This document shows positions 1 through 64,000 of a DNA stretch of 64,000 nt, piece after piece. Source of the stretch: a bacterium (GTDB lineage: Bacteria > Armatimonadota > Zipacnadia > Zipacnadales > Zipacnadaceae); assembly GCA_030603495.1 (NCBI GenBank), contig JAUVXR010000001.1, positions 130,993-194,992 of the forward strand. The letters are read 5' to 3'. Positions within the stretch are counted from its first letter, which is position 1. Each line of letters starts with the position of its first letter. Both the position numbers and the translations under genes were made by a program. Below the pieces are notes generated by a model. The model searched no databases. It was not told the origin of the DNA and worked only from the letters and a program-made list of their open reading frames with translations.

Positions 1-1182
1 CTCGACTAGTGGCGGTAATAAATCACGGAAGCTGTAGGACGGATTGTCCCACAATTCTCGTAGATTCAAGGGGACCTGGGTCTCCGTGCCCGCGTTAGCT
101 GGCCACATGCCGTACTCAACTGTCACGTCAACCTGACCGCCCAGCAATTCAGCGACATCCTCAAGATAGGTCTGAAGTTCACCGGGGTCTTCGTCCGCCA
201 GCACCTGATTCACCGCCTCATCACTATCGGCAACTTGCCGCTGTTCGATGGCCTGCCATAGCCGATCAACGCCATCGCGCAGGCAGCCACCCGCCTGCGA
301 CCACTCCGGCCCATCAATGTTTGCAAACGGTGCATGCGGTGCATATTCAAGTACGGTGAGAATACCATCGTCATTCACGTCACGCTCAGCCATAGTCAAA
401 TCCCAAGCGTACCAACCGTAGTTGGGGTCAACTGAAGATACCATCAACGCTGCGCAGCGAATCAACTGGGTTGTAGCCGCCAATGCGTGGAAATCGGCAC
501 CATAGAGACTGCACGGATTGCTGTTGACCTCCAGGGCCAGAAGCCTCGTTGCCGGATCTGCATTATCCGCCACACTGGCCAGCCGTTCGGCACAATTCGC
601 CAGTGGACCCAACAGGTATTCCTTCACCGCAACTCGGCAGACTTGTAGTTGAGGGACACCGGGCGGGGCGTCAGCTGCCGGCCGCACTGGGGCAGCCCCA
701 CCGCGCAGCTGAGGGATGCTTTTCAGCGTTGCCACCATCAGTGCATCAGTGACGAAACTGCTGGGGCTTAGTTCCTCGCTAAAGGCCATTGCCGTGACAC
801 CTGGCAGGTTCAGCTCCTCGAATATGTCGTAGCCCAGGAAATCACCCGCGTTGTGGATAGCGGCGGCCAGGATAGTCAACGCGAGCCCCAACTGGCAGGC
901 CGAGTCTTCCGGATTGGCGGCCACAAGCTGCACCCACATCTCCAGTTCAGCTTCAAGCGCATCACGATCTTGGGGAGGGCCGTTGCCTTCCCAAGCATCC
1001 AGAGCATCCTGACACGTCTGACATCCCACGTCGGGATCTGCGGCCAAGAGCACCGCCATAGCCGGCTCGAGATCAATGTCGGCACCCGGCAAAACTGGGC
1101 TACCACCTCCACCCCCACCACAACCCACAATACCGAAAAGCAAGGCCGTGCCAACGACTGTGGCCAGAATTCGCGCACCCAT
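1..1182 (-). CDS. Lipoprotein of unknown function, 3' end outside the window
   Basis: The frame is open from an ATG to the window edge, giving 394 residues so far. The start is set by a strong Shine-Dalgarno (AAGGAGGA) nine bases upstream. Residues 1-21 form a lipoprotein signal with the lipobox I-V-G-C, so Cys21 would be lipidated, and a six-glycine linker follows. The mature part is acidic and largely helical, with several Cys residues (54, 57, 96, 182, 197, 224, 243, 300). Residues 268-279 (DVNDDGILTVLE) fit the canonical 12-residue EF-hand loop with Asp, Asn, Asp, Gly and Glu in place, so calcium binding is plausible. I do not recognise the family. Surface attachment is inferred from the signal. 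Confidence 0.8.
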   Translation of the reverse strand, partial: MGARILATVVGTALLFGIVGCGGGGGGSPVLPGADIDLEPAMAVLLAADPDVGCQTCQDALDAWEGNGPPQDRDALEAELEMWVQLVAANPEDSACQLGLALTILAAAIHNAGDFLGYDIFEELNLPGVTAMAFSEELSPSSFVTDALMVATLKSIPQLRGGAAPVRPAADAPPGVPQLQVCRVAVKEYLLGPLANCAERLASVADNADPATRLLALEVNSNPCSLYGADFHALAATTQLIRCAALMVSSVDPNYGWYAWDLTMAERDVNDDGILTVLEYAPHAPFANIDGPEWSQAGGCLRDGVDRLWQAIEQRQVADSDEAVNQVLADEDPGELQTYLEDVAELLGGQVDVTVEYGMWPANAGTETQVPLNLRELWDNPSYSFRDLLPPLVE

Positions 1183-1260
1183 CTGCTTTCCTCCTTATCA
1201 AGCTGCCGCCAGCTAGGCTGACGGTATTCGACCAGAATAGAACGGCGAAGGCATAATCCT

Positions 1261-1671
1261 TCAGGATAGACCTACTACATGTACAAGGAGCATACTGAGG
1301 CCAAAGTATATCAGCAACGCAAAGCTATCATTGAGCGTAGTCACCAGCGGGCCGGAGGCCAGCGCCGGGTCAATATTCAGGCGGTTGAAGACAATCGGCG
1401 TAATGGTCCCCACCATTGATGCCCAGACAATCGCGCAGACCAGAGCACTGCCGATAATCGGCCCGTAGGCTGTCTGCCCGGTCAGCAGGACGGCGCCCAT
1501 TCCCGCTAATGCCCCGCAGGCCAGGCCGAGCGCAGCCGCGGTCACAAGCTCCCGTCCCAGCAGCCGATAGACACTCACCTGGCTGCAGGCTGCAGCTCGA
1601 ATCGCAGTTGCCACCTCTTGCGGATCTTGCGCCCACGGCACCCGCTTGGTCGTACTTTTCACATCAGCCAC
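1261..1671 (-). CDS. Minimal MgtE-like divalent cation transporter domain protein
   Basis: This 136-residue protein has a roughly 38-residue cytoplasmic start followed by three or four hydrophobic helices. The helices carry the MgtE membrane-domain signature: an R-E pair before the first helix, then NIDPALASGPLVTTLNDS near residue 100. In MgtE the equivalent acidic residues line the Mg2+ pore. The N-terminal MgtE_N and CBS gating domains of full-length MgtE (about 450 residues) are absent, so this is a stand-alone half-domain that would have to oligomerise to make a pore. The start codon is GTG, with AAGGG ten bases upstream. Its membrane-domain assignment is good; the transported ion is inference. 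Confidence 0.7.
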   Translation of the reverse strand: MADVKSTTKRVPWAQDPQEVATAIRAAACSQVSVYRLLGRELVTAAALGLACGALAGMGAVLLTGQTAYGPIIGSALVCAIVWASMVGTITPIVFNRLNIDPALASGPLVTTLNDSFALLIYFGLSMLLVHVVGLS

Positions 1672-1713
1672 TGCATTAGCCCTTTGAAGCTCTTTGCCTA
1701 TATCACAATCTTA

Positions 1714-2226
1714 CTACCACTGCTCGTGGTGCACATTCTCCATCGGCCCAGGTGCTTTGGGATGGGACGGGCCGGCGGGATAGCCGAGGCTGACCAACCC
1801 CAACACGCGGATGCCCTCGGGAATACCGCAGACCTCACACACTTGCTCCTCTGTGCTCATGGGATGGCCGGGACTGCCACCCCGGATGCCGATCCAGCAG
1901 GTGCCCAAGCCCAGGTCAACAGCCTGGATGAGGGCATTCTCCACCGCGGCGGAGGCGTCTTCGATCCACCAGTGCGGGGAAGCCTGCTCTTCGGCGCAAA
2001 AGACCAGTACGACGGGACTCTGCGTGCAGAAGCTGGCCCACTGGTGCACCCGGCTAAGCTGCTGGCGCTTACGCTCATCCCGCACCACCACAATATGCCA
2101 CGGGCGCGCGTTGTTGGCCGAAGGCGCGTGCAACGCAGCCTCCAGTATGGTCTGCACATCCTGCTCGGAGACTGGGTCGGGCTTATACGATCTGACACTG
2201 GCTCGCTTGGCAATTGCTTCTAGCAT
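1714..2226 (-). CDS. Nitroreductase-family FMN oxidoreductase
   Basis: A 170-residue nitroreductase-fold protein. It has the N-terminal R-A-S-V-R-x-Y motif that binds FMN phosphate, the A-P-S-A-N-N-x-R-P-W substrate/FMN loop near residue 35, and a terminal L-G-Y-P segment typical of the family. Members reduce nitro compounds, flavins or quinones with NAD(P)H, and the physiological substrate here cannot be read from sequence. I chose the ATG at 2226 because a run of six G lies nine bases upstream; an in-frame GTG nine bases further up has no ribosome-binding site of its own. It sits between the MgtE-like gene and plsC on the same strand. Confidence 0.85.
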   Translation of the reverse strand: MLEAIAKRASVRSYKPDPVSEQDVQTILEAALHAPSANNARPWHIVVVRDERKRQQLSRVHQWASFCTQSPVVLVFCAEEQASPHWWIEDASAAVENALIQAVDLGLGTCWIGIRGGSPGHPMSTEEQVCEVCGIPEGIRVLGLVSLGYPAGPSHPKAPGPMENVHHEQW

Positions 2227-2257
2227 ATCCCTCACCCCCCATTTGGATCATAGACTA

Positions 2258-2953
2258 CTACCCGGCAGGCAAGTCGCCTGTCCTACCGGCCGCAAATTCC
2301 TCCTGCGCGGCACGCATTTCGGCGATGCTTTCCATCACCCAGCCGGTGACTTCCTGAAGCTGCCGCTTATTGAGCCTCCTGGCACCGTAGTCGTCGAGCG
2401 CAAGGGGCTTTCCGAAACCGACCTGGACAAAGCCCCGGTGCAGGTACCACGCCCCGCGCGGTAGCACGTCGTCGGTACCTGACAGTGCGCAGGGGATTAT
2501 GGGGACGCCGGCTCGGGAGGCAATCAACGCCGCCCCGACCTTACCCTCCTCGAGCGCACCGTCTTGACTGCGCCCGCCCTCGGGAAAAACTAGCAGCAAC
2601 TCGCCCGCCTGAAGCAGTCTGATTGCGTGGCGAAACGCAGCAACATCGCTGCTCTCCCGGTCCACCGGGAAGGCGTAACACTTATGAATAATCCAGCCTA
2701 AAATCGGTATCTCAAAGAGTTCCTTTTTGGCGAAAGAGTACGCCCGGCGGGACAGGGCGCCACCCACCACCGGCGGGTCCAGATACGAGACGTGATTAGG
2801 TGCAATTACCGCCCCGCCCGTCGCCGGCACGTTCTCCTGGCCGACCACCCGCCAGCCACCCATGAGCCGACATAGCAGGGACGTGCCCACGACCACTGCC
2901 CGGTAGTGCGGCCAGGTCCAGGAGCGAATCGGCTCGGGTGCCTTGCGCATCAC
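2258..2953 (-). CDS. plsC: 1-acyl-sn-glycerol-3-phosphate acyltransferase
   Basis: This 231-residue enzyme should acylate lysophosphatidic acid to phosphatidic acid at the membrane. The catalytic H-x4-D motif is visible as N-H-V-S-Y-L-D (His54, Asp59), and the acyl-acceptor binding motif F-P-E-G-G-R-S lies at residues 123-129. Its ATG overlaps the cmk stop by four bases (ATGA), so it is translationally coupled as the last gene of tyrA-aroA-cmk-plsC. That order, usually followed by ispH and rpsA, is familiar from Firmicutes. The last nine codons lie inside a small hairpin that recurs elsewhere in the window, so the C-terminus may have been altered by repeat insertion. Confidence 0.9.
   Translation of the reverse strand: MMRKAPEPIRSWTWPHYRAVVVGTSLLCRLMGGWRVVGQENVPATGGAVIAPNHVSYLDPPVVGGALSRRAYSFAKKELFEIPILGWIIHKCYAFPVDRESSDVAAFRHAIRLLQAGELLLVFPEGGRSQDGALEEGKVGAALIASRAGVPIIPCALSGTDDVLPRGAWYLHRGFVQVGFGKPLALDDYGARRLNKRQLQEVTGWVMESIAEMRAAQEEFAAGRTGDLPAG
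2264..2287. repeat. Dispersed hairpin B, copy 1, within plsC
   Basis: Stem GGCAGGC/GCCTGTC with a five-base loop and trailing CTACC. It supplies the last codons of plsC (G-R-T-G-D-L-P-A-G). The stem arms are shared with the copy at 21571-21595 while the loop differs. Confidence 0.55.
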
Positions 2954-3657
2954 GACTTATCTCCCTCGCTCAGGCTCTGGTTCAGCCAGCCCTCCAGCAT
3001 TGTCGCGATCTCTTGCGGCGATAGGTCGTCGCTGGCCAGTTCGCGGGCATCGTCGGCCTTGCACAGCGGCGCTACCGCCCGCGAGCTATCGCGCTGGTCA
3101 CGCTTGATTTGGTCGCGCAGGACTTGCTCATAGTCTTCGATGATGCCCTGCTCCTGCAGTTGCACCCAGCGCCGGCGGGCCCGTTCCCCCGCTGTGGCAG
3201 TCAGGAACACCTTCAGGTCAGCCTCGGGCAGAACCACCGTCCCGATATCGCGCCCTTCCATCACCACCCCACCATCTGCCGCCATCCGCCGCTGCGCCGC
3301 GACCAGATGCTCACGCACCCTGGGGATAGCTGATACCGGCGAGGACAGGTTGCCAACTTCTGGGCTCCGAATCGCCGCCTCGACATCCTCTCCGTTTACA
3401 AACAGATGCTGACCTGCTGCAGTCTGCCGGAACTCAAATTCCAGCTCGTCGGACAGCCTCCCGATTTCGTCCGGATCCTTCTCCACATCCAGCCCGGCCT
3501 GCCTTGCCCGGTACGCCACGGCCCGGTACATAGCCCCGCTGTCAATGTAGATATACCCCAGCCGCTGGGCGAGCATCTTGGCGACCGTGCTCTTCCCCGA
3601 GCCCGCCGGCCCGTCAATAGCGACAACGCCGCGCATCAAATCCTTCTGTTCATTCAT
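2950..3657 (-). CDS. cmk: (d)CMP kinase
   Basis: Cytidylate kinase, 235 residues, phosphorylating CMP and dCMP with ATP. The P-loop G-P-A-G-S-G-K-S-T spans residues 16-24, followed by the family's Y-I-D-S-G-A-M-Y-R CMP-binding stretch. The V-M-E-G-R-D-I-G-T motif and the lid arginines in the R-R-R-W segment are also present. The ATG overlaps the end of aroA by eight bases, with GAGG nine bases upstream inside aroA. A second Met at codon 8 is possible, but the upstream site has the better ribosome-binding site. The cmk gene downstream of aroA is a conserved arrangement in many bacteria. Confidence 0.93.
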   Translation of the reverse strand: MNEQKDLMRGVVAIDGPAGSGKSTVAKMLAQRLGYIYIDSGAMYRAVAYRARQAGLDVEKDPDEIGRLSDELEFEFRQTAAGQHLFVNGEDVEAAIRSPEVGNLSSPVSAIPRVREHLVAAQRRMAADGGVVMEGRDIGTVVLPEADLKVFLTATAGERARRRWVQLQEQGIIEDYEQVLRDQIKRDQRDSSRAVAPLCKADDARELASDDLSPQEIATMLEGWLNQSLSEGDKS

Positions 3658-4960
3658 CAGTGGTCACCTCAGCCCCAAGCTCGCCCAGCGAATCCGCAAA
3701 CCCCGGGAACGACGTCGCAATGCACTCGGCATCCTGTACCGCAGTCTCCCCCGCCGCAACCAAGCCCGCGATCGCTGCCATCATCGCGATGCGGTGGTCC
3801 CCGTGGCTATTCACCTTAGCGCTATTCAGATGCACCGGCCCTTCGATCACCAAGCCGTCGGGTAGTTCTTCAATCTGTGCCCCGAAGGCCCGCAGCATCT
3901 CGGCGGTCGTCGCCAGGCGATCAGATTCCTTCACGCGCAGTTCGGCGGCGTCCCGGATGACTGTCTGCCCCTTGGCCTGCGTCGCGGCCAGCGCTAGGAT
4001 CGGGACCTCGTCCAACATCTTGGGTATCTCGTCGCCACCGACCTCTGTGGCCGTAAGCTCACTGGTGCGGACGGTAACATCGCCGCGCTCTTCCCCACCG
4101 ACCTCGCGCCGGTTGGCAATCTGTATGTCAGCGCCCATCCGCTCCAGGATATCCAGCAGTGCCGCCCGGGTGGGATTAAGCAGCACCTCGCGCACAGTTA
4201 CCCGTGATTCCGGCACGAGTAAGCCGGCAACCAACAGAAACGCTGCCGAAGATATATCACCGGGTACAGCAATCTCCTGCCCCCGTAACCTCGGCGGGCC
4301 GGTGATGCTCACCCGCAAGCCGTCCACGTTCACCTCCGCACCAAACGCGCGTAGCATCCGCTCGGTGTGGTCCCGCGATGGCCCGGGCTCGATCACTACC
4401 GTGGTTCCTTGCGCATAAAGACCGGCCAGCAGTATCGCCGACTTGACCTGCGCGCTGGCCATCGGCGTGTGGTAGGTGATTGGCTGGGGCTTACCGCCGT
4501 GGACTGTCACCGGCGGTGTGCAGCCCTTGCCCTGGCCGGTGACCTGGATGCCCATTTCTTCCAGGGGCGCTGCCACCCGATCCATCGGCCGACGGCGCAG
4601 CGATTCATCGCCAGTCAGCGTCGCCGCGAAATCCTGCCCCGCCAGTACGCCCATCAGTAGTCGCATACCGGTGCCGGAGTTGCCCAGGTCGAGCACTGCA
4701 CCGGGATCACGCAACTCGCGTAGGCCTACCCCGTGCACAACCATCTCCGGCTCGCCAACCCCATCAATCTCAACGCCCATCGCAGCCAGCGCGCGCGCCG
4801 TGTGCAGGCAATCCTCGGCGGCCAAGAACCCGCTGATGCGAGTTTCGCCCTCCGCGAGGGCCCCTAGGATTACAGCCCGGTGCGAGATGGACTTGTCGCC
4901 CGGGACAGTCAGTTCCCCACGGAGGATAGCTGCCGGTCCCCGAACTCGTAGAGCGCTCAT
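3650..4960 (-). CDS. aroA: 3-phosphoshikimate 1-carboxyvinyltransferase (EPSP synthase)
   Basis: 436 residues, the usual length for AroA, which transfers enolpyruvyl from PEP to shikimate-3-phosphate. Signature motifs are visible: G-D-K-S-I-S-H-R near residue 21 (substrate lysine), L-G-N-S-G-T-x-M-R-L-L for PEP binding, the R-D-H-T-E segment, the D-E-V-P catalytic aspartate, and R-V-K-E-S-D-R near residue 345. The sequence follows the bacterial class II-like pattern. Its start shares one base with the tyrA stop (TGATG), so the two are translated together. Confidence 0.95.
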   Translation of the reverse strand: MSALRVRGPAAILRGELTVPGDKSISHRAVILGALAEGETRISGFLAAEDCLHTARALAAMGVEIDGVGEPEMVVHGVGLRELRDPGAVLDLGNSGTGMRLLMGVLAGQDFAATLTGDESLRRRPMDRVAAPLEEMGIQVTGQGKGCTPPVTVHGGKPQPITYHTPMASAQVKSAILLAGLYAQGTTVVIEPGPSRDHTERMLRAFGAEVNVDGLRVSITGPPRLRGQEIAVPGDISSAAFLLVAGLLVPESRVTVREVLLNPTRAALLDILERMGADIQIANRREVGGEERGDVTVRTSELTATEVGGDEIPKMLDEVPILALAATQAKGQTVIRDAAELRVKESDRLATTAEMLRAFGAQIEELPDGLVIEGPVHLNSAKVNSHGDHRIAMMAAIAGLVAAGETAVQDAECIATSFPGFADSLGELGAEVTTDE

Positions 4961-5817
4961 CAGTCCAGTAACTCCCGCCGGGCGCGACGGGCCTCCTCCA
5001 GGAGTCGGTCGAAGGTTTCGGAGTCCAGTTCGCGAAAGGCAGCGCTGAACTGCTCCAATTGCTCTATCATTTTGTCCAGCGCCGCGGCGACGTTGTCCGG
5101 ATTACTGAGGAAGATATCCCGCCAGACCTCCGGCAGGCCCTCAGCCAGACGGGTGGTGTCCGTAAACCCTGCGCCCAGGAAATTGCCGAGTTCTTTCTGG
5201 CCACTTACCAGATGGTGTGTAGTACTGGCCAGTGCCGCTGCGACCAGGTGGGGCAAATGGCTGGTCGCGGCCATCAGCCGGTCGTGATATTCAGCCACTT
5301 TCACATCTGGGCGGGCCCCCAGTGCCCGCACAAGCGCCAGCGCACGGTTCAATTCGTCCTGCGTAGTAGTCTCGCCGGGGGTGAGGTAGTACGCTGCACC
5401 CTCAAACAGGTCAGCCCGCGCCGCCCGGACGCCGGATTGCTCGGAGCCAGCCATGGGGTGGCCACCGATGAAGGTGACGTGGTCAGGCAGCAGCTCGACA
5501 GCGGCCTGCATGACCTCGCGCTTGGTGCTACCTGCGTCAGTGACCAGTGCGCCCGGCTCCAACGAATCACGGATCTGCTGGAAGATGCTACGGATTGCAC
5601 CCACCGGCACGGCAATGTAGACCAGATCGGCTCCCCGCACCGCCTCGGCGGGATCGGCGGTCACTTCATCCGCCGCGCCCATCGCCAGCGCGGCTTCACG
5701 CGTGTCCGCCGAGCGCGCCACACCGATTACCGATTCCACTGCACCCGCCCGCTTGGCCGCCAGCCCAAACGACCCGCCAATAAGACCGATGCCAATTATG
5801 GCTGTCCGCTCGAACAT
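4960..5817 (-). CDS. tyrA: Prephenate dehydrogenase
   Basis: This 285-residue enzyme converts prephenate to 4-hydroxyphenylpyruvate with NAD+. The nucleotide-binding G-I-G-L-I-G-G lies at residues 9-15, and the family motif H-P-M-A-G-S-E-Q-S-G occurs mid-protein. There is no C-terminal ACT domain, so feedback control by tyrosine through that domain is not expected. An open frame continues upstream, but the ATG at 5817 has GGGAGG about 12 bases before it and begins exactly at the Rossmann strand. A hairpin repeat separates it from aroF, so it probably starts a new transcription unit or processing product. Confidence 0.93.
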   Translation of the reverse strand: MFERTAIIGIGLIGGSFGLAAKRAGAVESVIGVARSADTREAALAMGAADEVTADPAEAVRGADLVYIAVPVGAIRSIFQQIRDSLEPGALVTDAGSTKREVMQAAVELLPDHVTFIGGHPMAGSEQSGVRAARADLFEGAAYYLTPGETTTQDELNRALALVRALGARPDVKVAEYHDRLMAATSHLPHLVAAALASTTHHLVSGQKELGNFLGAGFTDTTRLAEGLPEVWRDIFLSNPDNVAAALDKMIEQLEQFSAAFRELDSETFDRLLEEARRARRELLD

Positions 5818-5884
5818 CGTAGTCTGCCGCTTCCTCCCGGCGCAGGCGGAGATGGGCGGATGTCCAGGCCCGGCTACGCCAGCC

Positions 5885-5954
5885 AAGAGTCTTTGCGGAA
5901 GGGGTGTGGGGAAAGCCACTTTCTACAGAAAGGGGTTTCCCCGCAAGCCGTTCC
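5885..5954. repeat. Hairpin repeat A, copy 1
   Basis: About 70 bases that recur at 16829-16900 (nearly identical) and 21793-21864 (diverged). The core is a long stem: GGGGAAAGCC and an inner CTTTC pair with GAAAG and GGTTTCCCC across a TACA loop, preceded by a conserved CTTTGCGGAAGGGG strand. It begins eight bases after the aroF stop codon on the transcribed side. Neither strand has a U-run after the stem, so it is not a standard intrinsic terminator. Confidence 0.85.
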
Positions 5955-5961
5955 TCTCCCC

Positions 5962-6981
5962 TTACAATTCCCTGCCCAATGCCTGCGCCACCGCCCGCAG
6001 ATCGGTCATCAGCCGCCGGAAGTGCGCCAGAGTCAGCGACTGCGGGCCGTCGGAGAGCGCCTGGTCCGGATGCGGGTGCACCTCGATTAGCAGGCCATCC
6101 GCGCCGGCGGCAATTGCGGCCAGAGCCATCTGCGGCACAAGCCTATGGTCACCCATCGCGTGGCTGGGATCAACGATGACGGGCAGGTGCGTCTCCAGCT
6201 TAGCGGCGGCCATCCCGCCTAGATCCATCGTAAAGCGCGTCTCCGTCTCGAAGGTGCGGATGCCCCGCTCGCACATAATCACCCGTAGATTTCCCGACGC
6301 CGCGATGTACTCCGCTGCCCGCAGCCAGTCCTGGACTGTCGCCGCAAAGCCCCGCTTGAGCAGCACCGGCTTATCGGTCTGGCCGACCGCGCGCAGCAGG
6401 TCGTAGTGCTGCATATTGCGCGCGCCGACCTGCAGGACATCCGCGTCCGCCAGCAGCTCTATCTGCTGGGTATTCATCACCTCGGTGACGATGGGCAGCC
6501 CGGTCTCCTCCCGCGCCGCGACCATCAGCTTGAGGCCTTCTTCACCCAGGCCCTGGAAGGAGTACGGCGAGGTCCGCGGCTTATAGACGCCCCCGCGGAG
6601 CGCGCAGGCTCCCGCTTCTTTGACCGCACGGGCCGCCTCCAGGATCTGCTGCTCCGATTCCACCGCACAGGGCCCGGCGATTACCCCGATGCGCGGACCG
6701 CCGAATTCGACCTCGCCCACCCGCACCGGCGTCGGTTCAGGCTGCGACTCCCGGCTGACCAGCTTATAGGGCTTAAGAATCGGGACAACGCGGTCCACCA
6801 TTGGAAAGCGTGAGAGCTGCTCAGCGATGCTCTCCTTCTCGCCTTCGGGCGCGCCGACCGCCCCAATCAGCGTCCGCTCCACGCCCCGCGAGATATGCGC
6901 GTCGTAGCCCCATTCTTTGAGCTTATCAGAAACGCGCTGAATGTCTTCTTCTGTGGCCTCAGAGGCCATTACGATGATCAT
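5962..6981 (-). CDS. aroF: 3-deoxy-7-phosphoheptulonate synthase, type I-beta
   Basis: 339 residues, first step of the shikimate pathway (PEP plus erythrose-4-phosphate). Residues 1-70 form a ferredoxin-like regulatory domain as in the Thermotoga-type enzymes. The barrel follows, with A-G-P-C-A-V-E-S-E (metal Cys) near residue 107, K-P-R-T-S-P-Y-S-F-Q-G, and K-R-G-F. The N-terminal domain is the site of Tyr/Phe inhibition in relatives. It lies upstream of tyrA-aroA on the same strand with hairpin repeat A directly behind its stop codon. Confidence 0.94.
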   Translation of the reverse strand: MIIVMASEATEEDIQRVSDKLKEWGYDAHISRGVERTLIGAVGAPEGEKESIAEQLSRFPMVDRVVPILKPYKLVSRESQPEPTPVRVGEVEFGGPRIGVIAGPCAVESEQQILEAARAVKEAGACALRGGVYKPRTSPYSFQGLGEEGLKLMVAAREETGLPIVTEVMNTQQIELLADADVLQVGARNMQHYDLLRAVGQTDKPVLLKRGFAATVQDWLRAAEYIAASGNLRVIMCERGIRTFETETRFTMDLGGMAAAKLETHLPVIVDPSHAMGDHRLVPQMALAAIAAGADGLLIEVHPHPDQALSDGPQSLTLAHFRRLMTDLRAVAQALGREL

Positions 6982-7027
6982 CGTTGTTTCTCAGTCCTCC
7001 GGACTATTTCACCTGTCAGCATCGTTA

Positions 7028-7330
7028 CTATTGGCCTCTACTATGGCGGATTCTTTCCACCACGGCATATACGCCGGCTGCGAGAATCGCCAGCGGTAGC
7101 ACAGCCGGGGCCGTATGTGCCACAATCTGCCAGCCATTCAATTCCTTTGCGCTGCCCTCGCCCATCCATTCCAGCAATGTGGTCAATGCGGTACCAATGC
7201 CCAGTGCTCCCGAGATAACCAGGATCACACCGATGGCCACTTGAACTGCGGGTCTCAGCTTATGAAAGCTTAGACCAGCTGAGCCGTCCTCGGCTCTTGC
7301 CGGATCGTGATTTATGCGTTGGAAATCGAT
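7028..7330 (-). CDS. Small membrane protein behind hisC, possible non-standard start codon
   Basis: The C-terminal 70 residues, from a GTG at 7240, hold two hydrophobic helices and end in a basic tail. That GTG has no ribosome-binding site. The frame stays open upstream to a TAG at 7346-7348, giving a plausible hydrophilic N-terminus. Right after the hisC stop there is GGAGG (7338-7342), seven bases before an in-frame ATC at 7328-7330. No ATG, GTG or TTG lies between. I annotate the long form (100 residues, AUC start) as the best reading. The short GTG form or a sequencing error at the start remain possible. Function unknown. Confidence 0.5.
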   Translation of the reverse strand: MDFQRINHDPARAEDGSAGLSFHKLRPAVQVAIGVILVISGALGIGTALTTLLEWMGEGSAKELNGWQIVAHTAPAVLPLAILAAGVYAVVERIRHSRGQ

Positions 7331-7350
7331 ATACGTGCCTCCAGCCTAAC

Positions 7351-8448
7351 TCAGTTCAACACATCTCGCAGCGCTTCAATGAACTTGCGGTTCTGCTCCA
7401 TCGTCCCGATCGTCACGCGGATGTACGTCGGCAGGCCGAAGATGTCGCCGGTGCGGACTGTCACCCCCTGGCGCATCAGCCCGTCAAAGCACTCCCGTGA
7501 ATCAAGGCCCACGTCCACGAAGATGAAATTCGCCTGCGTCGGGACGTAGTCCAGCCCCATCTGCTCAAATTGCTCATAGAGGTACTGCTTGCCCTCCTGG
7601 ACCAGTTGGAAGCTGCGCTGCACTTGGTCAGGATCCTGCAGGCTGGCCAGAGCAGCGACCTGCGAGATGCCGCTGACGTTAAACGGCTCGCGCACCTGCT
7701 TCAGCGCCCGGGCCATCTCCGGCGGCGCGATCCCGTAGCCTATACGCAGCCCGGCCAGGCCATACGCCTTCGAGAACGTGCGCAGCAGCACCACTTTGCG
7801 GCCTTGGCGCACGTACTCCAGGCAATCCGGGTACTCGAGGTCATCTACATATTCATAATAGGCTTCATCAAAGCCCACGATGACGTGGTCGGGAATCACA
7901 TCCATAAGCCGGGCGACCTCGTCGGCGGTCACAATCGTCCCGGTGGGATTGTACGGATTGCTGATGAAGACGAGCTTCGTCCGCTCGGTGACTGCCGCCG
8001 TCATTGCCTCCAGGTCGTGCGTCAAATCGCGATGCGGGACGGCTACCGCCCGCCCATCCATGATTGCCGTAGTCATCGGGTACAGGGCAAAGGGCGGATC
8101 GGAGTAGATAATCTCCTCGCCGGGGTTGACGAAGGCCAGGCCCATCATATGGATGATCTCGTCCGAACCGCGGCCAATGACGATGCCTTCGGGATCCACG
8201 TCACACAGCTCCGCCAGCGCCTGGGTCAGGTCACGACAGACCGGGTCGGGATAGAAGTAGACCTCCGCAGCGGCCTCCTGCATCGCCTCAATTGCGCGTG
8301 GCGAGGGCCCTAGGGGATTCTCGTTGGAGGCCAGCTTGGTGATCTCCTCCAGCCCCAGCTCCTCCTTGGCTTCCTGAGACGATTTCCCTGGCGAATAGGG
8401 CTTGATCTGTTTGACACTTTCGCGAATCAAGTCGGACATGTCGGTCAA
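7351..8448 (-). CDS. hisC: Histidinol-phosphate aminotransferase
   Basis: A PLP-dependent fold-type I aminotransferase, about 365 residues, converting imidazole-acetol phosphate to histidinol phosphate in histidine synthesis. In an operon with aroF it may also transaminate aromatic keto acids. Visible motifs are N-E-N-P-L-G-P-S at the N-terminus, S-N-P-Y-N-P-T-G, and the Schiff-base lysine in T-F-S-K-A-Y-G-L-A-G-L-R-I-G-Y. The start is ambiguous: TTG at 8448 has GGAGGAGG eight bases upstream, while ATG codons at 8439 and 8466 have none at the right distance. I chose the TTG. Confidence 0.92.
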   Translation of the reverse strand: MTDMSDLIRESVKQIKPYSPGKSSQEAKEELGLEEITKLASNENPLGPSPRAIEAMQEAAAEVYFYPDPVCRDLTQALAELCDVDPEGIVIGRGSDEIIHMMGLAFVNPGEEIIYSDPPFALYPMTTAIMDGRAVAVPHRDLTHDLEAMTAAVTERTKLVFISNPYNPTGTIVTADEVARLMDVIPDHVIVGFDEAYYEYVDDLEYPDCLEYVRQGRKVVLLRTFSKAYGLAGLRIGYGIAPPEMARALKQVREPFNVSGISQVAALASLQDPDQVQRSFQLVQEGKQYLYEQFEQMGLDYVPTQANFIFVDVGLDSRECFDGLMRQGVTVRTGDIFGLPTYIRVTIGTMEQNRKFIEALRDVLN

Positions 8449-8532
8449 CGAACTGGCCTCCTCCATCACTGATAAGCTAGCTATACTTGTAACACAAATC
8501 AGCGCCGCTGGCAACCAAACAGTGCCTCTGGC

Positions 8533-9774
8533 TCACTGGTTATTACCATCCTGCACCGCTTTCCGTTGTGGTCCGTCGCTATCTGGCTCTACCCGTTGTC
8601 GTCTGCCTTCTTCTGCTGTTCCCCCATCCACCAGGCGTGCCCGCCGCACACTTTGTGGGCCAAACCGTTCGCGCACCTCATCAACGGCCCGCTCTACCGC
8701 TGAAGCCTCGGCACTGTCTTCCGCCAACAGGCGAAGCTGCTCACCAACGTCAAAATTACTGACACCCACTCCCAGTAGCCGCACCTTACGCCCGCCCAGA
8801 CCCACCGCTGCCAGCAGTGCGCGGGCCGACTCATATATCTGCTTATCCGAGTCGGTTGGCTGCGGCAGTGTTTTGCTGCGCGTGATCGTACGAAAGTCGG
8901 CGTAGCGTAGCTTGAGGGTGATGGTGCAGCCCTTCAGTTCCTGAGCACGTAGCCGCCGCCCCACCTGTTCCGAGAGTTGCAGCAGTATTGCCCCGAGAAA
9001 CACCATGTCATTCGTATCTTCGGCGAAGGTCTCCTCGTGGCTGACTGATTTCCGCTCCCGGCCCGGCTGGACCGCACTTTCGTCAAAGCCCCGCGCCAGC
9101 TTGTACAGCTCCTCGCCCTGTTTGCCAAATTGAGCCACGAGCTCCTCCGCCGGACACTGTTGAAGCTGCCCGATTGTCGTGAAGCCGAGCCGCCGCAGCT
9201 TGGCCGCCCTAGTCTCCCCCACACCCCAGATCCTCTCCACCGGCAGCGCCGCCAGGAACGTCAACACCTCCTCAGGCTTAACCTCCAGCAGCCCGTCAGG
9301 TTTAGCCCCTTCGGAAGCCAGCTTAGCCAGAAACTTATTCGGCGCGATGCCCACAGAGGCGGTTAGTTGGAGCGTTTCCCGGATGCGCCCGCGGATCTGC
9401 TCGCCGATGCGCCGTGCACTGCCGAACAGGCCCACCGAGCTCGTCACGTCGAGGAACGCTTCGTCCACTGACAGCGGCTCGATCACGGGTGTATACTCGC
9501 GCAGCAGCGCCATTACTTGCGTCGATACCTCACGGTATGTCTCGTGGTTGGGCCGCACGAAGACTACCTGTGGGCAACGGCGGCGCGCCTGTGAACTGGG
9601 CATCGCCGAGTGGATGCCGTACGCACGTGCCTCGTAGGAAGCCGCGGCTACTACCCCTCTGCTGTCCGGATCGCCGCCGACTACCACCGGTTTACTCCGC
9701 AGGCTGGGATCGTCGCGCTGCTCAATCGCCGCGAAGAACGCGTCCATATCTACATGGATGATCTTCCGCTCCAC
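8533..9774 (-). CDS. dinB: DNA polymerase IV (Y family)
   Basis: 413 residues counted from the GTG at 9774. It is a translesion polymerase. The palm acidic residues are Asp9 (H-V-D-M-D-A-F-F) and Asp104-Glu105 (S-V-D-E-A-F-L-D), all intact. Two helix-hairpin-helix-like loops and a little-finger domain follow, and the tail after residue 380 is Arg- and Gln-rich. A frame extension to 9858 exists, but its residues are unlike DinB, and a G-rich ribosome-binding site precedes the GTG. No LexA site was noticed upstream, so SOS control is not shown. Confidence 0.93.
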   Translation of the reverse strand: MERKIIHVDMDAFFAAIEQRDDPSLRSKPVVVGGDPDSRGVVAAASYEARAYGIHSAMPSSQARRRCPQVVFVRPNHETYREVSTQVMALLREYTPVIEPLSVDEAFLDVTSSVGLFGSARRIGEQIRGRIRETLQLTASVGIAPNKFLAKLASEGAKPDGLLEVKPEEVLTFLAALPVERIWGVGETRAAKLRRLGFTTIGQLQQCPAEELVAQFGKQGEELYKLARGFDESAVQPGRERKSVSHEETFAEDTNDMVFLGAILLQLSEQVGRRLRAQELKGCTITLKLRYADFRTITRSKTLPQPTDSDKQIYESARALLAAVGLGGRKVRLLGVGVSNFDVGEQLRLLAEDSAEASAVERAVDEVRERFGPQSVRRARLVDGGTAEEGRRQRVEPDSDGPQRKAVQDGNNQ

Positions 9775-9938
9775 TTCCGCTGCCCCCCCAACCAATTTCC
9801 CGGTATCAGCCCCACGACCACACCCCCTTTGGCCCAAAACCTGCTGTGCCCGATGCACTAACTCCTCATTCGTCGAACGGCAGCCGGGCTTGTATCCGCA
9901 AGGTCCTACGACCGCGTTTCAGCCCGCTTGGCGAGCGC

Positions 9939-9967
9939 TTGCTTCACGGAGCGGTCTGTGATAGAAT
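9939..9967 (+). promoter_or_regulatory. Sigma-70-type promoter for the unknown gene at 10004
   Basis: TTGCTT (9939-9944), a 17-base spacer and TAGAAT (9962-9967). Transcription would start near 9974, leaving a 30-base leader that contains the AAGGAGGT site used by the next gene. Confidence 0.6.
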
Positions 9968-10003
9968 GTGGACTGGCTATCAGACGCCAAGGAGGTTTCA
10001 GAG

Positions 10004-10519
10004 TTGAGCAGTGGCGCACCGACCAACGGCTTGGACCAGCTCAAGCTCCAGTTAGACCAACTCATTGCTGGTTGTACTAGTGTCCAAGAACGGCAAATCG
10101 GGTATGGCAACCTGCGCTGCGAGTCATCCGACTGGCATCGCGCTGAGGAAGAGATTACCAACATCGCCCTCATCTACGAAACTCCCGGGGGCTCTACCTG
10201 CCAGATTACCATTGACTACGACCATCGCTCTGGCCAATTCAGTTTTCTGGGAGCGGAACTAGAACGGACCGTTGTTACCTCCGAACCACGTGACGTGATG
10301 GCCATGATCGATCAGCACATCCGTGGCATCCCCGAAAAACGGCTCTCATTCCTCCACCAGCAGATTGATGAATGGGTAGGCCAAGGTAAGACCCGCAGCC
10401 AGCTTTTTGCCGAACTGAATAAGCTCCTGCAAGAAGAATTCCTGGGCGGACGCATCACCACCACCGAACTCAGGCACGGCATCCAATACGCCATCAACCG
10501 CTACGCCGCCGTTACTTAA
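10004..10519 (+). CDS. Conserved-looking protein of unknown function
   Basis: 171 residues from a TTG start, chosen because a perfect AAGGAGGT (9989-9996) lies eight bases upstream and a promoter precedes it. An upstream GTG at 9968 falls almost at the predicted transcription start and is unlikely. The protein is soluble and acidic with no signal or membrane segment. It has a helical N-terminus, a central beta-rich stretch with aromatic residues (residues 45-85), and a C-terminal helical part. It stands alone, divergent from dinB and convergent with parB. I do not recognise the family. Confidence 0.75.
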   Translation: MSSGAPTNGLDQLKLQLDQLIAGCTSVQERQIGYGNLRCESSDWHRAEEEITNIALIYETPGGSTCQITIDYDHRSGQFSFLGAELERTVVTSEPRDVMAMIDQHIRGIPEKRLSFLHQQIDEWVGQGKTRSQLFAELNKLLQEEFLGGRITTTELRHGIQYAINRYAAVT

Positions 10520-10900
10520 GCCCTTCAGCGCTCGCCGCTGGCCACAAGGTACTCGCCCTTCTCCTGGCCATGCCCGACCTGCTCCCCTCGCTTCACCCCA
10601 CCACCACCCCCAACATCACCGCGCCCAGAGTGTTTTCCGCAGATCCTCTCCGACATTCGACATCTCTGACTCCACTAAATGCAAAAGGTGCTTCAGGGTC
10701 GCCTCCCCCAAGCACTCTGTAACCTCGCCTACAATACCCAGGCAGACATCCACGCACACTCACGCAACCTCAGCACAGCACGGCACCATATACAGCTATG
10801 GCGCGTCCATCAATTCCGAACCATCAATGGTAGAACATATGTCCTACTTCTTACTGTCCATTCGCTGTGTCGCCTTACAGTTCCACCCGCCACCTGGTTA
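10520..10900. other. Gene-free stretch between converging genes
   Basis: About 380 bases between the unknown gene and parB, which converge here. The plus strand is C-rich. I see no convincing gene, repeat copy, tRNA or hairpin-plus-T-run terminator. Confidence 0.5.
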
Positions 10901-11773
10901 CTAGTACTCTCCCGGTGCAATCTCCTGGACGATCCGTCCCAATTCCTCCGGCCCCGCGTAACCAATTATGATCGTCCCCCTATCCTTCCCCTTTGGTCGT
11001 ATGCTAACCTCCGTCGCCAGGGCTCCCTGCAGGTGCTCCGCTATTGCCCTCAGGTGAGAATCCAGCGCCGCCTCCCGCTCCCGCCGAATCGGCTTCGCTT
11101 CTGTTTCTTCCCCTGCAACCGCCTTACGCACCAGTTCCTCCGTCTCTCGCACGGACAGTCCTCCGCGTTCGACTGCCTGCCAGGTCCTTACTAATTCTCC
11201 CCGACGATCCACCAGACTCAGTAGCGCTCGCCCGTGGCCCTCGCTAAGTCGCCCTCCCATTAGGCTCATTTGTATCTCCTCAGGCAACTGGAGTAGCCGT
11301 AGGGAGTTCGTAATCGCCGAGCGGCTTTTGCCAATTCCCTCCGACAACTCCTCGTGCGTGAAGCCGAATTCATCCACCAATTGCTGGTATGCACGAGCCG
11401 TCTCCATGCAATTCAGGTCCTCCCGGTGCAGATTCTCGATCAAGGCCAGTTCCAGTGCCTGGCGGTCATCCACTTCCTGCACTATACACGGTACAGTCTG
11501 CAACCCTACTTCCTGAGCTGCTCGCCAGCGCCGCTCACCTAGCACTATCTCGTAACCATCGCCAGCCGGCCGCACTAAGATCGGCTGCAGGATTCCCTGA
11601 CGGCGGATAGACTCAGCCAGTTCACTGAGCGTCTCCGCATCACATGCCTGCCTAGGCTGGAAAGGATTCGGACTCAGTCGGCTCGGCTCAACCTCAATAA
11701 CAGCCCGTGTTTGCGGCATCGTACTCTCTGGAATCAGCTCACTCAGCCCACGACCCAGACCTCTCTTACGCAT
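10901..11773 (-). CDS. parB: Chromosome-partitioning protein ParB (Spo0J)
   Basis: 290 residues from the ATG at 11773, which overlaps the end of parA by eight bases. The N-terminus R-G-L-G-R-G-L is typical of ParB. The CTP-binding motif G-E-R-R-W-R-A-A and the I-E-N-L-H-R-E-D-L-N box are present. A helix-turn-helix around residues 125-160 (G-F-T-H-E-E-L-S and K-S-R-S-A-I-T-N) would read parS. In this family ParB loads at parS, spreads as a CTP-dependent clamp and recruits SMC. Two perfect parS sites lie 1.5 kb away at the rsmG start. A longer upstream frame exists but runs through parA. Confidence 0.95.
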   Translation of the reverse strand: MRKRGLGRGLSELIPESTMPQTRAVIEVEPSRLSPNPFQPRQACDAETLSELAESIRRQGILQPILVRPAGDGYEIVLGERRWRAAQEVGLQTVPCIVQEVDDRQALELALIENLHREDLNCMETARAYQQLVDEFGFTHEELSEGIGKSRSAITNSLRLLQLPEEIQMSLMGGRLSEGHGRALLSLVDRRGELVRTWQAVERGGLSVRETEELVRKAVAGEETEAKPIRREREAALDSHLRAIAEHLQGALATEVSIRPKGKDRGTIIIGYAGPEELGRIVQEIAPGEY

Positions 11774-12548
11774 CCTCGAACACCTCCTGATAGAGTCGCC
11801 AGTAGGCGCGACTACCGGCGCATAGCTTGTCATACACAACAGCGGGAACCCCGTAAGAGGGCGCTTCCGCCAGTCGTACATTTCGGGGAATGACAGTTTC
11901 AAATACTCGGCCCGGGAAGTTATTGCGCACTTCCTCCTCCACATCCTCGGCCAGGTTAGTCCGAGCATCGTACATCGTCAGCACCACGCCGCCAATGCGC
12001 AGGCTCGGGTTCAGTTGTGCCTGAACCAGATGAATGACCTCGAGAAGCTGACTGAGTCCCTCCAATGCGTAGTATTCGCACTGGATCGGTATCAGAATCT
12101 CCTGCACTGCCGTGAGGCTATTCATCGTGAGCAGACCTAGCGACGGCGCCGTGTCGATGATTATGAGATCGTAACGCTCATACGCCTCCTGCAGCGCCTG
12201 ACGCAGCTTTGTCTCTCGCGCGATGGCGTTCACCAACACAACCGAGGCCCCAGCCAGGTTAATGGTCGCTGGCACTACTGCCAGGTTGTCTATGGATGTG
12301 GGCACCACCACCTCAGGAAACAGCTCGAACGGCTCCATGCTAACGCCGTCCGCGGTCAGCAGATCGTAGATGCACTGATCCAGAGCCCCTCGATCAATGC
12401 CGAGGCCGCTGGTAGCGTTGCCCTGCGGGTCAGCATCCACTAATAGAACCTTTTGCCCGCTCATGGCAGCGCACGCGGCTACGTTTACTGCAGTCGTGGT
12501 CTTACCGACACCCCCCTTCTGGTTCACCACAGCATAAGTTGCCGCCAT
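11766..12548 (-). CDS. parA: Chromosome-partitioning ATPase ParA (Soj)
   Basis: 260 residues, a deviant-Walker ATPase with K-G-G-V-G-K-T-T at residues 11-18 (signature Lys11), the switch D-T-A-P-S-L-G and D-A-D-P-Q-G-N. It lacks the long N-terminal DNA-binding extension of plasmid ParA, as in chromosomal Soj. It cooperates with ParB and parS in origin segregation and, in Bacillus, in DnaA control. The order rsmG-parA-parB on one strand is the usual origin-proximal arrangement, though dnaA and mnmG are not in this window. Confidence 0.96.
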   Translation of the reverse strand: MAATYAVVNQKGGVGKTTTAVNVAACAAMSGQKVLLVDADPQGNATSGLGIDRGALDQCIYDLLTADGVSMEPFELFPEVVVPTSIDNLAVVPATINLAGASVVLVNAIARETKLRQALQEAYERYDLIIIDTAPSLGLLTMNSLTAVQEILIPIQCEYYALEGLSQLLEVIHLVQAQLNPSLRIGGVVLTMYDARTNLAEDVEEEVRNNFPGRVFETVIPRNVRLAEAPSYGVPAVVYDKLCAGSRAYWRLYQEVFEDA

Positions 12549-12602
12549 CGAACCACCTCCCGTGCAGATACAGTATGATCCATCGTCAAGGGAGCCACTA
12601 CG

Positions 12603-13268
12603 TCAACGCTCTGCTGCCCGGCTATACACTGATACCACCAGCCCCCGCACCACAGTCTGGGCAGTTCCCCTTCGGCTCAACCCAAGTACTGGGCATTGAA
12701 AGCTGTCGTCGCCCGTCTGGTGCCACGCGGCGATGTAGCCCTCAGACCCCAAGAAAGGATAGGCCAACCCCAAGGCAGTAGCCCCTTCTGCCACCGCTCT
12801 AAAGCAGACCAGGTTGTACCTGCCAGCATGTACCGCCTGCACCTCGCGCGCATCGCCTCGGATCACCTGAGCATTCCCGATCCCGACATGTTGAGCAGTC
12901 AACTCGAGAAAAGTGGCGGCTTTTGCGCGCCGATCCATCAGAGTAACGGCCAGATGCGGCTGCGTAAGGGCTAGAATGAAGCCCAGCGCCCCGGACCCAG
13001 CGCCCAGATCCATTACTCGGTACATCTCCGTGACATCAATCAACTCAAACAAGGCCAGCGTAGGAGCCAACGCTGCTGTGAGAACCGCAGGGATATCCCG
13101 GTACCGTGAGAGGCCCAACGCTGGTGCCCTGTCGACCAGCCACTCGGTCAGTACGCCGAGCCGTTCCACCTGGATCGAGGAGAGGACGCAGCCGCGTTCG
13201 GCCGAGTATTCGGCGAACTGTTCGACAGTAGCGATTGTCAAACCATCAGATTGTTTCACGTGAAACAT
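12603..13268 (-). CDS. rsmG: 16S rRNA (guanine527-N7)-methyltransferase
   Basis: 221 residues, a SAM-dependent Rossmann methyltransferase of the GidB family that methylates G527 of 16S rRNA. The SAM site M-D-L-G-A-G-S-G-A-L-G-F lies near residue 88, with the family's preceding helices intact and an R-A-V-A-E motif further on. The first six codons (M-F-H-V-K-Q) are themselves a parS site, so the start codon is fixed inside a ParB-binding sequence. The C-terminus is shorter and less basic than in Bacillus RsmG. Confidence 0.92.
   Translation of the reverse strand: MFHVKQSDGLTIATVEQFAEYSAERGCVLSSIQVERLGVLTEWLVDRAPALGLSRYRDIPAVLTAALAPTLALFELIDVTEMYRVMDLGAGSGALGFILALTQPHLAVTLMDRRAKAATFLELTAQHVGIGNAQVIRGDAREVQAVHAGRYNLVCFRAVAEGATALGLAYPFLGSEGYIAAWHQTGDDSFQCPVLGLSRRGTAQTVVRGLVVSVYSRAAER
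13252..13267. promoter_or_regulatory. parS site 1, inside the rsmG start
   Basis: TGTTTCACGTGAAACA, a perfect 16-base parS palindrome as bound by Spo0J/ParB. It encodes the first codons of rsmG on the minus strand, so the binding site and the protein N-terminus are under joint selection. Confidence 0.96.
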
Positions 13269-13298
13269 CCCGTGTATCTGAGCCTGCTCCTGGCCGAA

Positions 13299-13314
13299 TG
13301 TTTCACGTGAAACA
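13299..13314. promoter_or_regulatory. parS site 2
   Basis: A second perfect TGTTTCACGTGAAACA palindrome, 47 bases centre to centre from the first, upstream of rsmG. Paired sites at this spacing could nucleate ParB loading and may repress the rsmG-parAB transcript. Confidence 0.96.
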
Positions 13315-13624
13315 TTTCTCTACTTGGTCCAAGAACTCCTCTATCACTAATAATACCACAAATCAAGACGAAATACAAGGCAATATCGCAAAATTTAGGT
13401 CGGAGGAAGGAAATCATAGCAATTAGCCAGAACCCTACACAAACCTCCTCAACGCCACATCACCCCGTTAGCCAAGCACCCGGGGCACGAAGCGGCCACG
13501 CTCGCCCCCCAAAAAAGAGCAGGGAGGAAATCCCCGGCTCCTGCCGAATCTCTTAACAGTTGCCACTAGAAACAATCCGATTATGGCAAGCAATCGCTGC
13601 CCACTCTTACTGGAGGTCTCAAAG
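13315..13624. other. AT-rich intergenic stretch beside parS
   Basis: About 310 bases between the parS pair and the DUF4432 gene, the two genes diverging. Positions 13330-13440 are clearly richer in A and T than the surroundings. I see no DnaA box cluster and no gene. The leader and promoter of rsmG-parAB must lie here, but I could not fix the hexamers. Confidence 0.5.
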
Positions 13625-14728
13625 ATGGCCAAGCTCTTCGGACGCGAGTATACCAAAGACGAGCTGCTGCGCAAGGTAGGGACCGTTGACCAACTGGGTG
13701 GTATCCGTCAGGTCCTGCTTCACGACGGCAACAGCGCTGGGTGCCGAGCAATCGAGTTTCGTACCGGCACCGGCCTCGCTTTCACCGCTCTAGCTGAGCG
13801 GACACTCGACATCGTCAGCGCGAGCTACCAAGGCGCTTCATTGTGCTGGCGGTCGCCATGCGGCGATGTCCATCCCTCCTATTTTGAGCCCCAAGGCCTG
13901 GGCTGGCTTCGTACCTTCCCCGGCGGATTACTGATCACATGCGGAATGACGTGGTTCGGAGCCCCCCATGAGGATCCCGAAGGTGGGGTAGAGGCCCACA
14001 GCGGCCTAGGCCTGCACGGCCGTATTACCCACATTCCCGCTAAGAATCTATACGTAGATGCCGCATGGGAGGGCGATGACTACGTGATGTGGGCGCAAGG
14101 GAAGATGCGCGAGACTATGGTCTTCGGCCCCAATCTCCTGCTAGAGCGGAAGATCTGGACCCGATTGGGTGAGAACCGCATCTGGATTGACGACATAGTC
14201 ACCAATGAAGCCTTCACCGCACAGGAACATATGTTCATGTACCACTGCAACTTCGGCTTCCCCGTGGTGGACGAACATGGCGAGTACCTGTTCCCCTCGG
14301 AAGAAGCCATTCCGCGCACCGAACTAGCCGCCCAGCATGTAGATGACTGGCGGAGCTTCGGCCCTCCCAACCCTGAGCAGGAAGAGCTAGTCTACTACCA
14401 CCGCCTCCGCGGCGAGGAAGATGGCACGACTTACGTTGCCTTCGTGAATCGCTCCTTCAACGGCGGCGAGGGGTTAGGGATCTACCTGAGGTTCAATCTC
14501 AACCAGATGCCCTGGCTCTGCCAGTGGAAGATGCCCGGTGCCCAGACCTATGTCACTGGCATCGAGCCTGCCACTGGGCAGGGCGACGGCCGTCCCAATG
14601 AGCGCACAAGCGGCCGAATGGTAACGCTTGAGCCTGGCGAGCAGCGCAATTACCAGCTAGAGATCGGCGTACTGACCGACCAGCGGCAGATAGGGGAGAT
14701 GGAGGACCGGATCACCGCTCTGGGTTGA
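13625..14728 (+). CDS. DUF4432 family protein, aldose-1-epimerase-like fold
   Basis: 367 residues from an ATG preceded by TGGAGGT, ten bases away. The sequence matches the DUF4432 pattern: an N-terminal G-R-E-Y, R-x-I-E-F-R-T-G-T-G-L-A-F, a S-Y-Q-G-A-S-L-C-W-R-S-P stretch, a G-L-H-G-R-I loop and a long beta-sandwich with H-C-N-F-G-F-P near residue 215. DUF4432 proteins fold like galactose mutarotase and are thought to act on sugars; the substrate is unknown. It is a single gene with no signal peptide, so a cytoplasmic role in carbohydrate use is inferred. Confidence 0.8.
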   Translation: MAKLFGREYTKDELLRKVGTVDQLGGIRQVLLHDGNSAGCRAIEFRTGTGLAFTALAERTLDIVSASYQGASLCWRSPCGDVHPSYFEPQGLGWLRTFPGGLLITCGMTWFGAPHEDPEGGVEAHSGLGLHGRITHIPAKNLYVDAAWEGDDYVMWAQGKMRETMVFGPNLLLERKIWTRLGENRIWIDDIVTNEAFTAQEHMFMYHCNFGFPVVDEHGEYLFPSEEAIPRTELAAQHVDDWRSFGPPNPEQEELVYYHRLRGEEDGTTYVAFVNRSFNGGEGLGIYLRFNLNQMPWLCQWKMPGAQTYVTGIEPATGQGDGRPNERTSGRMVTLEPGEQRNYQLEIGVLTDQRQIGEMEDRITALG

Positions 14729-14999
14729 GTACCCGGGCGCGCTAGTCTTTACGCGGGCACAGTTGGCAACTAATATGCTGAGGGCGAGTCCGTCGAGGGT
14801 ATAGACGCACATATGTTCTACTCCGCTTCCGCACCCTTCGCACCAGAAGCAGGCAGATACCTGCCCCATAGGCTGGTCGTCAAGGGGAAGGTTGCCGATG
14901 GTGAGTGAACAATATCCAGCAAGCTCCCTGCTCGAATTCTTGTCCTGGTGCGTGCTGAGCACACCAGACAACTAACAGGTCCCCAGCAGGAGAATTACG
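14729..14999. other. Gene-free stretch before the Rhs remnant
   Basis: About 270 bases downstream of the DUF4432 gene. Neither strand holds a frame that looks like a real protein, and no terminator with a T-run is seen. It may be further decayed sequence from the same locus as the Rhs remnant that follows. Confidence 0.4.
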
Positions 15000-15190
15000 C
15001 CACGTAACGAAAATACACATATGCGAAGGGGCCAGGATGTGCTGCTGGAGACCGACGCCAGCAACAACACGCAGGTGACTTACACCCAGACGCCGGATAT
15101 ATGTGGAAATCTGGTCAGTCAGCGCCGCAGCACGACGACCAAGTGTCGTCACTTCGAGACCCCGGACCCAACATTGGCCAGGCGAAGTTC
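15000..15190 (+). pseudogene. Remnant of an Rhs/YD-repeat core domain
   Basis: Reading the frame from 15021 gives G-Q-D-V-L-L-E-T-D-A-S followed by V-T-Y-T-Q-T-P-D, G-N-L-V-S-Q-R-R and a degraded H-F-x-x-P-D-P-T-L. This is the spacing seen in the RHS-repeat-associated core (VLLETD, YGNLVSQ, YHFDALGSTR). The segment is about 60 codons, with substitutions at the invariant Tyr and H-F-D-A-L-G positions, and has no matching coding sequence on either side. It is a fragment of a once much larger Rhs/wapA-like gene rather than a live one. Confidence 0.65.
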
Positions 15191-15290
15191 GCCACGTATC
15201 GGGACGGGGATGCTCGTCCTATAGCCTTCGCCATAGTCTCTTACAAGCGGGCTTATGCCAAGCCAGGGCAGAGACACAAGCTGGTTGCAG

Positions 15291-15319
15291 TTGACAGCCC
15301 TGGGGCAATATGATAGACT
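15291..15319 (+). promoter_or_regulatory. rpsE promoter
   Basis: TTGACA (15291-15296), a 17-base spacer and TAGACT (15314-15319). The predicted transcript begins close to 15326, at the foot of the hairpin GCCTCCC-AGAC-GGGAGGC (15326-15343). Confidence 0.7.
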
Positions 15320-15325
15320 TAAGTA

Positions 15326-15343
15326 GCCTCCCAGACGGGAGGC
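15326..15343 (+). promoter_or_regulatory. 5' leader hairpin of rpsE
   Basis: A perfect seven-base-pair GC-rich stem with an AGAC loop at the predicted 5' end of the rpsE mRNA. It has no T-run, so it is not a terminator. It could protect the 5' end or serve as a ribosomal-protein binding site. The Shine-Dalgarno AGGAGGT follows eleven bases after it. Confidence 0.6.
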
Positions 15344-15370
15344 CATCACATTTCAGGAGGTCACTAGCAG

Positions 15371-16036
15371 GTGGTCACGACAGTAGAACGCGACAAACTG
15401 GAAGCGGAAGAACTAGAGGACCGCGTAGTCCGGATTGACCGGACTCGCAAGACGGTAGCGGGAGGGCGGCTTTCCAGTGCGCGCGTTGTCGTCGCCGTAG
15501 GCGACAACAAGGGCCGGCTCGGCCTGGGCGTAGGCAAAGCCCGCAATGTGCCCGAGGCCATCGCCAAGGGTATCCGCAAGGCGCGCGAGAATATGATAAG
15601 GATCCCCATGGACGGGTATACCATTCCCCACGTCACCCAGGCGAAGGTGGGTGGTGCGGTTATCCTGCTGAAACCGGCCTCACGAGGCACCGGCGTCATC
15701 GCCGGTGGTGCCGTCCGCCAGCTTATCGAGATCAGTGGCGTCCGAGACATCCTGACTAAATCGTTGGGCAGCGGTAACGTGATGAACCGCGCCAAGGCCT
15801 GTTTCAAGGCCCTCAGCAGCCTGCGCAACCCCCAGGATGTAGCCGAGCTGCGGGGTAAGACGGTCGAGGCGCTCAGAGGTCGCGAGATCATTGACCCGTA
15901 CGCCGAGGTTGAACAGGAGCCTGAGGAAGCCGAGCAGCTAGAAGAAGTCGCTGCTGAGACTGAAGGCGCGGCAGAGCTGCCGGAGGCTGAGGTAAGCCCG
16001 GAGGCAGTTGAGGCTGAAGAGGAGAGCAAAGAGTAG
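15371..16036 (+). CDS. rpsE: Ribosomal protein uS5, stand-alone gene with a Glu-rich tail
   Basis: 221 residues from a GTG preceded by AGGAGGT. Residues 15-80 match the S5 N-terminal dsRNA-binding domain (A-G-G-R, V-A-V-G-D) and residues 85-155 the C-terminal domain (T-I-P-H, L-L-K-P-A-S-R-G-T-G-V-I-A-G-G, T-K-S-L-G-S). S5 is normally about 165 residues. Here about 45 extra residues follow, roughly twenty of them Glu. Usually rpsE sits in the spc operon between rplR and rpmD. Here it is alone, with its own promoter, leader hairpin and terminator. It may be a relocated single copy or a paralogue. Confidence 0.92.
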   Translation: MVTTVERDKLEAEELEDRVVRIDRTRKTVAGGRLSSARVVVAVGDNKGRLGLGVGKARNVPEAIAKGIRKARENMIRIPMDGYTIPHVTQAKVGGAVILLKPASRGTGVIAGGAVRQLIEISGVRDILTKSLGSGNVMNRAKACFKALSSLRNPQDVAELRGKTVEALRGREIIDPYAEVEQEPEEAEQLEEVAAETEGAAELPEAEVSPEAVEAEEESKE

Positions 16037-16077
16037 TATCCAGGTGGCAATAGCGCTGCACAGAATTGTCAGGGAAA

Positions 16078-16108
16078 GCCCGCTTGCCCAATAGGTAGGC
16101 GGGTTTTT
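16078..16108 (+). terminator. Intrinsic terminator of rpsE
   Basis: Stem CCCGCTTGCC / GGTAGGCGGG (two G-U wobbles) followed by six T. It lies 41 bases after the rpsE stop and confirms a monocistronic unit. Confidence 0.85.
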
Positions 16109-16300
16109 TGCGTTGGTACAACAGTAGCGGGGCCGACAAATACGACCACCCAACAGTCCCACATCCGTCCGACTGGCGCGAGAAATACGGAGAGATGAGG
16201 AAGCGCCTCCTCGTGGAGTATCAGGAAAAACTGCGCAGGTTGCTGGGGAGTGAATAGGCCAGGGCAGACGACCGCTGAGAGGCGCAGAGCACGAGGGTGG

Positions 16301-16762
16301 CTAGCGGTCGCCCAGGGGCAGTCCGGGCAGTACCTCGCACGACTTCACCCTGCCGCGCTCGTTCACAGTCACTTCCACTAGATCCACACGGACGGGCATA
16401 TCACGAAGCCGGTAACGCTTGCGGAGCTGCTCAGCCAGTGCTGCCAACTTGCGACGCTTCTTACGGGTGAGGGTTTCGCGGGGCGCTACGGGGGAGTCCT
16501 CCTGGCGACTGCGCACCTCCACGATGACCAGCCAGCCGTTATGCTGGGCGACGATATCAATCTCGCCGGTGCGTGTGCGCAGATTCCGCGCCAGGATCCG
16601 GTAGCCGCACCGCTGTAGATAGCGCGCCGCAGCATTCTCGGCGCGGGCCCCCATCTGTTGGCGTGAGTCAGCAGCGGGGCGCCACAGTTGCGCCCAGAGC
16701 TGGCGCAGCCTACTCAACAATCCTGCATTCTGTGGTCCGTTCATATCGCAGTTGATCGTCAC
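16301..16762 (-). CDS. yraN: YraN family (UPF0102) nuclease-fold protein
   Basis: 153 residues. The family hallmarks are a G-A-x-A-E-x-x-A-A-x-Y-L start (residues 40-50), R-N-L-R-T-R-T-G-E-I-D-I-V, and V-I-V-E-V-R-S-R, which together form a PD-(D/E)XK-like restriction-endonuclease active site (E, D, E-x-R in place of E-x-K). Biological function is not established for the family. YraN is often next to rnhB in other genomes; here its neighbours are rpsE and ilvC. The first 35 residues are Trp- and Arg-rich and a later start is possible. Confidence 0.88.
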   Translation of the reverse strand: MTINCDMNGPQNAGLLSRLRQLWAQLWRPAADSRQQMGARAENAAARYLQRCGYRILARNLRTRTGEIDIVAQHNGWLVIVEVRSRQEDSPVAPRETLTRKKRRKLAALAEQLRKRYRLRDMPVRVDLVEVTVNERGRVKSCEVLPGLPLGDR

Positions 16763-16828
16763 TGGATACTACGGCTGCGCGCAAGTTGCCTCCAGCCAGG
16801 TAGTGGTTGCTGCTACGTTACCAGTTTC

Positions 16829-16900
16829 AAAAGTCTTTGCGGAAGGGGGGCGGGGAAAGCCACTTTCTACAGAAAGGGGTTTCCCCGCAAACGCCGTTCC
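16829..16900. repeat. Hairpin repeat A, copy 2
   Basis: Nearly identical to copy 1 at 5885-5954: same CTTTGCGGAAGGGG strand, same GGGGAAAGCC...GGTTTCCCC stem and CTTTCTACAGAAAG tip. Small differences (a T-to-G change, and a GCC in place of G-C near the right end) show independent drift. It lies 13 bases beyond the ilvC stop, the same position relative to the gene as copy 1 has to aroF. Confidence 0.88.
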
Positions 16901-16912
16901 CAAGCTACTGTG

Positions 16913-17911
16913 CTAATCGTCCTCCAGCCACGGCATCATGGCGCGGAGCTTCTCGCCGACCTCTTCGATGAGGTGTTGGGACTCCTGGCGCATAACGGCA
17001 TTGTAGACCGGGCGCCCCGTCTGGTTCTCCAGGCTCCACTCCTTGGCGAAGCTGCCGTCCTGCACTTCGGCCAGCATCTTCCTCATCTCCGCGCGGGTCT
17101 CGTCGGTGATAATACGCTTGCCGCGGGTGATATCACCGTAGGTCGCGGTATCAGAGACGCCGCTGCGCATGCCACTAATGCCCTTTTTGTAGATCAGGTC
17201 CATAATCAGCTTCAGTTCGTGGAGACACTCGAAGTAGGCGATTTCGGGCTGGTAGCCGGCCTCGACCAGCGTATCGAAACCGGCCTTGATCAGCTCGCTC
17301 ACCCCACCACACAGCACCGCCTGCTCGCCGAACAGGTCGGTCTCCGTCTCCTCGGCGAAGGTAGTCTCAATGACGCCGGCTTTGGTACCCTTGATCGCCT
17401 TGGCGTAGGCCAAGGCTAGTTGCATGGCGTTGCCGGTAGCGTCCTGAAAGATAGCCACCAGCGAGGGCACACCGATGTCGGTAAGGTAGCATTCGCGCAC
17501 CAGGGCACCTGGGCCCTTGGGCGCAATCATAAAGACGTCCACATCATGGGGGGGGACGATCTGCCCATAGTGGATATTGAAGCCGTGGGAGAAGACCAGG
17601 GCATTGCCCGCCACCAGGTTGGGCGCGATGGTGTCCTGGTAGACCTTCGCCTGGACGTGGTCCTGGGTCAGGATCTGGACGATATCGGCGCGGGAGGCGG
17701 CCTCCTCGGTGGTCAGTACGTCCCAGCCGTCGGCGACAGCGCGCTCGTAGTTGGGTGTGCCTTCCAGTTCCGCCACCAGGACATTACAGCCGCTGTCGCG
17801 CAGGCACAGGGCCTGGGCACCGCCCTGGATGCCATAGCCGACAATGGCTATCGTTTTCCCGTCTAAGTAAGAAATATCCGCATCTTCGTCGTAATACATC
17901 TTTGTAGGCAT
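16913..17911 (-). CDS. ilvC: Ketol-acid reductoisomerase, class I
   Basis: 332 residues, the short class I form. It isomerises and reduces acetolactate or acetohydroxybutyrate in valine/isoleucine synthesis. Motifs: G-Y-G-I-Q-G near residue 25, A-P-K-G-P-G, and D-L-F-G-E-Q with C-G-G-V-S-E-L for Mg2+ and substrate. The loop after the second Rossmann strand reads [10 protein letters not shown] rather than the Arg/Ser-rich loop of NADPH enzymes, which suggests NADH use. The ATG has AAGGAG eight bases upstream. It is the last gene of an ilvN-orf-ilvC operon. Confidence 0.94.
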
Positions 17912-17983
17912 TGGAAATGCTCCTTTCGGGTCTCAGGTGACAATAACAGCGTGCTGCTGCGACAATCCGGGGCATGAAACAAC

Positions 17984-18334
17984 TCAGCCTCTGTCGGACG
18001 ATTCGCTGCTGCGGCGGAGAATCCTCCCATAAATCACTCCGAGAATTGCCCCGAAGACAGCGAAGAACACCACATTGAGGAACAGGACCGATGGCTTGTG
18101 CAGGCCGATGTAGCCGCTCTCGGGCTCCAGGCGTACTGTCCAGCGGTAGTAGCACCACAGCGCATAGAGGATCGGCCCCAGTAACCCGACCGCCCCACCC
18201 CGAGTCAGATACCAGCGCATCTCCCCGCGCATACGCCCGAGCCAAGCCCCGACAATCAGCCCCGCGGGCAGAGCCGCTCCAGCAAGGATTCTGATTGCCA
18301 GCTCGAACTTAGCCAGGTCAATGAGTTCGTGCAT
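17984..18334 (-). CDS. Small membrane protein in the ilv operon
   Basis: 116 residues with three predicted membrane helices, near residues 15-32, 45-62 and 83-105, and a basic loop between the first two. It starts 18 bases after the ilvN stop and ends about 70 bases before the ilvC start, so it is co-transcribed with both. I do not recognise a family, and its presence in an amino-acid operon is unusual. Nothing in the sequence shows substrate or activity. Confidence 0.7.
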   Translation of the reverse strand: MHELIDLAKFELAIRILAGAALPAGLIVGAWLGRMRGEMRWYLTRGGAVGLLGPILYALWCYYRWTVRLEPESGYIGLHKPSVLFLNVVFFAVFGAILGVIYGRILRRSSESSDRG

Positions 18335-18352
18335 ACCACTTTCCCGCTGGGC

Positions 18353-18841
18353 TTAGGTCGCCTGGCTGCCGCGTACCAGGAGGATCTTGCCGGTGCGCAC
18401 CAGCTCCTCGATGCCGTAGTCGCTGAGGACCTTGACAAAGGCGTCAATCTTCTCTTCGTCACCGGTGACCTCGACCATCAAAGCATTCTCGCCCACGTCC
18501 ACGATCTCGCCGCGGAAGATATTGCAGATCTCAATGACCTCGGAACGGCTCTCGCGATCCACCTTGACGCGGCACAGGCATAGTTCCCGCTCGACGGTGG
18601 CGTCCTCGGTGTGGTCGAATACCGCAATGACGTCCACCAGCTTCTGGAGCTGCTTGCATATTTGATCGAGGGTCTGGTCATCGCCGCTGACGGTGAGAAT
18701 CATACGCGAGACCTCGGGATTCTCCGTGATGCTCACTGCCAGGCTGTCAATGTTAAAGCCACGTCGGGCGAAGAGCCCGGAACAGCGTGCCAGTACACCG
18801 GGCTTGTTCTCCACCAGAGCCGAGATTGTATGCCTCATCAT
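18353..18841 (-). CDS. ilvN: Acetolactate synthase small (regulatory) subunit
   Basis: 162 residues. The N-terminal ACT domain (residues 1-75) holds the valine-binding N-K-P-G-V-L-A-R and F-x-R-R-G-F-N-I-x-S-L-x-V motifs. The C-terminal domain follows with the V-x-x-D-R-E-S and E-x-T-G-x-x-x-K-I patterns. It activates IlvB and confers valine feedback. The double ATG start has GGAGAGGG just upstream. The catalytic partner ilvB, which nearly always precedes ilvN, is missing: upstream there is only a promoter and the tRNA gene. Confidence 0.94.
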   Translation of the reverse strand: MMRHTISALVENKPGVLARCSGLFARRGFNIDSLAVSITENPEVSRMILTVSGDDQTLDQICKQLQKLVDVIAVFDHTEDATVERELCLCRVKVDRESRSEVIEICNIFRGEIVDVGENALMVEVTGDEEKIDAFVKVLSDYGIEELVRTGKILLVRGSQAT

Positions 18842-18880
18842 TACACCCTCTCCGGCTGTAGAATAGACCAGATAGACTGC

Positions 18881-18910
18881 ATTATAGCATAATCCACAGT
18901 AGCGCATCAA
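18881..18910 (-). promoter_or_regulatory. ilvN promoter
   Basis: On the minus strand TTGATG (18905-18910), an 18-base spacer and TATAAT (18881-18886). The leader is about 33 bases, too short for a leader-peptide attenuator or T-box. Confidence 0.7.
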
Positions 18911-18920
18911 CCGTCCGACA

Positions 18921-18970
18921 GCAGAACGACAGATTAAGACAGATAACGACAGACAACGGCAGATGACGCC
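18921..18970. repeat. Degenerate ten-base tandem repeat upstream of ilvN
   Basis: Five decamers in a row (GCAGAACGAC, AGATTAAGAC, AGATAACGAC, AGACAACGGC, AGATGACGCC) share an A-G-A...A-C-G-A-C pattern at exact ten-base period, one per helical turn. They begin ten bases upstream of the ilvN -35 and lie between the divergent ilvN and tRNA promoters, a natural place for a regulator. Confidence 0.55.
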
Positions 18971-19013
18971 AAACGACCAATTGGCGGATTCTGTGGGGAA
19001 TTGTGGCGAAGTC

Positions 19014-19042
19014 TTTACTTTGGTGCACAATTGTGCTATACT
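19014..19042 (+). promoter_or_regulatory. Promoter of the initiator tRNA gene
   Basis: TTTACT (19014-19019), a 17-base spacer and TATACT (19037-19042). The mature tRNA begins 14 bases after the -10, so the leader is only a few bases. Confidence 0.75.
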
Positions 19043-19056
19043 GTCAATCACTAGGA

Positions 19057-19133
19057 CGCGGGGTGGAGCAGTCAGGTAGCTCGCAAGGCTCATAACCTTG
19101 AGGTCGCGGGTTCGAATCCCGCCCCCGCTACCA
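19057..19133 (+). tRNA. Initiator tRNA-fMet (anticodon CAT)
   Basis: A 77-base cloverleaf with encoded CCA. Arms: acceptor CGCGGGG/CCCCGCT, D stem GAGC/GCTC, anticodon stem CAAGG/CCTTG with loop CTCATAA, T stem GCGGG/CCCGC with TTCGAAT. Initiator identity rests on the unpaired first position (C1 against U72) and the A11-U24 D-stem pair. The anticodon stem has two of the three usual G-C pairs (positions 30 and 31); position 29-41 is A-U. No short variable arm or elongator features are present. Confidence 0.95.
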
Positions 19134-19142
19134 AGCATATCG

Positions 19143-19171
19143 AGCCGGCTGGTCGCCGCCAGCCGGCTTTT
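19143..19171 (+). terminator. Intrinsic terminator after the tRNA gene
   Basis: A perfect ten-base-pair stem AGCCGGCTGG / CCAGCCGGCT with a six-base loop, running into TTTT. It is nine bases from the CCA end. Confidence 0.85.
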
Positions 19172-19377
19172 GTCCTAACTACACCGACCTTGAGCAAGCC
19201 AGAGACAGCGGCAGACTTTTTTCTTCCCTGCCGGGGTGCAGGGAGGATTATTCTTCGTTCGCGGCGCATAGATAATCAACTATGGCGTAGTCAGCCGCAG
19301 CAATCACCTGCACGTACCGATGCAGGCCGCGTAGCGCGCATCAGCAGACGAGCTGTACGCAGCAAGTGAGCGGCACA

Positions 19378-20319
19378 ATGAACAGCGAACAGAACGGCGA
19401 GGCTCCGTTGTTGGACAAATTCGCCGGTTGCCTGCTGGGCCTAGCATTGGGTGACTGCCTGGGCGCGTCGTGGGAGGGCTATCTGGGAACCGAGGTCGCC
19501 GAGGCCTACTACGACGGCCGCTTTGACCCGGTCCATCTGCGGATGAGCGAATGGACCGACGATACCGCAATGGCTGTGGCCACGGCCCAGTCCATCGTGG
19601 ACACCGGGCGAGTAGACGGACCCGACCTGGCAGCCAAGTACCTAGCGTGGTTTGAAGCCGGCGGCCGGGGTATCGGGCGCGCCACCTACCACTCGATGAA
19701 GCGGCTGCAAGCCGGTGTGCCGTGGAATGAAGCCGGCCAGGAGGGCGAATACGCGGCAGGCAACGGCGTGGCGATGCGCATCGCACCGGTCGGTCTGCTG
19801 CACAGCCTCGAGCTCTCCGGCCTCGAGGAAGACTGCCACACCTGCGGCATAATAACCCACCGCAACGAAGACGCCATTGCCGGCAGCGTGGCGGTAGCGT
19901 ATGCCGTGGCCCAAGCTGCAGTCGCTGAGCTGGCCATAGACGCCCTCGCCGTGCAGATGTCCTCGGTGATCAGCCAGCCGCAGATCAGTACTGCTATTCT
20001 GCGTGGCGGCGAGCTGGCCGAAGCCGGACAATCCCCCCTCAAAGCAATGAGCGAGCTGGGCCGCGGCGGCAGCATCTACGAGACGCTCCCCTCCGCAGTC
20101 TACTGCGTGATGTGCTGGCCAGACGACCCGGTCAAAGGGCTGGTATCGGCGGTGGTCAATGGCGGAGATACCGATACCCGCGCGGCCATAGTCGGCGCGA
20201 TCTGGGGCGCGCAACTGGGCACTGCGGCATGGCCGAGATACTGGCTGGATGAACTGCCCGGGGCTCAGGGCATCCACGGCATAGCCAAAGACCTGTACGA
20301 TCTGGTCGTAGGGAAATAG
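19378..20319 (+). CDS. ADP-ribosylglycohydrolase family protein
   Basis: 313 residues from the ATG; a GTG twelve bases upstream is an alternative and neither has a strong ribosome-binding site. The all-helical DraG/ARH fold is indicated by G-C-L-L-G-L-A-L-G-D-x-L-G near residue 17, W-T-D-D-T-A-M-A near residue 60 (Mg2+ site one), and G-G-D-T-D-T near residue 262 (Mg2+ site two). Both metal sites look intact, so hydrolysis of ADP-ribosyl groups is likely. No DraT-type transferase or nif gene is near, so the substrate may be free or nucleic-acid-linked ADP-ribose. Confidence 0.88.
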   Translation: MNSEQNGEAPLLDKFAGCLLGLALGDCLGASWEGYLGTEVAEAYYDGRFDPVHLRMSEWTDDTAMAVATAQSIVDTGRVDGPDLAAKYLAWFEAGGRGIGRATYHSMKRLQAGVPWNEAGQEGEYAAGNGVAMRIAPVGLLHSLELSGLEEDCHTCGIITHRNEDAIAGSVAVAYAVAQAAVAELAIDALAVQMSSVISQPQISTAILRGGELAEAGQSPLKAMSELGRGGSIYETLPSAVYCVMCWPDDPVKGLVSAVVNGGDTDTRAAIVGAIWGAQLGTAAWPRYWLDELPGAQGIHGIAKDLYDLVVGK

Positions 20320-20464
20320 CAGGGCACAGCGGCAGAGACGATCTGTGGCCAAGCTGCTCTTCAGCCAAGAAAAGTCGGCTTTCGCTTCGACTGAGGTCGT
20401 CGCTGCCCTCAGCCCCCTGACAAAAGCTCTGAACGCAGACGAAGCCTTCCTCTGCCGGAGTGGG

Positions 20465-21004
20465 CTATAGCAAGCCTTCCCCTCGATCTCCGAAGTCTTC
20501 GTCAGCTACGACACGTAGAATCTCCCCGAAATAGATTCGGTGGAAGTCACCGTCCACATAGAACTGGCTGATGATGGCCGGGTCGAAGTTCTCCGGGATT
20601 ACATCAGTGTGCTGGACGACCCGGCACTCGTAGACCAGGCCGCATTCACCGATGTGCGGCGACTTGACCATCTCCGACTCGACGACAGTGAAGCCACACT
20701 CGGCGAACTTGTCGTGGTCGCGACCAGAGACGGTACCGCAGAACTGAACGGCCTCGGCCTGACGTGGGTAGGGGACGTTGATGGTAAAGTCGCCAGTGGC
20801 ATCCATGCACTCGAAGGTGTAGCGAGAGTAGCGGACCAGGACGACGAACATAGGGCGGCCCCAGACGATGCCGACAGTGGCCCACCCGATAGCCATCGCG
20901 TTGGCCTGGCCCTCTGGGTCGAGTGACACCAGCAGCAGCCCGTCAGGCAGCGCGGCGACAGTCTCGCCAAGGTAGGCGTCGAATTTGACTTCAGTCTTGG
21001 GCAT
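20465..21004 (-). CDS. Flavin reductase-like domain protein
   Basis: 179 residues, an FMN-binding split-barrel of the flavin reductase-like family. It shows the family opening (L-P-D-G-L-L-L-V-S, then N-A-M-A-I-G-W), the R-Y-S-R-Y-T loop, and F-x-I-N-V-P followed by the C-G-x-x-S-G-R-D-x-D-K-F motif. Members bind FMN and either reduce it or act as small electron carriers. The ATG at 21004 follows GAGAGGGG at the right distance. It stands alone, convergent with the ADP-ribosylglycohydrolase gene. Confidence 0.88.
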   Translation of the reverse strand: MPKTEVKFDAYLGETVAALPDGLLLVSLDPEGQANAMAIGWATVGIVWGRPMFVVLVRYSRYTFECMDATGDFTINVPYPRQAEAVQFCGTVSGRDHDKFAECGFTVVESEMVKSPHIGECGLVYECRVVQHTDVIPENFDPAIISQFYVDGDFHRIYFGEILRVVADEDFGDRGEGLL

Positions 21005-21080
21005 AGGAATATCCCCTCTCAATGGCAGGATGTGGTGCGCAGGCTCCCTCGTTATTATTAACCTTCTATACGACAGTGCG

Positions 21081-21377
21081 CTACCATGCCCGCTTGTGCT
21101 CGACGGTGCCGTCAGCGCGGACTAGAATAAGCTCCTTGACCTCGGTCTTCGACAGGCGCAGGCGGTCGGGCTCAAAGGGGTCCGGCTCGTACTCCGTCTC
21201 CGACCGGTAAGGGACTACCGCCACTACCGGGTTCGCTGTTGCCGGCGGCTCGTCGGCAAGCTTTACAGTCAGGTCATCCTCTGCACCATTGTCCGCCAGC
21301 GCGTACCACGCCGTCGCACCCGCTACTAGTATTACGCAGAGAATTGTAATCGTCAACAGCCAGGATTGTCTGGGCAT
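21081..21377 (-). CDS. Small membrane-anchored protein of unknown function
   Basis: 98 residues with one N-terminal membrane helix (residues 7-28) followed by an acidic, Pro-rich, extracytoplasmic-looking part. The ATG has a strong AGGAGGAA seven bases before it, which supports expression. I do not recognise any domain. The spacing to the flavin reductase gene on the same strand is about 75 bases, so co-transcription is possible. Confidence 0.65.
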   Translation of the reverse strand: MPRQSWLLTITILCVILVAGATAWYALADNGAEDDLTVKLADEPPATANPVVAVVPYRSETEYEPDPFEPDRLRLSKTEVKELILVRADGTVEHKRAW

Positions 21378-21496
21378 AGCCGTTCCTCCTATTTCACGAG
21401 GTCCTCGCGTGAACTATCGTTGTACCGATTCAGTCGCTACACGTTATATGACACGCACGTGAGCCGATTGTTCCCTATAAGACGAGTGGACAGGAA

Positions 21497-21516
21497 CCCT
21501 TCGGCAAGCTCAGGGC
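21497..21516. repeat. Dispersed repeat C, copy 1
   Basis: CCCTTCGGCAAGCTCAGGGC. The reverse complement is nearly the same as CCCTGAGCCTGTCGAAGGG at 44697-44715 and CCTGAGCTTGCCGTAGG at 44680-44696. Short repeats of this form are common in environmental bacterial genomes. Confidence 0.7.
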
Positions 21517-21570
21517 AGGCGGCGGGGGAATAGCCGACAACCACCGACACCGATGGCAAACGGCGAGGGC

Positions 21571-21595
21571 GACAGGCGGGACGCCTGTCGTACCG
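21571..21595. repeat. Dispersed hairpin B, copy 2
   Basis: GACAGGC-GGGAC-GCCTGTC followed by GTACC. The same design, GGCAGGC-AAGTC-GCCTGTC followed by CTACC, lies at 2264-2287 inside the 3' end of plsC. Confidence 0.6.
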
Positions 21596-21792
21596 ACTCC
21601 TTTGTATACGGACAGGGAGGAGGCAGCCACCTGGATCATGAAGAAACTGACTGCCAGCCTCCATTATTCACGAAGATAAAAGGGATGAGCCTTGGAAAGA
21701 CGTGCAGGTGCGCCTCAATAGGCATAGACGGCAGTTCACGGTTCGTTGTGAGCAGCGACACGATGCAACAATCAACTGCGTTACGCAACTTT

Positions 21793-21864
21793 CAAAGTTT
21801 TTGCCGGAAGGGTGTGGGAAACCAGCTTTTTTTACCTAAAAAGCGGGTTTCCCACAAGCTGTTC
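21793..21864. repeat. Hairpin repeat A, copy 3 (diverged)
   Basis: Same overall plan as copies 1 and 2 but with compensating changes. The outer stem is GTGGGAAACC/GGTTTCCCAC instead of GCGGGGAAAGCC/GGTTTCCCCGC, and the inner stem is GCTTTTT/AAAAAGC. The TTTGC(C)GGAAGGG lead strand is kept. It lies upstream of the LysE-type gene, not behind a stop codon like the other two. Confidence 0.8.
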
Positions 21865-21910
21865 ATGAATAATCCGGGCTAGGCGTTACGCAGAAAGCGA
21901 GCGGCGGCAA

Positions 21911-22588
21911 GTGAGATTCCTGCAGATATTCGGTATCGCCTTCATTACCGGCTTCTCCGGCGCGATGATGCCCGGGCCGATGCTGGCGCTGGTGATCGGG
22001 CAGACCGCCGTCAGAGGGTTTATGGCCGTCCTGGCGATCGTGCTCGGCCATGCGCTGCTGGAGCTGGCCACGATCCTGCTGCTGATGACGGGGCTGCGCG
22101 CAGTGTTGCTCAAGCGGCGGGTGCGCGGCGTTATCGGGCTGATTGGCGGCGCGGTGCTGATATGGATGGGTGCCGATATGGTGCGCCAGGCAACCACATT
22201 GACCCTGGACGTGCAGGCAACCGGGATAGCCCTCGGCTGGGGACGTCTCATCATCGCCGGCGCCGCCGTCTGCGTCATTAACCCCTACTTCGTCGGCTGG
22301 TGGGCGACCGTTGGTGCCGGCGGACTGGCCCATGTCGCGCCCCGCAGCTTCGGCGAATATGTCACCTTCTACATCGGCCACGAGCTTTCCGACCTGACCT
22401 GGTATTCAGCAGTAGGCTTCGTTATCGTAAGCAGTCAGCTCATCCTGCAAGATGTCGTTTACCAGGCGCTGGTCTTTGCCTGCGGGATAATCATCCTGGC
22501 GCTGGCCGCGTGGTTTGTGTTTGTGGGTATGAAGTTTTCCTTTGCGAAGGGAAAGCAGATCCTCGGCGATTCTAGAGACGGTGGATAG
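21911..22588 (+). CDS. LysE/RhtB-family amino-acid exporter-like protein
   Basis: 225 residues with about six membrane helices. The N-terminus G-F-S-G-A-M-M-P-G-P-M-L-A-L-V matches the LysE family signature (P-G-P near residue 20), followed by G-x-x-x-G-H-A-L-L-E. Family members export amino acids or related small molecules. The start is a GTG with weak surroundings and a few codons of uncertainty. It is a single gene between hairpin repeat A copy 3 and a small opposing membrane gene. Confidence 0.85.
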   Translation: MRFLQIFGIAFITGFSGAMMPGPMLALVIGQTAVRGFMAVLAIVLGHALLELATILLLMTGLRAVLLKRRVRGVIGLIGGAVLIWMGADMVRQATTLTLDVQATGIALGWGRLIIAGAAVCVINPYFVGWWATVGAGGLAHVAPRSFGEYVTFYIGHELSDLTWYSAVGFVIVSSQLILQDVVYQALVFACGIIILALAAWFVFVGMKFSFAKGKQILGDSRDGG

Positions 22589-22658
22589 GACGCAGGATAA
22601 CCGCAGACAGAGACTCACAGCAGGAGACAAGCGGGGATGCCCAGGCCTCCGTTAATTG

Positions 22659-22958
22659 CTACTCGCCCGGCTCCACAGCTGGCAGCGCCCGCCACCAGCT
22701 TGACAACGCAACCCCCAGCAGTAAGAAGAAGCCCACCATTACCTTGAAATAAGCGAAGACCTGGGCCATGAGGTCGGGTAGTTCGTGCAGCGGGACGCCC
22801 CAGGCCATCGCCAGGAGGACGGGATAGAATCTCATCGCCACTTCACGGGCGACCATGGAGATAACCATAAGCACTACTCCCACCAACACCGCCATCCACA
22901 CCCCGTGAGCGGCACCCGCGATCACCGTGCGTAAGGGAAGCTGCTGCTGATTTGCCAT
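22659..22958 (-). CDS. Small membrane protein of unknown function
   Basis: 99 residues with two long hydrophobic segments (about residues 18-38 and 65-85) and a polar N-terminus. Its ATG follows GAGGAGTGAG at a reasonable distance. No family is recognised. It converges with the LysE-type gene. Confidence 0.65.
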   Translation of the reverse strand: MANQQQLPLRTVIAGAAHGVWMAVLVGVVLMVISMVAREVAMRFYPVLLAMAWGVPLHELPDLMAQVFAYFKVMVGFFLLLGVALSSWWRALPAVEPGE

Positions 22959-23251
22959 CGGTTCTCACTCCTCAGTCTGTCAAGTCCTTACCCGAGGCTG
23001 TCATGCCCAGTCGCTGCACAGTGCCATAGGAGCCAAATACGGGCTCTGGGTGCCCAAATAGCGATTAGCACCGATTCAGTGCCCAGAGTTTTCCCCCGAG
23101 TTTTCCACAAATTAAGCCAGGCCAGGCCTTGTTTCCGCCCCTTTTCCACGGACTTGTCCACCAAATGGCTGGAGCGGTGTTGACTACGTATATTCTAAAA
23201 CGCATACCCAGACAGACGCGATATAGCGCTGTTTGGGGCGCGTAGACCGAC
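22959..23251. other. Intergenic stretch with DnaA-box-like sequences
   Basis: About 290 bases with no gene. It carries TTTTCCACA (23101-23109), TTTTCCACG (23142-23150) and TTGTCCACC (23154-23162) in the same orientation within 62 bases, plus a palindromic-looking CAGTGCCCAGAG. These resemble DnaA boxes, though the flanking genes are not typical of an origin. Confidence 0.4.
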
Positions 23252-24448
23252 CTATGCCAGGAATTCGCCCAGGACGTCGGGGTCGCCGTTGTGCCAGCGC
23301 GCAATTACTTGGTAAGCCTGCTCAGTGAGGGCGAGCAGCTCCGCTCTGGCCCATGGGTCAATATGAGCCAGAAGCTCCGCGGCCTGATGAGAGGGCTTGT
23401 CATTGAGCCGCATAACGCCGGCGATACCCAGAGATAGGGCTCGCGGCTGGCCGCCTTGTTGGAGCACAAACTCGGCCGCTCCGCTGAGCCGACCGTCTTC
23501 CGGGCTAATCATCCGCATAGTGTTGCGCGTGCCGCGATCCACGGTGTCACCGAAGAGCTCACTGGTGATACGCCCGTACAGGTCCGCGATAAAGTCGTCG
23601 TGGTCAGCCGGCGTGAAGACCTGCGAGTGAGCGCTGAGCAGTGCACCACCGACTTCCTCCCACATCGCCCGGCGGCCGGCAGCATCAATGTCAAGATCCT
23701 GGCGACACTCGTACATGTAGGTATGCCCAGCGAGCTTGCCCAGCACAGCGAGCAGCGCGTGGGTGCCGTTGTGAGCAAACAGCTTACGGTGATCCCACAC
23801 TTCGAAGGCCGGGCCCGGTAACAGTCTCAGGCCCGCGAACTCGCGCACAGGTGGTGCAACGGTGCGCGCATCAGCGGGAAGAAGATCGTAGGATTCAGCG
23901 ACGATCACTATCTCCAGCTCCGGCGCAACCGGCGAGAGATCGCGCTCCCGCACAGTAAGTCGCTGGCACATCCGGGCCACAACGGTATTGGTAAAGGCGA
24001 ACTTGCCCGCCAGCAACCCGGCCTCCGCCAGCGCCTGCCGGGTGGTCTCACCGAGTGCAGCGGCGGCGTTGTGGTGGTTCTCACAGCACAGCACGTTCAG
24101 CGGCTCCTGGGCAAAATCCGTCGTTTCGGCAGCCGCCGCCAGCAACTTGCCCAGCGCCGCAAAGGCGCCCGCTCCTGCCGCCGTGAACACCAGGTCAGCC
24201 TCGGCCAGGGCCGCAGACAGTTGCTGCTCAGCGCCCGCCTCCGACAGGTCTATAGCCCGCACTGGACTGACCCGGACCTGCTGGATCTGCTTGTCGACTT
24301 TGTTGAAGATGTAGCTATGCTGCACGTTGAGGGCACCGACGAGGTCACTGTCAATGTCGGCAAAGGTGATCTCCCCTCCCGAGATGGTGAGCAACTCGCC
24401 CAGGAAGCCCAACCCCACCCCGCCAGCGCCAAAGATTACAGCCCGCAC
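23252..24448 (-). CDS. Mannitol-1-phosphate 5-dehydrogenase-like protein
   Basis: 398 residues of the long-chain mannitol dehydrogenase family. The Rossmann motif F-G-A-G-G-V-G-L-G-F lies at residues 6-15, the middle holds C-C-E-N-H-H-N-A-A, N-T-V-V-A-R-M and K-L-F-A-H-N-G-T-H-A, which match the substrate-binding and catalytic (Lys, Asn, His) positions. It probably oxidises a sugar-alcohol phosphate with NAD+. A GTG at 24448 preceded by GGAGGT is the start; the frame also opens earlier. No PTS or mannitol transporter gene is adjacent, so the substrate is inferred only from the family. Confidence 0.82.
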   Translation of the reverse strand: MRAVIFGAGGVGLGFLGELLTISGGEITFADIDSDLVGALNVQHSYIFNKVDKQIQQVRVSPVRAIDLSEAGAEQQLSAALAEADLVFTAAGAGAFAALGKLLAAAAETTDFAQEPLNVLCCENHHNAAAALGETTRQALAEAGLLAGKFAFTNTVVARMCQRLTVRERDLSPVAPELEIVIVAESYDLLPADARTVAPPVREFAGLRLLPGPAFEVWDHRKLFAHNGTHALLAVLGKLAGHTYMYECRQDLDIDAAGRRAMWEEVGGALLSAHSQVFTPADHDDFIADLYGRITSELFGDTVDRGTRNTMRMISPEDGRLSGAAEFVLQQGGQPRALSLGIAGVMRLNDKPSHQAAELLAHIDPWARAELLALTEQAYQVIARWHNGDPDVLGEFLA

Positions 24449-24692
24449 CGCGCACCTCCTCACAACAATTAACTCACGATGATGGTGATTAGTACTGCTG
24501 ACCAGTCATTTCGCTTGTGGGGCACTAGAGTCCTGCCCCAAGATAGCAGAGCCCAGAAGACAACAACAGTCGCCGACAGCCAGCTCACCCGAGGGCCCTC
24601 GCCGTGCGCGAGCGGGGCAAGGAGTCGGCAGACGCGGATACGCTGCATATGCAGTTGACTCGCGCGAGGCTTTTTGCTACGATCTAGGGAGA

Positions 24693-25238
24693 ATGAGTGA
24701 CGGTGACACGACAGACCGCGTGCTGGTATTGAACCAGAACTATGAGCCGCTGAACATCTGCCGGTGGCAGCGGGCCGTCAGCCTGTTGTATCTGAATAAG
24801 GCGATAGTGGTGGAAAATGACTCGCAGGCTTTGCACTCGCCCACGGTGACGATGCGCATGCCCTCGGTGGTGCGCCTGGTGCGGTACATCAAGCGGCCGC
24901 TGCCCAAGATGAAGCTGTCGCGCCAGAGCCTGATGGAACGTGACGAGTACACCTGCCAGTACTGCGGCAATAAGAGCAAGCATCTAACCGTAGATCATAT
25001 CGTTCCGCGCGAGCGCGGCGGGCGGCATACATGGACAAACCTGGTGGCCTGCTGCGTAGACTGCAACGTCCGCAAGGGCAACCGCACCGCCCGCGAGGCG
25101 GAGATGAAGCTGCTGAAGAATCCCCAGCGCCCCCGCTTCATTCCTTACCTCAGCTTCGCTACAATGCGCCAGGCATTGAACAACAGAGTCTGGCGCGACT
25201 ACCTCGAGCCCTTTGCCCCGCATCTGGTCCCCGATTAG
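24693..25238 (+). CDS. HNH endonuclease family protein
   Basis: 181 residues. The N-terminal half (V-L-V-L-N-Q-N-Y-E-P-L-N) is typical of a widespread cyanobacterial/actinobacterial-type HNH family. The nuclease domain at residues 87-145 has C-Q-Y-C-G, L-T-V-D-H-I-V-P-R, G-G, W-x-N and C-V-D-C-N, so two CxxC knuckles hold zinc around the HNH catalytic core. These single-gene HNH proteins are usually chromosomal housekeeping genes of unknown role rather than homing enzymes. AGGGAG precedes the ATG. Confidence 0.9.
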   Translation: MSDGDTTDRVLVLNQNYEPLNICRWQRAVSLLYLNKAIVVENDSQALHSPTVTMRMPSVVRLVRYIKRPLPKMKLSRQSLMERDEYTCQYCGNKSKHLTVDHIVPRERGGRHTWTNLVACCVDCNVRKGNRTAREAEMKLLKNPQRPRFIPYLSFATMRQALNNRVWRDYLEPFAPHLVPD

Positions 25239-25277
25239 CCAGTGGCTATTTGTCCATTCATGCGAGGAGTGTCCAAT

Positions 25278-26336
25278 ATGAGCTATGAGCACGGCATGGC
25301 AGCACTTAACCTGGAAATGACAGATTGTGTTCCCCGTACGGAATACTCCGCCCACCAGCACTGGGACCTAGTGCAGGCGGTCACCGGTATCGAAGTCTCC
25401 TACGAGAGTACGCCGGAAATCCAAACTCAGGCCTCGGCCGCATTCCTCAAAGCCTGGGACTACGATTATATGTGGAGCACTACCATACATGGCGGGCATC
25501 TGGGAGAAACGCGCACCACTATGGGCCATGCGGTTTACGCCCAGGGCGGCGTTGATTTCTCCGATGACATCGGCTCGTTCTTTGACAGTCCCGAAGAAGT
25601 GTTGGCCTTCGACCCACTGGAAAAGCTCCTCCGATATTCTGACGAAGAGATACTGGCCCTCTACGAAAACAGTTACACGAATCAGTGCGAGACGTGGCCG
25701 GATTGTGTCAACTCACCGGGCGTTTACGTGACGATGGTCTCGGGTTTAATCGATCTCTTTGGCTGGGATCTACTGCTCACAGCGATGGGAATGGACCCCG
25801 TGGCCTTTGGCGAGCTGGCCAACCGTTACTCGCGGTATATCCAGCAGTTCTTCGACGTGCTGGCAGAATCTAGGAGCCCGGTCGTAATGATTCACGACGA
25901 TATCGTCTGGACCTCCGGAGCCATATGCCGACCCGACTGGTACCGGCAGTACGTGTTCCCCAATATCAAGCGGCAAGTCGCCCCGCTGCGCGAAGCTGGT
26001 AAGATCATTCTCTTTACTTCCGATGGCAATTATACTGAGTTTATTGATGATATCGCCGACTGCGGCGTCAGCGGCTTTGTTATGGAACCTACCACTGATA
26101 TGCAGTATATCGCCGACAAGTACGGTAAGACCCATTCTTTCGTGGGCAACGCCGATACTAGGATACTGCTGAGCGGCACGAAGGATGAAGTCCGCGCCGA
26201 GGTGCAGCGCTGTATGGATATCGGCAAGCAGTATCCCGGCTTCTTTATGGCCGTCGGCAACCAAATTCCGTCGAATACCCCCGTGGAAAACGCTCTGTAC
26301 TATGACGAGGTCTATCGGGAACTCGGCCAGCGCTGA
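25278..26336 (+). CDS. Uroporphyrinogen decarboxylase-like protein 1
   Basis: 352 residues of the URO-D/cobalamin-methyltransferase fold. The start ATG follows GAGGAGTG; an earlier in-frame ATG at 25242 is possible. The conserved mid-protein H-D-D, later F-T-S-D-G-N (a Ser-Asp-Gly-Asn in place of the H-S-D-G typical here) and the V-G-N-x-D loop are visible. It lacks the N-terminal R-Q-A-G-R-x-L-P-E of true HemE, so heme synthesis is unlikely. Such paralogues are often corrinoid methyltransferase partners or carbohydrate-linked enzymes. The fucosidase follows on the same strand. Confidence 0.75.
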   Translation: MSYEHGMAALNLEMTDCVPRTEYSAHQHWDLVQAVTGIEVSYESTPEIQTQASAAFLKAWDYDYMWSTTIHGGHLGETRTTMGHAVYAQGGVDFSDDIGSFFDSPEEVLAFDPLEKLLRYSDEEILALYENSYTNQCETWPDCVNSPGVYVTMVSGLIDLFGWDLLLTAMGMDPVAFGELANRYSRYIQQFFDVLAESRSPVVMIHDDIVWTSGAICRPDWYRQYVFPNIKRQVAPLREAGKIILFTSDGNYTEFIDDIADCGVSGFVMEPTTDMQYIADKYGKTHSFVGNADTRILLSGTKDEVRAEVQRCMDIGKQYPGFFMAVGNQIPSNTPVENALYYDEVYRELGQR

Positions 26337-26459
26337 AGCGAGGGCAATATAACGCCAGCACGGGAGGAATTTCTCCCAAGGCAAGGAACTCGCAGGCAGA
26401 TAGAGAAGTTAGCTTCGATTGCCAAGCCAATATAATCTCCGTAAGGGGAGGACTTACTA

Positions 26460-27746
26460 ATGACCCAACAACTTCCAGACACACGCGGCAATACTGAATG
26501 GTTCGTGCACGATCGCTTTGGCATGTTTATCCACTGGGGCATCTACGCGTCCGCGGCACGGCACGAGTGGGTGAAGAATCGGGAGGAGATAAGTGATGCG
26601 GACTACCAGAAGTACTTCGACCACTTCGACCCGGATCTGTATGATCCGGCGCAGTGGGCCCGATTGGCCAAGCAGGCCGGGATGAAATACTTCGTCATCA
26701 CCACCAAGCACCACGACGGCTTCTGCCTATGGGATAGCCAGCTTACCGACTACAAGGCTACCAACACGCCGGCAGGCCGCGACCTGATTGCGCCGATGGT
26801 GGAGGCGTTTCGGGCCGAGGGGCTGAAAGTCGGCTTCTACCACTCGCTGATTGACTGGCACCATCCCGAATTCCCCATTGATGGCGTCCATCCGCAGCGC
26901 AACGATGAAGAGTTCCTGAAGGCGAACCAGGACCGCGACATCACCAAGTACGCCGAGTACCTGCACGGGCAGGTGCGCGAGTTGCTCACTAACTATGGGC
27001 AGATTGACCTGCTGTTCTTCGACTTTTCCTACTCGGGCCGCGGAGGTGAGGGCCTCCTGTCCCACGGCAAGGGCAAAGACGACTGGCAGTCGGAGAAGCT
27101 GATCGCCCTGGTGCGCGAGCTACAGCCCGGCATCGTTGTCAACGACCGCACCGAGATTCCCCAGGACTACGTCACGCCCGAGCAAGTCCAGCCTGAAGGC
27201 CAGGTGCTCGCGGATGGCAAGCCGGTCATCTGGGAAGCTTGCCAGACCTTCAGCGGGAGCTGGGGCTACTTCCGCGACGAGTTCACCTGGAAGTCACCCG
27301 AGATGCTTGTCCAGATGTTGATAGACGGCGCCTCGAAGGGCGGCAACTTGATACTCAACGTGGGGCCAAACGCCCGCGGCGAAATCGAACCTCGAGCCGT
27401 GGAGAGACTCCAAGCAATGGGCGAGTGGTTACGCCTGCATGAGCGCTCAATCTACGGCTGCGGTCCGAGCGAATTCGCGGCGCCATCCGACTGCCGCTAC
27501 ACGCAGAACGGTAACCGGCTCTATCTACATCTGTTTGCCTGGCCCTTCAAGCACGTGCGACTGAAGGGGCTAGCCGGGAAAGTCCAGTATGCCCAACTGC
27601 TCAGCGACGCCTCGGAGATCCAGTTCCGCGCAGGCGGAGAGGTAGGTCATCATCTGGGTCCAGCAGCTTCTGATGTCGTTGTATTGGACCTACCCGTGGT
27701 CAAGCCGCCGGTGACTGTGCCGGTGATTGAGTTGTTCCTGAAGTAG
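26460..27746 (+). CDS. Alpha-L-fucosidase, GH29
   Basis: 428 residues. The GH29 opening W-F-x-x-x-R-F-G-M-F-I-H-W-G is at residues 13-26, followed by K-Y-F-V-I-T-T-K-H-H-D-G-F. The nucleophile is probably the Asp in L-L-F-F-D-F-S near residue 185, and a V-N-D-R motif follows. No signal peptide is present, so it would act inside the cell on imported fucosides. The C-terminal part is a short beta domain. GGGGAGG precedes the ATG. It follows a UroD-like gene and probably belongs to a carbohydrate-use unit. Confidence 0.92.
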   Translation: MTQQLPDTRGNTEWFVHDRFGMFIHWGIYASAARHEWVKNREEISDADYQKYFDHFDPDLYDPAQWARLAKQAGMKYFVITTKHHDGFCLWDSQLTDYKATNTPAGRDLIAPMVEAFRAEGLKVGFYHSLIDWHHPEFPIDGVHPQRNDEEFLKANQDRDITKYAEYLHGQVRELLTNYGQIDLLFFDFSYSGRGGEGLLSHGKGKDDWQSEKLIALVRELQPGIVVNDRTEIPQDYVTPEQVQPEGQVLADGKPVIWEACQTFSGSWGYFRDEFTWKSPEMLVQMLIDGASKGGNLILNVGPNARGEIEPRAVERLQAMGEWLRLHERSIYGCGPSEFAAPSDCRYTQNGNRLYLHLFAWPFKHVRLKGLAGKVQYAQLLSDASEIQFRAGGEVGHHLGPAASDVVVLDLPVVKPPVTVPVIELFLK

Positions 27747-27754
27747 TTGCGCCA

Positions 27755-27785
27755 GGGCGGATGTGCTGCGCACATTCGCCCCTAC
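27755..27785. repeat. Hairpin family D, copy 1
   Basis: GGGCGGATGTG-CTGCG-CACATTCGCCC followed by CTAC, an eleven-base stem with one G-U pair, ten bases after the fucosidase stop. It could act as its transcription end, but no T-run follows. The same arms recur near 44742, 44825 and 55891. Confidence 0.75.
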
Positions 27786-27890
27786 ATTAGTTGGTTTTCA
27801 AGGGCTTCGGCCAGATTCTCGCTGGTGCAGCGGGCCAGCAGTCCAGGCAGGACGCTTGGCCTGCCCCCATTTGTGGTACCACCTGCTATG

Positions 27891-28151
27891 TTACTCCGTG
27901 AAGCCCTCACCGGACAGCTCTCCGCGAAAATCAGGATCGAGCGGGCAGCCAGCCTGGGGCAGGCCGCCGATCCCGGCCAGAAAGCTCTCCCGGACACGGC
28001 TGCGCCACTGTTCAAACTCCGCCACGGTCGCGATCTCATCCTTGCGCACCTCGCCGCGAGCAAAGGCCTGTTCGTTGCGCTGATACAGGTGCATCTGGAG
28101 TTGAATCTCAACGTCATACCAGCCATCCAAGTAAGCTCCGAACGTGTTCAC
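27891..28151 (-). pseudogene. N-terminal remnant of an alpha/beta-hydrolase or acetyl-esterase-like gene
   Basis: A GTG with AAGGAGG 9 bases upstream opens an 86-codon frame. It contains an R-N-x-x-x-F-A-x-G-E motif and a W-R-x-x-V-R-x-x-F-L-A-G-I-G-G-L-P segment, the kind of helical lead seen before the catalytic domain of large bacterial sugar-ester hydrolases. The frame ends at once after G-E-G-F-T-E, where such proteins continue for several hundred residues. No continuation is readable in any frame before the fucosidase end. I read it as a 3'-truncated gene. A genuinely short protein is the alternative. Confidence 0.5.
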
Positions 28152-28205
28152 GCCGGTAAGCCTCCTTCGGCAACGGGTCGCCACTTGTTCATAATCCGGT
28201 GCTGA

Positions 28206-29756
28206 CTACGGCACAAAAAGGTATACCTTGACATACGCATCCCAGACCGGGCGGCGCACCAGCCGGCTCCGCCAGAGCCGTTCAGCGGGAGTAAGCCTCA
28301 CAGAATCAAACACCTGCCAGTCGCTGGCTTTTGCGCTGAGCACCGCGCGGATTTCCCGGGTCATCCGCCGGGGCAGCTCCGCGCCGCGGTCGCGGGTCAC
28401 CAGCCAGAGGCGCTGGCCGCTGGCAGGGAAGTCCTGGACAGGCTTCATATCCGCCAGCCCAACGGGCAGGAAGTACTCGGTAATCGTGGCGTCGTCAGCC
28501 CAGTAGCGCTTGAAGGCGCCCTCGTAACATTCGATAACCAGGTCGCCGGGCTGCCATCGAGAGCGAATGCTGGCGACGACCTCCGGCCAGGGGACGTTGT
28601 AGGCGGGATTGAGAAACTGGCGTCCGGCGAAGTAATTGCTGAGACCATAGATATTGCCGAGGAAGATTAATCCAACCAGGATCGGCGCGACCGCCCGCCA
28701 GCGAATGATGGAGGTGCCGTGGGCCACCAGTATGTAGGCAAAGGGCAGGGCGAATAGGGCTACGCTGGTCACCCGAATGATCGGCTCACTGCGCGCCAGG
28801 GTGCTAAAGACCAGCGCGACGGCGAGGATCGCCACCGGCCAGGTCCAGGCCTTAAGCCACGCGGCGGAGTGCCGCCCACGCACAGCGCCGATGAATCCAG
28901 CCAGCATCAAGGCGGCTCCAGCCACGAAGACCGGTACGGTGAGGTAGAAGCGCCACGGGTCAGTGTTCTCGCCGACAATGGCTGCGTAGACCGGCAGGCC
29001 CAGCTTGAGGGCTATCGCATATAGACTGCCCTGGAGGTGAGCCGCCTCTTTGATTCCCGAGACTGCCGCAGCTGACCAAATAAGCTTGAGAAACAACGGA
29101 TATGAGGCAACCAGCGCCACCACAGCAGCAACCAGCCAGCGCAGCAGGCCGGCAGGTTGCTGGCGCCAGGCAGCGCAGAGCAGAAACAGGTAGCCGGGGA
29201 CCAGCAGCATCGCCGGCACATAGTTGGTCCAGAGCAGGGCGGCAGCAGCCAAGCCCAGCAGGACATAGTGCCACCAGCGCCCGCGCTCTGCGGCCAGGAG
29301 CATCAGGTAGGCCACGAGCAGAAAGACCGCAAGCGTCATCGAAAAGTAGCGAGCGGTGCGCAGATAAAGCAGGCCGAGCGGCGAGAGGACAAAGAGCCAC
29401 AGTGCCAGCAGATCTCGGGGCGGAGCCAGCAGACGACTGGCTATTAGCCAGACCAGGACCACCGCGAGCAGCGCCCACGGCACGGAGAAGGCCCGCAGGG
29501 CAACATCACCGGGGCCCATGAGATAGCGCCAGTGCAGCAACAGCCAGTAGTAACCAGGAGGGTGGAAGGCGTCATAGTGGATATACTGAGGCGCGCTGAC
29601 GTGGCCGGCGGTGATGCTCTCATCGAGCCAAAAACTCGGATAGTCCAGGCGCAGCAACATCAGCGCAGCGAAGACCGTAAAGGCCAGCGCCACGCCGCTG
29701 ACGCGGAAGGTGCGGCTGTGCCAGAATCGGGCAGATTGTGAGGTCGCCTGAGTCAT
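28206..29756 (-). CDS. GT-C (PMT/ArnT-like) membrane glycosyltransferase
   Basis: 516 residues with about eleven membrane helices. The first extracytoplasmic loop carries F-W-L-D-E-S (catalytic Asp-Glu), then H-P-P-G-Y-Y near residue 66, as in family 39/83 enzymes that use polyprenyl-phosphate sugars. The C-terminal 120 residues are a soluble periplasmic domain. Target (lipid or protein) is not indicated. The ATG lies seven bases behind the TPR gene stop with no clear ribosome-binding site, so coupling to that gene is likely. It is last in the nadB-TPR-GT operon. Confidence 0.85.
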   Translation of the reverse strand: MTQATSQSARFWHSRTFRVSGVALAFTVFAALMLLRLDYPSFWLDESITAGHVSAPQYIHYDAFHPPGYYWLLLHWRYLMGPGDVALRAFSVPWALLAVVLVWLIASRLLAPPRDLLALWLFVLSPLGLLYLRTARYFSMTLAVFLLVAYLMLLAAERGRWWHYVLLGLAAAALLWTNYVPAMLLVPGYLFLLCAAWRQQPAGLLRWLVAAVVALVASYPLFLKLIWSAAAVSGIKEAAHLQGSLYAIALKLGLPVYAAIVGENTDPWRFYLTVPVFVAGAALMLAGFIGAVRGRHSAAWLKAWTWPVAILAVALVFSTLARSEPIIRVTSVALFALPFAYILVAHGTSIIRWRAVAPILVGLIFLGNIYGLSNYFAGRQFLNPAYNVPWPEVVASIRSRWQPGDLVIECYEGAFKRYWADDATITEYFLPVGLADMKPVQDFPASGQRLWLVTRDRGAELPRRMTREIRAVLSAKASDWQVFDSVRLTPAERLWRSRLVRRPVWDAYVKVYLFVP

Positions 29757-29763
29757 CGGTGAG

Positions 29764-30174
29764 CTAGTCAAGCTGCTTGAGTCGGGTAGCAATGTCGCGA
29801 TATTCTTGATTGGCTGAGTCGAGGCGCTGGGCCTGGGCTATGGCCTCGTGCGCCTGGTTTAGTTGACCTAGCTGGCTACAGGCGACGGCGAGTTTAGCAT
29901 GAGCATCAGCGAAATTGGAGGCCAGGCAGATGACCTCCTCGAATTGCTCGCGGGCCGGCGCCGGCTGGCCGTGATAGAGGTAGGCCAGGCCCAGGGCGTA
30001 ATGGGCGCTATCGTCATCGGGATGCTGAGCAATCTGCTGGCGGTAGTCGTGGATGAGCTGCTTGACAGTCTCCGAACGCATCGGCTCGTCGGCGCGCGAG
30101 AGGCGGGCGCCGCAAGCTCGGCAGAATCTGTCGGAGCTGTCAACTTCGGCGCTGCAATTGGGACAGTGGAGCAT
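29764..30174 (-). CDS. Zinc-ribbon plus TPR protein
   Basis: 136 residues. Residues 4-22 form a zinc ribbon (C-P-N-C and C-R-A-C). A helical linker follows, and residues 55-130 form about two tetratricopeptide repeats (A-L-G-L-A-Y-L-Y-H-G; A-K-L-A-V-A-C-S-Q-L-G). Zinc-ribbon/TPR combinations usually act as small scaffolds. The start has GGGGGAG upstream. It lies between nadB and the glycosyltransferase with short gaps, so the three are probably co-transcribed. Confidence 0.8.
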   Translation of the reverse strand: MLHCPNCSAEVDSSDRFCRACGARLSRADEPMRSETVKQLIHDYRQQIAQHPDDDSAHYALGLAYLYHGQPAPAREQFEEVICLASNFADAHAKLAVACSQLGQLNQAHEAIAQAQRLDSANQEYRDIATRLKQLD

Positions 30175-30211
30175 GGCCGGCTCCCCCGGGCGGACCGGGC
30201 AGGCCCTCAGC

Positions 30212-31840
30212 TCAGGATTCGGTCCGGCTTTCTACAGACCGGTCGGAGACGAGTAGTTCCCCCGCTTCGGATTTCCTGAGCACCACGTGTTTACGCCACT
30301 GTCTACTGGTTTCAGGAAAGTCAGTACGATAGTGAGCACCCCGACTTTCGGTACGATGCAAAGCAGCGATAGCCATCAGTAGAGCGGCCTGGCCCATATT
30401 GGCAGCCTCAAGTTCGCCCAACGTGGCCTGGCTACGCAACTCAATCTGCTCCGCCCACTGCTGGAGCTGCGCCTGGGCCTGGGCTAGCCCGTCGCCAGTA
30501 CGGATAATGCCAACTTGCTCCCACATCAAATCCGCGATGCGCTCCTTCAGTGGGGCCGGTGCAGCATATACCCCCACTTGCTCATGCGCGGCGGCCTGCC
30601 GCTCCTCAGCCGGAGCGAGCAGTTCGATCTGGGCCATCGCCGCCGCCGAGCGCTTGCCAAAGACCAGGCCGTCGAGCAAAGAGTTGGAGGCCAGGCGGTT
30701 AGCGCCGTGTACGCCATAGGTGGCGCACTCCCCACAGGCGAAAAGCCGGGGAATATTGGTGCGACCGTGCAGGTCGGTGGCAATGCCGCCCATCATATAG
30801 TGGGCCACAGGTGTGACAGGAACCGGCTCGTCTTCGGGATGAAAGCCGCGCTCGTGCAGCTCCTCGATAATGCCAGGGAAGCGCTGCCGCATCCGCGCGG
30901 TCCCCAGAGGCGTGAAATCGAGGTAGGCGTGGTCGCTGTGGGCAGACACCATCTCGGTATAGACCGCCCGGGCCACGACGTCGCGCGGGGCTAGCTCTTC
31001 TTGCGGATGGTAACGGCTCATAAACGGCTGGGCCTGGGGATTAAGCAGTCGCGCACCCTCGCCGCGCACTGCTTCCGAGATGAGGAACTTCGGATACCCC
31101 GCCGCCGCCAGGGCGGTAGGATGGAACTGGACAAACTCCAGGTCCTGGAGGGCGGCACCGGCGCGGAAGGCTATGCCGATGCCGTCGGCGGTGGCGACCG
31201 GCGGGTTAGTCGAATAGCGGTAGAGACTGCCCACTCCACCGGTGGCGATCAGCGTCGCGTCAGCGATAAAGCGTACCAGCCGACCTTCGCTAAGGTTAAC
31301 GGATTGAACGCCGACGCATTCGCCGCCGATGATCAGCAGCTCCGCAGCGGCGGTCGTTTCATAGATCTCAACTTCCGGCTCGTGCCGCACCGCTTCGTAA
31401 GCGGTGCGCTCGACCTCCTCGCCGGTAGCATCACCGTGAGCATGGACGATGCGGTTGGTGGCATGAGCCGCTTCCATTCCGTAGGCAAGATGACCGTTCT
31501 CGCGGTCAAAAACAGCCCCGTAGCTGATGAGTTCGCGGACGACCCCCGGGCCTTCCTGAGTAAGAATTGCTACCGCCGGCTCATCACATAGGCCAGCCCC
31601 GGCTCGCAGGGTGTCCTGCTCGTGGAGCTCGGGACTGTCCGTCGGGGGCAGGGAGACAGCGATGCCGCCTTGGGCATACTGGGTGCTACTCTCCCGGACA
31701 TTGCTCTTGGTGATGACGGCAATCGGACCGTGCCCGGCCAAGTGCAGCGCCGTCCATAATCCGGCGATGCCCGAGCCGATGATGGCGTAGCGGCACCGAA
31801 TAGTCTCTATCTTAGCGGCAGACGTATCCGTTGGGTTCAA
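30212..31840 (-). CDS. nadB: L-aspartate oxidase
   Basis: 542 residues, FAD-dependent oxidation of aspartate to iminoaspartate for NAD synthesis. The FAD site I-I-G-S-G-I-A-G-L is at residues 21-29, S-S-T-x-Y-A-Q-G-G-I-A is near 50, and H-Y-x-M-G-G-I and G-E-C-A-x-x-G-V-H-G-A-N-R-L are visible. The related fumarate reductase and succinate dehydrogenase A chains are excluded by the short length and the R-E-S-S-T-Q-Y-A-Q loop. TTG start with GAGG seven bases upstream. nadA and nadC are not in the window. Confidence 0.93.
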   Translation of the reverse strand: MNPTDTSAAKIETIRCRYAIIGSGIAGLWTALHLAGHGPIAVITKSNVRESSTQYAQGGIAVSLPPTDSPELHEQDTLRAGAGLCDEPAVAILTQEGPGVVRELISYGAVFDRENGHLAYGMEAAHATNRIVHAHGDATGEEVERTAYEAVRHEPEVEIYETTAAAELLIIGGECVGVQSVNLSEGRLVRFIADATLIATGGVGSLYRYSTNPPVATADGIGIAFRAGAALQDLEFVQFHPTALAAAGYPKFLISEAVRGEGARLLNPQAQPFMSRYHPQEELAPRDVVARAVYTEMVSAHSDHAYLDFTPLGTARMRQRFPGIIEELHERGFHPEDEPVPVTPVAHYMMGGIATDLHGRTNIPRLFACGECATYGVHGANRLASNSLLDGLVFGKRSAAAMAQIELLAPAEERQAAAHEQVGVYAAPAPLKERIADLMWEQVGIIRTGDGLAQAQAQLQQWAEQIELRSQATLGELEAANMGQAALLMAIAALHRTESRGAHYRTDFPETSRQWRKHVVLRKSEAGELLVSDRSVESRTES

Positions 31841-32013
31841 CTACTTGCCTCGATGGCTATTGGAGGAGTTTTTGGCGTTCGCCACTCACACAGACCGGAC
31901 GCCCAAACAATAGCCCGAGCATCCGTCTGGAATGTACCACCTACTCGCCCGTAGTATAGCACAACTTGTGCCGCGTGGCGAGAGGTATAGAGCCGAGATT
32001 CGCGGGGCCATAG

Positions 32014-33651
32014 CTATTCAACACTGGGCACGGCCAACGGTGCACCAACCACGCTAGGCCGGTCGCGGCTCCCCTGACGAATAGTATGTTCGATTCCAGT
32101 CCCCGTCAGCCGCGAACTCATCTCGAGCACCGCCTCGGCGGAGTTATAGCGGACCTGGGCGCCGGTGATATTGGCTACCGCCCATAGCGGTATGCGCGGC
32201 GCATCCTTGAACAGCACCGGAGGAATACGCAGCAGGACCTGCTCGCCATCTTTTTCGGCGCGTTGGCTGTCCAGGTAAAGCGTCAGTGTGCCGCGTAGGC
32301 CGGAAATCGTCACCACCCGACGCTCCTGATCCCACTCATAAGAGGCGCCCAGCCGCTCGACGATCGGCTCCAGCGGGAGCAGCAGTTGCCCGTCGCCGAT
32401 GAGCAAGGGATGCGCCGGCTCAATCGGCTCACCGTCAACGATCACACGCATCTCCTGGGCGGCCGGCATCAGATGAATGTGATCCGCGCCCAAGTCTAGA
32501 TAGACCTCCCCCGTGAAGACGGGCACGAGGCCGAACAGCTCGGACATAGTCACCAGCCGGTAGCCCTTCTTCTGCAGGGCAGGAACCAGTCGGCGCACCG
32601 CGTTGACAGTGCCCGCCCGGTTGGCCGGACCGTCGTGGAAAAGGACAACCGCTCCGGAGTGGGCGCGCCCGACCACCCGCTGATAGATCACCTCACTGCC
32701 CGGTCGGCGCCAGTCCCGGGGGTCAACCGACCACATCGCTACGTGGCAGCCAGCCGCCTCTATAAGCTGTTCGACGGTGGCATTCCTAGCGCCATAAGGA
32801 GGACGGATCCACCGCAACAATACCGAGTCACCTGCAACGGAATGAATGAGCTTCTGGCAGCGCGCGATATCCTCGGCTACAGCCGCGCTGGAGAGCTGCG
32901 TGTAGTTGGCATGGGCCCAACTGTGAATGCCTACCTCGTGGCCCTCCTGGAGCATTCGGCGGACGAGATCCGGATGTCTCTTAACATAGATGCCCAGCAC
33001 GAAGAAAGTGGCCCGCGCATTGTTCTTTGCCAGAATGTCCAGCAGTTGCGGCGTGTGGGTGGGATGCGGGCCGTCATCGAAGGTCAGTGCAATAGCCTTG
33101 ATGGAGGTGGGGCGCTGCCTGGATATCACCACCGGCCTAATCTGGGCAATCTCAATCGTGCCCACCCGGCCGCTGATCGCCCCGCGCTGCACGCGCCGCA
33201 GCCCCCGGAAGGCCTCAATACCCTCAGCCCAGACGGTAGGCCGCAGATCGGGACCGACCGGCTGGCAGGGAAGAAGCTCGACCTTCTCCTGGACCGGCTC
33301 GGTGAGATCACTCCCCGGCAAGACCGTCACGACGTCGCCGGGGGCTAGGACCGTATCGGGCGAAACGCTCACGCCGTCGCGGATGACGGTGCCCGCTTCG
33401 CCGCCGCCGCTCTTGATTACCGCGCCCCTCACGTCCAGCAGGTTGCCCGGCGCCATCGAGATGCCCACGACCTCAGCGCAGTCGGCGGCGGTCCTGACCT
33501 GGCTCAGGCTGACCTTCTCGCCGTTGACCAGGACGTAAGACGCACTCGCAGCGAGCGCAATGTAGACGGCAAGCACAGCCAGTAGCATCACGGCGGCGCT
33601 GACCCGCCGCGACCAGTGACCCGAGCCGGTTGAGGCTGGAATCGGGATCAT
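32014..33651 (-). CDS. Polysaccharide deacetylase with C-terminal copper-amine-oxidase-like domain
   Basis: 545 residues. A membrane anchor (residues 15-38) is followed by a beta-rich S-L-S-Q-V segment that resembles a small ubiquitin/SLBB-type fold. A NodB domain covers about residues 180-370, with metal motifs T-F-D-D-G-P, H-S-W-A-H, R-P-P-Y-G and a D-P-R-D-W histidine-side motif. Residues 400-530 resemble the N-terminal domain of copper amine oxidase (P-L-E-P-I-V, W-A-V-A), which in many Gram-positive bacteria caps cell-wall enzymes. Deacetylation of peptidoglycan or exopolysaccharide outside the membrane is inferred. The start is not supported by a clear ribosome-binding site. Confidence 0.82.
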   Translation of the reverse strand: MIPIPASTGSGHWSRRVSAAVMLLAVLAVYIALAASASYVLVNGEKVSLSQVRTAADCAEVVGISMAPGNLLDVRGAVIKSGGGEAGTVIRDGVSVSPDTVLAPGDVVTVLPGSDLTEPVQEKVELLPCQPVGPDLRPTVWAEGIEAFRGLRRVQRGAISGRVGTIEIAQIRPVVISRQRPTSIKAIALTFDDGPHPTHTPQLLDILAKNNARATFFVLGIYVKRHPDLVRRMLQEGHEVGIHSWAHANYTQLSSAAVAEDIARCQKLIHSVAGDSVLLRWIRPPYGARNATVEQLIEAAGCHVAMWSVDPRDWRRPGSEVIYQRVVGRAHSGAVVLFHDGPANRAGTVNAVRRLVPALQKKGYRLVTMSELFGLVPVFTGEVYLDLGADHIHLMPAAQEMRVIVDGEPIEPAHPLLIGDGQLLLPLEPIVERLGASYEWDQERRVVTISGLRGTLTLYLDSQRAEKDGEQVLLRIPPVLFKDAPRIPLWAVANITGAQVRYNSAEAVLEMSSRLTGTGIEHTIRQGSRDRPSVVGAPLAVPSVE

Positions 33652-33812
33652 CGCACTGCCCGTTCGGCAATCGTTGTGCCCAGGAAGTGTACCTTTCGCT
33701 AGGACAGGGCAACGACCTGCCAGGATGCCAGCAACTGGAGACGAGGAGGATAACAAGCTAGCCCTGGCGAATTAGAGGCTAGAGCCGCAATCTGCGCCAA
33801 GGAGGCCAAAGA

Positions 33813-34463
33813 ATGATTCGAACCGGAGAATGGATATCGGAAGCTTGGGAACTGTTTAAGCAGGATTGGCTGATGCACGTGGTGGTGATGTTAATCCTGT
33901 GGGCGGCCAACAGTGCGACCGCGGGGATCCTGTATGGGCCGTTGCTGTGTGGGTATTACTATATGATCCTCAAGAAGGTCCAGGACCCCACAGTTAGTAT
34001 TGAACTGGGCGATATTGGCAAAGGCTTCGAGGTATTCGTTAATGCCCTGGTGGCTTGTCTGCTGGTGGGGATATTCACAAGCGTTGGCACCATTGCCTGT
34101 TTCGTCGGCGCGATAGTGGTCGCGGCGCTGCTTGTCTTTGTCTTCCCCCTGATTATGGACCGGCGCATGGACTTCTGGCCGGCCATTCAGGCGAGTTTCG
34201 ATAAAACCAAGGGAAACTGGCTGGGCTGGTCGGTGTTTATGCTGCTCCTAGGCCTGCTGTATCTGGCAGGAGCGATCGTCTGCGGCGTGGGTGTGCTGGT
34301 TACCGGCCCAATTGCCGTCATCGCCACTGCGCTGGCCTACCGGGATAACTTTGGGCGGGCGGGCGCGGAAACGACCGCGAGCAGCTTTGCAGCACCAAGC
34401 TCGCCCCCGGCGCCTGAGCCGCCCGCTACGCCATCGGTACCCGAGCCGCCGTCACCGGGATAG
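33813..34463 (+). CDS. Multi-pass membrane protein of unknown function
   Basis: 216 residues with about five membrane helices between residues 20 and 180. The C-terminal 30 residues are Pro-, Ser- and Ala-rich and probably disordered. The ATG follows a good AGGAGG. It resembles the loosely defined DUF4013-type membrane proteins (G-x-x-W-x-x-x-L-F at the start), but I would not assign a family. It is a single gene on the plus strand between the deacetylase and dagK. Confidence 0.72.
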   Translation: MIRTGEWISEAWELFKQDWLMHVVVMLILWAANSATAGILYGPLLCGYYYMILKKVQDPTVSIELGDIGKGFEVFVNALVACLLVGIFTSVGTIACFVGAIVVAALLVFVFPLIMDRRMDFWPAIQASFDKTKGNWLGWSVFMLLLGLLYLAGAIVCGVGVLVTGPIAVIATALAYRDNFGRAGAETTASSFAAPSSPPAPEPPATPSVPEPPSPG

Positions 34464-34494
34464 TCAGTCGCTCAAGCAGGGAGGGCGGTAAGCC

Positions 34495-35385
34495 CTAGGG
34501 CACAATCAGATTAAGCGCCGCGGGTACTACTTCCGCTGTCACCGGTGTTTGTCCACCAACATCGCCGTCGGCCTGCCAGTAGGCTGGCGGCGCGGCGTTT
34601 ACTGTCATCCGGGTGCCCTGGGTGACGGTGACAAACGGACTGGCGCTGATATCAACGCCGAACAAAAAGTTATCGCCAGCCACCGAAATAAGCTGCCGCG
34701 TGCTGCAGCGATGGAAGATGATGAAATCGAGCTGGGCGTCATCAGCCGCCGCTTCCGGAGCCACTCTTACCCGCCAGGTGAAGATTGGCAGATTGCAGAC
34801 CAGCACAGCCCACAACGGCTCGTCAAGCGCCAGGTCCTGCTCACCACTGGTTATCTCCACCCGACAGTGGGGCAGCTTGTAGCTGAAGGTGGTGCGGAAG
34901 AACTGCCGGATAAAGGCGATCTTGCCCAGGTGGCGCTTCCAGGCATCGTGGAGTTCATAGGCTACCTGAGCGTCGAGCCCCACCCCCGCCATCGTCAGGA
35001 AGTGGCGGCCATTTATCCGACCCAGGTCCACGCGCGTGGTCTTTCCGTGAACGATCAGGTCCATAGCGGAGGCAATATCACCGACGCGCAGACCGAGGTT
35101 AGAACCGGCGGCGTTGCCCGTGCCCAGCGGCACAATGCCGAGAGCGACATCTGACCCAACCAGGCCCTGCGCCACCACGTTGATGGTGCCGTCCCCGCCC
35201 ACAGCAATAACCTGATCGTAGCCACGGTCAGCAGCGCTGCGGGCCAGGAGAGTAGCTTCCCCCGGGCTGTCGGCTACCCGCAACTCATAGCCACCGACTG
35301 GCCCGAGCTTGGCGTCAGCGATCTGAGTCAGGCGAACGGCGTGGGTCTGCCGGGCCCGCGGATTGTAGATTATGAGACGGCGCAT
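34495..35385 (-). CDS. Diacylglycerol/sphingosine kinase family protein
   Basis: 296 residues of the DagK/YegS lipid-kinase family. The N-terminal nucleotide fold carries V-G-G-D-G-T-I-N near residue 65 and P-L-G-T-G-N-A, which bind ATP. The rest is the beta-rich lipid-binding half. Probable role: phosphorylation of diacylglycerol for phospholipid recycling. It is next to cdsA, which uses phosphatidate, so both belong to membrane lipid synthesis. The gap between the two genes is 18 bases. Confidence 0.9.
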   Translation of the reverse strand: MRRLIIYNPRARQTHAVRLTQIADAKLGPVGGYELRVADSPGEATLLARSAADRGYDQVIAVGGDGTINVVAQGLVGSDVALGIVPLGTGNAAGSNLGLRVGDIASAMDLIVHGKTTRVDLGRINGRHFLTMAGVGLDAQVAYELHDAWKRHLGKIAFIRQFFRTTFSYKLPHCRVEITSGEQDLALDEPLWAVLVCNLPIFTWRVRVAPEAAADDAQLDFIIFHRCSTRQLISVAGDNFLFGVDISASPFVTVTQGTRMTVNAAPPAYWQADGDVGGQTPVTAEVVPAALNLIVP

Positions 35386-35403
35386 CGGGGACTCCGAGGA
35401 GTC

Positions 35404-36261
35404 TCAACTCCCCAGCAGCAGGGTCAGATACAGCCAGGCAGCAGGCATGACAAATAGTACTCCGTCGAAGCGGTCGAGCATCCCGCCATGCGGTCCGAAA
35501 ATGTTGCCGAAATCGTCAATCCCTATAGCACGTTTAATGGTGGACTCAGCCGCATCGCCAAGCTGCGCGATAACGCCGATAAGCACGCCCAGTGGCAGGC
35601 TGTAGGTCACCGGCAACTTGAGCCACCAGCCCAGGAGGATGGTCAAAGCAGCACAGCCCAGGAAGCCAGCCGTCGCCCCCTCTAGAGTTTTGTTGGGACT
35701 GAGCCGGGGCGAGAGTTGATGTCGGCCCCACGCCGAGCCGACCACGAAGGCGAAGGTGTCTAGCGTCCAGACCGGAACGATGACCAGCAGGAGCGCGCCG
35801 GTATTGCTCGCAAAGGCTCCACTATTAGTCCCCAGGACACCAGGCAAGTCAAATTGGGCCAGCCGCAAGAAGAAGCTCATCAGTAGGCCGATGTAAACGA
35901 TGCCAAAGACGGTAGTAGCTGAATTGAGGACACCGCGCTCGTAAGTACTAGCGCCGAACTGGCCTAGCATCGTGCAGATGGCGCCGGCCGCCAGCACCAT
36001 GACGACGGCAAGATCGCGCTGCTCGGGTGGAGTAAAAGCAGTGACCGCGAGTAACGCCAAGGCAGTCAGATACCCCACCAGTACAGCCGGGCAGATCGTG
36101 AGCCTCAAAACCCCCGAATAGTACTCACCCAGAGCAATAAGTGTGATTGCCGCCACCATTATCAACAGTGGCCAACCACCCAAGTAAGCACAGAGCACGA
36201 GTATGGGCATCCCCACAACCACCAGCTTCGCTCGGGCCAGCAACTCTTGTACCACTGCCAA
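35404..36261 (-). CDS. cdsA: Phosphatidate cytidylyltransferase
   Basis: 285 residues with about eight membrane helices. The C-terminal CdsA signature is visible: S-T-I-K-R...G-N-I-F-G-P-H-G-G-M-L-D-R-F-D, with the two acidic Mg2+ ligands of D-R-x-D intact. It converts phosphatidate and CTP to CDP-diacylglycerol. The start is uncertain: TTG at 36261 follows GAGGTG, GTG at 36255 is next. In many genomes cdsA follows uppS or frr; here the partner is dagK. Confidence 0.92.
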   Translation of the reverse strand: MAVVQELLARAKLVVVGMPILVLCAYLGGWPLLIMVAAITLIALGEYYSGVLRLTICPAVLVGYLTALALLAVTAFTPPEQRDLAVVMVLAAGAICTMLGQFGASTYERGVLNSATTVFGIVYIGLLMSFFLRLAQFDLPGVLGTNSGAFASNTGALLLVIVPVWTLDTFAFVVGSAWGRHQLSPRLSPNKTLEGATAGFLGCAALTILLGWWLKLPVTYSLPLGVLIGVIAQLGDAAESTIKRAIGIDDFGNIFGPHGGMLDRFDGVLFVMPAAWLYLTLLLGS

Positions 36262-36460
36262 TTTGCCATCACCTCGGCCGATAACGTACTGAAACGCCGC
36301 TACTCAGTGCCTACTATATAACGCCTGCTCTTTCGAGGCAAGTCCTCGTCAAGCGTGGGGGGGGTAGCTATGCTGGCCAGGTAGGGAGGAATGTCGCACG
36401 GGCGGCGCGAATAGCAGACTGCCTGTTAGCGCAAACATATCAGTCAGGAGCCGTCCACCG

Positions 36461-37444
36461 GTGGCAGACACAGTGGAAGTAGAATTGATCGTGATCGGCG
36501 CGGGGGTGGCGGGATGCACCGCGGCGCTGTATGCCAAGCGCTATGGCCTAGACGTAGTCATTCTCGATAAGGGCCCGCCCGGCGGGCAGCTTATGACCGT
36601 TTCGCTAGTGGAGAACTATCCGGGCTTCCCGGACGGCATCACTGGCGTGGAACTGGGGCAGCGGGTGCGCCAGCAGGTCGAGAACCACGGCGTGGAGATA
36701 GTTGCGCGCGAGGCAACCAGCATTGAGCCGTATGAGGATGGTCGGTGGCTGGTGCACAGTGCCGACGGCGATTACCTTGCCATTGCAATTATCATCGCCA
36801 CAGGAGTTTTTCCGCGCAGCCTGAACGCACCCGGCGAGAAGGAGCTGCGCGGGTCAGGAGTCTCGTACTGCGCGACCTGTGACGGCTTCCTGTATCGCGG
36901 TGAAGTGGTGGCAGTAGTCGGTGGAGGTAATACAGCGGTCGAAGAGGCACTGTACCTAGCTGATATCTGCAAGAAGGTCTATCTCATACACCGGCGCGAC
37001 CGTCTGCGTGCGGACCCACACATCAGCCGGCAGGCTATCGAACGTGAGAATATCGAGATTATCTGGAACTCAGCGGTGGACGAGATTGCGGGGCAGACAG
37101 AGGTCGAAAGCCTACGCCTTCACGACACGCAAACTGGACAAGAGCGCCTGCTGTCAGTCACTGGGGTCTTCATCGCGATCGGGACGATAGCACATACTGA
37201 CTGGCTGGTCGGGCTAGTGGAACTGGCCGACGGCTTCATCAACACTGATATACACATGCAGACCAACCAGCCGGGCATCTTCGCCGCTGGCGATATCCGC
37301 AATACCCCGCTGCGCCAGGTGGCTACCGCCATCGGCGACGCGGCCATCGCTGGCTACTCAGCATACCAGTACGTATCCCGGCACCGGGGTCAAGAATATG
37401 GCGACTACCCAGAGCCAGGGCCAGCCGCAGCAGAGCAGCCCTGA
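36461..37444 (+). CDS. trxB: Thioredoxin-disulfide reductase
   Basis: 327 residues, FAD- and NADPH-dependent. FAD motif G-A-G-V-A-G-C-T-A-A at residues 13-22, active-site C-A-T-C near residue 145, NAD(P) motif V-G-G-G-N-T-A-V-E-E-A, and the terminal F-A-A-G-D-I-R FAD site. The GTG start has AGGAG eleven bases upstream. Its last 47 bases overlap the next gene, so it is probably the first gene of the downstream cluster's transcript. Confidence 0.95.
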   Translation: MADTVEVELIVIGAGVAGCTAALYAKRYGLDVVILDKGPPGGQLMTVSLVENYPGFPDGITGVELGQRVRQQVENHGVEIVAREATSIEPYEDGRWLVHSADGDYLAIAIIIATGVFPRSLNAPGEKELRGSGVSYCATCDGFLYRGEVVAVVGGGNTAVEEALYLADICKKVYLIHRRDRLRADPHISRQAIERENIEIIWNSAVDEIAGQTEVESLRLHDTQTGQERLLSVTGVFIAIGTIAHTDWLVGLVELADGFINTDIHMQTNQPGIFAAGDIRNTPLRQVATAIGDAAIAGYSAYQYVSRHRGQEYGDYPEPGPAAAEQP

Positions 37445-37862
37445 GCAGGCGCTGACCTGGCGAGTGTGGCTGCCCCGCAGGCGCCCGTTGCTCAGTGCAG
37501 GCGTGGCCCTTTTCATTGTAGCTCTTACTGTTGCGACAGCTCTGCTCAGTGACAGCCCGTTCTATCCAGTGCTGGTTCTGATTGTGCTGAGCGCAGCGGT
37601 GTCGGGCCATTACGTACCCTTCCGGTTTACACTCGATTCCGAGGGAGTCACAGTGGCGAGCATGTGGGGGCGGCGCACGAAGCCCTGGGACAAGCTGAAG
37701 ACCTACTGGCCCAGCGGTGATGACTGCGTCACCGTCAGCCCCTCAGTTCACCGCGGGCCACTGACCGCAGCCCGGGACATCTATCTGTACTCCGGGGATA
37801 ATCGCGCCGAAGTCCTACAATACCTGACCTGGTACCTATCGCCGGCGAAGAAGAGCAGCTAA
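37398..37862 (+). CDS. Membrane protein with two helices and a PH-like tail
   Basis: 154 residues. A Gln/Ser-rich N-terminus leads to two adjacent helices (about residues 33-52 and 55-75). The C-terminal 75 residues have the feel of the small bacterial PH-like domains found in membrane proteins (F-T-L-D-x-E-G-V-T-V, K-P-W-D-K). It begins inside trxB in another frame. Short gaps to both neighbours suggest the first two genes and the GlmL cluster form one transcript. Function unknown. Confidence 0.7.
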   Translation: MATTQSQGQPQQSSPEQALTWRVWLPRRRPLLSAGVALFIVALTVATALLSDSPFYPVLVLIVLSAAVSGHYVPFRFTLDSEGVTVASMWGRRTKPWDKLKTYWPSGDDCVTVSPSVHRGPLTAARDIYLYSGDNRAEVLQYLTWYLSPAKKSS

Positions 37863-37864
37863 GC

Positions 37865-38191
37865 ATGGTCACAGAGGTCCGCGACAACCACAAGACCCAG
37901 CAGCGCAAGGTCCTGGCCAGGGTGCTCAGGTTCATAATACAGCGGCGGATGACGGCGCCGACCCTGTTTGTGTTGGAGAGTGCCAAGCCGCTCAGCTTCC
38001 TGGCGGCGCAGTCGCTGATCGTCTTCGAACCAATTGTTCGCACAATCCTACCCCTCAATGACTACGAGGTTTTCACCGCCGCAATCGAGGACCGCGACAA
38101 CATCGAATGGATGATCCGGCAGCTCGAGGCAGTCGAAGAGAAGCAAGCCCAACGCCGTCGGACAGGCAAGCAGCAAAGCAATGAATCTTGA
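37865..38191 (+). CDS. Small basic cytoplasmic protein of unknown function
   Basis: 108 residues, helical, no membrane segment, basic at the ends and ending with a K/Q/R-rich tail. It begins three bases after the previous stop and overlaps the GlmL-like gene by eleven bases, so coupling to that gene is likely. The stretch L-F-V-L-E-S-A-K-P-L-S-F-L has the look of a conserved core. No family is recognised. Confidence 0.7.
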   Translation: MVTEVRDNHKTQQRKVLARVLRFIIQRRMTAPTLFVLESAKPLSFLAAQSLIVFEPIVRTILPLNDYEVFTAAIEDRDNIEWMIRQLEAVEEKQAQRRRTGKQQSNES

Positions 38192-39977
38192 GGATATAGG
38201 CGTCATCCTGGCCACCGATTGTGGCTCGACCACGACCAAGGCGATTCTGATCGTTCGCGAGGGCGACGCGTATCGCCTGCAGGTGCGCGGCGAGGCGCCC
38301 ACCACTGTGGAGGCGCCCTTTGAGGACGTCACCATCGGAGTACGCAATGCCATCGCCGAGGTGGAAGAGCTCTCCGGCCGACGCCTGGTGGACCCAGATG
38401 GAAGGCTGATTCGCCCAGCGACCGAAACCAAGGGTGCAGATGTCTACGTCTCCACCAGTTCCGCAGGGGGCGGCTTGCAGGTGGCGGTGGTGGGGCTGGT
38501 GCGACGGATGACGGCGGAGAGCGCGCAACGGGCAGCACTGGGCGCCGGGGCGATCGTGATGGACGCGCTTGCACTGGATGACGGGCGCCTGGCCCATCAG
38601 CGTATAGAGCGCCTGCGCCAACTGCGGCCGGATATGATCCTGATATCCGGGGGAGTTGACGGGGGCGAGGAGCGGCGGGTGGTGGAGATGGCCGAGCTAG
38701 TGGCCGCGGCCAAGCCCCGGGCGCGACTGGGAGCCAAGTTCAAGCTCCCGGTAATCTACGCCGGCAACGTGGCGGCCCGCCCCCGTATTCAGGAGGCTCT
38801 GGGCGAGGCCACCGCCCTGACGACAGTCGATAACCTCCGCCCGACTCTTGAGCAAGAGAACCTGGGCCCGGCCCGGACTGAGATCCAGGAAGAGTTCCTG
38901 CAGCACGTGATGTCGCAGGCCCCGGGCTACAGTGAGCTAATGGCCTGGGTGGATGCCGATATCATGCCGACGCCAGCCGCCGTCGGCGAAATCATCCAGA
39001 GAATCGCCCGCGACGAGGGTATCAACATCGTGGGCGTAGATATTGGTGGCGCGACCACCGATGTCTTCAGCGTCTTTGACGGGACCTTCAACCGGACAGT
39101 GAGCGCGAACCTGGGGATGAGCTACTCGATAGCCAACGTAGTGGCCGCAAGCGGCCTCGACAATGTGCTGCGGTGGCTTGAGCGCGAGATTGACGCCAGT
39201 AAGCTGGATAACCGCATCCGTAACAAGATGATCCGGCCGACGACTGTGCCTCAGTGGCTCGAGGGGCTGAAGCTCGAACAGGCGATCGCGCGCGAGGCGT
39301 TGCGCCTGGCCTTCGCGCAGCACAAGCTGCTGGCCACCGGCCTCAAGGGCATCCAGCAGGAGCGGGATATCGCGCAGGCCTTCGACCAGACGCGCGCTGG
39401 CGAGGAGACGCTGGTGGATATGATGAGCCTGGATCTGCTGGTCGGCTCGGGCGGGGCACTCAGCCACGCCCCGCGGCGGGTGCAGGCAGCCATGATGCTG
39501 ATTGATGCTTTCCAGCCAGAGGGCACCACCCGGCTGGCGGTGGACAGCATCTTTATGATGCCCCAACTCGGGGTGCTGGCTCAAGTCCACCCCGAGGCGG
39601 CGCGCCAGGTCTTCCTGCGCGACTGCCTGGTGAGGCTGGGCACCTGTATCGCGCCCGTTGGCCAAAGCCGGGCCGGCAGCCCATGTATATCGCTGACCTT
39701 CGCCGACACCGGCGAACGCCTTGACGTCGCCGCCGGGGAACTGATGCGCGTCGGGCTGACCGAGGACACAGTACGCGAGGTGATCATTGATCCGATCCGC
39801 CGATATGACATCGGTGCCGGTCGAGGGCGAGCGATAAGAACCCAGATCGAAGGTGGCGCAGCCGGGCTCATAATTGACACTCGCGGCCGACCGCTGCAAC
39901 TGCCTGAAGACCCCGCGCAGCGTCGTGAAACAGCAGTTGCATGGGCGCAGGCCGTGGACCTTTACCCGGACTCATAA
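38181..39977 (+). CDS. GlmL/MutL-type ASKHA ATPase
   Basis: 598 residues matching the MutL family (glutamate mutase L). The ASKHA phosphate-1 motif is A-T-D-C-G-S-T-T-T-K-A near residue 12, and a second actin-type motif V-G-V-D-I-G-G-A-T-T-D-V-F is near residue 280. GlmL in clostridia accompanies methylaspartate mutase E and S and is thought to act as a reactivase or chaperone. No mutase subunit, methylaspartase or B12-binding gene lies here, only uncharacterised membrane proteins. I infer a different partner. This gene anchors the best candidate for an undescribed system in the window. Confidence 0.88.
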   Translation: MNLEDIGVILATDCGSTTTKAILIVREGDAYRLQVRGEAPTTVEAPFEDVTIGVRNAIAEVEELSGRRLVDPDGRLIRPATETKGADVYVSTSSAGGGLQVAVVGLVRRMTAESAQRAALGAGAIVMDALALDDGRLAHQRIERLRQLRPDMILISGGVDGGEERRVVEMAELVAAAKPRARLGAKFKLPVIYAGNVAARPRIQEALGEATALTTVDNLRPTLEQENLGPARTEIQEEFLQHVMSQAPGYSELMAWVDADIMPTPAAVGEIIQRIARDEGINIVGVDIGGATTDVFSVFDGTFNRTVSANLGMSYSIANVVAASGLDNVLRWLEREIDASKLDNRIRNKMIRPTTVPQWLEGLKLEQAIAREALRLAFAQHKLLATGLKGIQQERDIAQAFDQTRAGEETLVDMMSLDLLVGSGGALSHAPRRVQAAMMLIDAFQPEGTTRLAVDSIFMMPQLGVLAQVHPEAARQVFLRDCLVRLGTCIAPVGQSRAGSPCISLTFADTGERLDVAAGELMRVGLTEDTVREVIIDPIRRYDIGAGRGRAIRTQIEGGAAGLIIDTRGRPLQLPEDPAQRRETAVAWAQAVDLYPDS

Positions 39978-39989
39978 GTCACGATAGCA

Positions 39990-41108
39990 ATGGCACAGGC
40001 ATATACGCCGGGATTAACCGTAACTGACTCGATCACGATCCGCAAGGAGCGGCGGCTGCCGCTGCCCGGGCGAGTGCTGGTGTCAGTGGGCCAAGCAGTG
40101 TCCGCCGAGGACGTGGTTGCGGCTACGGAACTGCCCGGCAATGTGCACACAGTCAACGTCGCGCACGACCTGAACGTCAATGGGGAAGAAGTGCCCCGAC
40201 TCATGCTGAAGGCGGAAGGCGATCCGGTCGAAGCGCAGGAGCCGATTGCTGAGTACAAGGCACTCTGGGGTATCTTCCACGCCGTCTCGCGAAGCCCGGC
40301 AGCCGGGACGATCGAGAACATCAGCCCCGTCACCGGCCAGGTGCTGGTGCGCGGCCCAGCGTTACCTGTCGAGTTGACGGCGTACATAGATGGCACGATA
40401 GTGCAGATTCTGGGCGACGAGGGCGTGATGGTGGAGTGCGGCGGAGCGCTGCTACAGGGCATCCTAGGCATTGGCGGCGAAGCCCACGGCGAACTAGCGC
40501 TCATCGCCGAAAGCCCCGACCAGCGTCTCACCGCCGAGCACATCGCCAAAGACTGTGCGGGACAAGTGCTGGTAGGCGGCTCGCTGGTAAGCCTGGAGGC
40601 GCTGGAGCACGCGCGTGAGGCCGGAGCAGTAGGCGTAATCGTCGGGGGCATTGACGCGGCCGTCCTGGACGAACTAATCGGTGAGCGCCTGGGAGTTGCC
40701 ATTACCGGCCACGAGGAGGTCGGCCTGACGCTGATCATCACTGAGGGTTTCGGTGAATTGCCCATGGCCCAGCGGTCCTTTGAGCTGCTGAAGGCACATG
40801 CAGGCCAACAGGCGTCGCTCAACGGCGCCACCCAGATTCGGGCCGGGGTGATCCGGCCGGAAGTGATCATCCCTCATCCCAGCAGCGCAGAGGTGCCGCC
40901 GGAGCCGATCATAGCAGAGCTGAAAGTGGGCAGTTCCGTGCGGCTGATCCGCGACCCCTACTTTGGCATACTGGGTACGATCACGGCACTGCCCGAAGAT
41001 CTGCAGGAAATCGAGACCGAGTCATTGGTGCGCGTGGTCCACGTCCGCAGCGACGATGGGGATGAACTCACCATCCCCCGCGCCAATATCGAGTTGATTC
41101 AACAATGA
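39990..41108 (+). CDS. Barrel/KOW-like protein of the GlmL cluster
   Basis: 372 residues, soluble, no signal. The N-terminal half has hybrid beta-barrel character (several V-x-V-G, P-A-A-G-T-I-E and T-G-Q-V-L stretches that resemble lipoyl/RnfC-type barrels). A central segment is Ala/Gly-rich and Rossmann-like (G-A-V-G-V-I-V-G-G-I). The last 60 residues resemble an SH3/KOW fold (S-V-R-L-I-R-D-P-Y-F-G-I-L-G-T-I). It starts 12 bases after GlmL and overlaps the next gene by four. I do not recognise the whole protein and suggest only that it is the cytoplasmic partner of the membrane subunits. Confidence 0.72.
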   Translation: MAQAYTPGLTVTDSITIRKERRLPLPGRVLVSVGQAVSAEDVVAATELPGNVHTVNVAHDLNVNGEEVPRLMLKAEGDPVEAQEPIAEYKALWGIFHAVSRSPAAGTIENISPVTGQVLVRGPALPVELTAYIDGTIVQILGDEGVMVECGGALLQGILGIGGEAHGELALIAESPDQRLTAEHIAKDCAGQVLVGGSLVSLEALEHAREAGAVGVIVGGIDAAVLDELIGERLGVAITGHEEVGLTLIITEGFGELPMAQRSFELLKAHAGQQASLNGATQIRAGVIRPEVIIPHPSSAEVPPEPIIAELKVGSSVRLIRDPYFGILGTITALPEDLQEIETESLVRVVHVRSDDGDELTIPRANIELIQQ

Positions 41109-42376
41109 TGACCGGCGGGCTGCGACAAACAGGCCTGACACTGGTTCTTGGGGCGCTGGTAGCATGCACGCTGGGTATCCCTGCCTGCGCGCAGGAGACA
41201 GCGCCACAAAGTTTCCTAGCGCCGACACAGGTGAGAGTTCAGGACGACGAGGCCGATAAGTCCGGCACGCGGCTGCAGGTCGAATGGACAATGCCCACGG
41301 GCGCCGAGCGCGTGGACGAATTTGTGCTCGAAGGATACCGCATATACGCAGCCGAGGCGGGCGAAGAGTTGGTGCCGTTTGAGGTCGTTGAAGGTGCCGG
41401 GACAACCGAGACAGTAGTGCGGGACCTGTGGCCAGGTAAAGAGTACGAGATCCAGTTAAGCGCGGTCTACCTGCCGGAAGGACAGAAGTGGGCGACTGAC
41501 CTCAAAGACCCCACGAAGGTCATCACTCCGGGGGCCGTAGAGACGCTGTCTGCGTCGGTCGGTCCCTACCAACCGGCAGCCGCCTGGTACGATTCTGCCA
41601 AGAGCAACGTGCTGCTTGTTGCCCTCCTCTATTCGATGATCGTTCTTCTGTGTTTCCACTTCGCTCGTCGCCGCGAGACGTACATTCGCCCCATCGCCGG
41701 TCTGGAGGCAGTCAACGATGCCATCGGCCGGGCCACCGAGATGGGCCGCCCTATGCTGTTCGTGTCAGGACTGAGCGGAATAGGCGACATTGCCACTATT
41801 GCCTCTATGCTCATCTTAGGCCACATAGCGCGGCGGGCTGCTGCATACGAAACGCCAATTATCGTGCCCTGCAACGACGCCCTCGTGATGACGGCCGAGC
41901 GGGAGATAGTGCATCAGGCCTACATCGAGGCGGGCAAACCGGACGCGTACGAACCGCAGAACATCTTCTACATCACTGACAGCCAGTTTGGCTACACATC
42001 GGCGGTGGACGGGATAATGGTACGGGAGAAGCCAGCGGCCAACTTCTTCATGGGCTATTTCTTCGCCGAGGCGCTGATCCTGGCAGAGACTGGTAATATG
42101 ACCGGAGCCATCCAGATCGCTGGCACCGACGCTGATACTCAGCTCCCCTTCTTTATCACGGCGTGCGACTACACGCTGATGGGCGAGGAGCTGTATGCGG
42201 CCAGCGCCTATCTGTCACGCAATCCCCTCCTGATGGCCCAGCTCAAGGGACAGGACTACGGAAAGGTCCTGCTGGTAGCCGGACTGCTGGTCGGAGTGAC
42301 TTTGGCTACATTGGCTATCTTTGTTGCCGAGCTGCAGCCGTGGTTCGAGAAGCTTCTCGCGTGGCTGCAGATCTGA
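41105..42376 (+). CDS. FN3-containing membrane protein, DUF6754-like, of the GlmL cluster
   Basis: 423 residues. A signal peptide (about residues 1-29, ending A-C-A-Q-E) leads into a fibronectin-type-III-like domain (residues 35-140). A membrane helix (about 165-188) precedes a conserved soluble part (190-375) that I associate with DUF6754: G-L-E-A-V-N-D-A-I-G-R-A-T-E-M-G-R-P and a P-x-x-F-I-T-A-C-D-Y segment. Another helix (about 382-405) ends it. It is the largest member of the cluster and probably spans the membrane with FN3 outside. Confidence 0.75.
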   Translation: MMTGGLRQTGLTLVLGALVACTLGIPACAQETAPQSFLAPTQVRVQDDEADKSGTRLQVEWTMPTGAERVDEFVLEGYRIYAAEAGEELVPFEVVEGAGTTETVVRDLWPGKEYEIQLSAVYLPEGQKWATDLKDPTKVITPGAVETLSASVGPYQPAAAWYDSAKSNVLLVALLYSMIVLLCFHFARRRETYIRPIAGLEAVNDAIGRATEMGRPMLFVSGLSGIGDIATIASMLILGHIARRAAAYETPIIVPCNDALVMTAEREIVHQAYIEAGKPDAYEPQNIFYITDSQFGYTSAVDGIMVREKPAANFFMGYFFAEALILAETGNMTGAIQIAGTDADTQLPFFITACDYTLMGEELYAASAYLSRNPLLMAQLKGQDYGKVLLVAGLLVGVTLATLAIFVAELQPWFEKLLAWLQI

Positions 42377-42417
42377 ACAGCGGGTCGGCAAGGCCCAGTT
42401 GATAAAAGCAGACAACT

Positions 42418-43050
42418 ATGCGCCTACAGATACCTATTGCAATCGGTTTTGTGGCGGGGATGTTTATGTTCGTCCAGTTCTTCATCCCCCACCAGATGAT
42501 CAAAGCCAGCTTTGAGGACGCGTTGGACTGGGCTATCATCATCGGGGCCTTTGCGCTGGTGCTGGGGTTGGGGAGCCTGTTTCGCACCCATATTGACAAG
42601 ATTCGCCACCGCCGGGAAGGTTTCAGCTATAGCTTCGTTACGCTGATCAGCTTTGCAGTAATGTTCTTCTTCGGCATCTTCTATAAGACGGCCCCGCATA
42701 CGACCTTTGATTGGCTGTTCATGAACGTGCAGGTGCCGTTGGAGGCAACCATGTTTTCCCTGCTGGCCTTTTTCATTGCCTCGGCGGCCTATCGGACCTT
42801 CCGGGCCCGCAGCGTGGAGGCCACGCTGCTGCTGTCGGTGGCCATAATAGTGATGCTGGGACGGGTGCCGATAAGCGACAAGATCCCCTACCTGAACCTG
42901 CACGAGATCACCGAGTGGCTCATGATGGTGCCGACGGTGGCGGCCAAGCGGGGTATTCTACTCGGCGTGGCATTGGGGGCGGTCGCCACCTCCCTGCGCA
43001 TTATCCTGGGCCTGGAGCGTTCACACCTGGGCGGAGGAGGCGGCGGCTAG
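42418..43050 (+). CDS. Polytopic membrane protein of the GlmL cluster
   Basis: 210 residues with about six membrane helices, a basic loop after helix two (H-I-D-K-I-R-H-R-R-E-G-F) and a Gly-rich C-terminus. The gap to the previous gene is 41 bases and to the next about 27, so it is in the same transcript. No family is recognised. Confidence 0.72.
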   Translation: MRLQIPIAIGFVAGMFMFVQFFIPHQMIKASFEDALDWAIIIGAFALVLGLGSLFRTHIDKIRHRREGFSYSFVTLISFAVMFFFGIFYKTAPHTTFDWLFMNVQVPLEATMFSLLAFFIASAAYRTFRARSVEATLLLSVAIIVMLGRVPISDKIPYLNLHEITEWLMMVPTVAAKRGILLGVALGAVATSLRIILGLERSHLGGGGGG

Positions 43051-43077
43051 TCGCAGGTGCAGCCGGGAGCAACTGCT

Positions 43078-43905
43078 ATGTGGGAGAAGCTACTCTACTT
43101 CGATCGGCGCATTATTTTCGTCCTGATAGGACTGGTGGTCATCATCCCGTTCCTGACGGGGTGGATGGTTCCCCATGGTCAGATTACGCCGTCCACTCAG
43201 AATCTATATAACGAGATCGAGAGCCTGGAGCCGGGCACCCCGGTGATGCTGGTCTTCGACTACGGCCCCTCGGGCATGCCCGAGCTCCACCCGATGGCAA
43301 CGGCGCTGACCCACCATATTCTATCCCGCGACCTGCGTCTGCTGGGCGTAGCGATAGTGGTGACGGGGCCTTCCATGTGTCAGGACGTTGTAGCGCCCCT
43401 AGCGGAGGAACTGCACAAAGTCGAGGGAGTTGACTGGGTGAATCTGGGCTGGAAGCCCGGCGGAGTGGTACCGATTACGCAGATGGGCGAGAACATAAAG
43501 CGCACCTATCCCAGCGATTTCCAGGGCCGCCCCACCAATGAGCTGGAGGTTATGGCGGGCATTCGCGACTACCAGGACATTGGCCTGATCATAGACCTGG
43601 CCTCGGGCAACGCGCCCGGGGCCTGGATCGCCTACGCCCACGATCCCTACAAAGTCAAACTGGCCACCGGGGTAACCGGGGTAATGGCCATAGACTACTA
43701 CGTCTACCTGCAAACTGGGCAGCTATGCGGCTTGCTTAACGGCCTCAGAGGCGCTGCGGAGTATGAACAGCTGATTGGGAAGAAGGGCTTTGGGTTCCTC
43801 GGTATGTCTTCCCAGTCGGTCGCACATCTGGTCATCATATTCTTTGTCATCATCGGCAATATCGGATACTTCACCGTGAGACGTAGTCGCCAGCGATCGG
43901 AATAA
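43078..43905 (+). CDS. Bitopic membrane protein with a soluble central domain, GlmL cluster
   Basis: 275 residues from the ATG preceded by CGGGAG (a GTG further up is possible). One helix lies near the N-terminus (residues 12-32) and one near the C-terminus (about 247-267). The roughly 200 residues between them are probably one alpha/beta domain (G-T-P-V-M-L-V-F-D-Y-G-P-S-G; L-I-I-D-L-A-S-G-N-A-P-G). That domain may bind or cleave something, but no catalytic motif is obvious. It is followed after three bases by the last gene. Confidence 0.72.
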   Translation: MWEKLLYFDRRIIFVLIGLVVIIPFLTGWMVPHGQITPSTQNLYNEIESLEPGTPVMLVFDYGPSGMPELHPMATALTHHILSRDLRLLGVAIVVTGPSMCQDVVAPLAEELHKVEGVDWVNLGWKPGGVVPITQMGENIKRTYPSDFQGRPTNELEVMAGIRDYQDIGLIIDLASGNAPGAWIAYAHDPYKVKLATGVTGVMAIDYYVYLQTGQLCGLLNGLRGAAEYEQLIGKKGFGFLGMSSQSVAHLVIIFFVIIGNIGYFTVRRSRQRSE

Positions 43906-43908
43906 GCC

Positions 43909-44643
43909 ATGCCTGGAGCTGCTGGTGGGATAAATGCAATCTGGGGAATCTCGACCGAGGTCATCGGCATCTGGCTGGCCGCGCTGCTGACCCTGGCCAT
44001 CTACAGCTTCCTGTACGGGGACAATCCGGTGTATAAGGTGGCCGAGCATGTCTTCGTGGGTGTCTCGGCGGCTTACGGGGCAGCTCTTACCTACCACCTG
44101 GCGATCATACCCAAACTATACAACCCCCTCTTCCGGCCGGATTTGGTGCCGGACGCTGACGAGCCCCAGTATATCCTGATCATCCCCGGTCTCCTCGGCC
44201 TGCTCATCTTCAGCCGGTTCATTCCCCGCTACGACTGGCTTTCGCGTTGGCCCATCGCCTTCATTATGGGCCTGTATGCAGGCTTGAGTATACCGCGAGT
44301 GATCCAGACTAACATTCTCAAGCAGATGCAGGCCACGATTGCGCCACTGCTGCCGGTTGACGCGGGCGGAGAATACCTGCTTTTCTCGGGCTTTGAGAAC
44401 TTGCTGCTGGTGGTGGGGGTCGTCTGCACGCTGGCCTACTTCTACTTCTCGCTGCCGCATCGCGGGGTGATGGGCGGCATGTCACGCGTGGGGATATGGT
44501 TCCTGATGATCGGCTTTGGCGCGGGCTTTGGCAACACGGTGATGGCCCGCATCTCGCTGCTTATCGGCCGCATTCAGTTCATGCTCTATGACTGGCTGCC
44601 GACGATCGGCATTCACCTCGGCAGCGGGCCCGGTGTGGGCTGA
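43909..44643 (+). CDS. Polytopic membrane protein, last gene of the GlmL cluster
   Basis: 244 residues with about seven membrane helices, a short hydrophilic loop after helix two (R-P-D-L-V-P-D-A-D-E) and an uncharged end. It begins three bases after the previous stop. Its last 20 residues are Gly/Pro-rich. No family is recognised. A run of dispersed repeats follows the stop codon. Confidence 0.72.
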   Translation: MPGAAGGINAIWGISTEVIGIWLAALLTLAIYSFLYGDNPVYKVAEHVFVGVSAAYGAALTYHLAIIPKLYNPLFRPDLVPDADEPQYILIIPGLLGLLIFSRFIPRYDWLSRWPIAFIMGLYAGLSIPRVIQTNILKQMQATIAPLLPVDAGGEYLLFSGFENLLLVVGVVCTLAYFYFSLPHRGVMGGMSRVGIWFLMIGFGAGFGNTVMARISLLIGRIQFMLYDWLPTIGIHLGSGPGVG

Positions 44644-44679
44644 CGTGCACCTTACCCGGTAGAAGCGACATTCGTCTGG

Positions 44680-44715
44680 CCTGAGCTTGCCGTAGGCCCT
44701 GAGCCTGTCGAAGGG
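44680..44715. repeat. Dispersed repeat C, tandem copies 2 and 3
   Basis: CCTGAGCTTGCCGTAGG followed directly by CCCTGAGCCTGTCGAAGGG, the complement of the copy at 21497. The core is CTGAGC(C/T)TG(C/T)CG. Confidence 0.7.
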
Positions 44716-44741
44716 TGTCGCGATCACACCATGAGGCGTCC

Positions 44742-44798
44742 GTAGGGGCGAATGTTGCGACTTGTGGTGAGCTTGCCGAACTGCAGCAACATCCGCCT
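44742..44798. repeat. Hairpin family D, copy 2
   Basis: GTAGGGGCGAATGTTGC pairs with GCAACATCCGCCT across a 27-base loop. The loop contains a repeat C core (GAGCTTGCCGAA), so one element appears inserted in another. Confidence 0.75.
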
Positions 44799-44824
44799 GC
44801 TTTTGCTACGCGGGGCCGGCATCG

Positions 44825-44868
44825 TGGGGGCGGATGTTTCGCGCAGAGCGCTCAACATTCGCCCCTAC
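44825..44868. repeat. Hairpin family D, copy 3 (inverted relative to copy 2)
   Basis: GGGGGCGGATGTTT and AACATTCGCCCCTAC with an extra CGCG/AGCG pairing towards the loop. With copy 2 it forms an inverted pair flanking a 26-base spacer. Confidence 0.75.
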
Positions 44869-44887
44869 AGTACGAAGGAAGTGCTGG

Positions 44888-45388
44888 TTAGCACTCCAGC
44901 TTCTGTGACAGAATCATGCCGCAGTAGATGACCCGGAAGCCCGCCGCCTCATAGGCGCGAATCGCCGCGATGTTATTCTGGTCGGTGGCCACCTCGATGT
45001 ACTCGCAGCGCTGCTCGCGAAACCAGTGTATGGCCCGCTCGATCAGCTTCGTCCCAATGCCCTGGTGATGGAAGTCGGGGTCCACGGCCAGCGAGCGCAG
45101 TATACCCCAGCGCATCCCAAACTCTGCGGAGCGAGCGTGGTCTATGTTAACGACGATATATCCACTCACCTCGCCGTCGCGACGAGCCACGAACACAGCA
45201 AGATCGTCGGGCGGGCGGGCCATCCGACGGGCGTAGCTGAGCGCCTCATTACGGTAGTGTAGCTCGACCCGGTCACGGGGAAGCGTGTAGTCAATGCCGT
45301 GGCGGGTAAAGCGGCCGAAGGCGCGGGGCGCGATCTCGGCCATACGCTCCTCGTCGCCCTGCCGATAGTCGTCAATCTCGACAGCCAT
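44888..45388 (-). CDS. GNAT-family N-acetyltransferase
   Basis: 166 residues with the GNAT core: a V-x-x-x-x-x-G-E-V-S-G-Y-I beta strand, the acetyl-CoA loop L-A-V-D-P-D-F-H-H-Q-G-I-G-T-K-L near residue 95, and a final N-x-A-A-I-R-A-Y-E-A-A-G-F segment. The pattern is RimI-like but the substrate is unknown. AGGAGG precedes the ATG at the proper distance. It follows a repeat-packed region and is probably the end of a pab transcript or monocistronic. Confidence 0.88.
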   Translation of the reverse strand: MAVEIDDYRQGDEERMAEIAPRAFGRFTRHGIDYTLPRDRVELHYRNEALSYARRMARPPDDLAVFVARRDGEVSGYIVVNIDHARSAEFGMRWGILRSLAVDPDFHHQGIGTKLIERAIHWFREQRCEYIEVATDQNNIAAIRAYEAAGFRVIYCGMILSQKLEC

Positions 45389-45420
45389 GGGTTGACCTCC
45401 TATGTCGCGGGTGCGTGCAA

Positions 45421-46290
45421 TCAGTCAGGGCCGATCTCTTCAGCAACCAGCCGCTGGTAAGCCTCGCGCAGCCGCCGGGTGAGTGGGCCGACATCTCCGG
45501 GGCCGATGGCGCACCCCTCGAAGAGGGTCAACGGCATTATTTCCATGATGCTGCCTGTCAGAAAGGCTTCCGCGGCCCCCTGGAGTTGATACAGTTCCAC
45601 AGGCCCTTCGGAAAACGGAACCCCTTGGGCAGCACACAACTCCAGTACGCAGGCACGGGTGATGCCGGGCAGGACCCCGGCACTCGCCGGAGGCGTGAGC
45701 ACGCGGCTGTCGCCCTCAACGAGGAATAGATTACTGGCCGAGGCCTCAGCCAGTTGCCCAGAAGTATTCAAGAAGATCGCCTCGTCCACCCCGACCCGTT
45801 GAGCCTCAGCACGGGCGAGGATGTTACCCAAGTAGTTCACCGTCTTGATGTTGGACAACGGCGAATACTCGTTCCGCCGGGAGCTGGCCAGAACCGTGGA
45901 CATTCCCGTCTCATAAAGCTGCTCAGGGTAGCCCGATAGTGGCCGGACCCAGACGGTGACCGACGGAGTGGAGGCGTCCAGTTCAGAAGGGGCGCCGCCC
46001 ACGCCACGGGTCACGGTCAGACGAACGTATGCCTCCGACAGGCCGCTGGCCACCAGAGGCGTCTGCACAGCCTCCCGCAGCTCCTCAGTAGTCATGGGCA
46101 AGCGCATGTGGAGCTGCTCGGCGCCAGCCGTCAGTCGCGCCAGGTGAGCGTCAAGCCGAAAGATCTGTCCCAAATAGGCGCGCATTGTCTCAAAGAGGCC
46201 GTCGCCGTACAGCCGGGCGCGGTCGAGGCAACTACATACGGCCTCGTCCGGGGCAAGCAACTGTCCGTCGTGCCAGATCAGCTCAGTCAT
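45421..46290 (-). CDS. pabC: Aminodeoxychorismate lyase (class IV PLP aminotransferase fold)
   Basis: 289 residues of fold-type IV. The PLP lysine lies in [10 protein letters not shown] near residue 150; the N-terminal G-D-G-L-F-E-T and terminal T-G-S-I-M-E-I segments are typical. Fold IV also includes branched-chain aminotransferases, but the context settles the role: it overlaps pabA by four bases, and pabB comes first. It should release pyruvate from aminodeoxychorismate to give p-aminobenzoate for folate. Confidence 0.88.
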
Positions 46291-46886
46291 TGGCTTTGGG
46301 CTCCCTGATAAGCCAGGAAATTGCGCAGCAGGTCGTGGCCGAATTGAGTCAGGATGGCCTCAGGATGGAACTGCACGCCCTCGACGGGGCAATCACGGAA
46401 CCCGCGGTGGCGCAGGCCCATGACCTCGCCCCAGTCGGTGTGGGCGGTGATCTCCAGGCAGTCCGGCAAAGCCTGCGGATCAACGACCAGCGAATGATAG
46501 CGCGTGGCGCGGAAGGGACTGGGCAGATCGCGCAACACGCCGAAGCCAGTGTGGTGGACCATCGAGGTCTTTCCGTGCATGATCCGCGGTGCGCGGACGA
46601 CATTGCCCCCAAAGACGTGGCCGATGCACTGGTGCCCCAGGCAGACACCGAGAATGGGGACCTTGCCGGCGAACTCCATGATCACCTCATTGCTGATGCC
46701 TGCCTCCAGTGGCGTGCCCGGACCAGGTGAGATGATGAGGTGCGAAGGCCCCAACTTGCGAATACCGGCGCAGTCAATGGCGTCGTTACGAAAGACCACC
46801 GGCTCGTGCCCCAGCTCGCCGATGTACTGGTAGAGGTTATAGACGAAGGAATCGTAGTTGTCTATCAGCAGCACCAATTCTATCAT
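46287..46886 (-). CDS. pabA: Aminodeoxychorismate/anthranilate synthase glutamine amidotransferase
   Basis: 199 residues, class I amidotransferase. Motifs: [10 protein letters not shown] near residue 9, the nucleophile elbow G-V-C-L-G-H-Q (Cys near 80), and V-Q-F-H-P-E-A for the catalytic His-Glu. It supplies ammonia to PabB. Start and stop overlap both neighbours by four bases (ATGA). The same subunit may serve tryptophan synthesis if no separate trpG exists. Confidence 0.93.
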
Positions 46887-48334
46887 ACCCCCGAGCCCTT
46901 GACTGGGGCTCGCCAGAGCGCTTCCCCCAGTGCCCGGCCCTTGTCGAGGGTCTCCTGGTACTCGGCCGCGGGATCGGAGTCGGCGACGATGCCCCCGCCC
47001 ACCTGGTAGTAGGCATTGCCGTTGGCGACGAGGATAGTACGGATGACAATGCTAAGCTGCATATGCCCGTCGAAGCCCAGGTAGCCGATGTTGCCCGTGT
47101 AGACGCTGCGCTGAGTCGGCTCCAGTTCGTCAATGATCTCCATCGAGCGGACCTTGGGCGCTCCGGTAATCGAGCCGCCGGGGAAGACGGCGCGCATCAG
47201 GTCAATATTGTCGCGACCGTTCGCCAGCTTCCCGGTGACCGTTGCCACCAGGTGATGCACCGTCGGGTAGCTCTCCAGCACTACCAGATCGGGGACGCGA
47301 ACAGTGCCGAAATCGCACACACGCCCCAGATCATTGCGTTCCAGGTCTACAATCATTACCAGCTCAGCATTATCCTTTTCGCTATTCAGCAGCTGTTCAG
47401 CTAGTTGGCGGTCCTCTTCAGGCGTCTGACCGCGCCGGCGAGTGCCTTTGATCGGCCGGGTTTCCACATAGCCGTCGGTGACTTCCAGGAACTTCTCCGG
47501 CGATGCGCTCACCACCTGGCCGGTGCCAAAGTCGAGGTAGCCAGCAAAGGGCGCCGGATTGATCTCCCGCAGACGCAGGTACAACTCCCAGGCCGGAATC
47601 TCGAGCGGTGCCTGAAAGCGTTGGGAGAGGTTGACCTGGAAGATGTCCCCGGCGGCGATGTACTCCTTGGCGCGTGCCACCGCTGCCAGGTACTCGTCAC
47701 GAGTGAAGTTGCTCTGCGGCTGACACCGGGCGGCGGGCTGGACCGAAGTCGCCGGCTGCGGCGAAGCCGCCTCAATGCGGCACAGCAGTTGCTCAACGCG
47801 CGCCTCGGCACGCCTTCGGCGGATCGGACCAGCCGGCGCTGGCAGGCCCGTGCTCAGCAGATAACCGCGCTGGCTGGCCTCGTCGTAGGCGTAGATGACA
47901 TCGTAAAGGGCCATATAGAGGTCGGGAATGCCGATGTCGTCAACTGCCGTGCGGGGCAGCCGTTCGAGGAAGTGGCACAGGTCGTAGCCAAAATAGCCGA
48001 CGGCACCTCCCCAAAAGGGCACCGGAGCTTCGGTGCAGGCCAGCTCGTAGCAACACAGGAGTTTCTGGAGCACCGCGAAGGAATCGCCTTGCTCAACTGA
48101 AGTCGTGTCACCATCAGCAATCGTGATTTGCGGGCCCTTACTGGTAACTACCAGAAATGGATCGCAGCCCGCGTAGGAGTACCGGCCGTACCGGTCCATC
48201 ACCATCGCGCTGTCTATCAGGAAGGGGTGCTCGCCCTGCAGCAGCGCTCCGCAAGCGACGAAGGCGGGCGGCGCGTCAGGAACCTCCGCAACGAGCAAGT
48301 TACCCGACCAAGTTGTAGTGCAGGAAGATGGCAT
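46883..48334 (-). CDS. pabB: Aminodeoxychorismate synthase component I
   Basis: 483 residues. The chorismate-binding domain shows [10 protein letters not shown] (Lys in the P-I-K-G-T motif is the PabB mark; TrpE has P-I-A-G-T), [17 protein letters not shown] and the final [11 protein letters not shown]. It makes aminodeoxychorismate from chorismate with PabA. It is the first gene of pabB-pabA-pabC. No strong ribosome-binding site is seen at the ATG. A loose gap separates it from the YchF-like gene upstream. Confidence 0.93.
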
Positions 48335-48357
48335 TGAGCTATTAGGGGTACCCGGGG

Positions 48358-49416
48358 TCAGCGCGTGAAGCGAATCTGTAGAATGTCGCCGTCTTGGACT
48401 ACGTAATCGCGTCCCTCCACGCGCATGACGCCGGCATCGCGGCAGGCAGCTATCGAGCCGTACTCATCCAGAGCCGCAAAGGGGACGACTTCGGCGCGTA
48501 CAAAGCCGGCCTGCATATCACTGTGGACTTTGCCAGCAGCCTCAGGAGCCGTAGCCCCACCCGATATCGTCCAGGAATGAACCTCGTTCTCATTGACGGT
48601 GAAAAATGTGATGACGTCCAGCAGGTCGTAGGCAGCGCGAATGAACCGCTCACGGCCCGGCTTGTCCAGATCGAAGTCAGCGAGGAATTCGGCCTGCTCG
48701 TCAGCCGGCAACTGGGCGATTTCTGCCTCCAGCTCGGCGCACAGGGCAATCTGGCCCAGTCCTTGCTCGTCAGCGAACTGCCGCGACTCACCGGCAACCG
48801 TACCCTCCAGATCGCCCTCGGCCACATTGAAGACCGCCAGCAGCGGCTTCATCGTCAGCAGCGAGAAACCGCGCAGGAGCTTGTCTTCCTCCAGAGTGAA
48901 CTGCTCGTGCAGCAGACGTTGGCCGCCAGAGAGTACCTCGCGGCAACGACAGAGCACCTTCTGTTCCCACTGCTCGTGCGTCTCCAAGCTGCCCCGCTTT
49001 CTCTCGAGGCGTGCCAGCCGGCGTTCGACAATGGCCAAGTCGGTCAAGGACATCTCCAGTAGCACCGTCTCCAGGTCGCTCTTGGGGTCGAGTGGCTCTC
49101 CGCGGTGGTCCAACTCACCGAAGCACTGCACGACGATGGCGAAGCCATCCGCATCGCCTGCTACCTTCACAAGTTCGAGCTCCTCCGCAGCCCGACCGTC
49201 GCCGCTGCGCAGCGCCAGCAGGTCCACAAAGGTAGTTTCCGGCTGCACCATCCGCTGGGGCCGGCACAGCTCGAAGATGCGCTCGGTACGCTCATCAGGC
49301 ACCTCCACCACCGCCGCCTGGGAACCGGGGCCGTGGTGGTCAACCTCCTGCCCGCTGAGTATGCGGAAGCACGTCGTTTTGCCACTCCCGGGTAGTCCGA
49401 CTATCCCAATCTTCAT
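48358..49416 (-). CDS. ychF: YchF-like ATPase, divergent
   Basis: 352 residues, slightly shorter than typical YchF (about 363). P-loop G-L-P-G-S-G-K-T-T at residues 7-15 replaces the usual G-L-P-N-V-G-K-S-T. A helical coiled-coil insert around residues 120-190 and a C-terminal TGS-like domain (V-I-T-F-F-T-V-N; then G-D-I-L-Q-I-R-F) match YchF. The G4 motif reads F-N-V-A-E, an N-x-x-E type as in ATP-selective YchF. Much of the middle is poorly conserved, so a related but distinct OBG-type protein is possible. It acts on ribosomes or the proteasome-like response in relatives. Confidence 0.8.
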   Translation of the reverse strand: MKIGIVGLPGSGKTTCFRILSGQEVDHHGPGSQAAVVEVPDERTERIFELCRPQRMVQPETTFVDLLALRSGDGRAAEELELVKVAGDADGFAIVVQCFGELDHRGEPLDPKSDLETVLLEMSLTDLAIVERRLARLERKRGSLETHEQWEQKVLCRCREVLSGGQRLLHEQFTLEEDKLLRGFSLLTMKPLLAVFNVAEGDLEGTVAGESRQFADEQGLGQIALCAELEAEIAQLPADEQAEFLADFDLDKPGRERFIRAAYDLLDVITFFTVNENEVHSWTISGGATAPEAAGKVHSDMQAGFVRAEVVPFAALDEYGSIAACRDAGVMRVEGRDYVVQDGDILQIRFTR

Positions 49417-49539
49417 CCCATCACCTGCCTCGTGCAGGTCTGTAATTCGCCCTCGGTGGCCTGTCTACCTGCCTAGGGACGAAAAGTGGTGCCTAACAGC
49501 AGCACCACGCACAGGCTGGGAGCCGGTGCCACCGACTGT

Positions 49540-50199
49540 CTATGCATCAACGGAGCCAATGATGGCTTCGAGGGCCTGCCGGCAGACCGGCCCGGATCGC
49601 AGGAGACGAGGTGGAGAGCAGGTTAGGTCAAGCACCGTCGAAGGTAGGCCTCCGGGACAGAGGCCATCGTCAATAAGCATCTCTATTTGGCCGCCGAGGG
49701 CAGCAAGCACCTGCTCCGGAGTGGTAGTCTCTGGCGCACCAGACAGATTGGCACTCGTGACTGCGACGGGGAAGTCCGCCTGGCGCAAGATGCAGCGGGT
49801 CAGCTCGTGATCGGGCACGCGTAGGCCCACCGTGGACCTATCAGCAGTAGCCAGATCAGAGATGCGAGATGATTTGCACAAGACAATGGTGAGCGGCCCC
49901 GGCCAGAAACGGTCCGCCAGCTCAGAGACGCAAGACGGGACATCAACTGCAACCTGGGCAATATCACCGGCATCGGCGATCAGGATAGGGATGGGGATAT
50001 CCGCAGGCCGCTGCTTTGCGGCGAAGATGCGACGGAGGGCCGAATCCAGCATGACATTAGCAGCCAGTCCGTAAACGGTATCGGTCGGCAAAGCCACCAG
50101 ACCGCCCTGAGCCAGAATCGCCACGGCCCGCGTGGTGACTTCATCTGTCCGAAACTCGCGTACATCAACAACCTCCGTTATGATGCGATGCTCGCTCAT
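49540..50199 (-). CDS. tsaC: L-threonylcarbamoyladenylate synthase (Sua5/YrdC/YciO)
   Basis: 219 residues of the YrdC fold, without the extra C-terminal Sua5 domain. Motifs: L-P-T-D-T-V-Y-G-L near residue 38, K-Q-R-P near residue 62, P-G-P-L-T-I-V, and V-T-S-A-N-L-S-G, with a terminal G-x-x-S-T-V-x-D motif. It makes threonylcarbamoyl-AMP for t6A37 tRNA modification. Its start overlaps prmC by four bases. Confidence 0.92.
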   Translation of the reverse strand: MSEHRIITEVVDVREFRTDEVTTRAVAILAQGGLVALPTDTVYGLAANVMLDSALRRIFAAKQRPADIPIPILIADAGDIAQVAVDVPSCVSELADRFWPGPLTIVLCKSSRISDLATADRSTVGLRVPDHELTRCILRQADFPVAVTSANLSGAPETTTPEQVLAALGGQIEMLIDDGLCPGGLPSTVLDLTCSPPRLLRSGPVCRQALEAIIGSVDA

Positions 50200-51065
50200 A
50201 TTATCGCCAGCACGACGCGCTCGATATGGGCCAAGTCTGGGATGACCTGGAGCTGACCCGACGGAAACTGCCGGCGAATAATGCTAGCGACTGCTTCGGC
50301 CTGGCCTTGACCAACTTCCAGCACCAGCAGGCACAATCGGGGCAGTGCTGAGCACTGGGGGAGCAGGTGGCGATAGAAGTCAAGTCCGTCCCCACCACCA
50401 TCAAGGGCGATTCGTGGCTCGAACTGGCTTATCTCCGGCTGGAGCTGGTCAAGCTGCGCAGTCTCAACATAGGGCGGATTGGCGACTACGACTTCAACTT
50501 CACCGGCCACGCCGCTACTGTCCAGTGGCTCAAGATACTGCCCGGGCGGTAGCAGCGTAACGCGAGCGGCGAGACCCTGTCTCTGGACGTTCTCCCGAGC
50601 CAGCGCCAGCGCCTCCGCCGATACATCAGTGGCGTAGACTCTCGCGTTGGGGAGCGCGCAGGCAAGCGCCACCGCAATTATTCCGGTGCCGGTGCCCAAG
50701 TCGGCGATGACCGGACGAACCTCGAGCGTACGGATCGCGTCCCTTGCCGCCGCCACCAGCGTCTCGGTTTCCGGCCGCGGTACCATCGCGCGCTTGTCGC
50801 ACTTGAACGGGAGCCCATAGAACTCGATCTCGCCGAGGACATACTGAAGCGGCTCGCGCTTCATCCTGCGCTTGAGCCGCTGGGTGAACAACCGTTCGGC
50901 GGTGGGCGTGACCGGCTCATTGCGCACGAGGGGGATCTTGTTGAGTTCAATGTTGAGCGTACTGGCCAGGAGGCTACTGGTGTCGAAGTCGGGGCTGTCC
51001 ACACCGGCAGCAGCCAGTTGCTGCGCCCCCCGGACAACCAGTTCGGCGATAGTGATCGGCGTCAT
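50196..51065 (-). CDS. prmC: Release-factor glutamine methyltransferase
   Basis: 289 residues. SAM motif D-L-G-T-G-T-G-I-I-A near residue 120 and the catalytic N-P-P-Y near residue 188 define PrmC, which methylates the Gln of the GGQ motif in release factors. It follows prfA by two bases, matching its substrate. The ATG at 51065 has GAGG seven bases upstream; an in-frame TTG six bases earlier is less likely. Confidence 0.95.
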   Translation of the reverse strand: MTPITIAELVVRGAQQLAAAGVDSPDFDTSSLLASTLNIELNKIPLVRNEPVTPTAERLFTQRLKRRMKREPLQYVLGEIEFYGLPFKCDKRAMVPRPETETLVAAARDAIRTLEVRPVIADLGTGTGIIAVALACALPNARVYATDVSAEALALARENVQRQGLAARVTLLPPGQYLEPLDSSGVAGEVEVVVANPPYVETAQLDQLQPEISQFEPRIALDGGGDGLDFYRHLLPQCSALPRLCLLVLEVGQGQAEAVASIIRRQFPSGQLQVIPDLAHIERVVLAII

Positions 51066-51067
51066 CT

Positions 51068-52168
51068 TCAAGCCTCGGCGGCTTCGTCGCCACTAGACTC
51101 GACGCCCGCCAGCCGCTGCTTTTGCTCGTGCTCCTGAAGGGCTGCTACAAGCTCGTCAATTTCCCCGTCCAGGATCGCGGCAAGGTTATGCAGAGTCAGA
51201 CCGATGCGATGGTCGGTCAAACGGTCCTGGGGGAAGTTGTAGGTGCGAATCTTCTCACTACGGTCGCCACTTTTGACCTGCTCGCGGCGCTGGGTAGCCA
51301 GCTCTTGCTCCTGGCGCTGCCGCTCCTGTTCGTAGAGCTTGCTGCGCAACACTCGCAGGGCCCGCTCGCGATTCTGGAGCTGGGAGCGCTGGTCGGAACA
51401 GGAGGCGGTGATGCCGGTGGGCAGATGGCTCACACGCACGGCAGTCTCGTTCTTCTGCATATGCTGGCCGCCGGGGCCACCGGCTCGAAAGACGTCAATC
51501 TTCAGGTCGGCCGGGTTCAGCTCAATGTCAATATCCTCCGCCTCAGGCAAGACCGCGACAGTCGCGGCGGAAGTATGGATACGACCCTGCGATTCGGTTT
51601 CGGGGACACGCTGGACGCGGTGCACCCCGCTCTCGTGCTTGAGAGCGCCGTATACTCCTGAACCGGCCACAGCGAAGACGATCTCTTTGAAGCCGCCCCG
51701 GTCCGATGGGCCCTGCTCGAGCACCTCCATCTTCCAACCCTGGCGCTCAGCAAAACGCCGGTACATGTCAAACAGGTCACCAGCGAACAGCCCGGCCTCG
51801 TCACCGCCGGTGCCCGCCCGGATCTCGACTATAACGCTCTTGCGGTCGAGCGGGTCCTTGGGGATTAGAGCCACCAGCAGCTCCTGATGCAGCTCCGCCA
51901 TACGGCTAGCCGCCGCTTCGGACTCAGCCTGGAAAAACTCGCGCATCTCTTCGTCGGTGCTTTCCTCCAGGAGCGCGCGCGCCTCCTCGGCATCGGCAGC
52001 CACTTGACAGTACTCGCGGTACACCTCCACCACACGCCCCAGCTCAGCATAACGCTGAGACAGCTCGCGAAAGAGGCTCTGGTTAGCGATAACCTCAGGA
52101 TCGCTGAGCTGGCGCTCCACCTGCTCGAACTCTTCAACCATCTTCTCAAATACTGCCCGCCATTCCAT
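51068..52168 (-). CDS. prfA: Peptide chain release factor 1
   Basis: 366 residues. The GGQ motif (G-G-P-G-G-Q-H-M-Q-K-N-E-T-A-V-R) is mid-protein and the domain II recognition region is of RF1 type. RF1 reads UAA and UAG. The ATG has GAGGAGGAA seven bases before it; earlier in-frame starts lie inside the DUF1385 gene and are rejected. Its start overlaps the end of the DUF1385 gene by 23 bases. Confidence 0.95.
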   Translation of the reverse strand: MEWRAVFEKMVEEFEQVERQLSDPEVIANQSLFRELSQRYAELGRVVEVYREYCQVAADAEEARALLEESTDEEMREFFQAESEAAASRMAELHQELLVALIPKDPLDRKSVIVEIRAGTGGDEAGLFAGDLFDMYRRFAERQGWKMEVLEQGPSDRGGFKEIVFAVAGSGVYGALKHESGVHRVQRVPETESQGRIHTSAATVAVLPEAEDIDIELNPADLKIDVFRAGGPGGQHMQKNETAVRVSHLPTGITASCSDQRSQLQNRERALRVLRSKLYEQERQRQEQELATQRREQVKSGDRSEKIRTYNFPQDRLTDHRIGLTLHNLAAILDGEIDELVAALQEHEQKQRLAGVESSGDEAAEA

Positions 52169-53159
52169 CTTCCGATTCCTCCTCAGCAACGGGTTGTAAA
52201 TCAGCGTCAACCTGCCGGGGCAGAGGCCAGTCCGCAGGCAGGGAGACATCGGGCGCCAGCGCTGCCAATGCGTAAAGGGTTGTCTGAATCTGCTGTTCAT
52301 CAGGCTGACGCGTGGTTAGTTTCTGGAGCAGCAGACCCGGCCACGACAGCACCTTCGCCAGCCCAGAATCGCGGCGCTTGCCAGCGACGCGCAGAATCTC
52401 GTAGGCTAGCGCGGCAATCGGTGGCAGCACGGCCAGACGCAACAGCAAGCGCAGCCACAGCTCTGGCCAGCCCAGAAACGAATTGACGATAATCTTTACG
52501 ACAATCACCAGCAGAAGGAAGGCGGTGCCACAGCGCGGGTGCAGGGGACTGAATCCGGCACAGCTTGCCACGGTAACCGGTCCGCCGGCTTCGTGGCAGT
52601 TGATGGTGGCATGTTCCGCGCCATGATACTCGAAGACCCGCCGCACATACGGCATCCGAGAGATACCCAGGATATAGGCGACAATCATCACTAGTCGCGC
52701 CAGGCCCTCGACGAGGTTCTTGCCGATGGTGCTCAGCGCCTCAGAGCCGGGCAGCAGGTCCACCACCCAGGCGGGCAGCAATACAAATAGCCCCAGGCCC
52801 AGGGCTACTGACACCACCATCGTCAGCGTCATCAGAACCCTACTCAGCACACTGGGCCGTTCGTCACTGGCTTGCGGGGCGGCGGACCTCTCCTGCTCTT
52901 CCTGCATAGCTACGTTGGCGGAGAACTGCAGCGCCTTAAGTCCGAGCGACAGCGACTCGTACAGCCCGTAATTTCCGCGGATCAGCGGCCAGCGCAGCCA
53001 ACTGCCCTCCCGGGCGTACCCAGCCAGCGGCTCACGCAGCAGAATGATCTGCCCGTCCTGCCGCCGGACAGCCACGGCATAGTCATCCTTGCCACGCAGC
53101 ATGACCCCCTCAATGACAGCCTGACCGCCGTAATGGTGATCGTCTTTCTCCGCTATCAT
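52146..53159 (-). CDS. DUF1385 membrane protein (YqhQ-like)
   Basis: 337 residues. The N-terminus Y-G-G-Q-A-V-I-E-G-V-M-L-R-G is the family hallmark. Three or four membrane helices follow near residues 115-155, 170-190 and 225-260, then a conserved H-P-R-C-G-T-A-F-L-L stretch and Y-H-G-A-E-H segment. YqhQ-like proteins are conserved beside rpmE and prfA in Firmicutes, with no proven function. The ATG at 53159 has GGGA upstream; two Met codons further out are alternatives. Confidence 0.9.
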   Translation of the reverse strand: MIAEKDDHHYGGQAVIEGVMLRGKDDYAVAVRRQDGQIILLREPLAGYAREGSWLRWPLIRGNYGLYESLSLGLKALQFSANVAMQEEQERSAAPQASDERPSVLSRVLMTLTMVVSVALGLGLFVLLPAWVVDLLPGSEALSTIGKNLVEGLARLVMIVAYILGISRMPYVRRVFEYHGAEHATINCHEAGGPVTVASCAGFSPLHPRCGTAFLLLVIVVKIIVNSFLGWPELWLRLLLRLAVLPPIAALAYEILRVAGKRRDSGLAKVLSWPGLLLQKLTTRQPDEQQIQTTLYALAALAPDVSLPADWPLPRQVDADLQPVAEEESEDGMAGSI

Positions 53160-53237
53160 CTGTCCCAACATCCCGGGCAGCAGCAAACCCAGGCCGACAT
53201 CGCCCGGGCTTGAAGGTGAGAAGCTATTCGGTTGCAG

Positions 53238-53492
53238 CTACTGTTCTTCGCTGCTACTCGCCTCTTCCGCTGATTCTTCCTGACCGTAGCGATCCTGCAA
53301 CCCGTAGCGGCGGATGAACTGTTCCACGCGGCCCTCGGCATCCACGATCTTCTGCTGGCCAGTGAAGAAGGGATGGCACTTGCTGCAGATCTCCACGCGA
53401 ATCTCGGGCTTGGTCGCGTGGGTAGCAAAGCTCTCGCCGCAGGCACAGGTGACCTGGCATTCCACATATTGGGGATGGATTTCTGGTTTCAT
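53238..53492 (-). CDS. rpmE: Ribosomal protein bL31, zinc-binding form
   Basis: 84 residues. C-Q-V-T-C-A-C-G (residues 12-19) and C-S-K-C-H-P (36-41) form the zinc site of the C+ form; it is not the zinc-free paralogue made under zinc stress. The family core F-F-T-G-Q-Q-K follows. A Glu/Ser-rich tail of about 15 residues extends beyond the usual end. It is the first gene of the rpmE-DUF1385-prfA-prmC-tsaC cluster. Confidence 0.95.
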
Positions 53493-53550
53493 TGGCTCTC
53501 ATTCACTCCCGGGCGTAAAAACACCCGTCAAGTCCTCGACCGACTGAGCT

Positions 53551-53579
53551 ATTATAGCACAGACCGCACCAACCGGCAA
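53551..53579 (-). promoter_or_regulatory. rpmE promoter
   Basis: On the minus strand TTGCCG (53574-53579), a 17-base spacer and TATAAT (53551-53556). The transcript leader contains CGGGTG-TTTTTA-CGCCCG, a small stem that may be an L31-type control element. Confidence 0.7.
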
Positions 53580-53609
53580 CCGTCCGTAGGCAGTTCCCGA
53601 ACCGCTCAG

Positions 53610-53639
53610 TTGTTAGCGCTCGCACGACTATGATATAAT
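53610..53639 (+). promoter_or_regulatory. queD promoter
   Basis: TTGTTA (53610-53615), an 18-base spacer and TATAAT (53634-53639) with a TG three bases before the -10 (extended type). A short leader of about 23 bases leads to queD. No preQ1 riboswitch is present in it. Confidence 0.7.
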
Positions 53640-53668
53640 CAGGGCATGCGAACGATGGAGGGACCGCA

Positions 53669-54040
53669 ATGTACGAGCTAAGCGTCGAGCTTGAGTTCTC
53701 CGCAGCGCATCACCTGCGCGACTACCCGGGCAAGTGCTCCCGCCTGCACGGGCATAACTACCGCGTTGAGGTCAGCGTAGCCAGTGCCGAACTGGACGAA
53801 AACGGTATGCTACTCGATTTCGGTCGCTTGAAGGAGTTATGCTGGGAAGCGATCGCTCAACTTGACCACAGTCTGCTCAACGACCACCCGTTCTTCCAGC
53901 AGGAGAACCCGACTAGCGAGAATATCGCCCGGTACATCTATGGGCAGATTACCCAGATGCTCGCCCATATGCCGGTAGCAGTGGCATCGGTACGGGTCTG
54001 GGAGTCGGCCACCTCGTCGGCAACTTACACGGAGGGCTAA
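53669..54040 (+). CDS. queD: 6-carboxy-5,6,7,8-tetrahydropterin synthase
   Basis: 123 residues of the PTPS family. Zinc ligands are H-H in F-S-A-A-H-H-L near residue 14 and the H-G-H motif in R-L-H-G-H-N-Y near residue 30. The catalytic Cys of this family is Cys24 in the K-C-S segment. It makes carboxytetrahydropterin from dihydroneopterin triphosphate toward queuosine. Strong GAGGGACC before the ATG. queC follows after one base. Confidence 0.95.
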   Translation: MYELSVELEFSAAHHLRDYPGKCSRLHGHNYRVEVSVASAELDENGMLLDFGRLKELCWEAIAQLDHSLLNDHPFFQQENPTSENIARYIYGQITQMLAHMPVAVASVRVWESATSSATYTEG

Positions 54041-54041
54041 G

Positions 54042-54740
54042 GTGCATGCGGTCACGCTGCTATCCGGAGGACTGGACTCGGTGGTCGCTACCGCAGCGGC
54101 CTGCCAAGAGCATGAGGTGGCGCTAGCGCTGACCTGCGATTACGGTCAGCGTGCCGCCCGACGGGAGATCGCCACCGCCCAACAAGTAGCCCAGGCGCTG
54201 GGCGTTGAACACACGGTTATCGCCCTGCCGTGGCTGGCGGAGATCACGCGAAGTGGGTTAGTTGCCGGCGCCGACGACATTCCCCGGCCAAGCCCGGCAG
54301 CCCTCGACAATCCCGCAGTCGCACAAGCGGTGGCAGAGGCCGTCTGGGTGCCCAACCGCAATGGCCTGTTCATCAACATCGCCGCGGCCTACTGCGAGGC
54401 GCTCGGCTGCGCGGGGATCGTCACCGGCTTCAACGCCGAGGAAGCCGCTGTTTTCCCGGATAACAGTCCCGAGTTTGTGCAAGCGGCTGAGGCAGGCTTG
54501 GCCTATTCCACGCGGGGCGGACTGCACGTGATTGCTCCGACTCTCAACCTGACCAAGCGCGAAATCGTCGAGCTGGGCTATAAGCTCGGCGCACCACTGC
54601 ATCTGATCTGGAGCTGCTACCACGGTGGGGAAGAGCACTGCTGGAGCTGCCCATCGTGCCTACGACTCGAACGCGCCCTGGAGCAGACGGGGCGCTGGGA
54701 GCAGTGGCAGGAGCAGCGCAGTGGCACCACCGAGGGATAG
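54042..54740 (+). CDS. queC: 7-cyano-7-deazaguanine synthase
   Basis: 232 residues. P-loop-like S-G-G-L-D-S near residue 6 (ATP pyrophosphatase fold), and a zinc cluster of four Cys in the stretch S-C-Y-H-G-G-E-E-H-C-W-S-C-P-S-C near residue 190. It makes preQ0 for queuosine. GTG start whose ribosome-binding site GGAGGG is the end of queD, so the two are coupled. queE and queF are elsewhere or absent. Confidence 0.95.
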   Translation: MHAVTLLSGGLDSVVATAAACQEHEVALALTCDYGQRAARREIATAQQVAQALGVEHTVIALPWLAEITRSGLVAGADDIPRPSPAALDNPAVAQAVAEAVWVPNRNGLFINIAAAYCEALGCAGIVTGFNAEEAAVFPDNSPEFVQAAEAGLAYSTRGGLHVIAPTLNLTKREIVELGYKLGAPLHLIWSCYHGGEEHCWSCPSCLRLERALEQTGRWEQWQEQRSGTTEG

Positions 54741-54741
54741 A

Positions 54742-54772
54742 GATTAGCCATGCTCTACAACAGGAGCTAATC
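54742..54772. other. Inverted repeat after queC
   Basis: GATTAGC and GCTAATC with a 17-base loop, directly beyond the queC stop. No T-run follows. It may be a weak transcript end or a regulator site ahead of the UroD-like gene. Confidence 0.4.
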
Positions 54773-54849
54773 ATGGCGGCGCCAAGCAGCACAAACCGAC
54801 CCAGTGTACTGTTCGTATTCTCCTAACATCTGTTCAGGAGAGCATCAGG

Positions 54850-55818
54850 ATGAAACTTCGCCAGAATATGCTTGACGCACTGCAATTTCGCAACGAGGGC
54901 CCCTTTGTGCCGACGTGCGAGTTGGCCTTTGCCCAACTGGAGAAGTTTTACGAGGACCCCAACCCACCGAGTCTGGACGAAATCGCCGAGGCGAGCGGCA
55001 AGAAGCGCAAGCGCCTGCTACGCCATTATTGCCGCAACATAGCCGAGGCCCTCGAACGCCTGGAGCATGGGCAGATCTGCACCTGGTCCGGGCATGACCT
55101 ATGCTTGGAAATCAGCGAGATGCTGGCGGAGGTCGCCGCTGATCGCTTTGCCGTAGCTATCCCCATTGACAGGACCCTGCGCATCCCCGACGGCGAGGAA
55201 CTCGCCAGCCTATGTTACCGCATTGCCGACGAACCCGATGTCGTTCTATCCGAGCGGGAGGCAGATCTGGAGGAGGCCATTGCCCAAGCCAGGATGGCTG
55301 CCGATTACGGTGTCGAGATCATCTGGATGACTGCTGATTACTGCTTCAACCAAGGCCCGTTCCTCTCGCCGGAGATGTTCGCCAGATTTGTTACGCCTTT
55401 CCTGCAACGCCAGACCGCCGCATTCAAGGATATGGGTTTCATCACGATCAAGCACACCGACGGCGATATCATGCCGATTCTCGACCAGATCTTCTCGACT
55501 AGACCCCACGCCCTGCACTCGATTGACGCCCAGGCTGGGGTGGATATCGCCGAGGTGCACCGGCGGGCTGAACCCCTGGGGATATGCCTGATCGGCAACG
55601 TGGAGCACCAGTACTTGGAAACAGGTACGGAAGACGATCTGCGTCGGAGTTGCGAATATTGCCTGGAGCACGGCGGCGCGGGCAAGGCTGGCTACGTCTA
55701 CTCGACCAGCAATGCGATCAACCAGTACAGCCGCATGGACCGCTACCTGCTGATGCAGCAGATCCGTCACGAGAAGATGCGGGAGTTAGGTTACCAGGGG
55801 CCGAAGTATCTCGATTAG
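54850..55818 (+). CDS. Uroporphyrinogen decarboxylase-like protein 2
   Basis: 322 residues of the URO-D superfamily, distinct from the copy at 25278. Motifs include the I-K-H-T-D-G-D-I-M-P metal region near residue 205, I-D-A-Q-A-G-V-D and I-G-N-V-E. It lacks the N-terminal R-Q-A-G-R of HemE, so it is more likely a cobamide- or catabolism-linked paralogue. A strong GGAGAG precedes the ATG. Function and partner are unknown. Confidence 0.8.
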   Translation: MKLRQNMLDALQFRNEGPFVPTCELAFAQLEKFYEDPNPPSLDEIAEASGKKRKRLLRHYCRNIAEALERLEHGQICTWSGHDLCLEISEMLAEVAADRFAVAIPIDRTLRIPDGEELASLCYRIADEPDVVLSEREADLEEAIAQARMAADYGVEIIWMTADYCFNQGPFLSPEMFARFVTPFLQRQTAAFKDMGFITIKHTDGDIMPILDQIFSTRPHALHSIDAQAGVDIAEVHRRAEPLGICLIGNVEHQYLETGTEDDLRRSCEYCLEHGGAGKAGYVYSTSNAINQYSRMDRYLLMQQIRHEKMRELGYQGPKYLD

Positions 55819-56136
55819 ATGCTACCCAACATCTCACCAGGCCTTGACTACCACTGAATCGGCCGTGCGCTATGCACTCTTCGCCAGTCTGTAGGGACGA
55901 ATGTTGAGCGTTGTCTGTGAAACATCCGTCCGCACACACAGCGAGGGAAAAACCGCATGTGGTTCTGCAGCAAGCTTACCGCAAAATCGCCCTCGCCGTG
56001 AACGCTTGAACGTCACCCTCAGTAACTAGCTAATTGTCATAGACCGCTTCCCCAAGTTGCTAGGCTACCACATCTACCTCTACCTCTGCCGCTGTAGTCC
56101 TTGGTAAGGCTACCCGGCAGATCACCAATTGCACGG
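55819..56136. other. Intergenic stretch upstream of groES
   Basis: About 320 bases with no gene. It contains hairpin family D copy 4 at 55891-55931. The rest is unremarkable until the groES promoter. Confidence 0.6.
55891..55931. repeat. Hairpin family D, copy 4
   Basis: GTAGGGACGAATGTT pairs with AACATCCGTCC. Compared with the other copies the G at the fifth position of the arm is A and the matching C is T, a compensating change that keeps the stem. Confidence 0.75.
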
Positions 56137-56165
56137 TTGACAAAGCCAGTTAATTGTGTTATCTT
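56137..56165 (+). promoter_or_regulatory. groESL promoter
   Basis: TTGACA (56137-56142), a 17-base spacer and TATCTT (56160-56165). The -10 overlaps the first bases of the CIRCE operator. Confidence 0.85.
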
Positions 56166-56190
56166 AGCAGTCTGCCAATGAGAGTGCTAA
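56164..56190 (+). promoter_or_regulatory. CIRCE operator for HrcA
   Basis: TTAGCAGTC-N9-GAGTGCTAA. The right arm is perfect and the left has one mismatch (G for C at position seven of the arm). It overlaps the -10 and start point, so HrcA would block transcription. hrcA and dnaK are not in the window. Confidence 0.9.
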
Positions 56191-56239
56191 GGTGCTGCTA
56201 CGCTCTACGCAGCCTTTGTTTGAAGGGAGGTAAGTTGCA

Positions 56240-56521
56240 GTGGCTCTGAAGATACTCGGTGACCGAGTTATGATCAAAGTGGACGAACCAGAAACCAGCG
56301 AAGGAGGCATCCACCTGCCCGAATCGGCCCAGGAGAAGCCCCAGCGCGGCAAGGTGGTCGCCGTCGGCGAGGGGCGGCGGCTGGACGACGGGACGCTGGT
56401 GCCCCCGGATGTCAAAGAAGGCGACAAGGTGATCTTCTCCAAGTACGGCGGCACGGAGATTACCGACGAAGGTGAAGAGTACACAATTCTAGACAGCAGC
56501 CAGATCTACGCGAAGCTCTAG
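56240..56521 (+). CDS. groES: Co-chaperonin GroES
   Basis: 93 residues, the usual length. Motifs: L-G-D-R-V near the start, mobile-loop region G-G-I-H-L-P with the family's I-x-L pattern, [11 protein letters not shown] and E-G-D-K-V-I-F. GTG start with GGGAGGTAAG upstream. Transcribed with groEL under CIRCE control. Confidence 0.96.
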
Positions 56522-56590
56522 AGATGCCCGGTCAGCCCCGACGGACCGAGCATCGCATTAAGAAAACCAAGAGGAGGCGAGTTGTAGGCT

Positions 56591-58243
56591 ATGCCTGCGA
56601 AACAGATACTATTTGACGAGGCCGCCCGTCGGGCCCTGGAGGCCGGCGCTAACGTCGTCGCCAATGCAGTAAAAGTGACGCTGGGGCCCGCCGGCCGCAA
56701 CGTGTTGCTGGAGAAGAGCTTCGGCTCACCCATTATCACCAAGGACGGCGTGACCGTGGCTAAGGAAATTGACCTGGCCGACAACGCCGAGAACACCGGG
56801 GCGCAACTGCTTATCGAGGTGGCCTCGCAGACCAATGACGTGGCCGGCGATGGCACGACCACGGCAACAGTTCTGGCCCAGCATATGCTCAGCAAGGGGC
56901 TGAAGTCCGTGGCCGCTGGAGCCAATCCTATGTTTGTCAAACACGGTATGGATAAAGCCGTGGCCGCAGTTGTGGAAGCCCTGCGCGACCGGGCCATCGA
57001 GGTCAAGACTGCCGACGAGATGAGGGATGTAGCCGCGATCGCGGGCAACGATCCGCAGATTGGTGAACTGGTTGCAGAGGCAATGCAGGAAGTGGGCAAA
57101 GACGGGGTGATAACCGTGGAGGAGTCGCGGGGCATGGAAACCACCCTGGAGCTGGTCGAGGGCATGCAGTTCGACAAGGGCTACCTCAGCCCGTACATGA
57201 TCACCGAGAGAGAAACCATGTCGGCGGTGTTGGAGGAGCCATATATCCTCCTGTTCGAGAAGAAGATCAGCGCCTTGAATGACATGATTCCGCTGCTGGA
57301 GAAGATCGTGCAGTCCGGCAAGCCACTAGTGGTCATCGCTGAAGACGTCGAGGGCGAGGCCCTGGCCACGCTGGTCGTCAACAAGCTGCGCGGAGCTCTT
57401 AACGCCGTGGCTGTGAAGGCCCCTGGCTTTGGCGAACGGCGCAAGGACAGCCTGGAGGACATAGCTATCCTCACCGGCGGGACCTTCTTGTCCGAGGACC
57501 TGGGCGTGAAGCTGGAGAGCGTCACGCTCGACATGCTGGGGACCGCCGCCAAGGTGGTCATTACCGCTGACGACACGACCATCATTGAGGGCGCCGGCAG
57601 CGCCGACGCCATCAAGGGCCGCATTCAGCAACTGCGCCGCCTGATCGAGGAGACCGACTCCAACTACGACCGGGAAAAGCTGGAGGAGCGACTGGCCAAG
57701 CTCGCCGGCGGCGTGGCGGTCATCAACGTGGGCGCAGCGACTGAAACCGAGCTCAAAGAGAAGCAACACCGCTTCGAAGACGCCCTGTCGGCCACGCGGG
57801 CGGCTGTCGAAGAGGGCATTCTGCCCGGCGGCGGCGCCGCGCTGGTCCGCGCCATCCCGGTACTGGACGACATCGAGCTGGATGATGAGGACGAGCAGAT
57901 CGGCGTCAACATCGTCCGGGAAGCGCTCGAGGCCCCCACGCGGCAGCTAGCCAGCAACGCTGGCTTCGAGGGCGCCGTGGTCGTCAAGCGCGTGGCCAAG
58001 AATGATGACCACAACAGCGGCTTCAATGTCCTGACCGGCGAGTACGAGGACATGGTCAAGGCCGGCATCGTTGACCCCTTGATGGTCACCCGCGCTGCCC
58101 TGGAAAACGCGGCCAGCATCGCCGGGATGATCCTCACTACCGAGACCGTCCTGGCTGACCTCGAGACCGAAGAGCCACCTGCTATGCCTGGCGGCGGTGG
58201 CATGCCCGGCGGCATGCCCGGCGGCGGTATGCCGATGATGTAG
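56591..58243 (+). CDS. groEL: Chaperonin GroEL
   Basis: 550 residues. T-L-G-P-A-G-R-N-V near residue 30, D-G-T-T-T-A-T-V-L near 87, G-G-G-A-A-L-V-R in the equatorial domain and a final Gly-Gly-Met-rich tail. ATP and ring-contact motifs are intact. The 70-base gap after groES and the terminator behind it make a two-gene operon. The tail repeats G-G-M-P-G-G, as in most chaperonins. Confidence 0.97.
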
Positions 58244-58281
58244 GGCACGCTCAACTAGAGTCAACACTCAACTGGTACCCC

Positions 58282-58314
58282 GAGCAGAGGCCATCGGCCT
58301 CTGCTCTTCTTTTT
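58282..58314 (+). terminator. Intrinsic terminator of groESL
   Basis: Eleven-base stem GAGCAGAGGCC/GGCCTCTGCTC, three-base loop ATC, then TTCTTTTT. A textbook terminator 39 bases after groEL. Confidence 0.93.
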
Positions 58315-58324
58315 GGAGCACAGT

Positions 58325-59024
58325 TCAGTTCCCGGACGGCGGAGCGGGCGTGAGGATGAGTCGCCCATCCGGGCCCAGCACGATCCGCGTCCAGTGCCGC
58401 CGGCGCACCGACCACAGCCACAGAGGCAACAGAAAGAGCATATCCGTGGGCCGAAATCCGCTCGCAACCCCCAGAGCCAGCGCGGCAGGCCAGACGGCAG
58501 CGCGGTCGTCGGTGAGCATCCGCCAGCACAGGTAACCGACCAGAGCCGCGAAGAAGCCCGAGACAGCGTAGGTGTCACCGTGTGTGGCGTAGACCCAGGC
58601 CAACGGACTGAAGATGGTCAGCGCCGCAGTCACCACCGCTCCCCGCTTACCCGCCAGGCGATCACCCCACCAGGTCAGCAGCGCAGCGGTCAGCCCTGCG
58701 GCGAGCAGGCTGAGTGCAACCAAGGCCGCATAAGGTGGCAAGCCCCAGCAGGTGCAGCAGCTTGGCGCTGTGGACGTAGAGGAAGTATCCCGGGGGATGG
58801 GGCTGGTGCAAGGTGATATCGTAGCGCAGTATGCCCAGCACGTACTGGACGCTGTCCCAGCTCAGGGGCAGGCGCGTACGAAAGGGCCAGCGCAGCGCGA
58901 TGGCCGCTATCCCTGCCACCACCGCCCACAGCTTTGTCCCCGCCGACAGTCCTACCCCACCGAACGAAGGCTCTGGCCTCGCACTTCGTTCCAGATTGTC
59001 CAACTCGTTCCCTACGCCACTCAT
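58325..59024 (-). pseudogene. Frameshifted, truncated GT-C glycosyltransferase (DUF2723/PMT-like)
   Basis: Reading on the minus strand from the ATG at 59024 gives a membrane protein start with S-W-D-S-V-Q-Y, then H-Q-P-H-P-P-G-Y near residue 75, the hallmark of this family, and stops making sense near 58742 in that frame. Shifting one frame continues smoothly with P-P-Y-A-A-L-V-A-L-S, then a long hydrophobic run with H-G-D-T-Y-A-V-S and G-F-R-P-T-D. The combined reading is about 230 residues and stops far short of the usual 500. A frameshift plus loss of the C-terminus makes this a dead gene. Confidence 0.7.
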
Positions 59025-59262
59025 AAGAGCAGAACCTGACGCTCCGCGTTCTACACTGCGTATCAAACCACAACTATGCTTCGCTGCTAGAACGGCCCAG
59101 ATCTTTTCTCGGTGCGAATCCCCGTACTCCAGCAGAGGAGAGCTTGAATTGATCGAGATAGCAAGGCGTGCTGTCAGGATAGCGAACTCTCAAGAAACGA
59201 GGTTTAGACGAGCTATCCATTAGGTATACTATAGCCGAAGCCGAAGGAAATTCGAGAGACCC
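59025..59262. other. Intergenic stretch upstream of the Tad locus
   Basis: About 240 bases with no coding frame, including a GTATACTATAG stretch (59224-59234). Nothing I can name besides the Flp promoter that follows it. Confidence 0.4.
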
Positions 59263-59291
59263 TTGACAATTGGTGCCAATTATGCTATAGT
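59263..59291 (+). promoter_or_regulatory. Promoter of the Tad/Flp pilus locus
   Basis: TTGACA (59263-59268), a 17-base spacer and TATAGT (59286-59291), close to consensus. The spacer contains the palindrome AATTGG-TG-CCAATT (59268-59281), which would be covered by polymerase and looks like an operator. Confidence 0.85.
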
Positions 59292-59308
59292 CCTAAGTTA
59301 CATCTCAG

Positions 59309-59351
59309 CTTTAGATAGCCACAATGTAAAGATAAGCTGGCCGATCTAAAG
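59309..59351 (+). promoter_or_regulatory. Leader stem-loop of the Tad transcript
   Basis: CTTTAGAT-A-GCC pairs with GGC-CG-ATCTAAAG around an 18-base loop, within the predicted 5' leader (59298-59397). Not a riboswitch I can name; it is not a GEMM c-di-GMP motif. Confidence 0.45.
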
Positions 59352-59397
59352 ATAACACAGAGCGGGTGTAGTCGGGGAAGCAACTGGAGACACAGCC

Positions 59398-59529
59398 ATG
59401 GACCAGATCATACAGCAAGCTTTAGCGGAGCACGGTGCCTTGATGGTAATCCAGTATGTCCTGATGATTCCGCTGGTTGCTACTGCAGTACTGGCGGGCT
59501 GGCGGGCGATGGGCAACGTGTTGCGGTAG
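59398..59529 (+). CDS. 43-residue membrane protein ahead of the pilins
   Basis: ATG with GGAG ten bases upstream, in the leader just before the Flp genes. A polar N-terminus (about 13 residues) is followed by one hydrophobic helix (residues 15-33, M-V-I-Q-Y-V-L-M-I-P-L-V-A-T) and a short basic end. It lacks the Flp prepilin cleavage site. Its position at the head of the transcript suggests a role with the pilus or its control; no family is recognised. Confidence 0.6.
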   Translation: MDQIIQQALAEHGALMVIQYVLMIPLVATAVLAGWRAMGNVLR

Positions 59530-59639
59530 GCGTCAACTGCTATTAACTGCTCGGCAGACTCGAGGGTTCGGAAATCGGCCGGAGAGTACGCCAGCAAGTA
59601 ATTAGCAACACTAATCCCTAAAGAAAGGGGGGAGATAAA

Positions 59640-59822
59640 GTGGACAAGATCAAGGCTCTGTATCACGACGAGGATGGTGTTACCACGGTGGAGTACGCGT
59701 TGCTGCTTGCTGTTCTGATCGTAGGCGCGGTCACGATCTGGACCGCCCTCAAGGGCAGCATCGAGGGTGCCGTCGATGCCGCTGGGACTGAACTGGCCAG
59801 CCCGACTGAACCCGGTGTGTAG
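59640..59822 (+). CDS. flp: Flp-type pilin 1
   Basis: 60 residues, GTG start with AGGGGGGAG seven bases before. The prepilin motif E-D-G / V-T-T-V-E-Y is complete: Gly at -1, Glu at +5, Tyr at +6. A hydrophobic helix follows (A-L-L-L-A-V-L-I-V-G-A). This would be the major subunit of a Tad pilus. Cleavage would be by the TadV-type peptidase in this cluster. Confidence 0.92.
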   Translation: MDKIKALYHDEDGVTTVEYALLLAVLIVGAVTIWTALKGSIEGAVDAAGTELASPTEPGV

Positions 59823-60205
59823 TCAGTAACGTGTGCAACTAACTCTCACCATCCCCACACGATCGCGGGTCGCACGACCACCGGAGAATACGATGCTCGC
59901 CGCCAACATCCGAACAACTCGGAGCAGCATAATCAGCGGCTCAGACCCGAACCGACAACAGATGCCGTCGGAGACCAAACAACTGAACATCGCATCGGGT
60001 CACGAGCACATTCTCTGCCGCAGCCCGCATTCGCGTATCTCGCAAATGTTCGGCTGTCGAAAAACCTGGCGAAGGGGGGAACTGGTCTACAACTCATCCT
60101 GCGAGAGTGGGCAACAGGCGATTAGGATCGTCCAACCAGTTCCCTCTGCTATTATCAAACTGAATAACTTAGAATAACTCAATAGAGGATCGCGGCTCAA
60201 GGCCG
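59823..60205. other. Gene-free stretch between pilin genes
   Basis: About 380 bases with one frame (59833-60177) that has no ribosome-binding site, no hydrophobic segment and no conserved-looking run. I see nothing else in it. Confidence 0.5.
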
Positions 60206-60394
60206 ATGCGAAGCATAGGGGCAACCCTTCGCAAACTACTGACGGACGAACGAGCCGTAACCAGCGTCGAATACGCTGTGTTGCTGTGCGGCTTGATACT
60301 GGGCGCTGCCGCCATCTGGACGAGCCTGCAGGCGAGTATGCAAGCATCGGTAGCCAATGCTCAAGCGGATCTGGATGCCGCGCCCACCTTGTAG
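60206..60394 (+). CDS. Flp-type pilin 2, with Ala at the cleavage site
   Basis: 62 residues. The cleavage region reads D-E-R-A / V-T-S-V-E-Y, so Glu+5 and Tyr+6 are kept, but Ala stands at -1 instead of Gly. The hydrophobic stretch and length match Flp. This is either a variant processed poorly or a specialised minor pilin. The ATG lacks a good ribosome-binding site. Confidence 0.82.
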   Translation: MRSIGATLRKLLTDERAVTSVEYAVLLCGLILGAAAIWTSLQASMQASVANAQADLDAAPTL

Positions 60395-60485
60395 CAATTG
60401 CCCGGCGAGTCGGCAAGTAGCAAATCGGCCCAGACGATTTCGCGGCTACCACAGTGGGGTATAGTAGCGGAAGAGTTGGTCAACA

Positions 60486-60695
60486 ATGAGAATTTGGTGC
60501 CAGCGATTCATAACTGACGAGGACGGTGTAACCACCGTCGAGTACGCGCTTCTGCTGTCGGCAATAGCTGTGGGCTTGACTGTCACGTGGCACTCTTTGG
60601 GCGACAGTATGGTGAAGGTGGTGGGGGACACAAACGAGGTCCTCGACCCGGCGCCACAGGCACTATCTTGCGCAAGAGCAGAAGCATATCAATGA
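60486..60695 (+). CDS. Flp-type pilin 3
   Basis: 69 residues. The cleavage motif D-E-D-G / V-T-T-V-E-Y is complete. The helix (A-L-L-L-S-A-I-A-V-G-L-T-V-T-W) resembles pilin 1. The C-terminal 20 residues are longer and end in a Cys-containing tail. ATG start, with no strong ribosome-binding site. Confidence 0.88.
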   Translation: MRIWCQRFITDEDGVTTVEYALLLSAIAVGLTVTWHSLGDSMVKVVGDTNEVLDPAPQALSCARAEAYQ

Positions 60696-60800
60696 CTGCA
60701 ATGTTGAACCAACTATGGCAAGATGAATCAGCGGGGGATAGCAGTGGGCAAACTGGCCGATAACTTGCCTGTCGTGGATCAATGGAGATAACGAATAACG

Positions 60801-61325
60801 ATGCTAACGACGATTCTGACAGGCCTGACCTTACTGGTGGTGACGGTTGCGGTCTACACCGACGTCCGCTGGGGCAAGATACTCAATGCCCTGACCATGC
60901 CGGGGATCGTGGTGGGCCTGTTACTTAATTCAATCCGGGACGGTACGGGCGGTTTGCTGCTGAGCCTAGCCGGAATCGGTCTGGGGCTGGGTTTGTTTGT
61001 GCTAAGCTCTTTCCTCGGCCGAATAATAGGCGGCGGCGACATCAAGTTACTGATGGCTATAGGCGCTCTGCAGGGCCCGTCGTTTCTGCTGTGGGCCCTA
61101 TTCTATGCGGCCATCATTGGCGGCGTCCTGGCCATCGCTATCGCCCTGCAACATGGCATACTGATGCATAAGCTCAAAGCCCTATTCGCCGGTCTCTATT
61201 TGCGGATGACTTGCAAGGTGCCCATGGACATCGAAGAGAGCTCAGCAAGCAGCCCGCGTCTGCCGTATGCCATTGCCATCAGTTTCGGCGTAGTGGCGGC
61301 CATGCTCATACCACACGTGCCGTGA
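60801..61325 (+). CDS. Prepilin peptidase, TadV/CpaA type (A24)
   Basis: 174 residues with about five membrane helices. The aspartyl protease pair is visible: Asp in Y-T-D-V-R-W-G-K-I-L-N near residue 20 and the G-G-G-D motif in R-I-I-G-G-G-D-I-K-L-L near residue 75. It should cleave the Flp prepilins. Position between the pilins and TadE supports this. Confidence 0.92.
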   Translation: MLTTILTGLTLLVVTVAVYTDVRWGKILNALTMPGIVVGLLLNSIRDGTGGLLLSLAGIGLGLGLFVLSSFLGRIIGGGDIKLLMAIGALQGPSFLLWALFYAAIIGGVLAIAIALQHGILMHKLKALFAGLYLRMTCKVPMDIEESSASSPRLPYAIAISFGVVAAMLIPHVP

Positions 61326-61347
61326 GGGAGTTGGAGGTGCATTAAGA

Positions 61348-61863
61348 ATGAGACAAGTCAGCGCAACGGACAAGAAGATAGTCCTTAAAGTGCAGCGACC
61401 GATTAGCGTTGGAAGTATTTCGGTGGAGATGTGCCTAGTCGCTCCAGTACTTCTGGTGCTGCTGTTCGGGATCATCGAGTTCGGCTTGATATTCAAAGAC
61501 ACTGCGATACTCAAGCAGTCAGCTCGAGAGGGAGCCAGAACTGCGGCAGTCGGAGCCACCACTGCTGAGATCACAGACCAGGTGATCGCGAGTGCGGTTA
61601 CCATAAGCCAAGAGAACCTTGACATCGAGCTAAAGTATCGGGTCTACGCAGCGGGCTGGCCGGCCTGGGACACGGCGGCTGTGCTGGGCGATATGGGCAG
61701 CGGTGGGGATATCCAGAACAACGCTCCTGAAGGCGCCCAGATCAGGGTGCAAGTTACCTACCCCCACCACCTGATCAGTGGCCGGCTGTTTTCGCAGTTG
61801 GCGGATGACCCGGAGAGCCAGACCATGACTCTGGTGACGTCAGCGACGATGCGCAGGGAGTGA
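61348..61863 (+). CDS. tadE: TadE-like pseudopilin
   Basis: 171 residues. The TadE domain follows a short cytoplasmic stretch: S-V-E-M-C-L-V-A-P-V-L-L-V-L-L-F-G-I-I-E-F-G, with F-K-D-T-A-I-L-K-Q-S-A-R-E-G-A-R-T. It is probably a minor pseudopilin needed for Tad assembly. GGAGGTG eight bases before the ATG. Confidence 0.9.
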   Translation: MRQVSATDKKIVLKVQRPISVGSISVEMCLVAPVLLVLLFGIIEFGLIFKDTAILKQSAREGARTAAVGATTAEITDQVIASAVTISQENLDIELKYRVYAAGWPAWDTAAVLGDMGSGGDIQNNAPEGAQIRVQVTYPHHLISGRLFSQLADDPESQTMTLVTSATMRRE

Positions 61864-62147
61864 CACGAGCCAGTCGGCAGGTAGTGACACCGGGCATGGC
61901 CAAGCAGGCCTTTCGGTGGCCACTACCAGCCATTGGCGACGGCCTCCGCGGGCCCACCTAGAGCTGGTGGCGATAGCATCACCTGGGCCTAAGCGCTTCA
62001 GAGAGCACCTTTTCTGGGCAAAGACGGGAGATTTTGGGCAAGTCCACCTGACAGCCAAAACGGCCCACAGCGGCCAATAGCAGCACCATACGGGCCAATT
62101 GCACCGACTACGCGGGCACCGGTGTCGCGTCTATTGTGCCCCAGGGC
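61864..62147. other. Gene-free stretch between tadE and cpaB
   Basis: About 285 bases, rich in GGCC. No frame looks like a protein and no T-run terminator was seen. The cpaB promoter begins at its right end. Confidence 0.5.
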
Positions 62148-62177
62148 TTCCCTTTTTCTGGCATAGTGTGGTATAAT
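62148..62177 (+). promoter_or_regulatory. cpaB promoter, extended -10
   Basis: TATAAT (62172-62177) preceded by TGG, giving an extended -10. The -35 (TTCCCT at 62148-62153, 18-base spacer) is poor, as expected with an extended element. A second transcription unit for the secretin part of the locus is likely. Confidence 0.65.
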
Positions 62178-62270
62178 TATGGTACTAGAGGTGGTATCGT
62201 CACACTACCGCGCGAAAAGGAGAAACGAGTTACTAGTAAACCAACAGAATAGGGAAGGGGCGCTTCGAAG

Positions 62271-63194
62271 ATGAGAATGACCCGGCGCTCGGCGGTCCTT
62301 ATCGCCGTAGTATGCGCAGCGCTGGCAGCGTTGCTGACATTAGTCTTTCTCAGCAGGCTGCAGCAGAAGATGAAGCCCACCGACACAGTAGTGAGGAAAG
62401 TACAAGTAATCACGCCCATCCAAGACATTGAGCCTGACACCCCCATCCAGGCCAATATGTTGGTCTCCAAGGAGATGCCAGAAGAGGAGGCGCCAGCCGG
62501 TGCGGCCAAGAGCATTGTTCAGCTCAGTGGCCAGCTGAGTCTCGTGGCTCTATCGCAGGGCGAGCCGATTCGGCTCGACCAGGTCCAGTCCCTGGTCGGC
62601 GCGGGACTTTCCTATGTTGTCCCCGACGGCATGAGGGCAGTTACTGTAGCCCTTAACCCTGTTCCCATTGTTGGTGTAGCCGGCTTCCCCAACCCAGGGG
62701 ACCGGGTGGACGTTATTGCCACCTTTAACCTCAATCACCTCACCGTAACCCGGACCATCCTCCAGAATGTCCAGTTGCTAGCCCTGGGCGAGACCGCCGT
62801 GATCGGCCAGAAAGCCAAGGCGGCGGAGGCTGAAGAAGGCGAGGTCAAGGCGGAGCCCGAAGCTCAAACCAACGCTACCTTCGCCGTTACCCCCGACCAA
62901 GCCCAGAGGCTCGTACTGGCCGATGCTCGCGGTAAGCTACGGTTGGCACTTCGCCCCAAGTGGGAAGACCAGTTTATAGCCCTAGAGGCAACCAGCAGTA
63001 CCGACGTGATCGGTGCAGAGTACGAGGAGTTGGCGGCTGCTGAGGTAGCGCCGGCTGCCGCCCCAGCTCCGTTGCCGCCCGATTTGGCGAGGGCGCCGTC
63101 AGCACCTACGGTCGAGGTGATCCGCGGTCCCAATCGAGAGACGGTAGTAGTTGGCGGCCCAAGCAGCTCATCAGCACAGGGGGGTGCTAGGTAA
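62271..63194 (+). CDS. cpaB: CpaB (RcpC) pilus assembly protein
   Basis: 307 residues. One N-terminal helix (about residues 8-28), then a SAF-like domain (V-I-T-P-I-Q-D-I-E-P-D-T-P-I near residue 45) and the CpaB core with V-P-D-G-M-R-A-V-T-V and P-G-D-R-V-D-V-I. The C-terminus is Ala/Pro-rich. It couples to the secretin next door, sharing one base with its start (TAATG). Confidence 0.93.
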   Translation: MRMTRRSAVLIAVVCAALAALLTLVFLSRLQQKMKPTDTVVRKVQVITPIQDIEPDTPIQANMLVSKEMPEEEAPAGAAKSIVQLSGQLSLVALSQGEPIRLDQVQSLVGAGLSYVVPDGMRAVTVALNPVPIVGVAGFPNPGDRVDVIATFNLNHLTVTRTILQNVQLLALGETAVIGQKAKAAEAEEGEVKAEPEAQTNATFAVTPDQAQRLVLADARGKLRLALRPKWEDQFIALEATSSTDVIGAEYEELAAAEVAPAAAPAPLPPDLARAPSAPTVEVIRGPNRETVVVGGPSSSSAQGGAR

Positions 63195-64000
63195 TGACCC
63201 GTTCATCAGCCCCGGCAGAACACAACTTGATGCCAGGACGATACCGCAGGCTGACTCTCATCGGATTGGCGCTGGTGCTGGGCATGGTGGTGGCTGTGAG
63301 CGCGGGAGCGGCACAGAGCCGCAGCCTGATCCTCCAGGAAGGCACCAGCCGCATACTCCACTTTGATCGGATGGCGCGTGTGGCAGTGATCGAGCCGAGT
63401 GTTGCCGACGTGGTCGTCACCACGGTTAACGAGCTGCTGGTGTACGGCAAGAAGGTCGGTAGTACCCAGATCTACATCTGGGATAAGCGTGGGCGGCACG
63501 AGTATAACGTCTCGGTTACAGCGGCGGCCTATGCGCAGCAACTAGCCGTCGAACTCGAACAGGTGCTTGGGCCACAGTTCTACTATGAGGTGATTAATGG
63601 CCGGGCCCTGCTGGTGGACGGCATAGTTGGGAGCGCTGCAGAGTTGGCCCGAGCCACCACGATCATCGAAGGACTGGCCAGGGAAGCCGAGATCATCAAC
63701 CTCATCACCCTTGAGGATGCCAATCTCACGCCCGCCCAGCGCAAAGCGAAGGCCCTACAGAAACTCCTGGGGGATCAATTCAACTATGTTGCGTGGGATG
63801 ATAGAACCGTGCTGATTACCGGTAGAAGCACCAGCTACGCGGAACTCGACCGGATCGAGGAGATCGCCCGGGCGGCGAGCAGCGCCGAGGTCAAGATCAG
63901 CAACCTGGTCACGGTAGATCCCAGCCAGGCCCGCCTGCCAGTCGAGGAGATCGTGACTGCTATCGGGCCCGATTATACGGTCTGGGCTATGCGCGGGAAG
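63194..64000 (+). CDS. cpaC: CpaC/RcpA secretin, 3' end outside the window
   Basis: 269 codons so far, open to the right edge. Signal peptide region at residues 20-44, then a N-terminal secretin-type domain (L-I-L-Q-E-G-T-S-R-I-L; V-A-V-I-E-P-S-V-A-D-V-V) and a BON-like part (Y-Y-E-V-I-N-G-R-A-L-L-V-D-G). Two more pilus-family repeats (V-L-I-T-G-R; A-R-L-P-V-E) follow. It would form the outer-membrane channel in relatives with an outer membrane. Confidence 0.9.
   Translation, partial: MTRSSAPAEHNLMPGRYRRLTLIGLALVLGMVVAVSAGAAQSRSLILQEGTSRILHFDRMARVAVIEPSVADVVVTTVNELLVYGKKVGSTQIYIWDKRGRHEYNVSVTAAAYAQQLAVELEQVLGPQFYYEVINGRALLVDGIVGSAAELARATTIIEGLAREAEIINLITLEDANLTPAQRKAKALQKLLGDQFNYVAWDDRTVLITGRSTSYAELDRIEEIARAASSAEVKISNLVTVDPSQARLPVEEIVTAIGPDYTVWAMRGK

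Follow-up and report, generated by a model that had tools for sequence, protein, structure and literature searches.

A MutL-family ASKHA ATPase, its putative adaptor and a DUF6754 membrane module in an eight-gene cluster of Armatimonadota

We analyzed a gene cluster on the plus strand of a 64,000-nucleotide stretch of an Armatimonadota contig, referred to here as the window. As listed in Table 1, the cluster consists of eight tightly packed genes encoding an ATP-binding protein (MutL, or g1), an adaptor (g2), four membrane proteins (g3 to g6) and, upstream of these, the products of two small genes, B and C. A first-pass annotation of the window had described a six-gene unit running from MutL to g6; all six open reading frames were found at the place it gave, on the plus strand, but the unit comprises eight genes, since B and C belong to it. 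The spacings are +12 bases for MutL/g2, −4 for g2/g3, +41 for g3/g4, +6 for g4/g5, and +3 for g5/g6. Upstream, B ends 2 bases before C, C overlaps MutL by 11 bases, and the start of B overlaps trxB, by 47 bases if the first possible start is used; the true start may lie downstream of it. Because of these overlaps and the short B-C gap, a single transcript from trxB is plausible, as the first-pass annotation had suggested. However, trxB does not belong to the conserved gene set, since it precedes the cluster only in the window, in two close relatives (L074 and L075) and, in distantly related form, in two WOR-3-like loci (L094 and L128). The genes flanking the cluster, cdsA-like at the left and an acetyltransferase at the right, have the opposite orientation.

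Table 1. Genes and features of the cluster, in window coordinates
Feature	Position	Strand	Evidence
trxB, thioredoxin reductase	36461..37444	+	NCBIfam TIGR01292, 344.9 bits (cut-off 343.45)
B, membrane-anchored protein, 154 aa	37398..37862	+	In most of 20 DUF6754 loci from Armatimonadota, conserved beside C and g3
C, charged small protein, 108 aa	37865..38191	+	Position just upstream of MutL or g3 conserved across phyla, Nitrospira and Zixibacteria among them
g1, long MutL/GlmL-family ASKHA ATPase, 598 aa	38181..39977	+	PF13941, 421.8 bits (gathering cut-off 27)
ASKHA phosphate-1 motif DCGSTTTK, MutL residues 13-20	38217..38240	+	D13, G15, S16, T17, T19 and K20 invariant in alignment A5
ASKHA phosphate-2 motif VDIGGATTD, MutL residues 286-294	39036..39062	+	D287 and G289-D294 invariant in alignment A5
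ASKHA adenosine motif VGSGG, MutL residues 421-425	39441..39455	+	G422, G424 and G425 invariant in alignment A5
MutL C-terminal extension, ~residues 486-598 (~115 residues)	39636..39974	+	In all system MutLs of alignment A5
g2, cytoplasmic adaptor, 372 aa	39990..41108	+	Domain matches in orthologues; fused to MutL in other phyla
g3, FN3 + DUF6754, 423 aa	41105..42376	+	Pfam fn3 and DUF6754; AlphaFold; positive-inside statistics
g3 FN3 domain, residues 51-121	41255..41467	+	Pfam fn3, 27.6 bits (cut-off 25), E 3e-6; Foldseek top matches mostly FN3 structures
g3 DUF6754 region, residues 158-406	41576..42322	+	PF20539, 377.5 bits (cut-off 27); 27 invariant columns in alignment A1
g4, multi-pass membrane protein, ~6 TM, 210 aa	42418..43050	+	Hydropathy; its place after g3 and before g5 is conserved
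g5, TM + periplasmic Rossmann-like alpha/beta domain + TM, 282 aa	43057..43905	+	AlphaFold; positive-inside statistics
g6, multi-pass membrane protein, 244 aa	43909..44643	+	Hydropathy; module's conserved last gene

The first-pass annotation had assigned the ATPase to the MutL/GlmL family. Its PF13941 score confirmed that it belongs to the MutL family, but at ~600 residues it is, judged by its sequence, not GlmL proper: it reached 226.3 bits with the GlmL equivalog model NF040745 (cut-off 475), 222.8 bits with the Or-4 model NF040744 (cut-off 600), and 175 bits with the GlmL family model, which requires 204. It shares 33% identity with a canonical GlmL-like protein (L032), which in alignment A5 is missing the C-terminal extension. 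The nucleotide site is complete and of the ASKHA type, so that ATP binding and hydrolysis are predicted from its motifs. With GlmL and Or-4, the PF13941 members that assist glutamate mutase and ornithine aminomutase as accessory proteins, the system MutL thus has in common the ASKHA family, the intact nucleotide motifs and a plausible accessory role; it differs in its C-terminal extension, in being accompanied by g2 rather than by GlmE/GlmS, and in its association with a membrane module.

The g2 protein is composed of a barrel-sandwich hybrid, an alpha/beta middle part and a KOW-like end. In Pfam scans the window's own g2 gave just a weak Biotin_lipoyl match, and among ten orthologues eight matched Biotin_lipoyl, seven RnfC_N, six NQRA_N, and one KOW. 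Ten open reading frames in other phyla proved to be MutL-g2 fusions, for which the unfused MutLs served as clean controls; in most of the fusions the region of the C-terminal extension was unmatched. Since the two proteins are fused in other bacteria, we conclude from sequence that MutL and g2 form a predicted pair. Sequence searches of the PDB with profiles of MutL, g2, g3 and g5 returned nothing convincing.

Among the membrane proteins, g3 is a clear member of DUF6754 (PF20539), a family without an assigned function, whereas B, g4, g5 and g6 gave no Pfam match above cut-off. The g3 protein is arranged as a signal peptide, a periplasmic FN3 domain, a TM segment, the cytoplasmic DUF6754 alpha/beta domain and a second TM segment. 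The FN3 domain noted in the first-pass annotation is thus present in the window, but it is optional, and beyond the window's class most Armatimonadota lack it; the periplasmic N-terminus of g3 may carry none, one FN3 domain, or ~700 extra residues. Positive-inside statistics gave opposite orientations at TM1 for g3 (138 vs 3 of 155 sequences) and g5 (95 vs 5 of 110). By these charge statistics, the FN3 domain, on whose side of the membrane the annotation had asked for information, is predicted to be periplasmic, the DUF6754 domain cytoplasmic and the g5 domain periplasmic.

AlphaFold models of g3 (pLDDT 87.7) and g5 (pLDDT 96.0, pTM 0.91) were both confident, and in them the DUF6754 domain and the g5 domain display an identical order of secondary-structure elements. 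Because homology between g3 and g5 was undetectable by profile comparison (probability below 1%), a shared fold is suggested by element order only. Foldseek searches with the g5 model gave zero PDB matches at E≤0.001 and just generic Rossmann-like ones at a TM-score of ~0.3; with the g3 model, FN3 dominated the matches, which were uninformative on DUF6754. No system protein matched a transporter family, including the multi-pass g4 and g6, which matched nothing.

In a sample of 251 Armatimonadota genomes, MutL, g2 and DUF6754 were all present in 213 and all missing in 20. Co-occurrence of MutL and g2 gave a Fisher p of 7e-25, a value that overstates independence given the common ancestry of these genomes. 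The g3-g4-g5-g6 module was also found in Nitrospira, WOR-3, Poribacteria, Zixibacteria, Latescibacteria, Cloacimonadota and others, and the gene set and order recur across several phyla far beyond chance. On this comparative evidence we regard the four membrane proteins as a single predicted module. Outside Armatimonadota, MutL was detected in 33/33 genomes with DUF6754 and g2 in 31/33; claims about the occurrence of g2 rest on alignment A3 and on length- and score-filtered matches. In these genomes the membrane genes therefore do not occur without MutL, whereas the first-pass annotation had said that the opposite pattern, membrane genes always found without it, would count against one system; inside the phylum, too, they are mostly present or absent together. 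A genome may carry up to six DUF6754 copies or modules with one MutL and one g2, and one complete WOR-3 chromosome has four modules and MutL, with g2 undetectable. In the window's class, and in Nitrospira, Zixibacteria and other groups, MutL-g2 is part of the operon; in many genomes it is located apart from the membrane module. No additional neighbor is universally conserved, a DUF6754 protein was not found in plasmids or phages, and the eight proteins gave zero matches in PADLOC, which covers anti-phage defense.

Taken together, these data support the proposal of the first-pass annotation that the cluster encodes one membrane-anchored assembly with an ASKHA ATPase: the genes co-occur, share their order, and are accompanied by MutL in each of the 33 DUF6754 genomes searched outside the phylum. 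The unity of the system is well supported; we infer its cargo and activity, and likewise that it is 'powered or switched' by the ATPase. Our preferred reading, held with a little less than even confidence, is that the eight genes specify one inner-membrane machine in which MutL-g2 energizes the modules, probably for transport. MutL-g2 would dock onto the cytoplasmic DUF6754 face, and the ATP cycle of MutL would drive or gate a conformational change, which the multi-pass g4/g6 core would relay to the g5 domain in the periplasm and, in proteins that have it, to FN3. Because several modules in a genome share one MutL-g2 pair, this pair might act as a common energizer while the modules set specificity, much as one ATPase is common to several importers. 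Such a machine would most likely transport a small substrate or else export a component of the envelope. In PilM-PilN/O of type IV pili, FtsA and MreB, an ASKHA protein likewise stands beside an inner-membrane complex as a nucleotide switch that docks on membrane proteins. The membrane partners differ here, and Pfam scans found no PilM-type match for MutL, no pilus matches for g2 to g6, and zero matches to the FtsA or MreB families.

MutL-g2 could instead be an assembly or reactivation factor of the ASKHA type, serving to load, mature or repair several DUF6754 membrane complexes without powering them. We consider this rather unlikely but worth serious attention: it parallels Hsp70 and the proposed action of GlmL on mutases, relatives of MutL elsewhere assist enzymes as accessory proteins, and both the single MutL-g2 pair per genome, set against up to six membrane modules, and its ability to stand apart from the module genes would suit such a role. 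Its retention within the operon in the window's class and several phyla would be unusual for a general factor. The variable periplasmic N-terminus of g3 and the domains on both membrane faces are also consistent with a signaling device, in which FN3 and the g5 domain would monitor the envelope and MutL-g2 in the cytoplasm would be controlled through the DUF6754 face. This seems improbable, as no universally conserved kinase, cyclase, regulator or DNA-binding gene lies nearby and two multi-pass proteins exceed the needs of a sensor.

Other readings start from individual genes. That g2 is an RnfC/NqrA-like subunit of a membrane redox module of Rnf/Nqr-like design was suggested by orthologue matches to the RnfC_N and NQRA_N barrel-sandwich models at ~1e-5, by trxB upstream in the window and by lipoyl and glycine-cleavage genes near other loci. 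We think this very unlikely. The likeness of g2 to these cytoplasmic partners of membrane complexes is weak and at the domain level, and biotin/lipoyl models match g2 similarly; g2 has a KOW-like end and no SLBB or Fe-S domain, and Fe-S, SLBB, FMN-attachment and Rnf/Nqr membrane families were all unmatched in the scanned proteins. We also know of no ASKHA ATPase in a redox pump. Service to the glycine cleavage complex and lipoylation would explain why the system is embedded between gcvT-H-PA-PB and lplA in two loci (L118 and L179) and has gcv or lplA neighbors in five more (L045, L117, L156, L176 and L180). Although these genes recur as neighbors, such a general or defining function is highly improbable and largely refuted by phyletic distribution: the window's own genome and many relatives have the system without GDC-P (PF02347), and at least 11 of the 20 genomes lacking the system have GDC-P. 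Finally, the family name and the identity to the canonical GlmL-like protein would make MutL a B12-mutase reactivase with membrane genes as chance neighbors. The first-pass annotation had seen no glutamate mutase gene beside MutL, and glutamate mutase E (PF06368) is indeed absent from the window's genome, occurs in 1 of the 251 Armatimonadota genomes, and was above cut-off in 0/33 DUF6754 genomes of other phyla. A mutase E/S pair elsewhere in the genome, linked to this ATPase, was one of the two findings that the annotation had named as arguing against one system, and neither of the two was obtained. On this absence we reject that mutase as the partner; together with the sub-threshold equivalog scores, the conserved linkage and the co-loss with the membrane genes, it largely refutes a reading to which we give hardly any credence, and only other B12 clients are possible.

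A broader statement, which we offer with considerable doubt, is that inner-membrane MutL-g2 systems constitute an undescribed, near-universal core machine of Armatimonadota, common to Nitrospira and many candidate phyla, in which an ASKHA-adaptor pair would energize interchangeable modules, a pair of Rossmann-like domains alike in design would face opposite sides of the membrane, and ATP-driven transport would belong to a class outside those known. In line with the first-pass view that no function has been described, the searchable literature yielded nothing on the system, nor did it offer a paper about DUF6754, Chloroflexi GlmL or a glutamate mutase of Armatimonadetes, and at least five of the eight protein families have no functional annotation. 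Cultured Armatimonadota and Nitrospira exist, which makes the system testable. The MutL family is named for glutamate mutase, yet no such mutase is found here, so that name-based annotation would mislead. The eight linked families are kept by ~85% of the sampled Armatimonadota genomes and by eight or more further phyla, among them the nitrite-oxidizing Nitrospira, and because the system is so conserved it likely has a basic role in the cell envelope. Should the membrane modules indeed be powered by the ATPase, this would be a new role for ASKHA proteins, as drivers of membrane transport.

The six adjacent genes reported by the first-pass annotation were present exactly as described, with intergenic distances of -4 to +41 bases. 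Upstream, trxB overlaps the small gene B, and because the genes flanking the trxB-g6 block on the left and right lie on the opposite strand, a single transcript running from trxB to g6 is plausible. The aminotransferase class IV and pabA/pabB-like genes shortly downstream of the cluster probably serve aminobenzoate synthesis for folate. Close matches among named records came from Candidatus Zipacnadia and other Armatimonadota; the estimated completeness of the window's genome is 93.5%.

Genes of the cluster and its surroundings in the window
Feature	Coordinates	Strand	Length	Description
B	37398-37862	+		ends 2 bases 5′ of C
C	37865-38191	+		11-base overlap with MutL
Six adjacent genes (MutL to g6)	38181-44643	+
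MutL (g1)		+	598 aa	MutL/GlmL-family ASKHA protein (PF13941, 421.8 bits)
g2		+	372 aa	soluble protein
g3		+	423 aa	FN3 and DUF6754 (PF20539, 377.5 bits)
g4, g5, g6		+		membrane proteins; no Pfam family matched
Aminotransferase class IV and pabA/pabB-like genes	45421-48334	-		shortly downstream of cluster

Across 251 Armatimonadota genomes, DUF6754 was found in 220, MutL in 231 (226 above the cut-off), and g2 in 230. With strong matches only, all three occurred together in 213 genomes and were jointly absent from 20, the latter being largely coherent lineages, e.g., family f14 (3/3 sampled), family f31 (2/2), and three genomes of genus g66 in family f17. Absences of single genes were mostly in incomplete genomes. 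Fisher tests gave p = 7e-25 for MutL with g2 and 8e-17 for DUF6754 with MutL, values made optimistic by shared ancestry. This co-occurrence and the recurring gene order bear out the earlier proposal that MutL and the membrane genes are one conserved system, which is almost certainly the case. In most of 20 loci from other families of the phylum, a B-C-g3-g4-g5-g6 block was constant and MutL-g2 lay at a separate genomic site; genomes of the window's class have MutL-g2 between C and g3, and in two loci (L064, L069) MutL follows g6. The same parts thus occur combined in three or more ways. Since the block stays constant across families while arrangements differ, B and C also belong to the system, so that the six genes of the first-pass annotation stand but its boundary was drawn too narrowly.

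In 84,980 species genomes scanned, at least 578 stretches were found to encode relatives of DUF6754. The best 80 came from Armatimonadota, WS1, WOR-3/Stahlbacteria, Poribacteria, Latescibacterota, Nitrospira, Cloacimonadota, Zixibacteria, Edwardsbacteria, Fermentibacteria, Coatesbacteria, Mcinerneyibacteriota, and one planctomycete MAG. Among these 80, some of them cut by contig ends, 72 carried g3-g4-g5-g6 in order and 24 the entire MutL-g2-g3-g4-g5-g6 run (Nitrospirota, 11/16). The window's DUF6754 protein had no match among the plasmids or phages searched. DUF6754 reached six copies per genome (G251, a complete WOR-3 chromosome, and G262), with MutL and g2 single in both. The g3-g4-g5-g6 membrane module was seen in three tandem copies at L098, L135, and L148 and in two at L109, L114, and L134; the last lies on a WOR-3 chromosome (G252) with four DUF6754 modules and MutL, in which g2 was not detected.

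Gene fusion is standard evidence of physical or functional pairing. In Cloacimonadota, Fermentibacteria, and one further bacterium, additional ORFs of ∼910 to 1,067 aa join a MutL domain, which takes up the first ∼500 residues, to a g2 domain behind it. All 10 fusion ORFs checked, one of them cut by a contig end, matched g2 alignment A3 toward the C terminus with E values of 2e-21 to 5e-44, and four unfused MutLs did not match it. One fusion shares 37% identity with the window MutL and 31% with the window g2; most have neither the C-terminal extension of MutL nor the KOW-like end that g2 carries. Because the two are fused in other bacteria, MutL and g2 very probably act as a pair. Fusion genes at L167 to L175 (Cloacimonadota, Fermentibacteria) often lie apart from the membrane module, and such distant fusions may serve other partners.

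Could this MutL be GlmL, the accessory protein of glutamate mutase? The window protein scored 226 bits against the 475 required for GlmL and 223 against the 600 for Or-4, an accessory protein of ornithine aminomutase, and the canonical GlmL-like reference (L032) lacks the ∼115 extra C-terminal residues common to all system MutLs. Mutase E was found in 1/251 Armatimonadota genomes (G063, with a separate MutL at 570 bits), and we therefore rejected this identity. Beyond the phylum, too, MutL accompanies DUF6754 without mutase E: each of 33 genomes drawn from the best 80 loci had MutL, 31 of them had g2, and none gave a mutase E match that passed the cut-off. Nucleotide binding by MutL is likely, as the ASKHA motifs are invariant in alignment A5.

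Glycine cleavage was also considered as the defining function. At L118 (261-16975) and L179 (3112-15259), the system lies between gcvT-gcvH-gcvPA-gcvPB and lipoate-protein ligase, all on the same strand with small gaps or overlaps, in what looks like one operon; another five loci (L045, L117, L156, L176, L180) have gcv or lplA genes close by. However, no GDC-P was found in the window's genome, and of the 20 Armatimonadota genomes without the system at least 11 have it. Since GDC-P distribution does not follow the system, glycine cleavage is a recurrent neighbor and was rejected as the defining function. No universal conserved neighbor beyond the system was found among the loci compared. Other neighbors include a Memo-family gene (PF01875), which lies downstream of g6 at 13 loci of the Nitrospira lineage (e.g., L153, 12567-14003), a 1-deoxyxylulose-5-phosphate synthase-like gene in eight loci of three phyla (L039, L042, L050, L100, L124, L136, L149, L151), and a glmU-like gene in six loci.

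Modeling and hydropathy place in g3 a signal peptide, FN3, and a transmembrane segment (TM), then the DUF6754 domain of alpha/beta type and another TM. The lysine/arginine bias of 155 g3 sequences favored a cytoplasmic DUF6754 domain (138 versus 3 at TM1, 127 versus 6 at TM2) and was reversed in 110 g5 sequences (95 versus 5 and 99 versus 1); the DUF6754 domain is thus predicted to be cytoplasmic and the g5 domain periplasmic. The predicted models (g3, pLDDT 87.7; g5, pLDDT 96.0, pTM 0.91) share an identical element order, TM-a-b-a-b-a-b-a-b-a-b-a-b-a-TM. Profile comparison detected no sequence homology between g3 and g5, and the g5 model matched no solved structure at E<=0.001. At the N terminus, the periplasmic part of g3 differs widely in length, from absent to ∼700 additional residues; Cloacimonadota DUF6754 proteins (L110, L131, L133, L142, L146) are ∼940 to 1,040 aa, their N-terminal ∼700 residues mostly unannotated.

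No account of DUF6754 or the system was found in the searchable literature, most subscription papers being outside its reach. The ATPase family is already known. Neither the system nor its adaptor nor its membrane design fits any described kind among those tested. Mechanistically, the most economical reading is a machine of the inner membrane worked by a cytoplasmic ATPase-adaptor pair. A physical membrane complex that includes MutL is rather probable, and ATP-driven transport is possible but somewhat doubtful; alternatively, MutL-g2 would be an assembly factor instead of a transport driver. In the proposed machine, MutL-g2 would act from the cytoplasm on DUF6754, the action would be relayed via g4/g6 to periplasmic g5, and a single MutL-g2 pair would serve several membrane modules.
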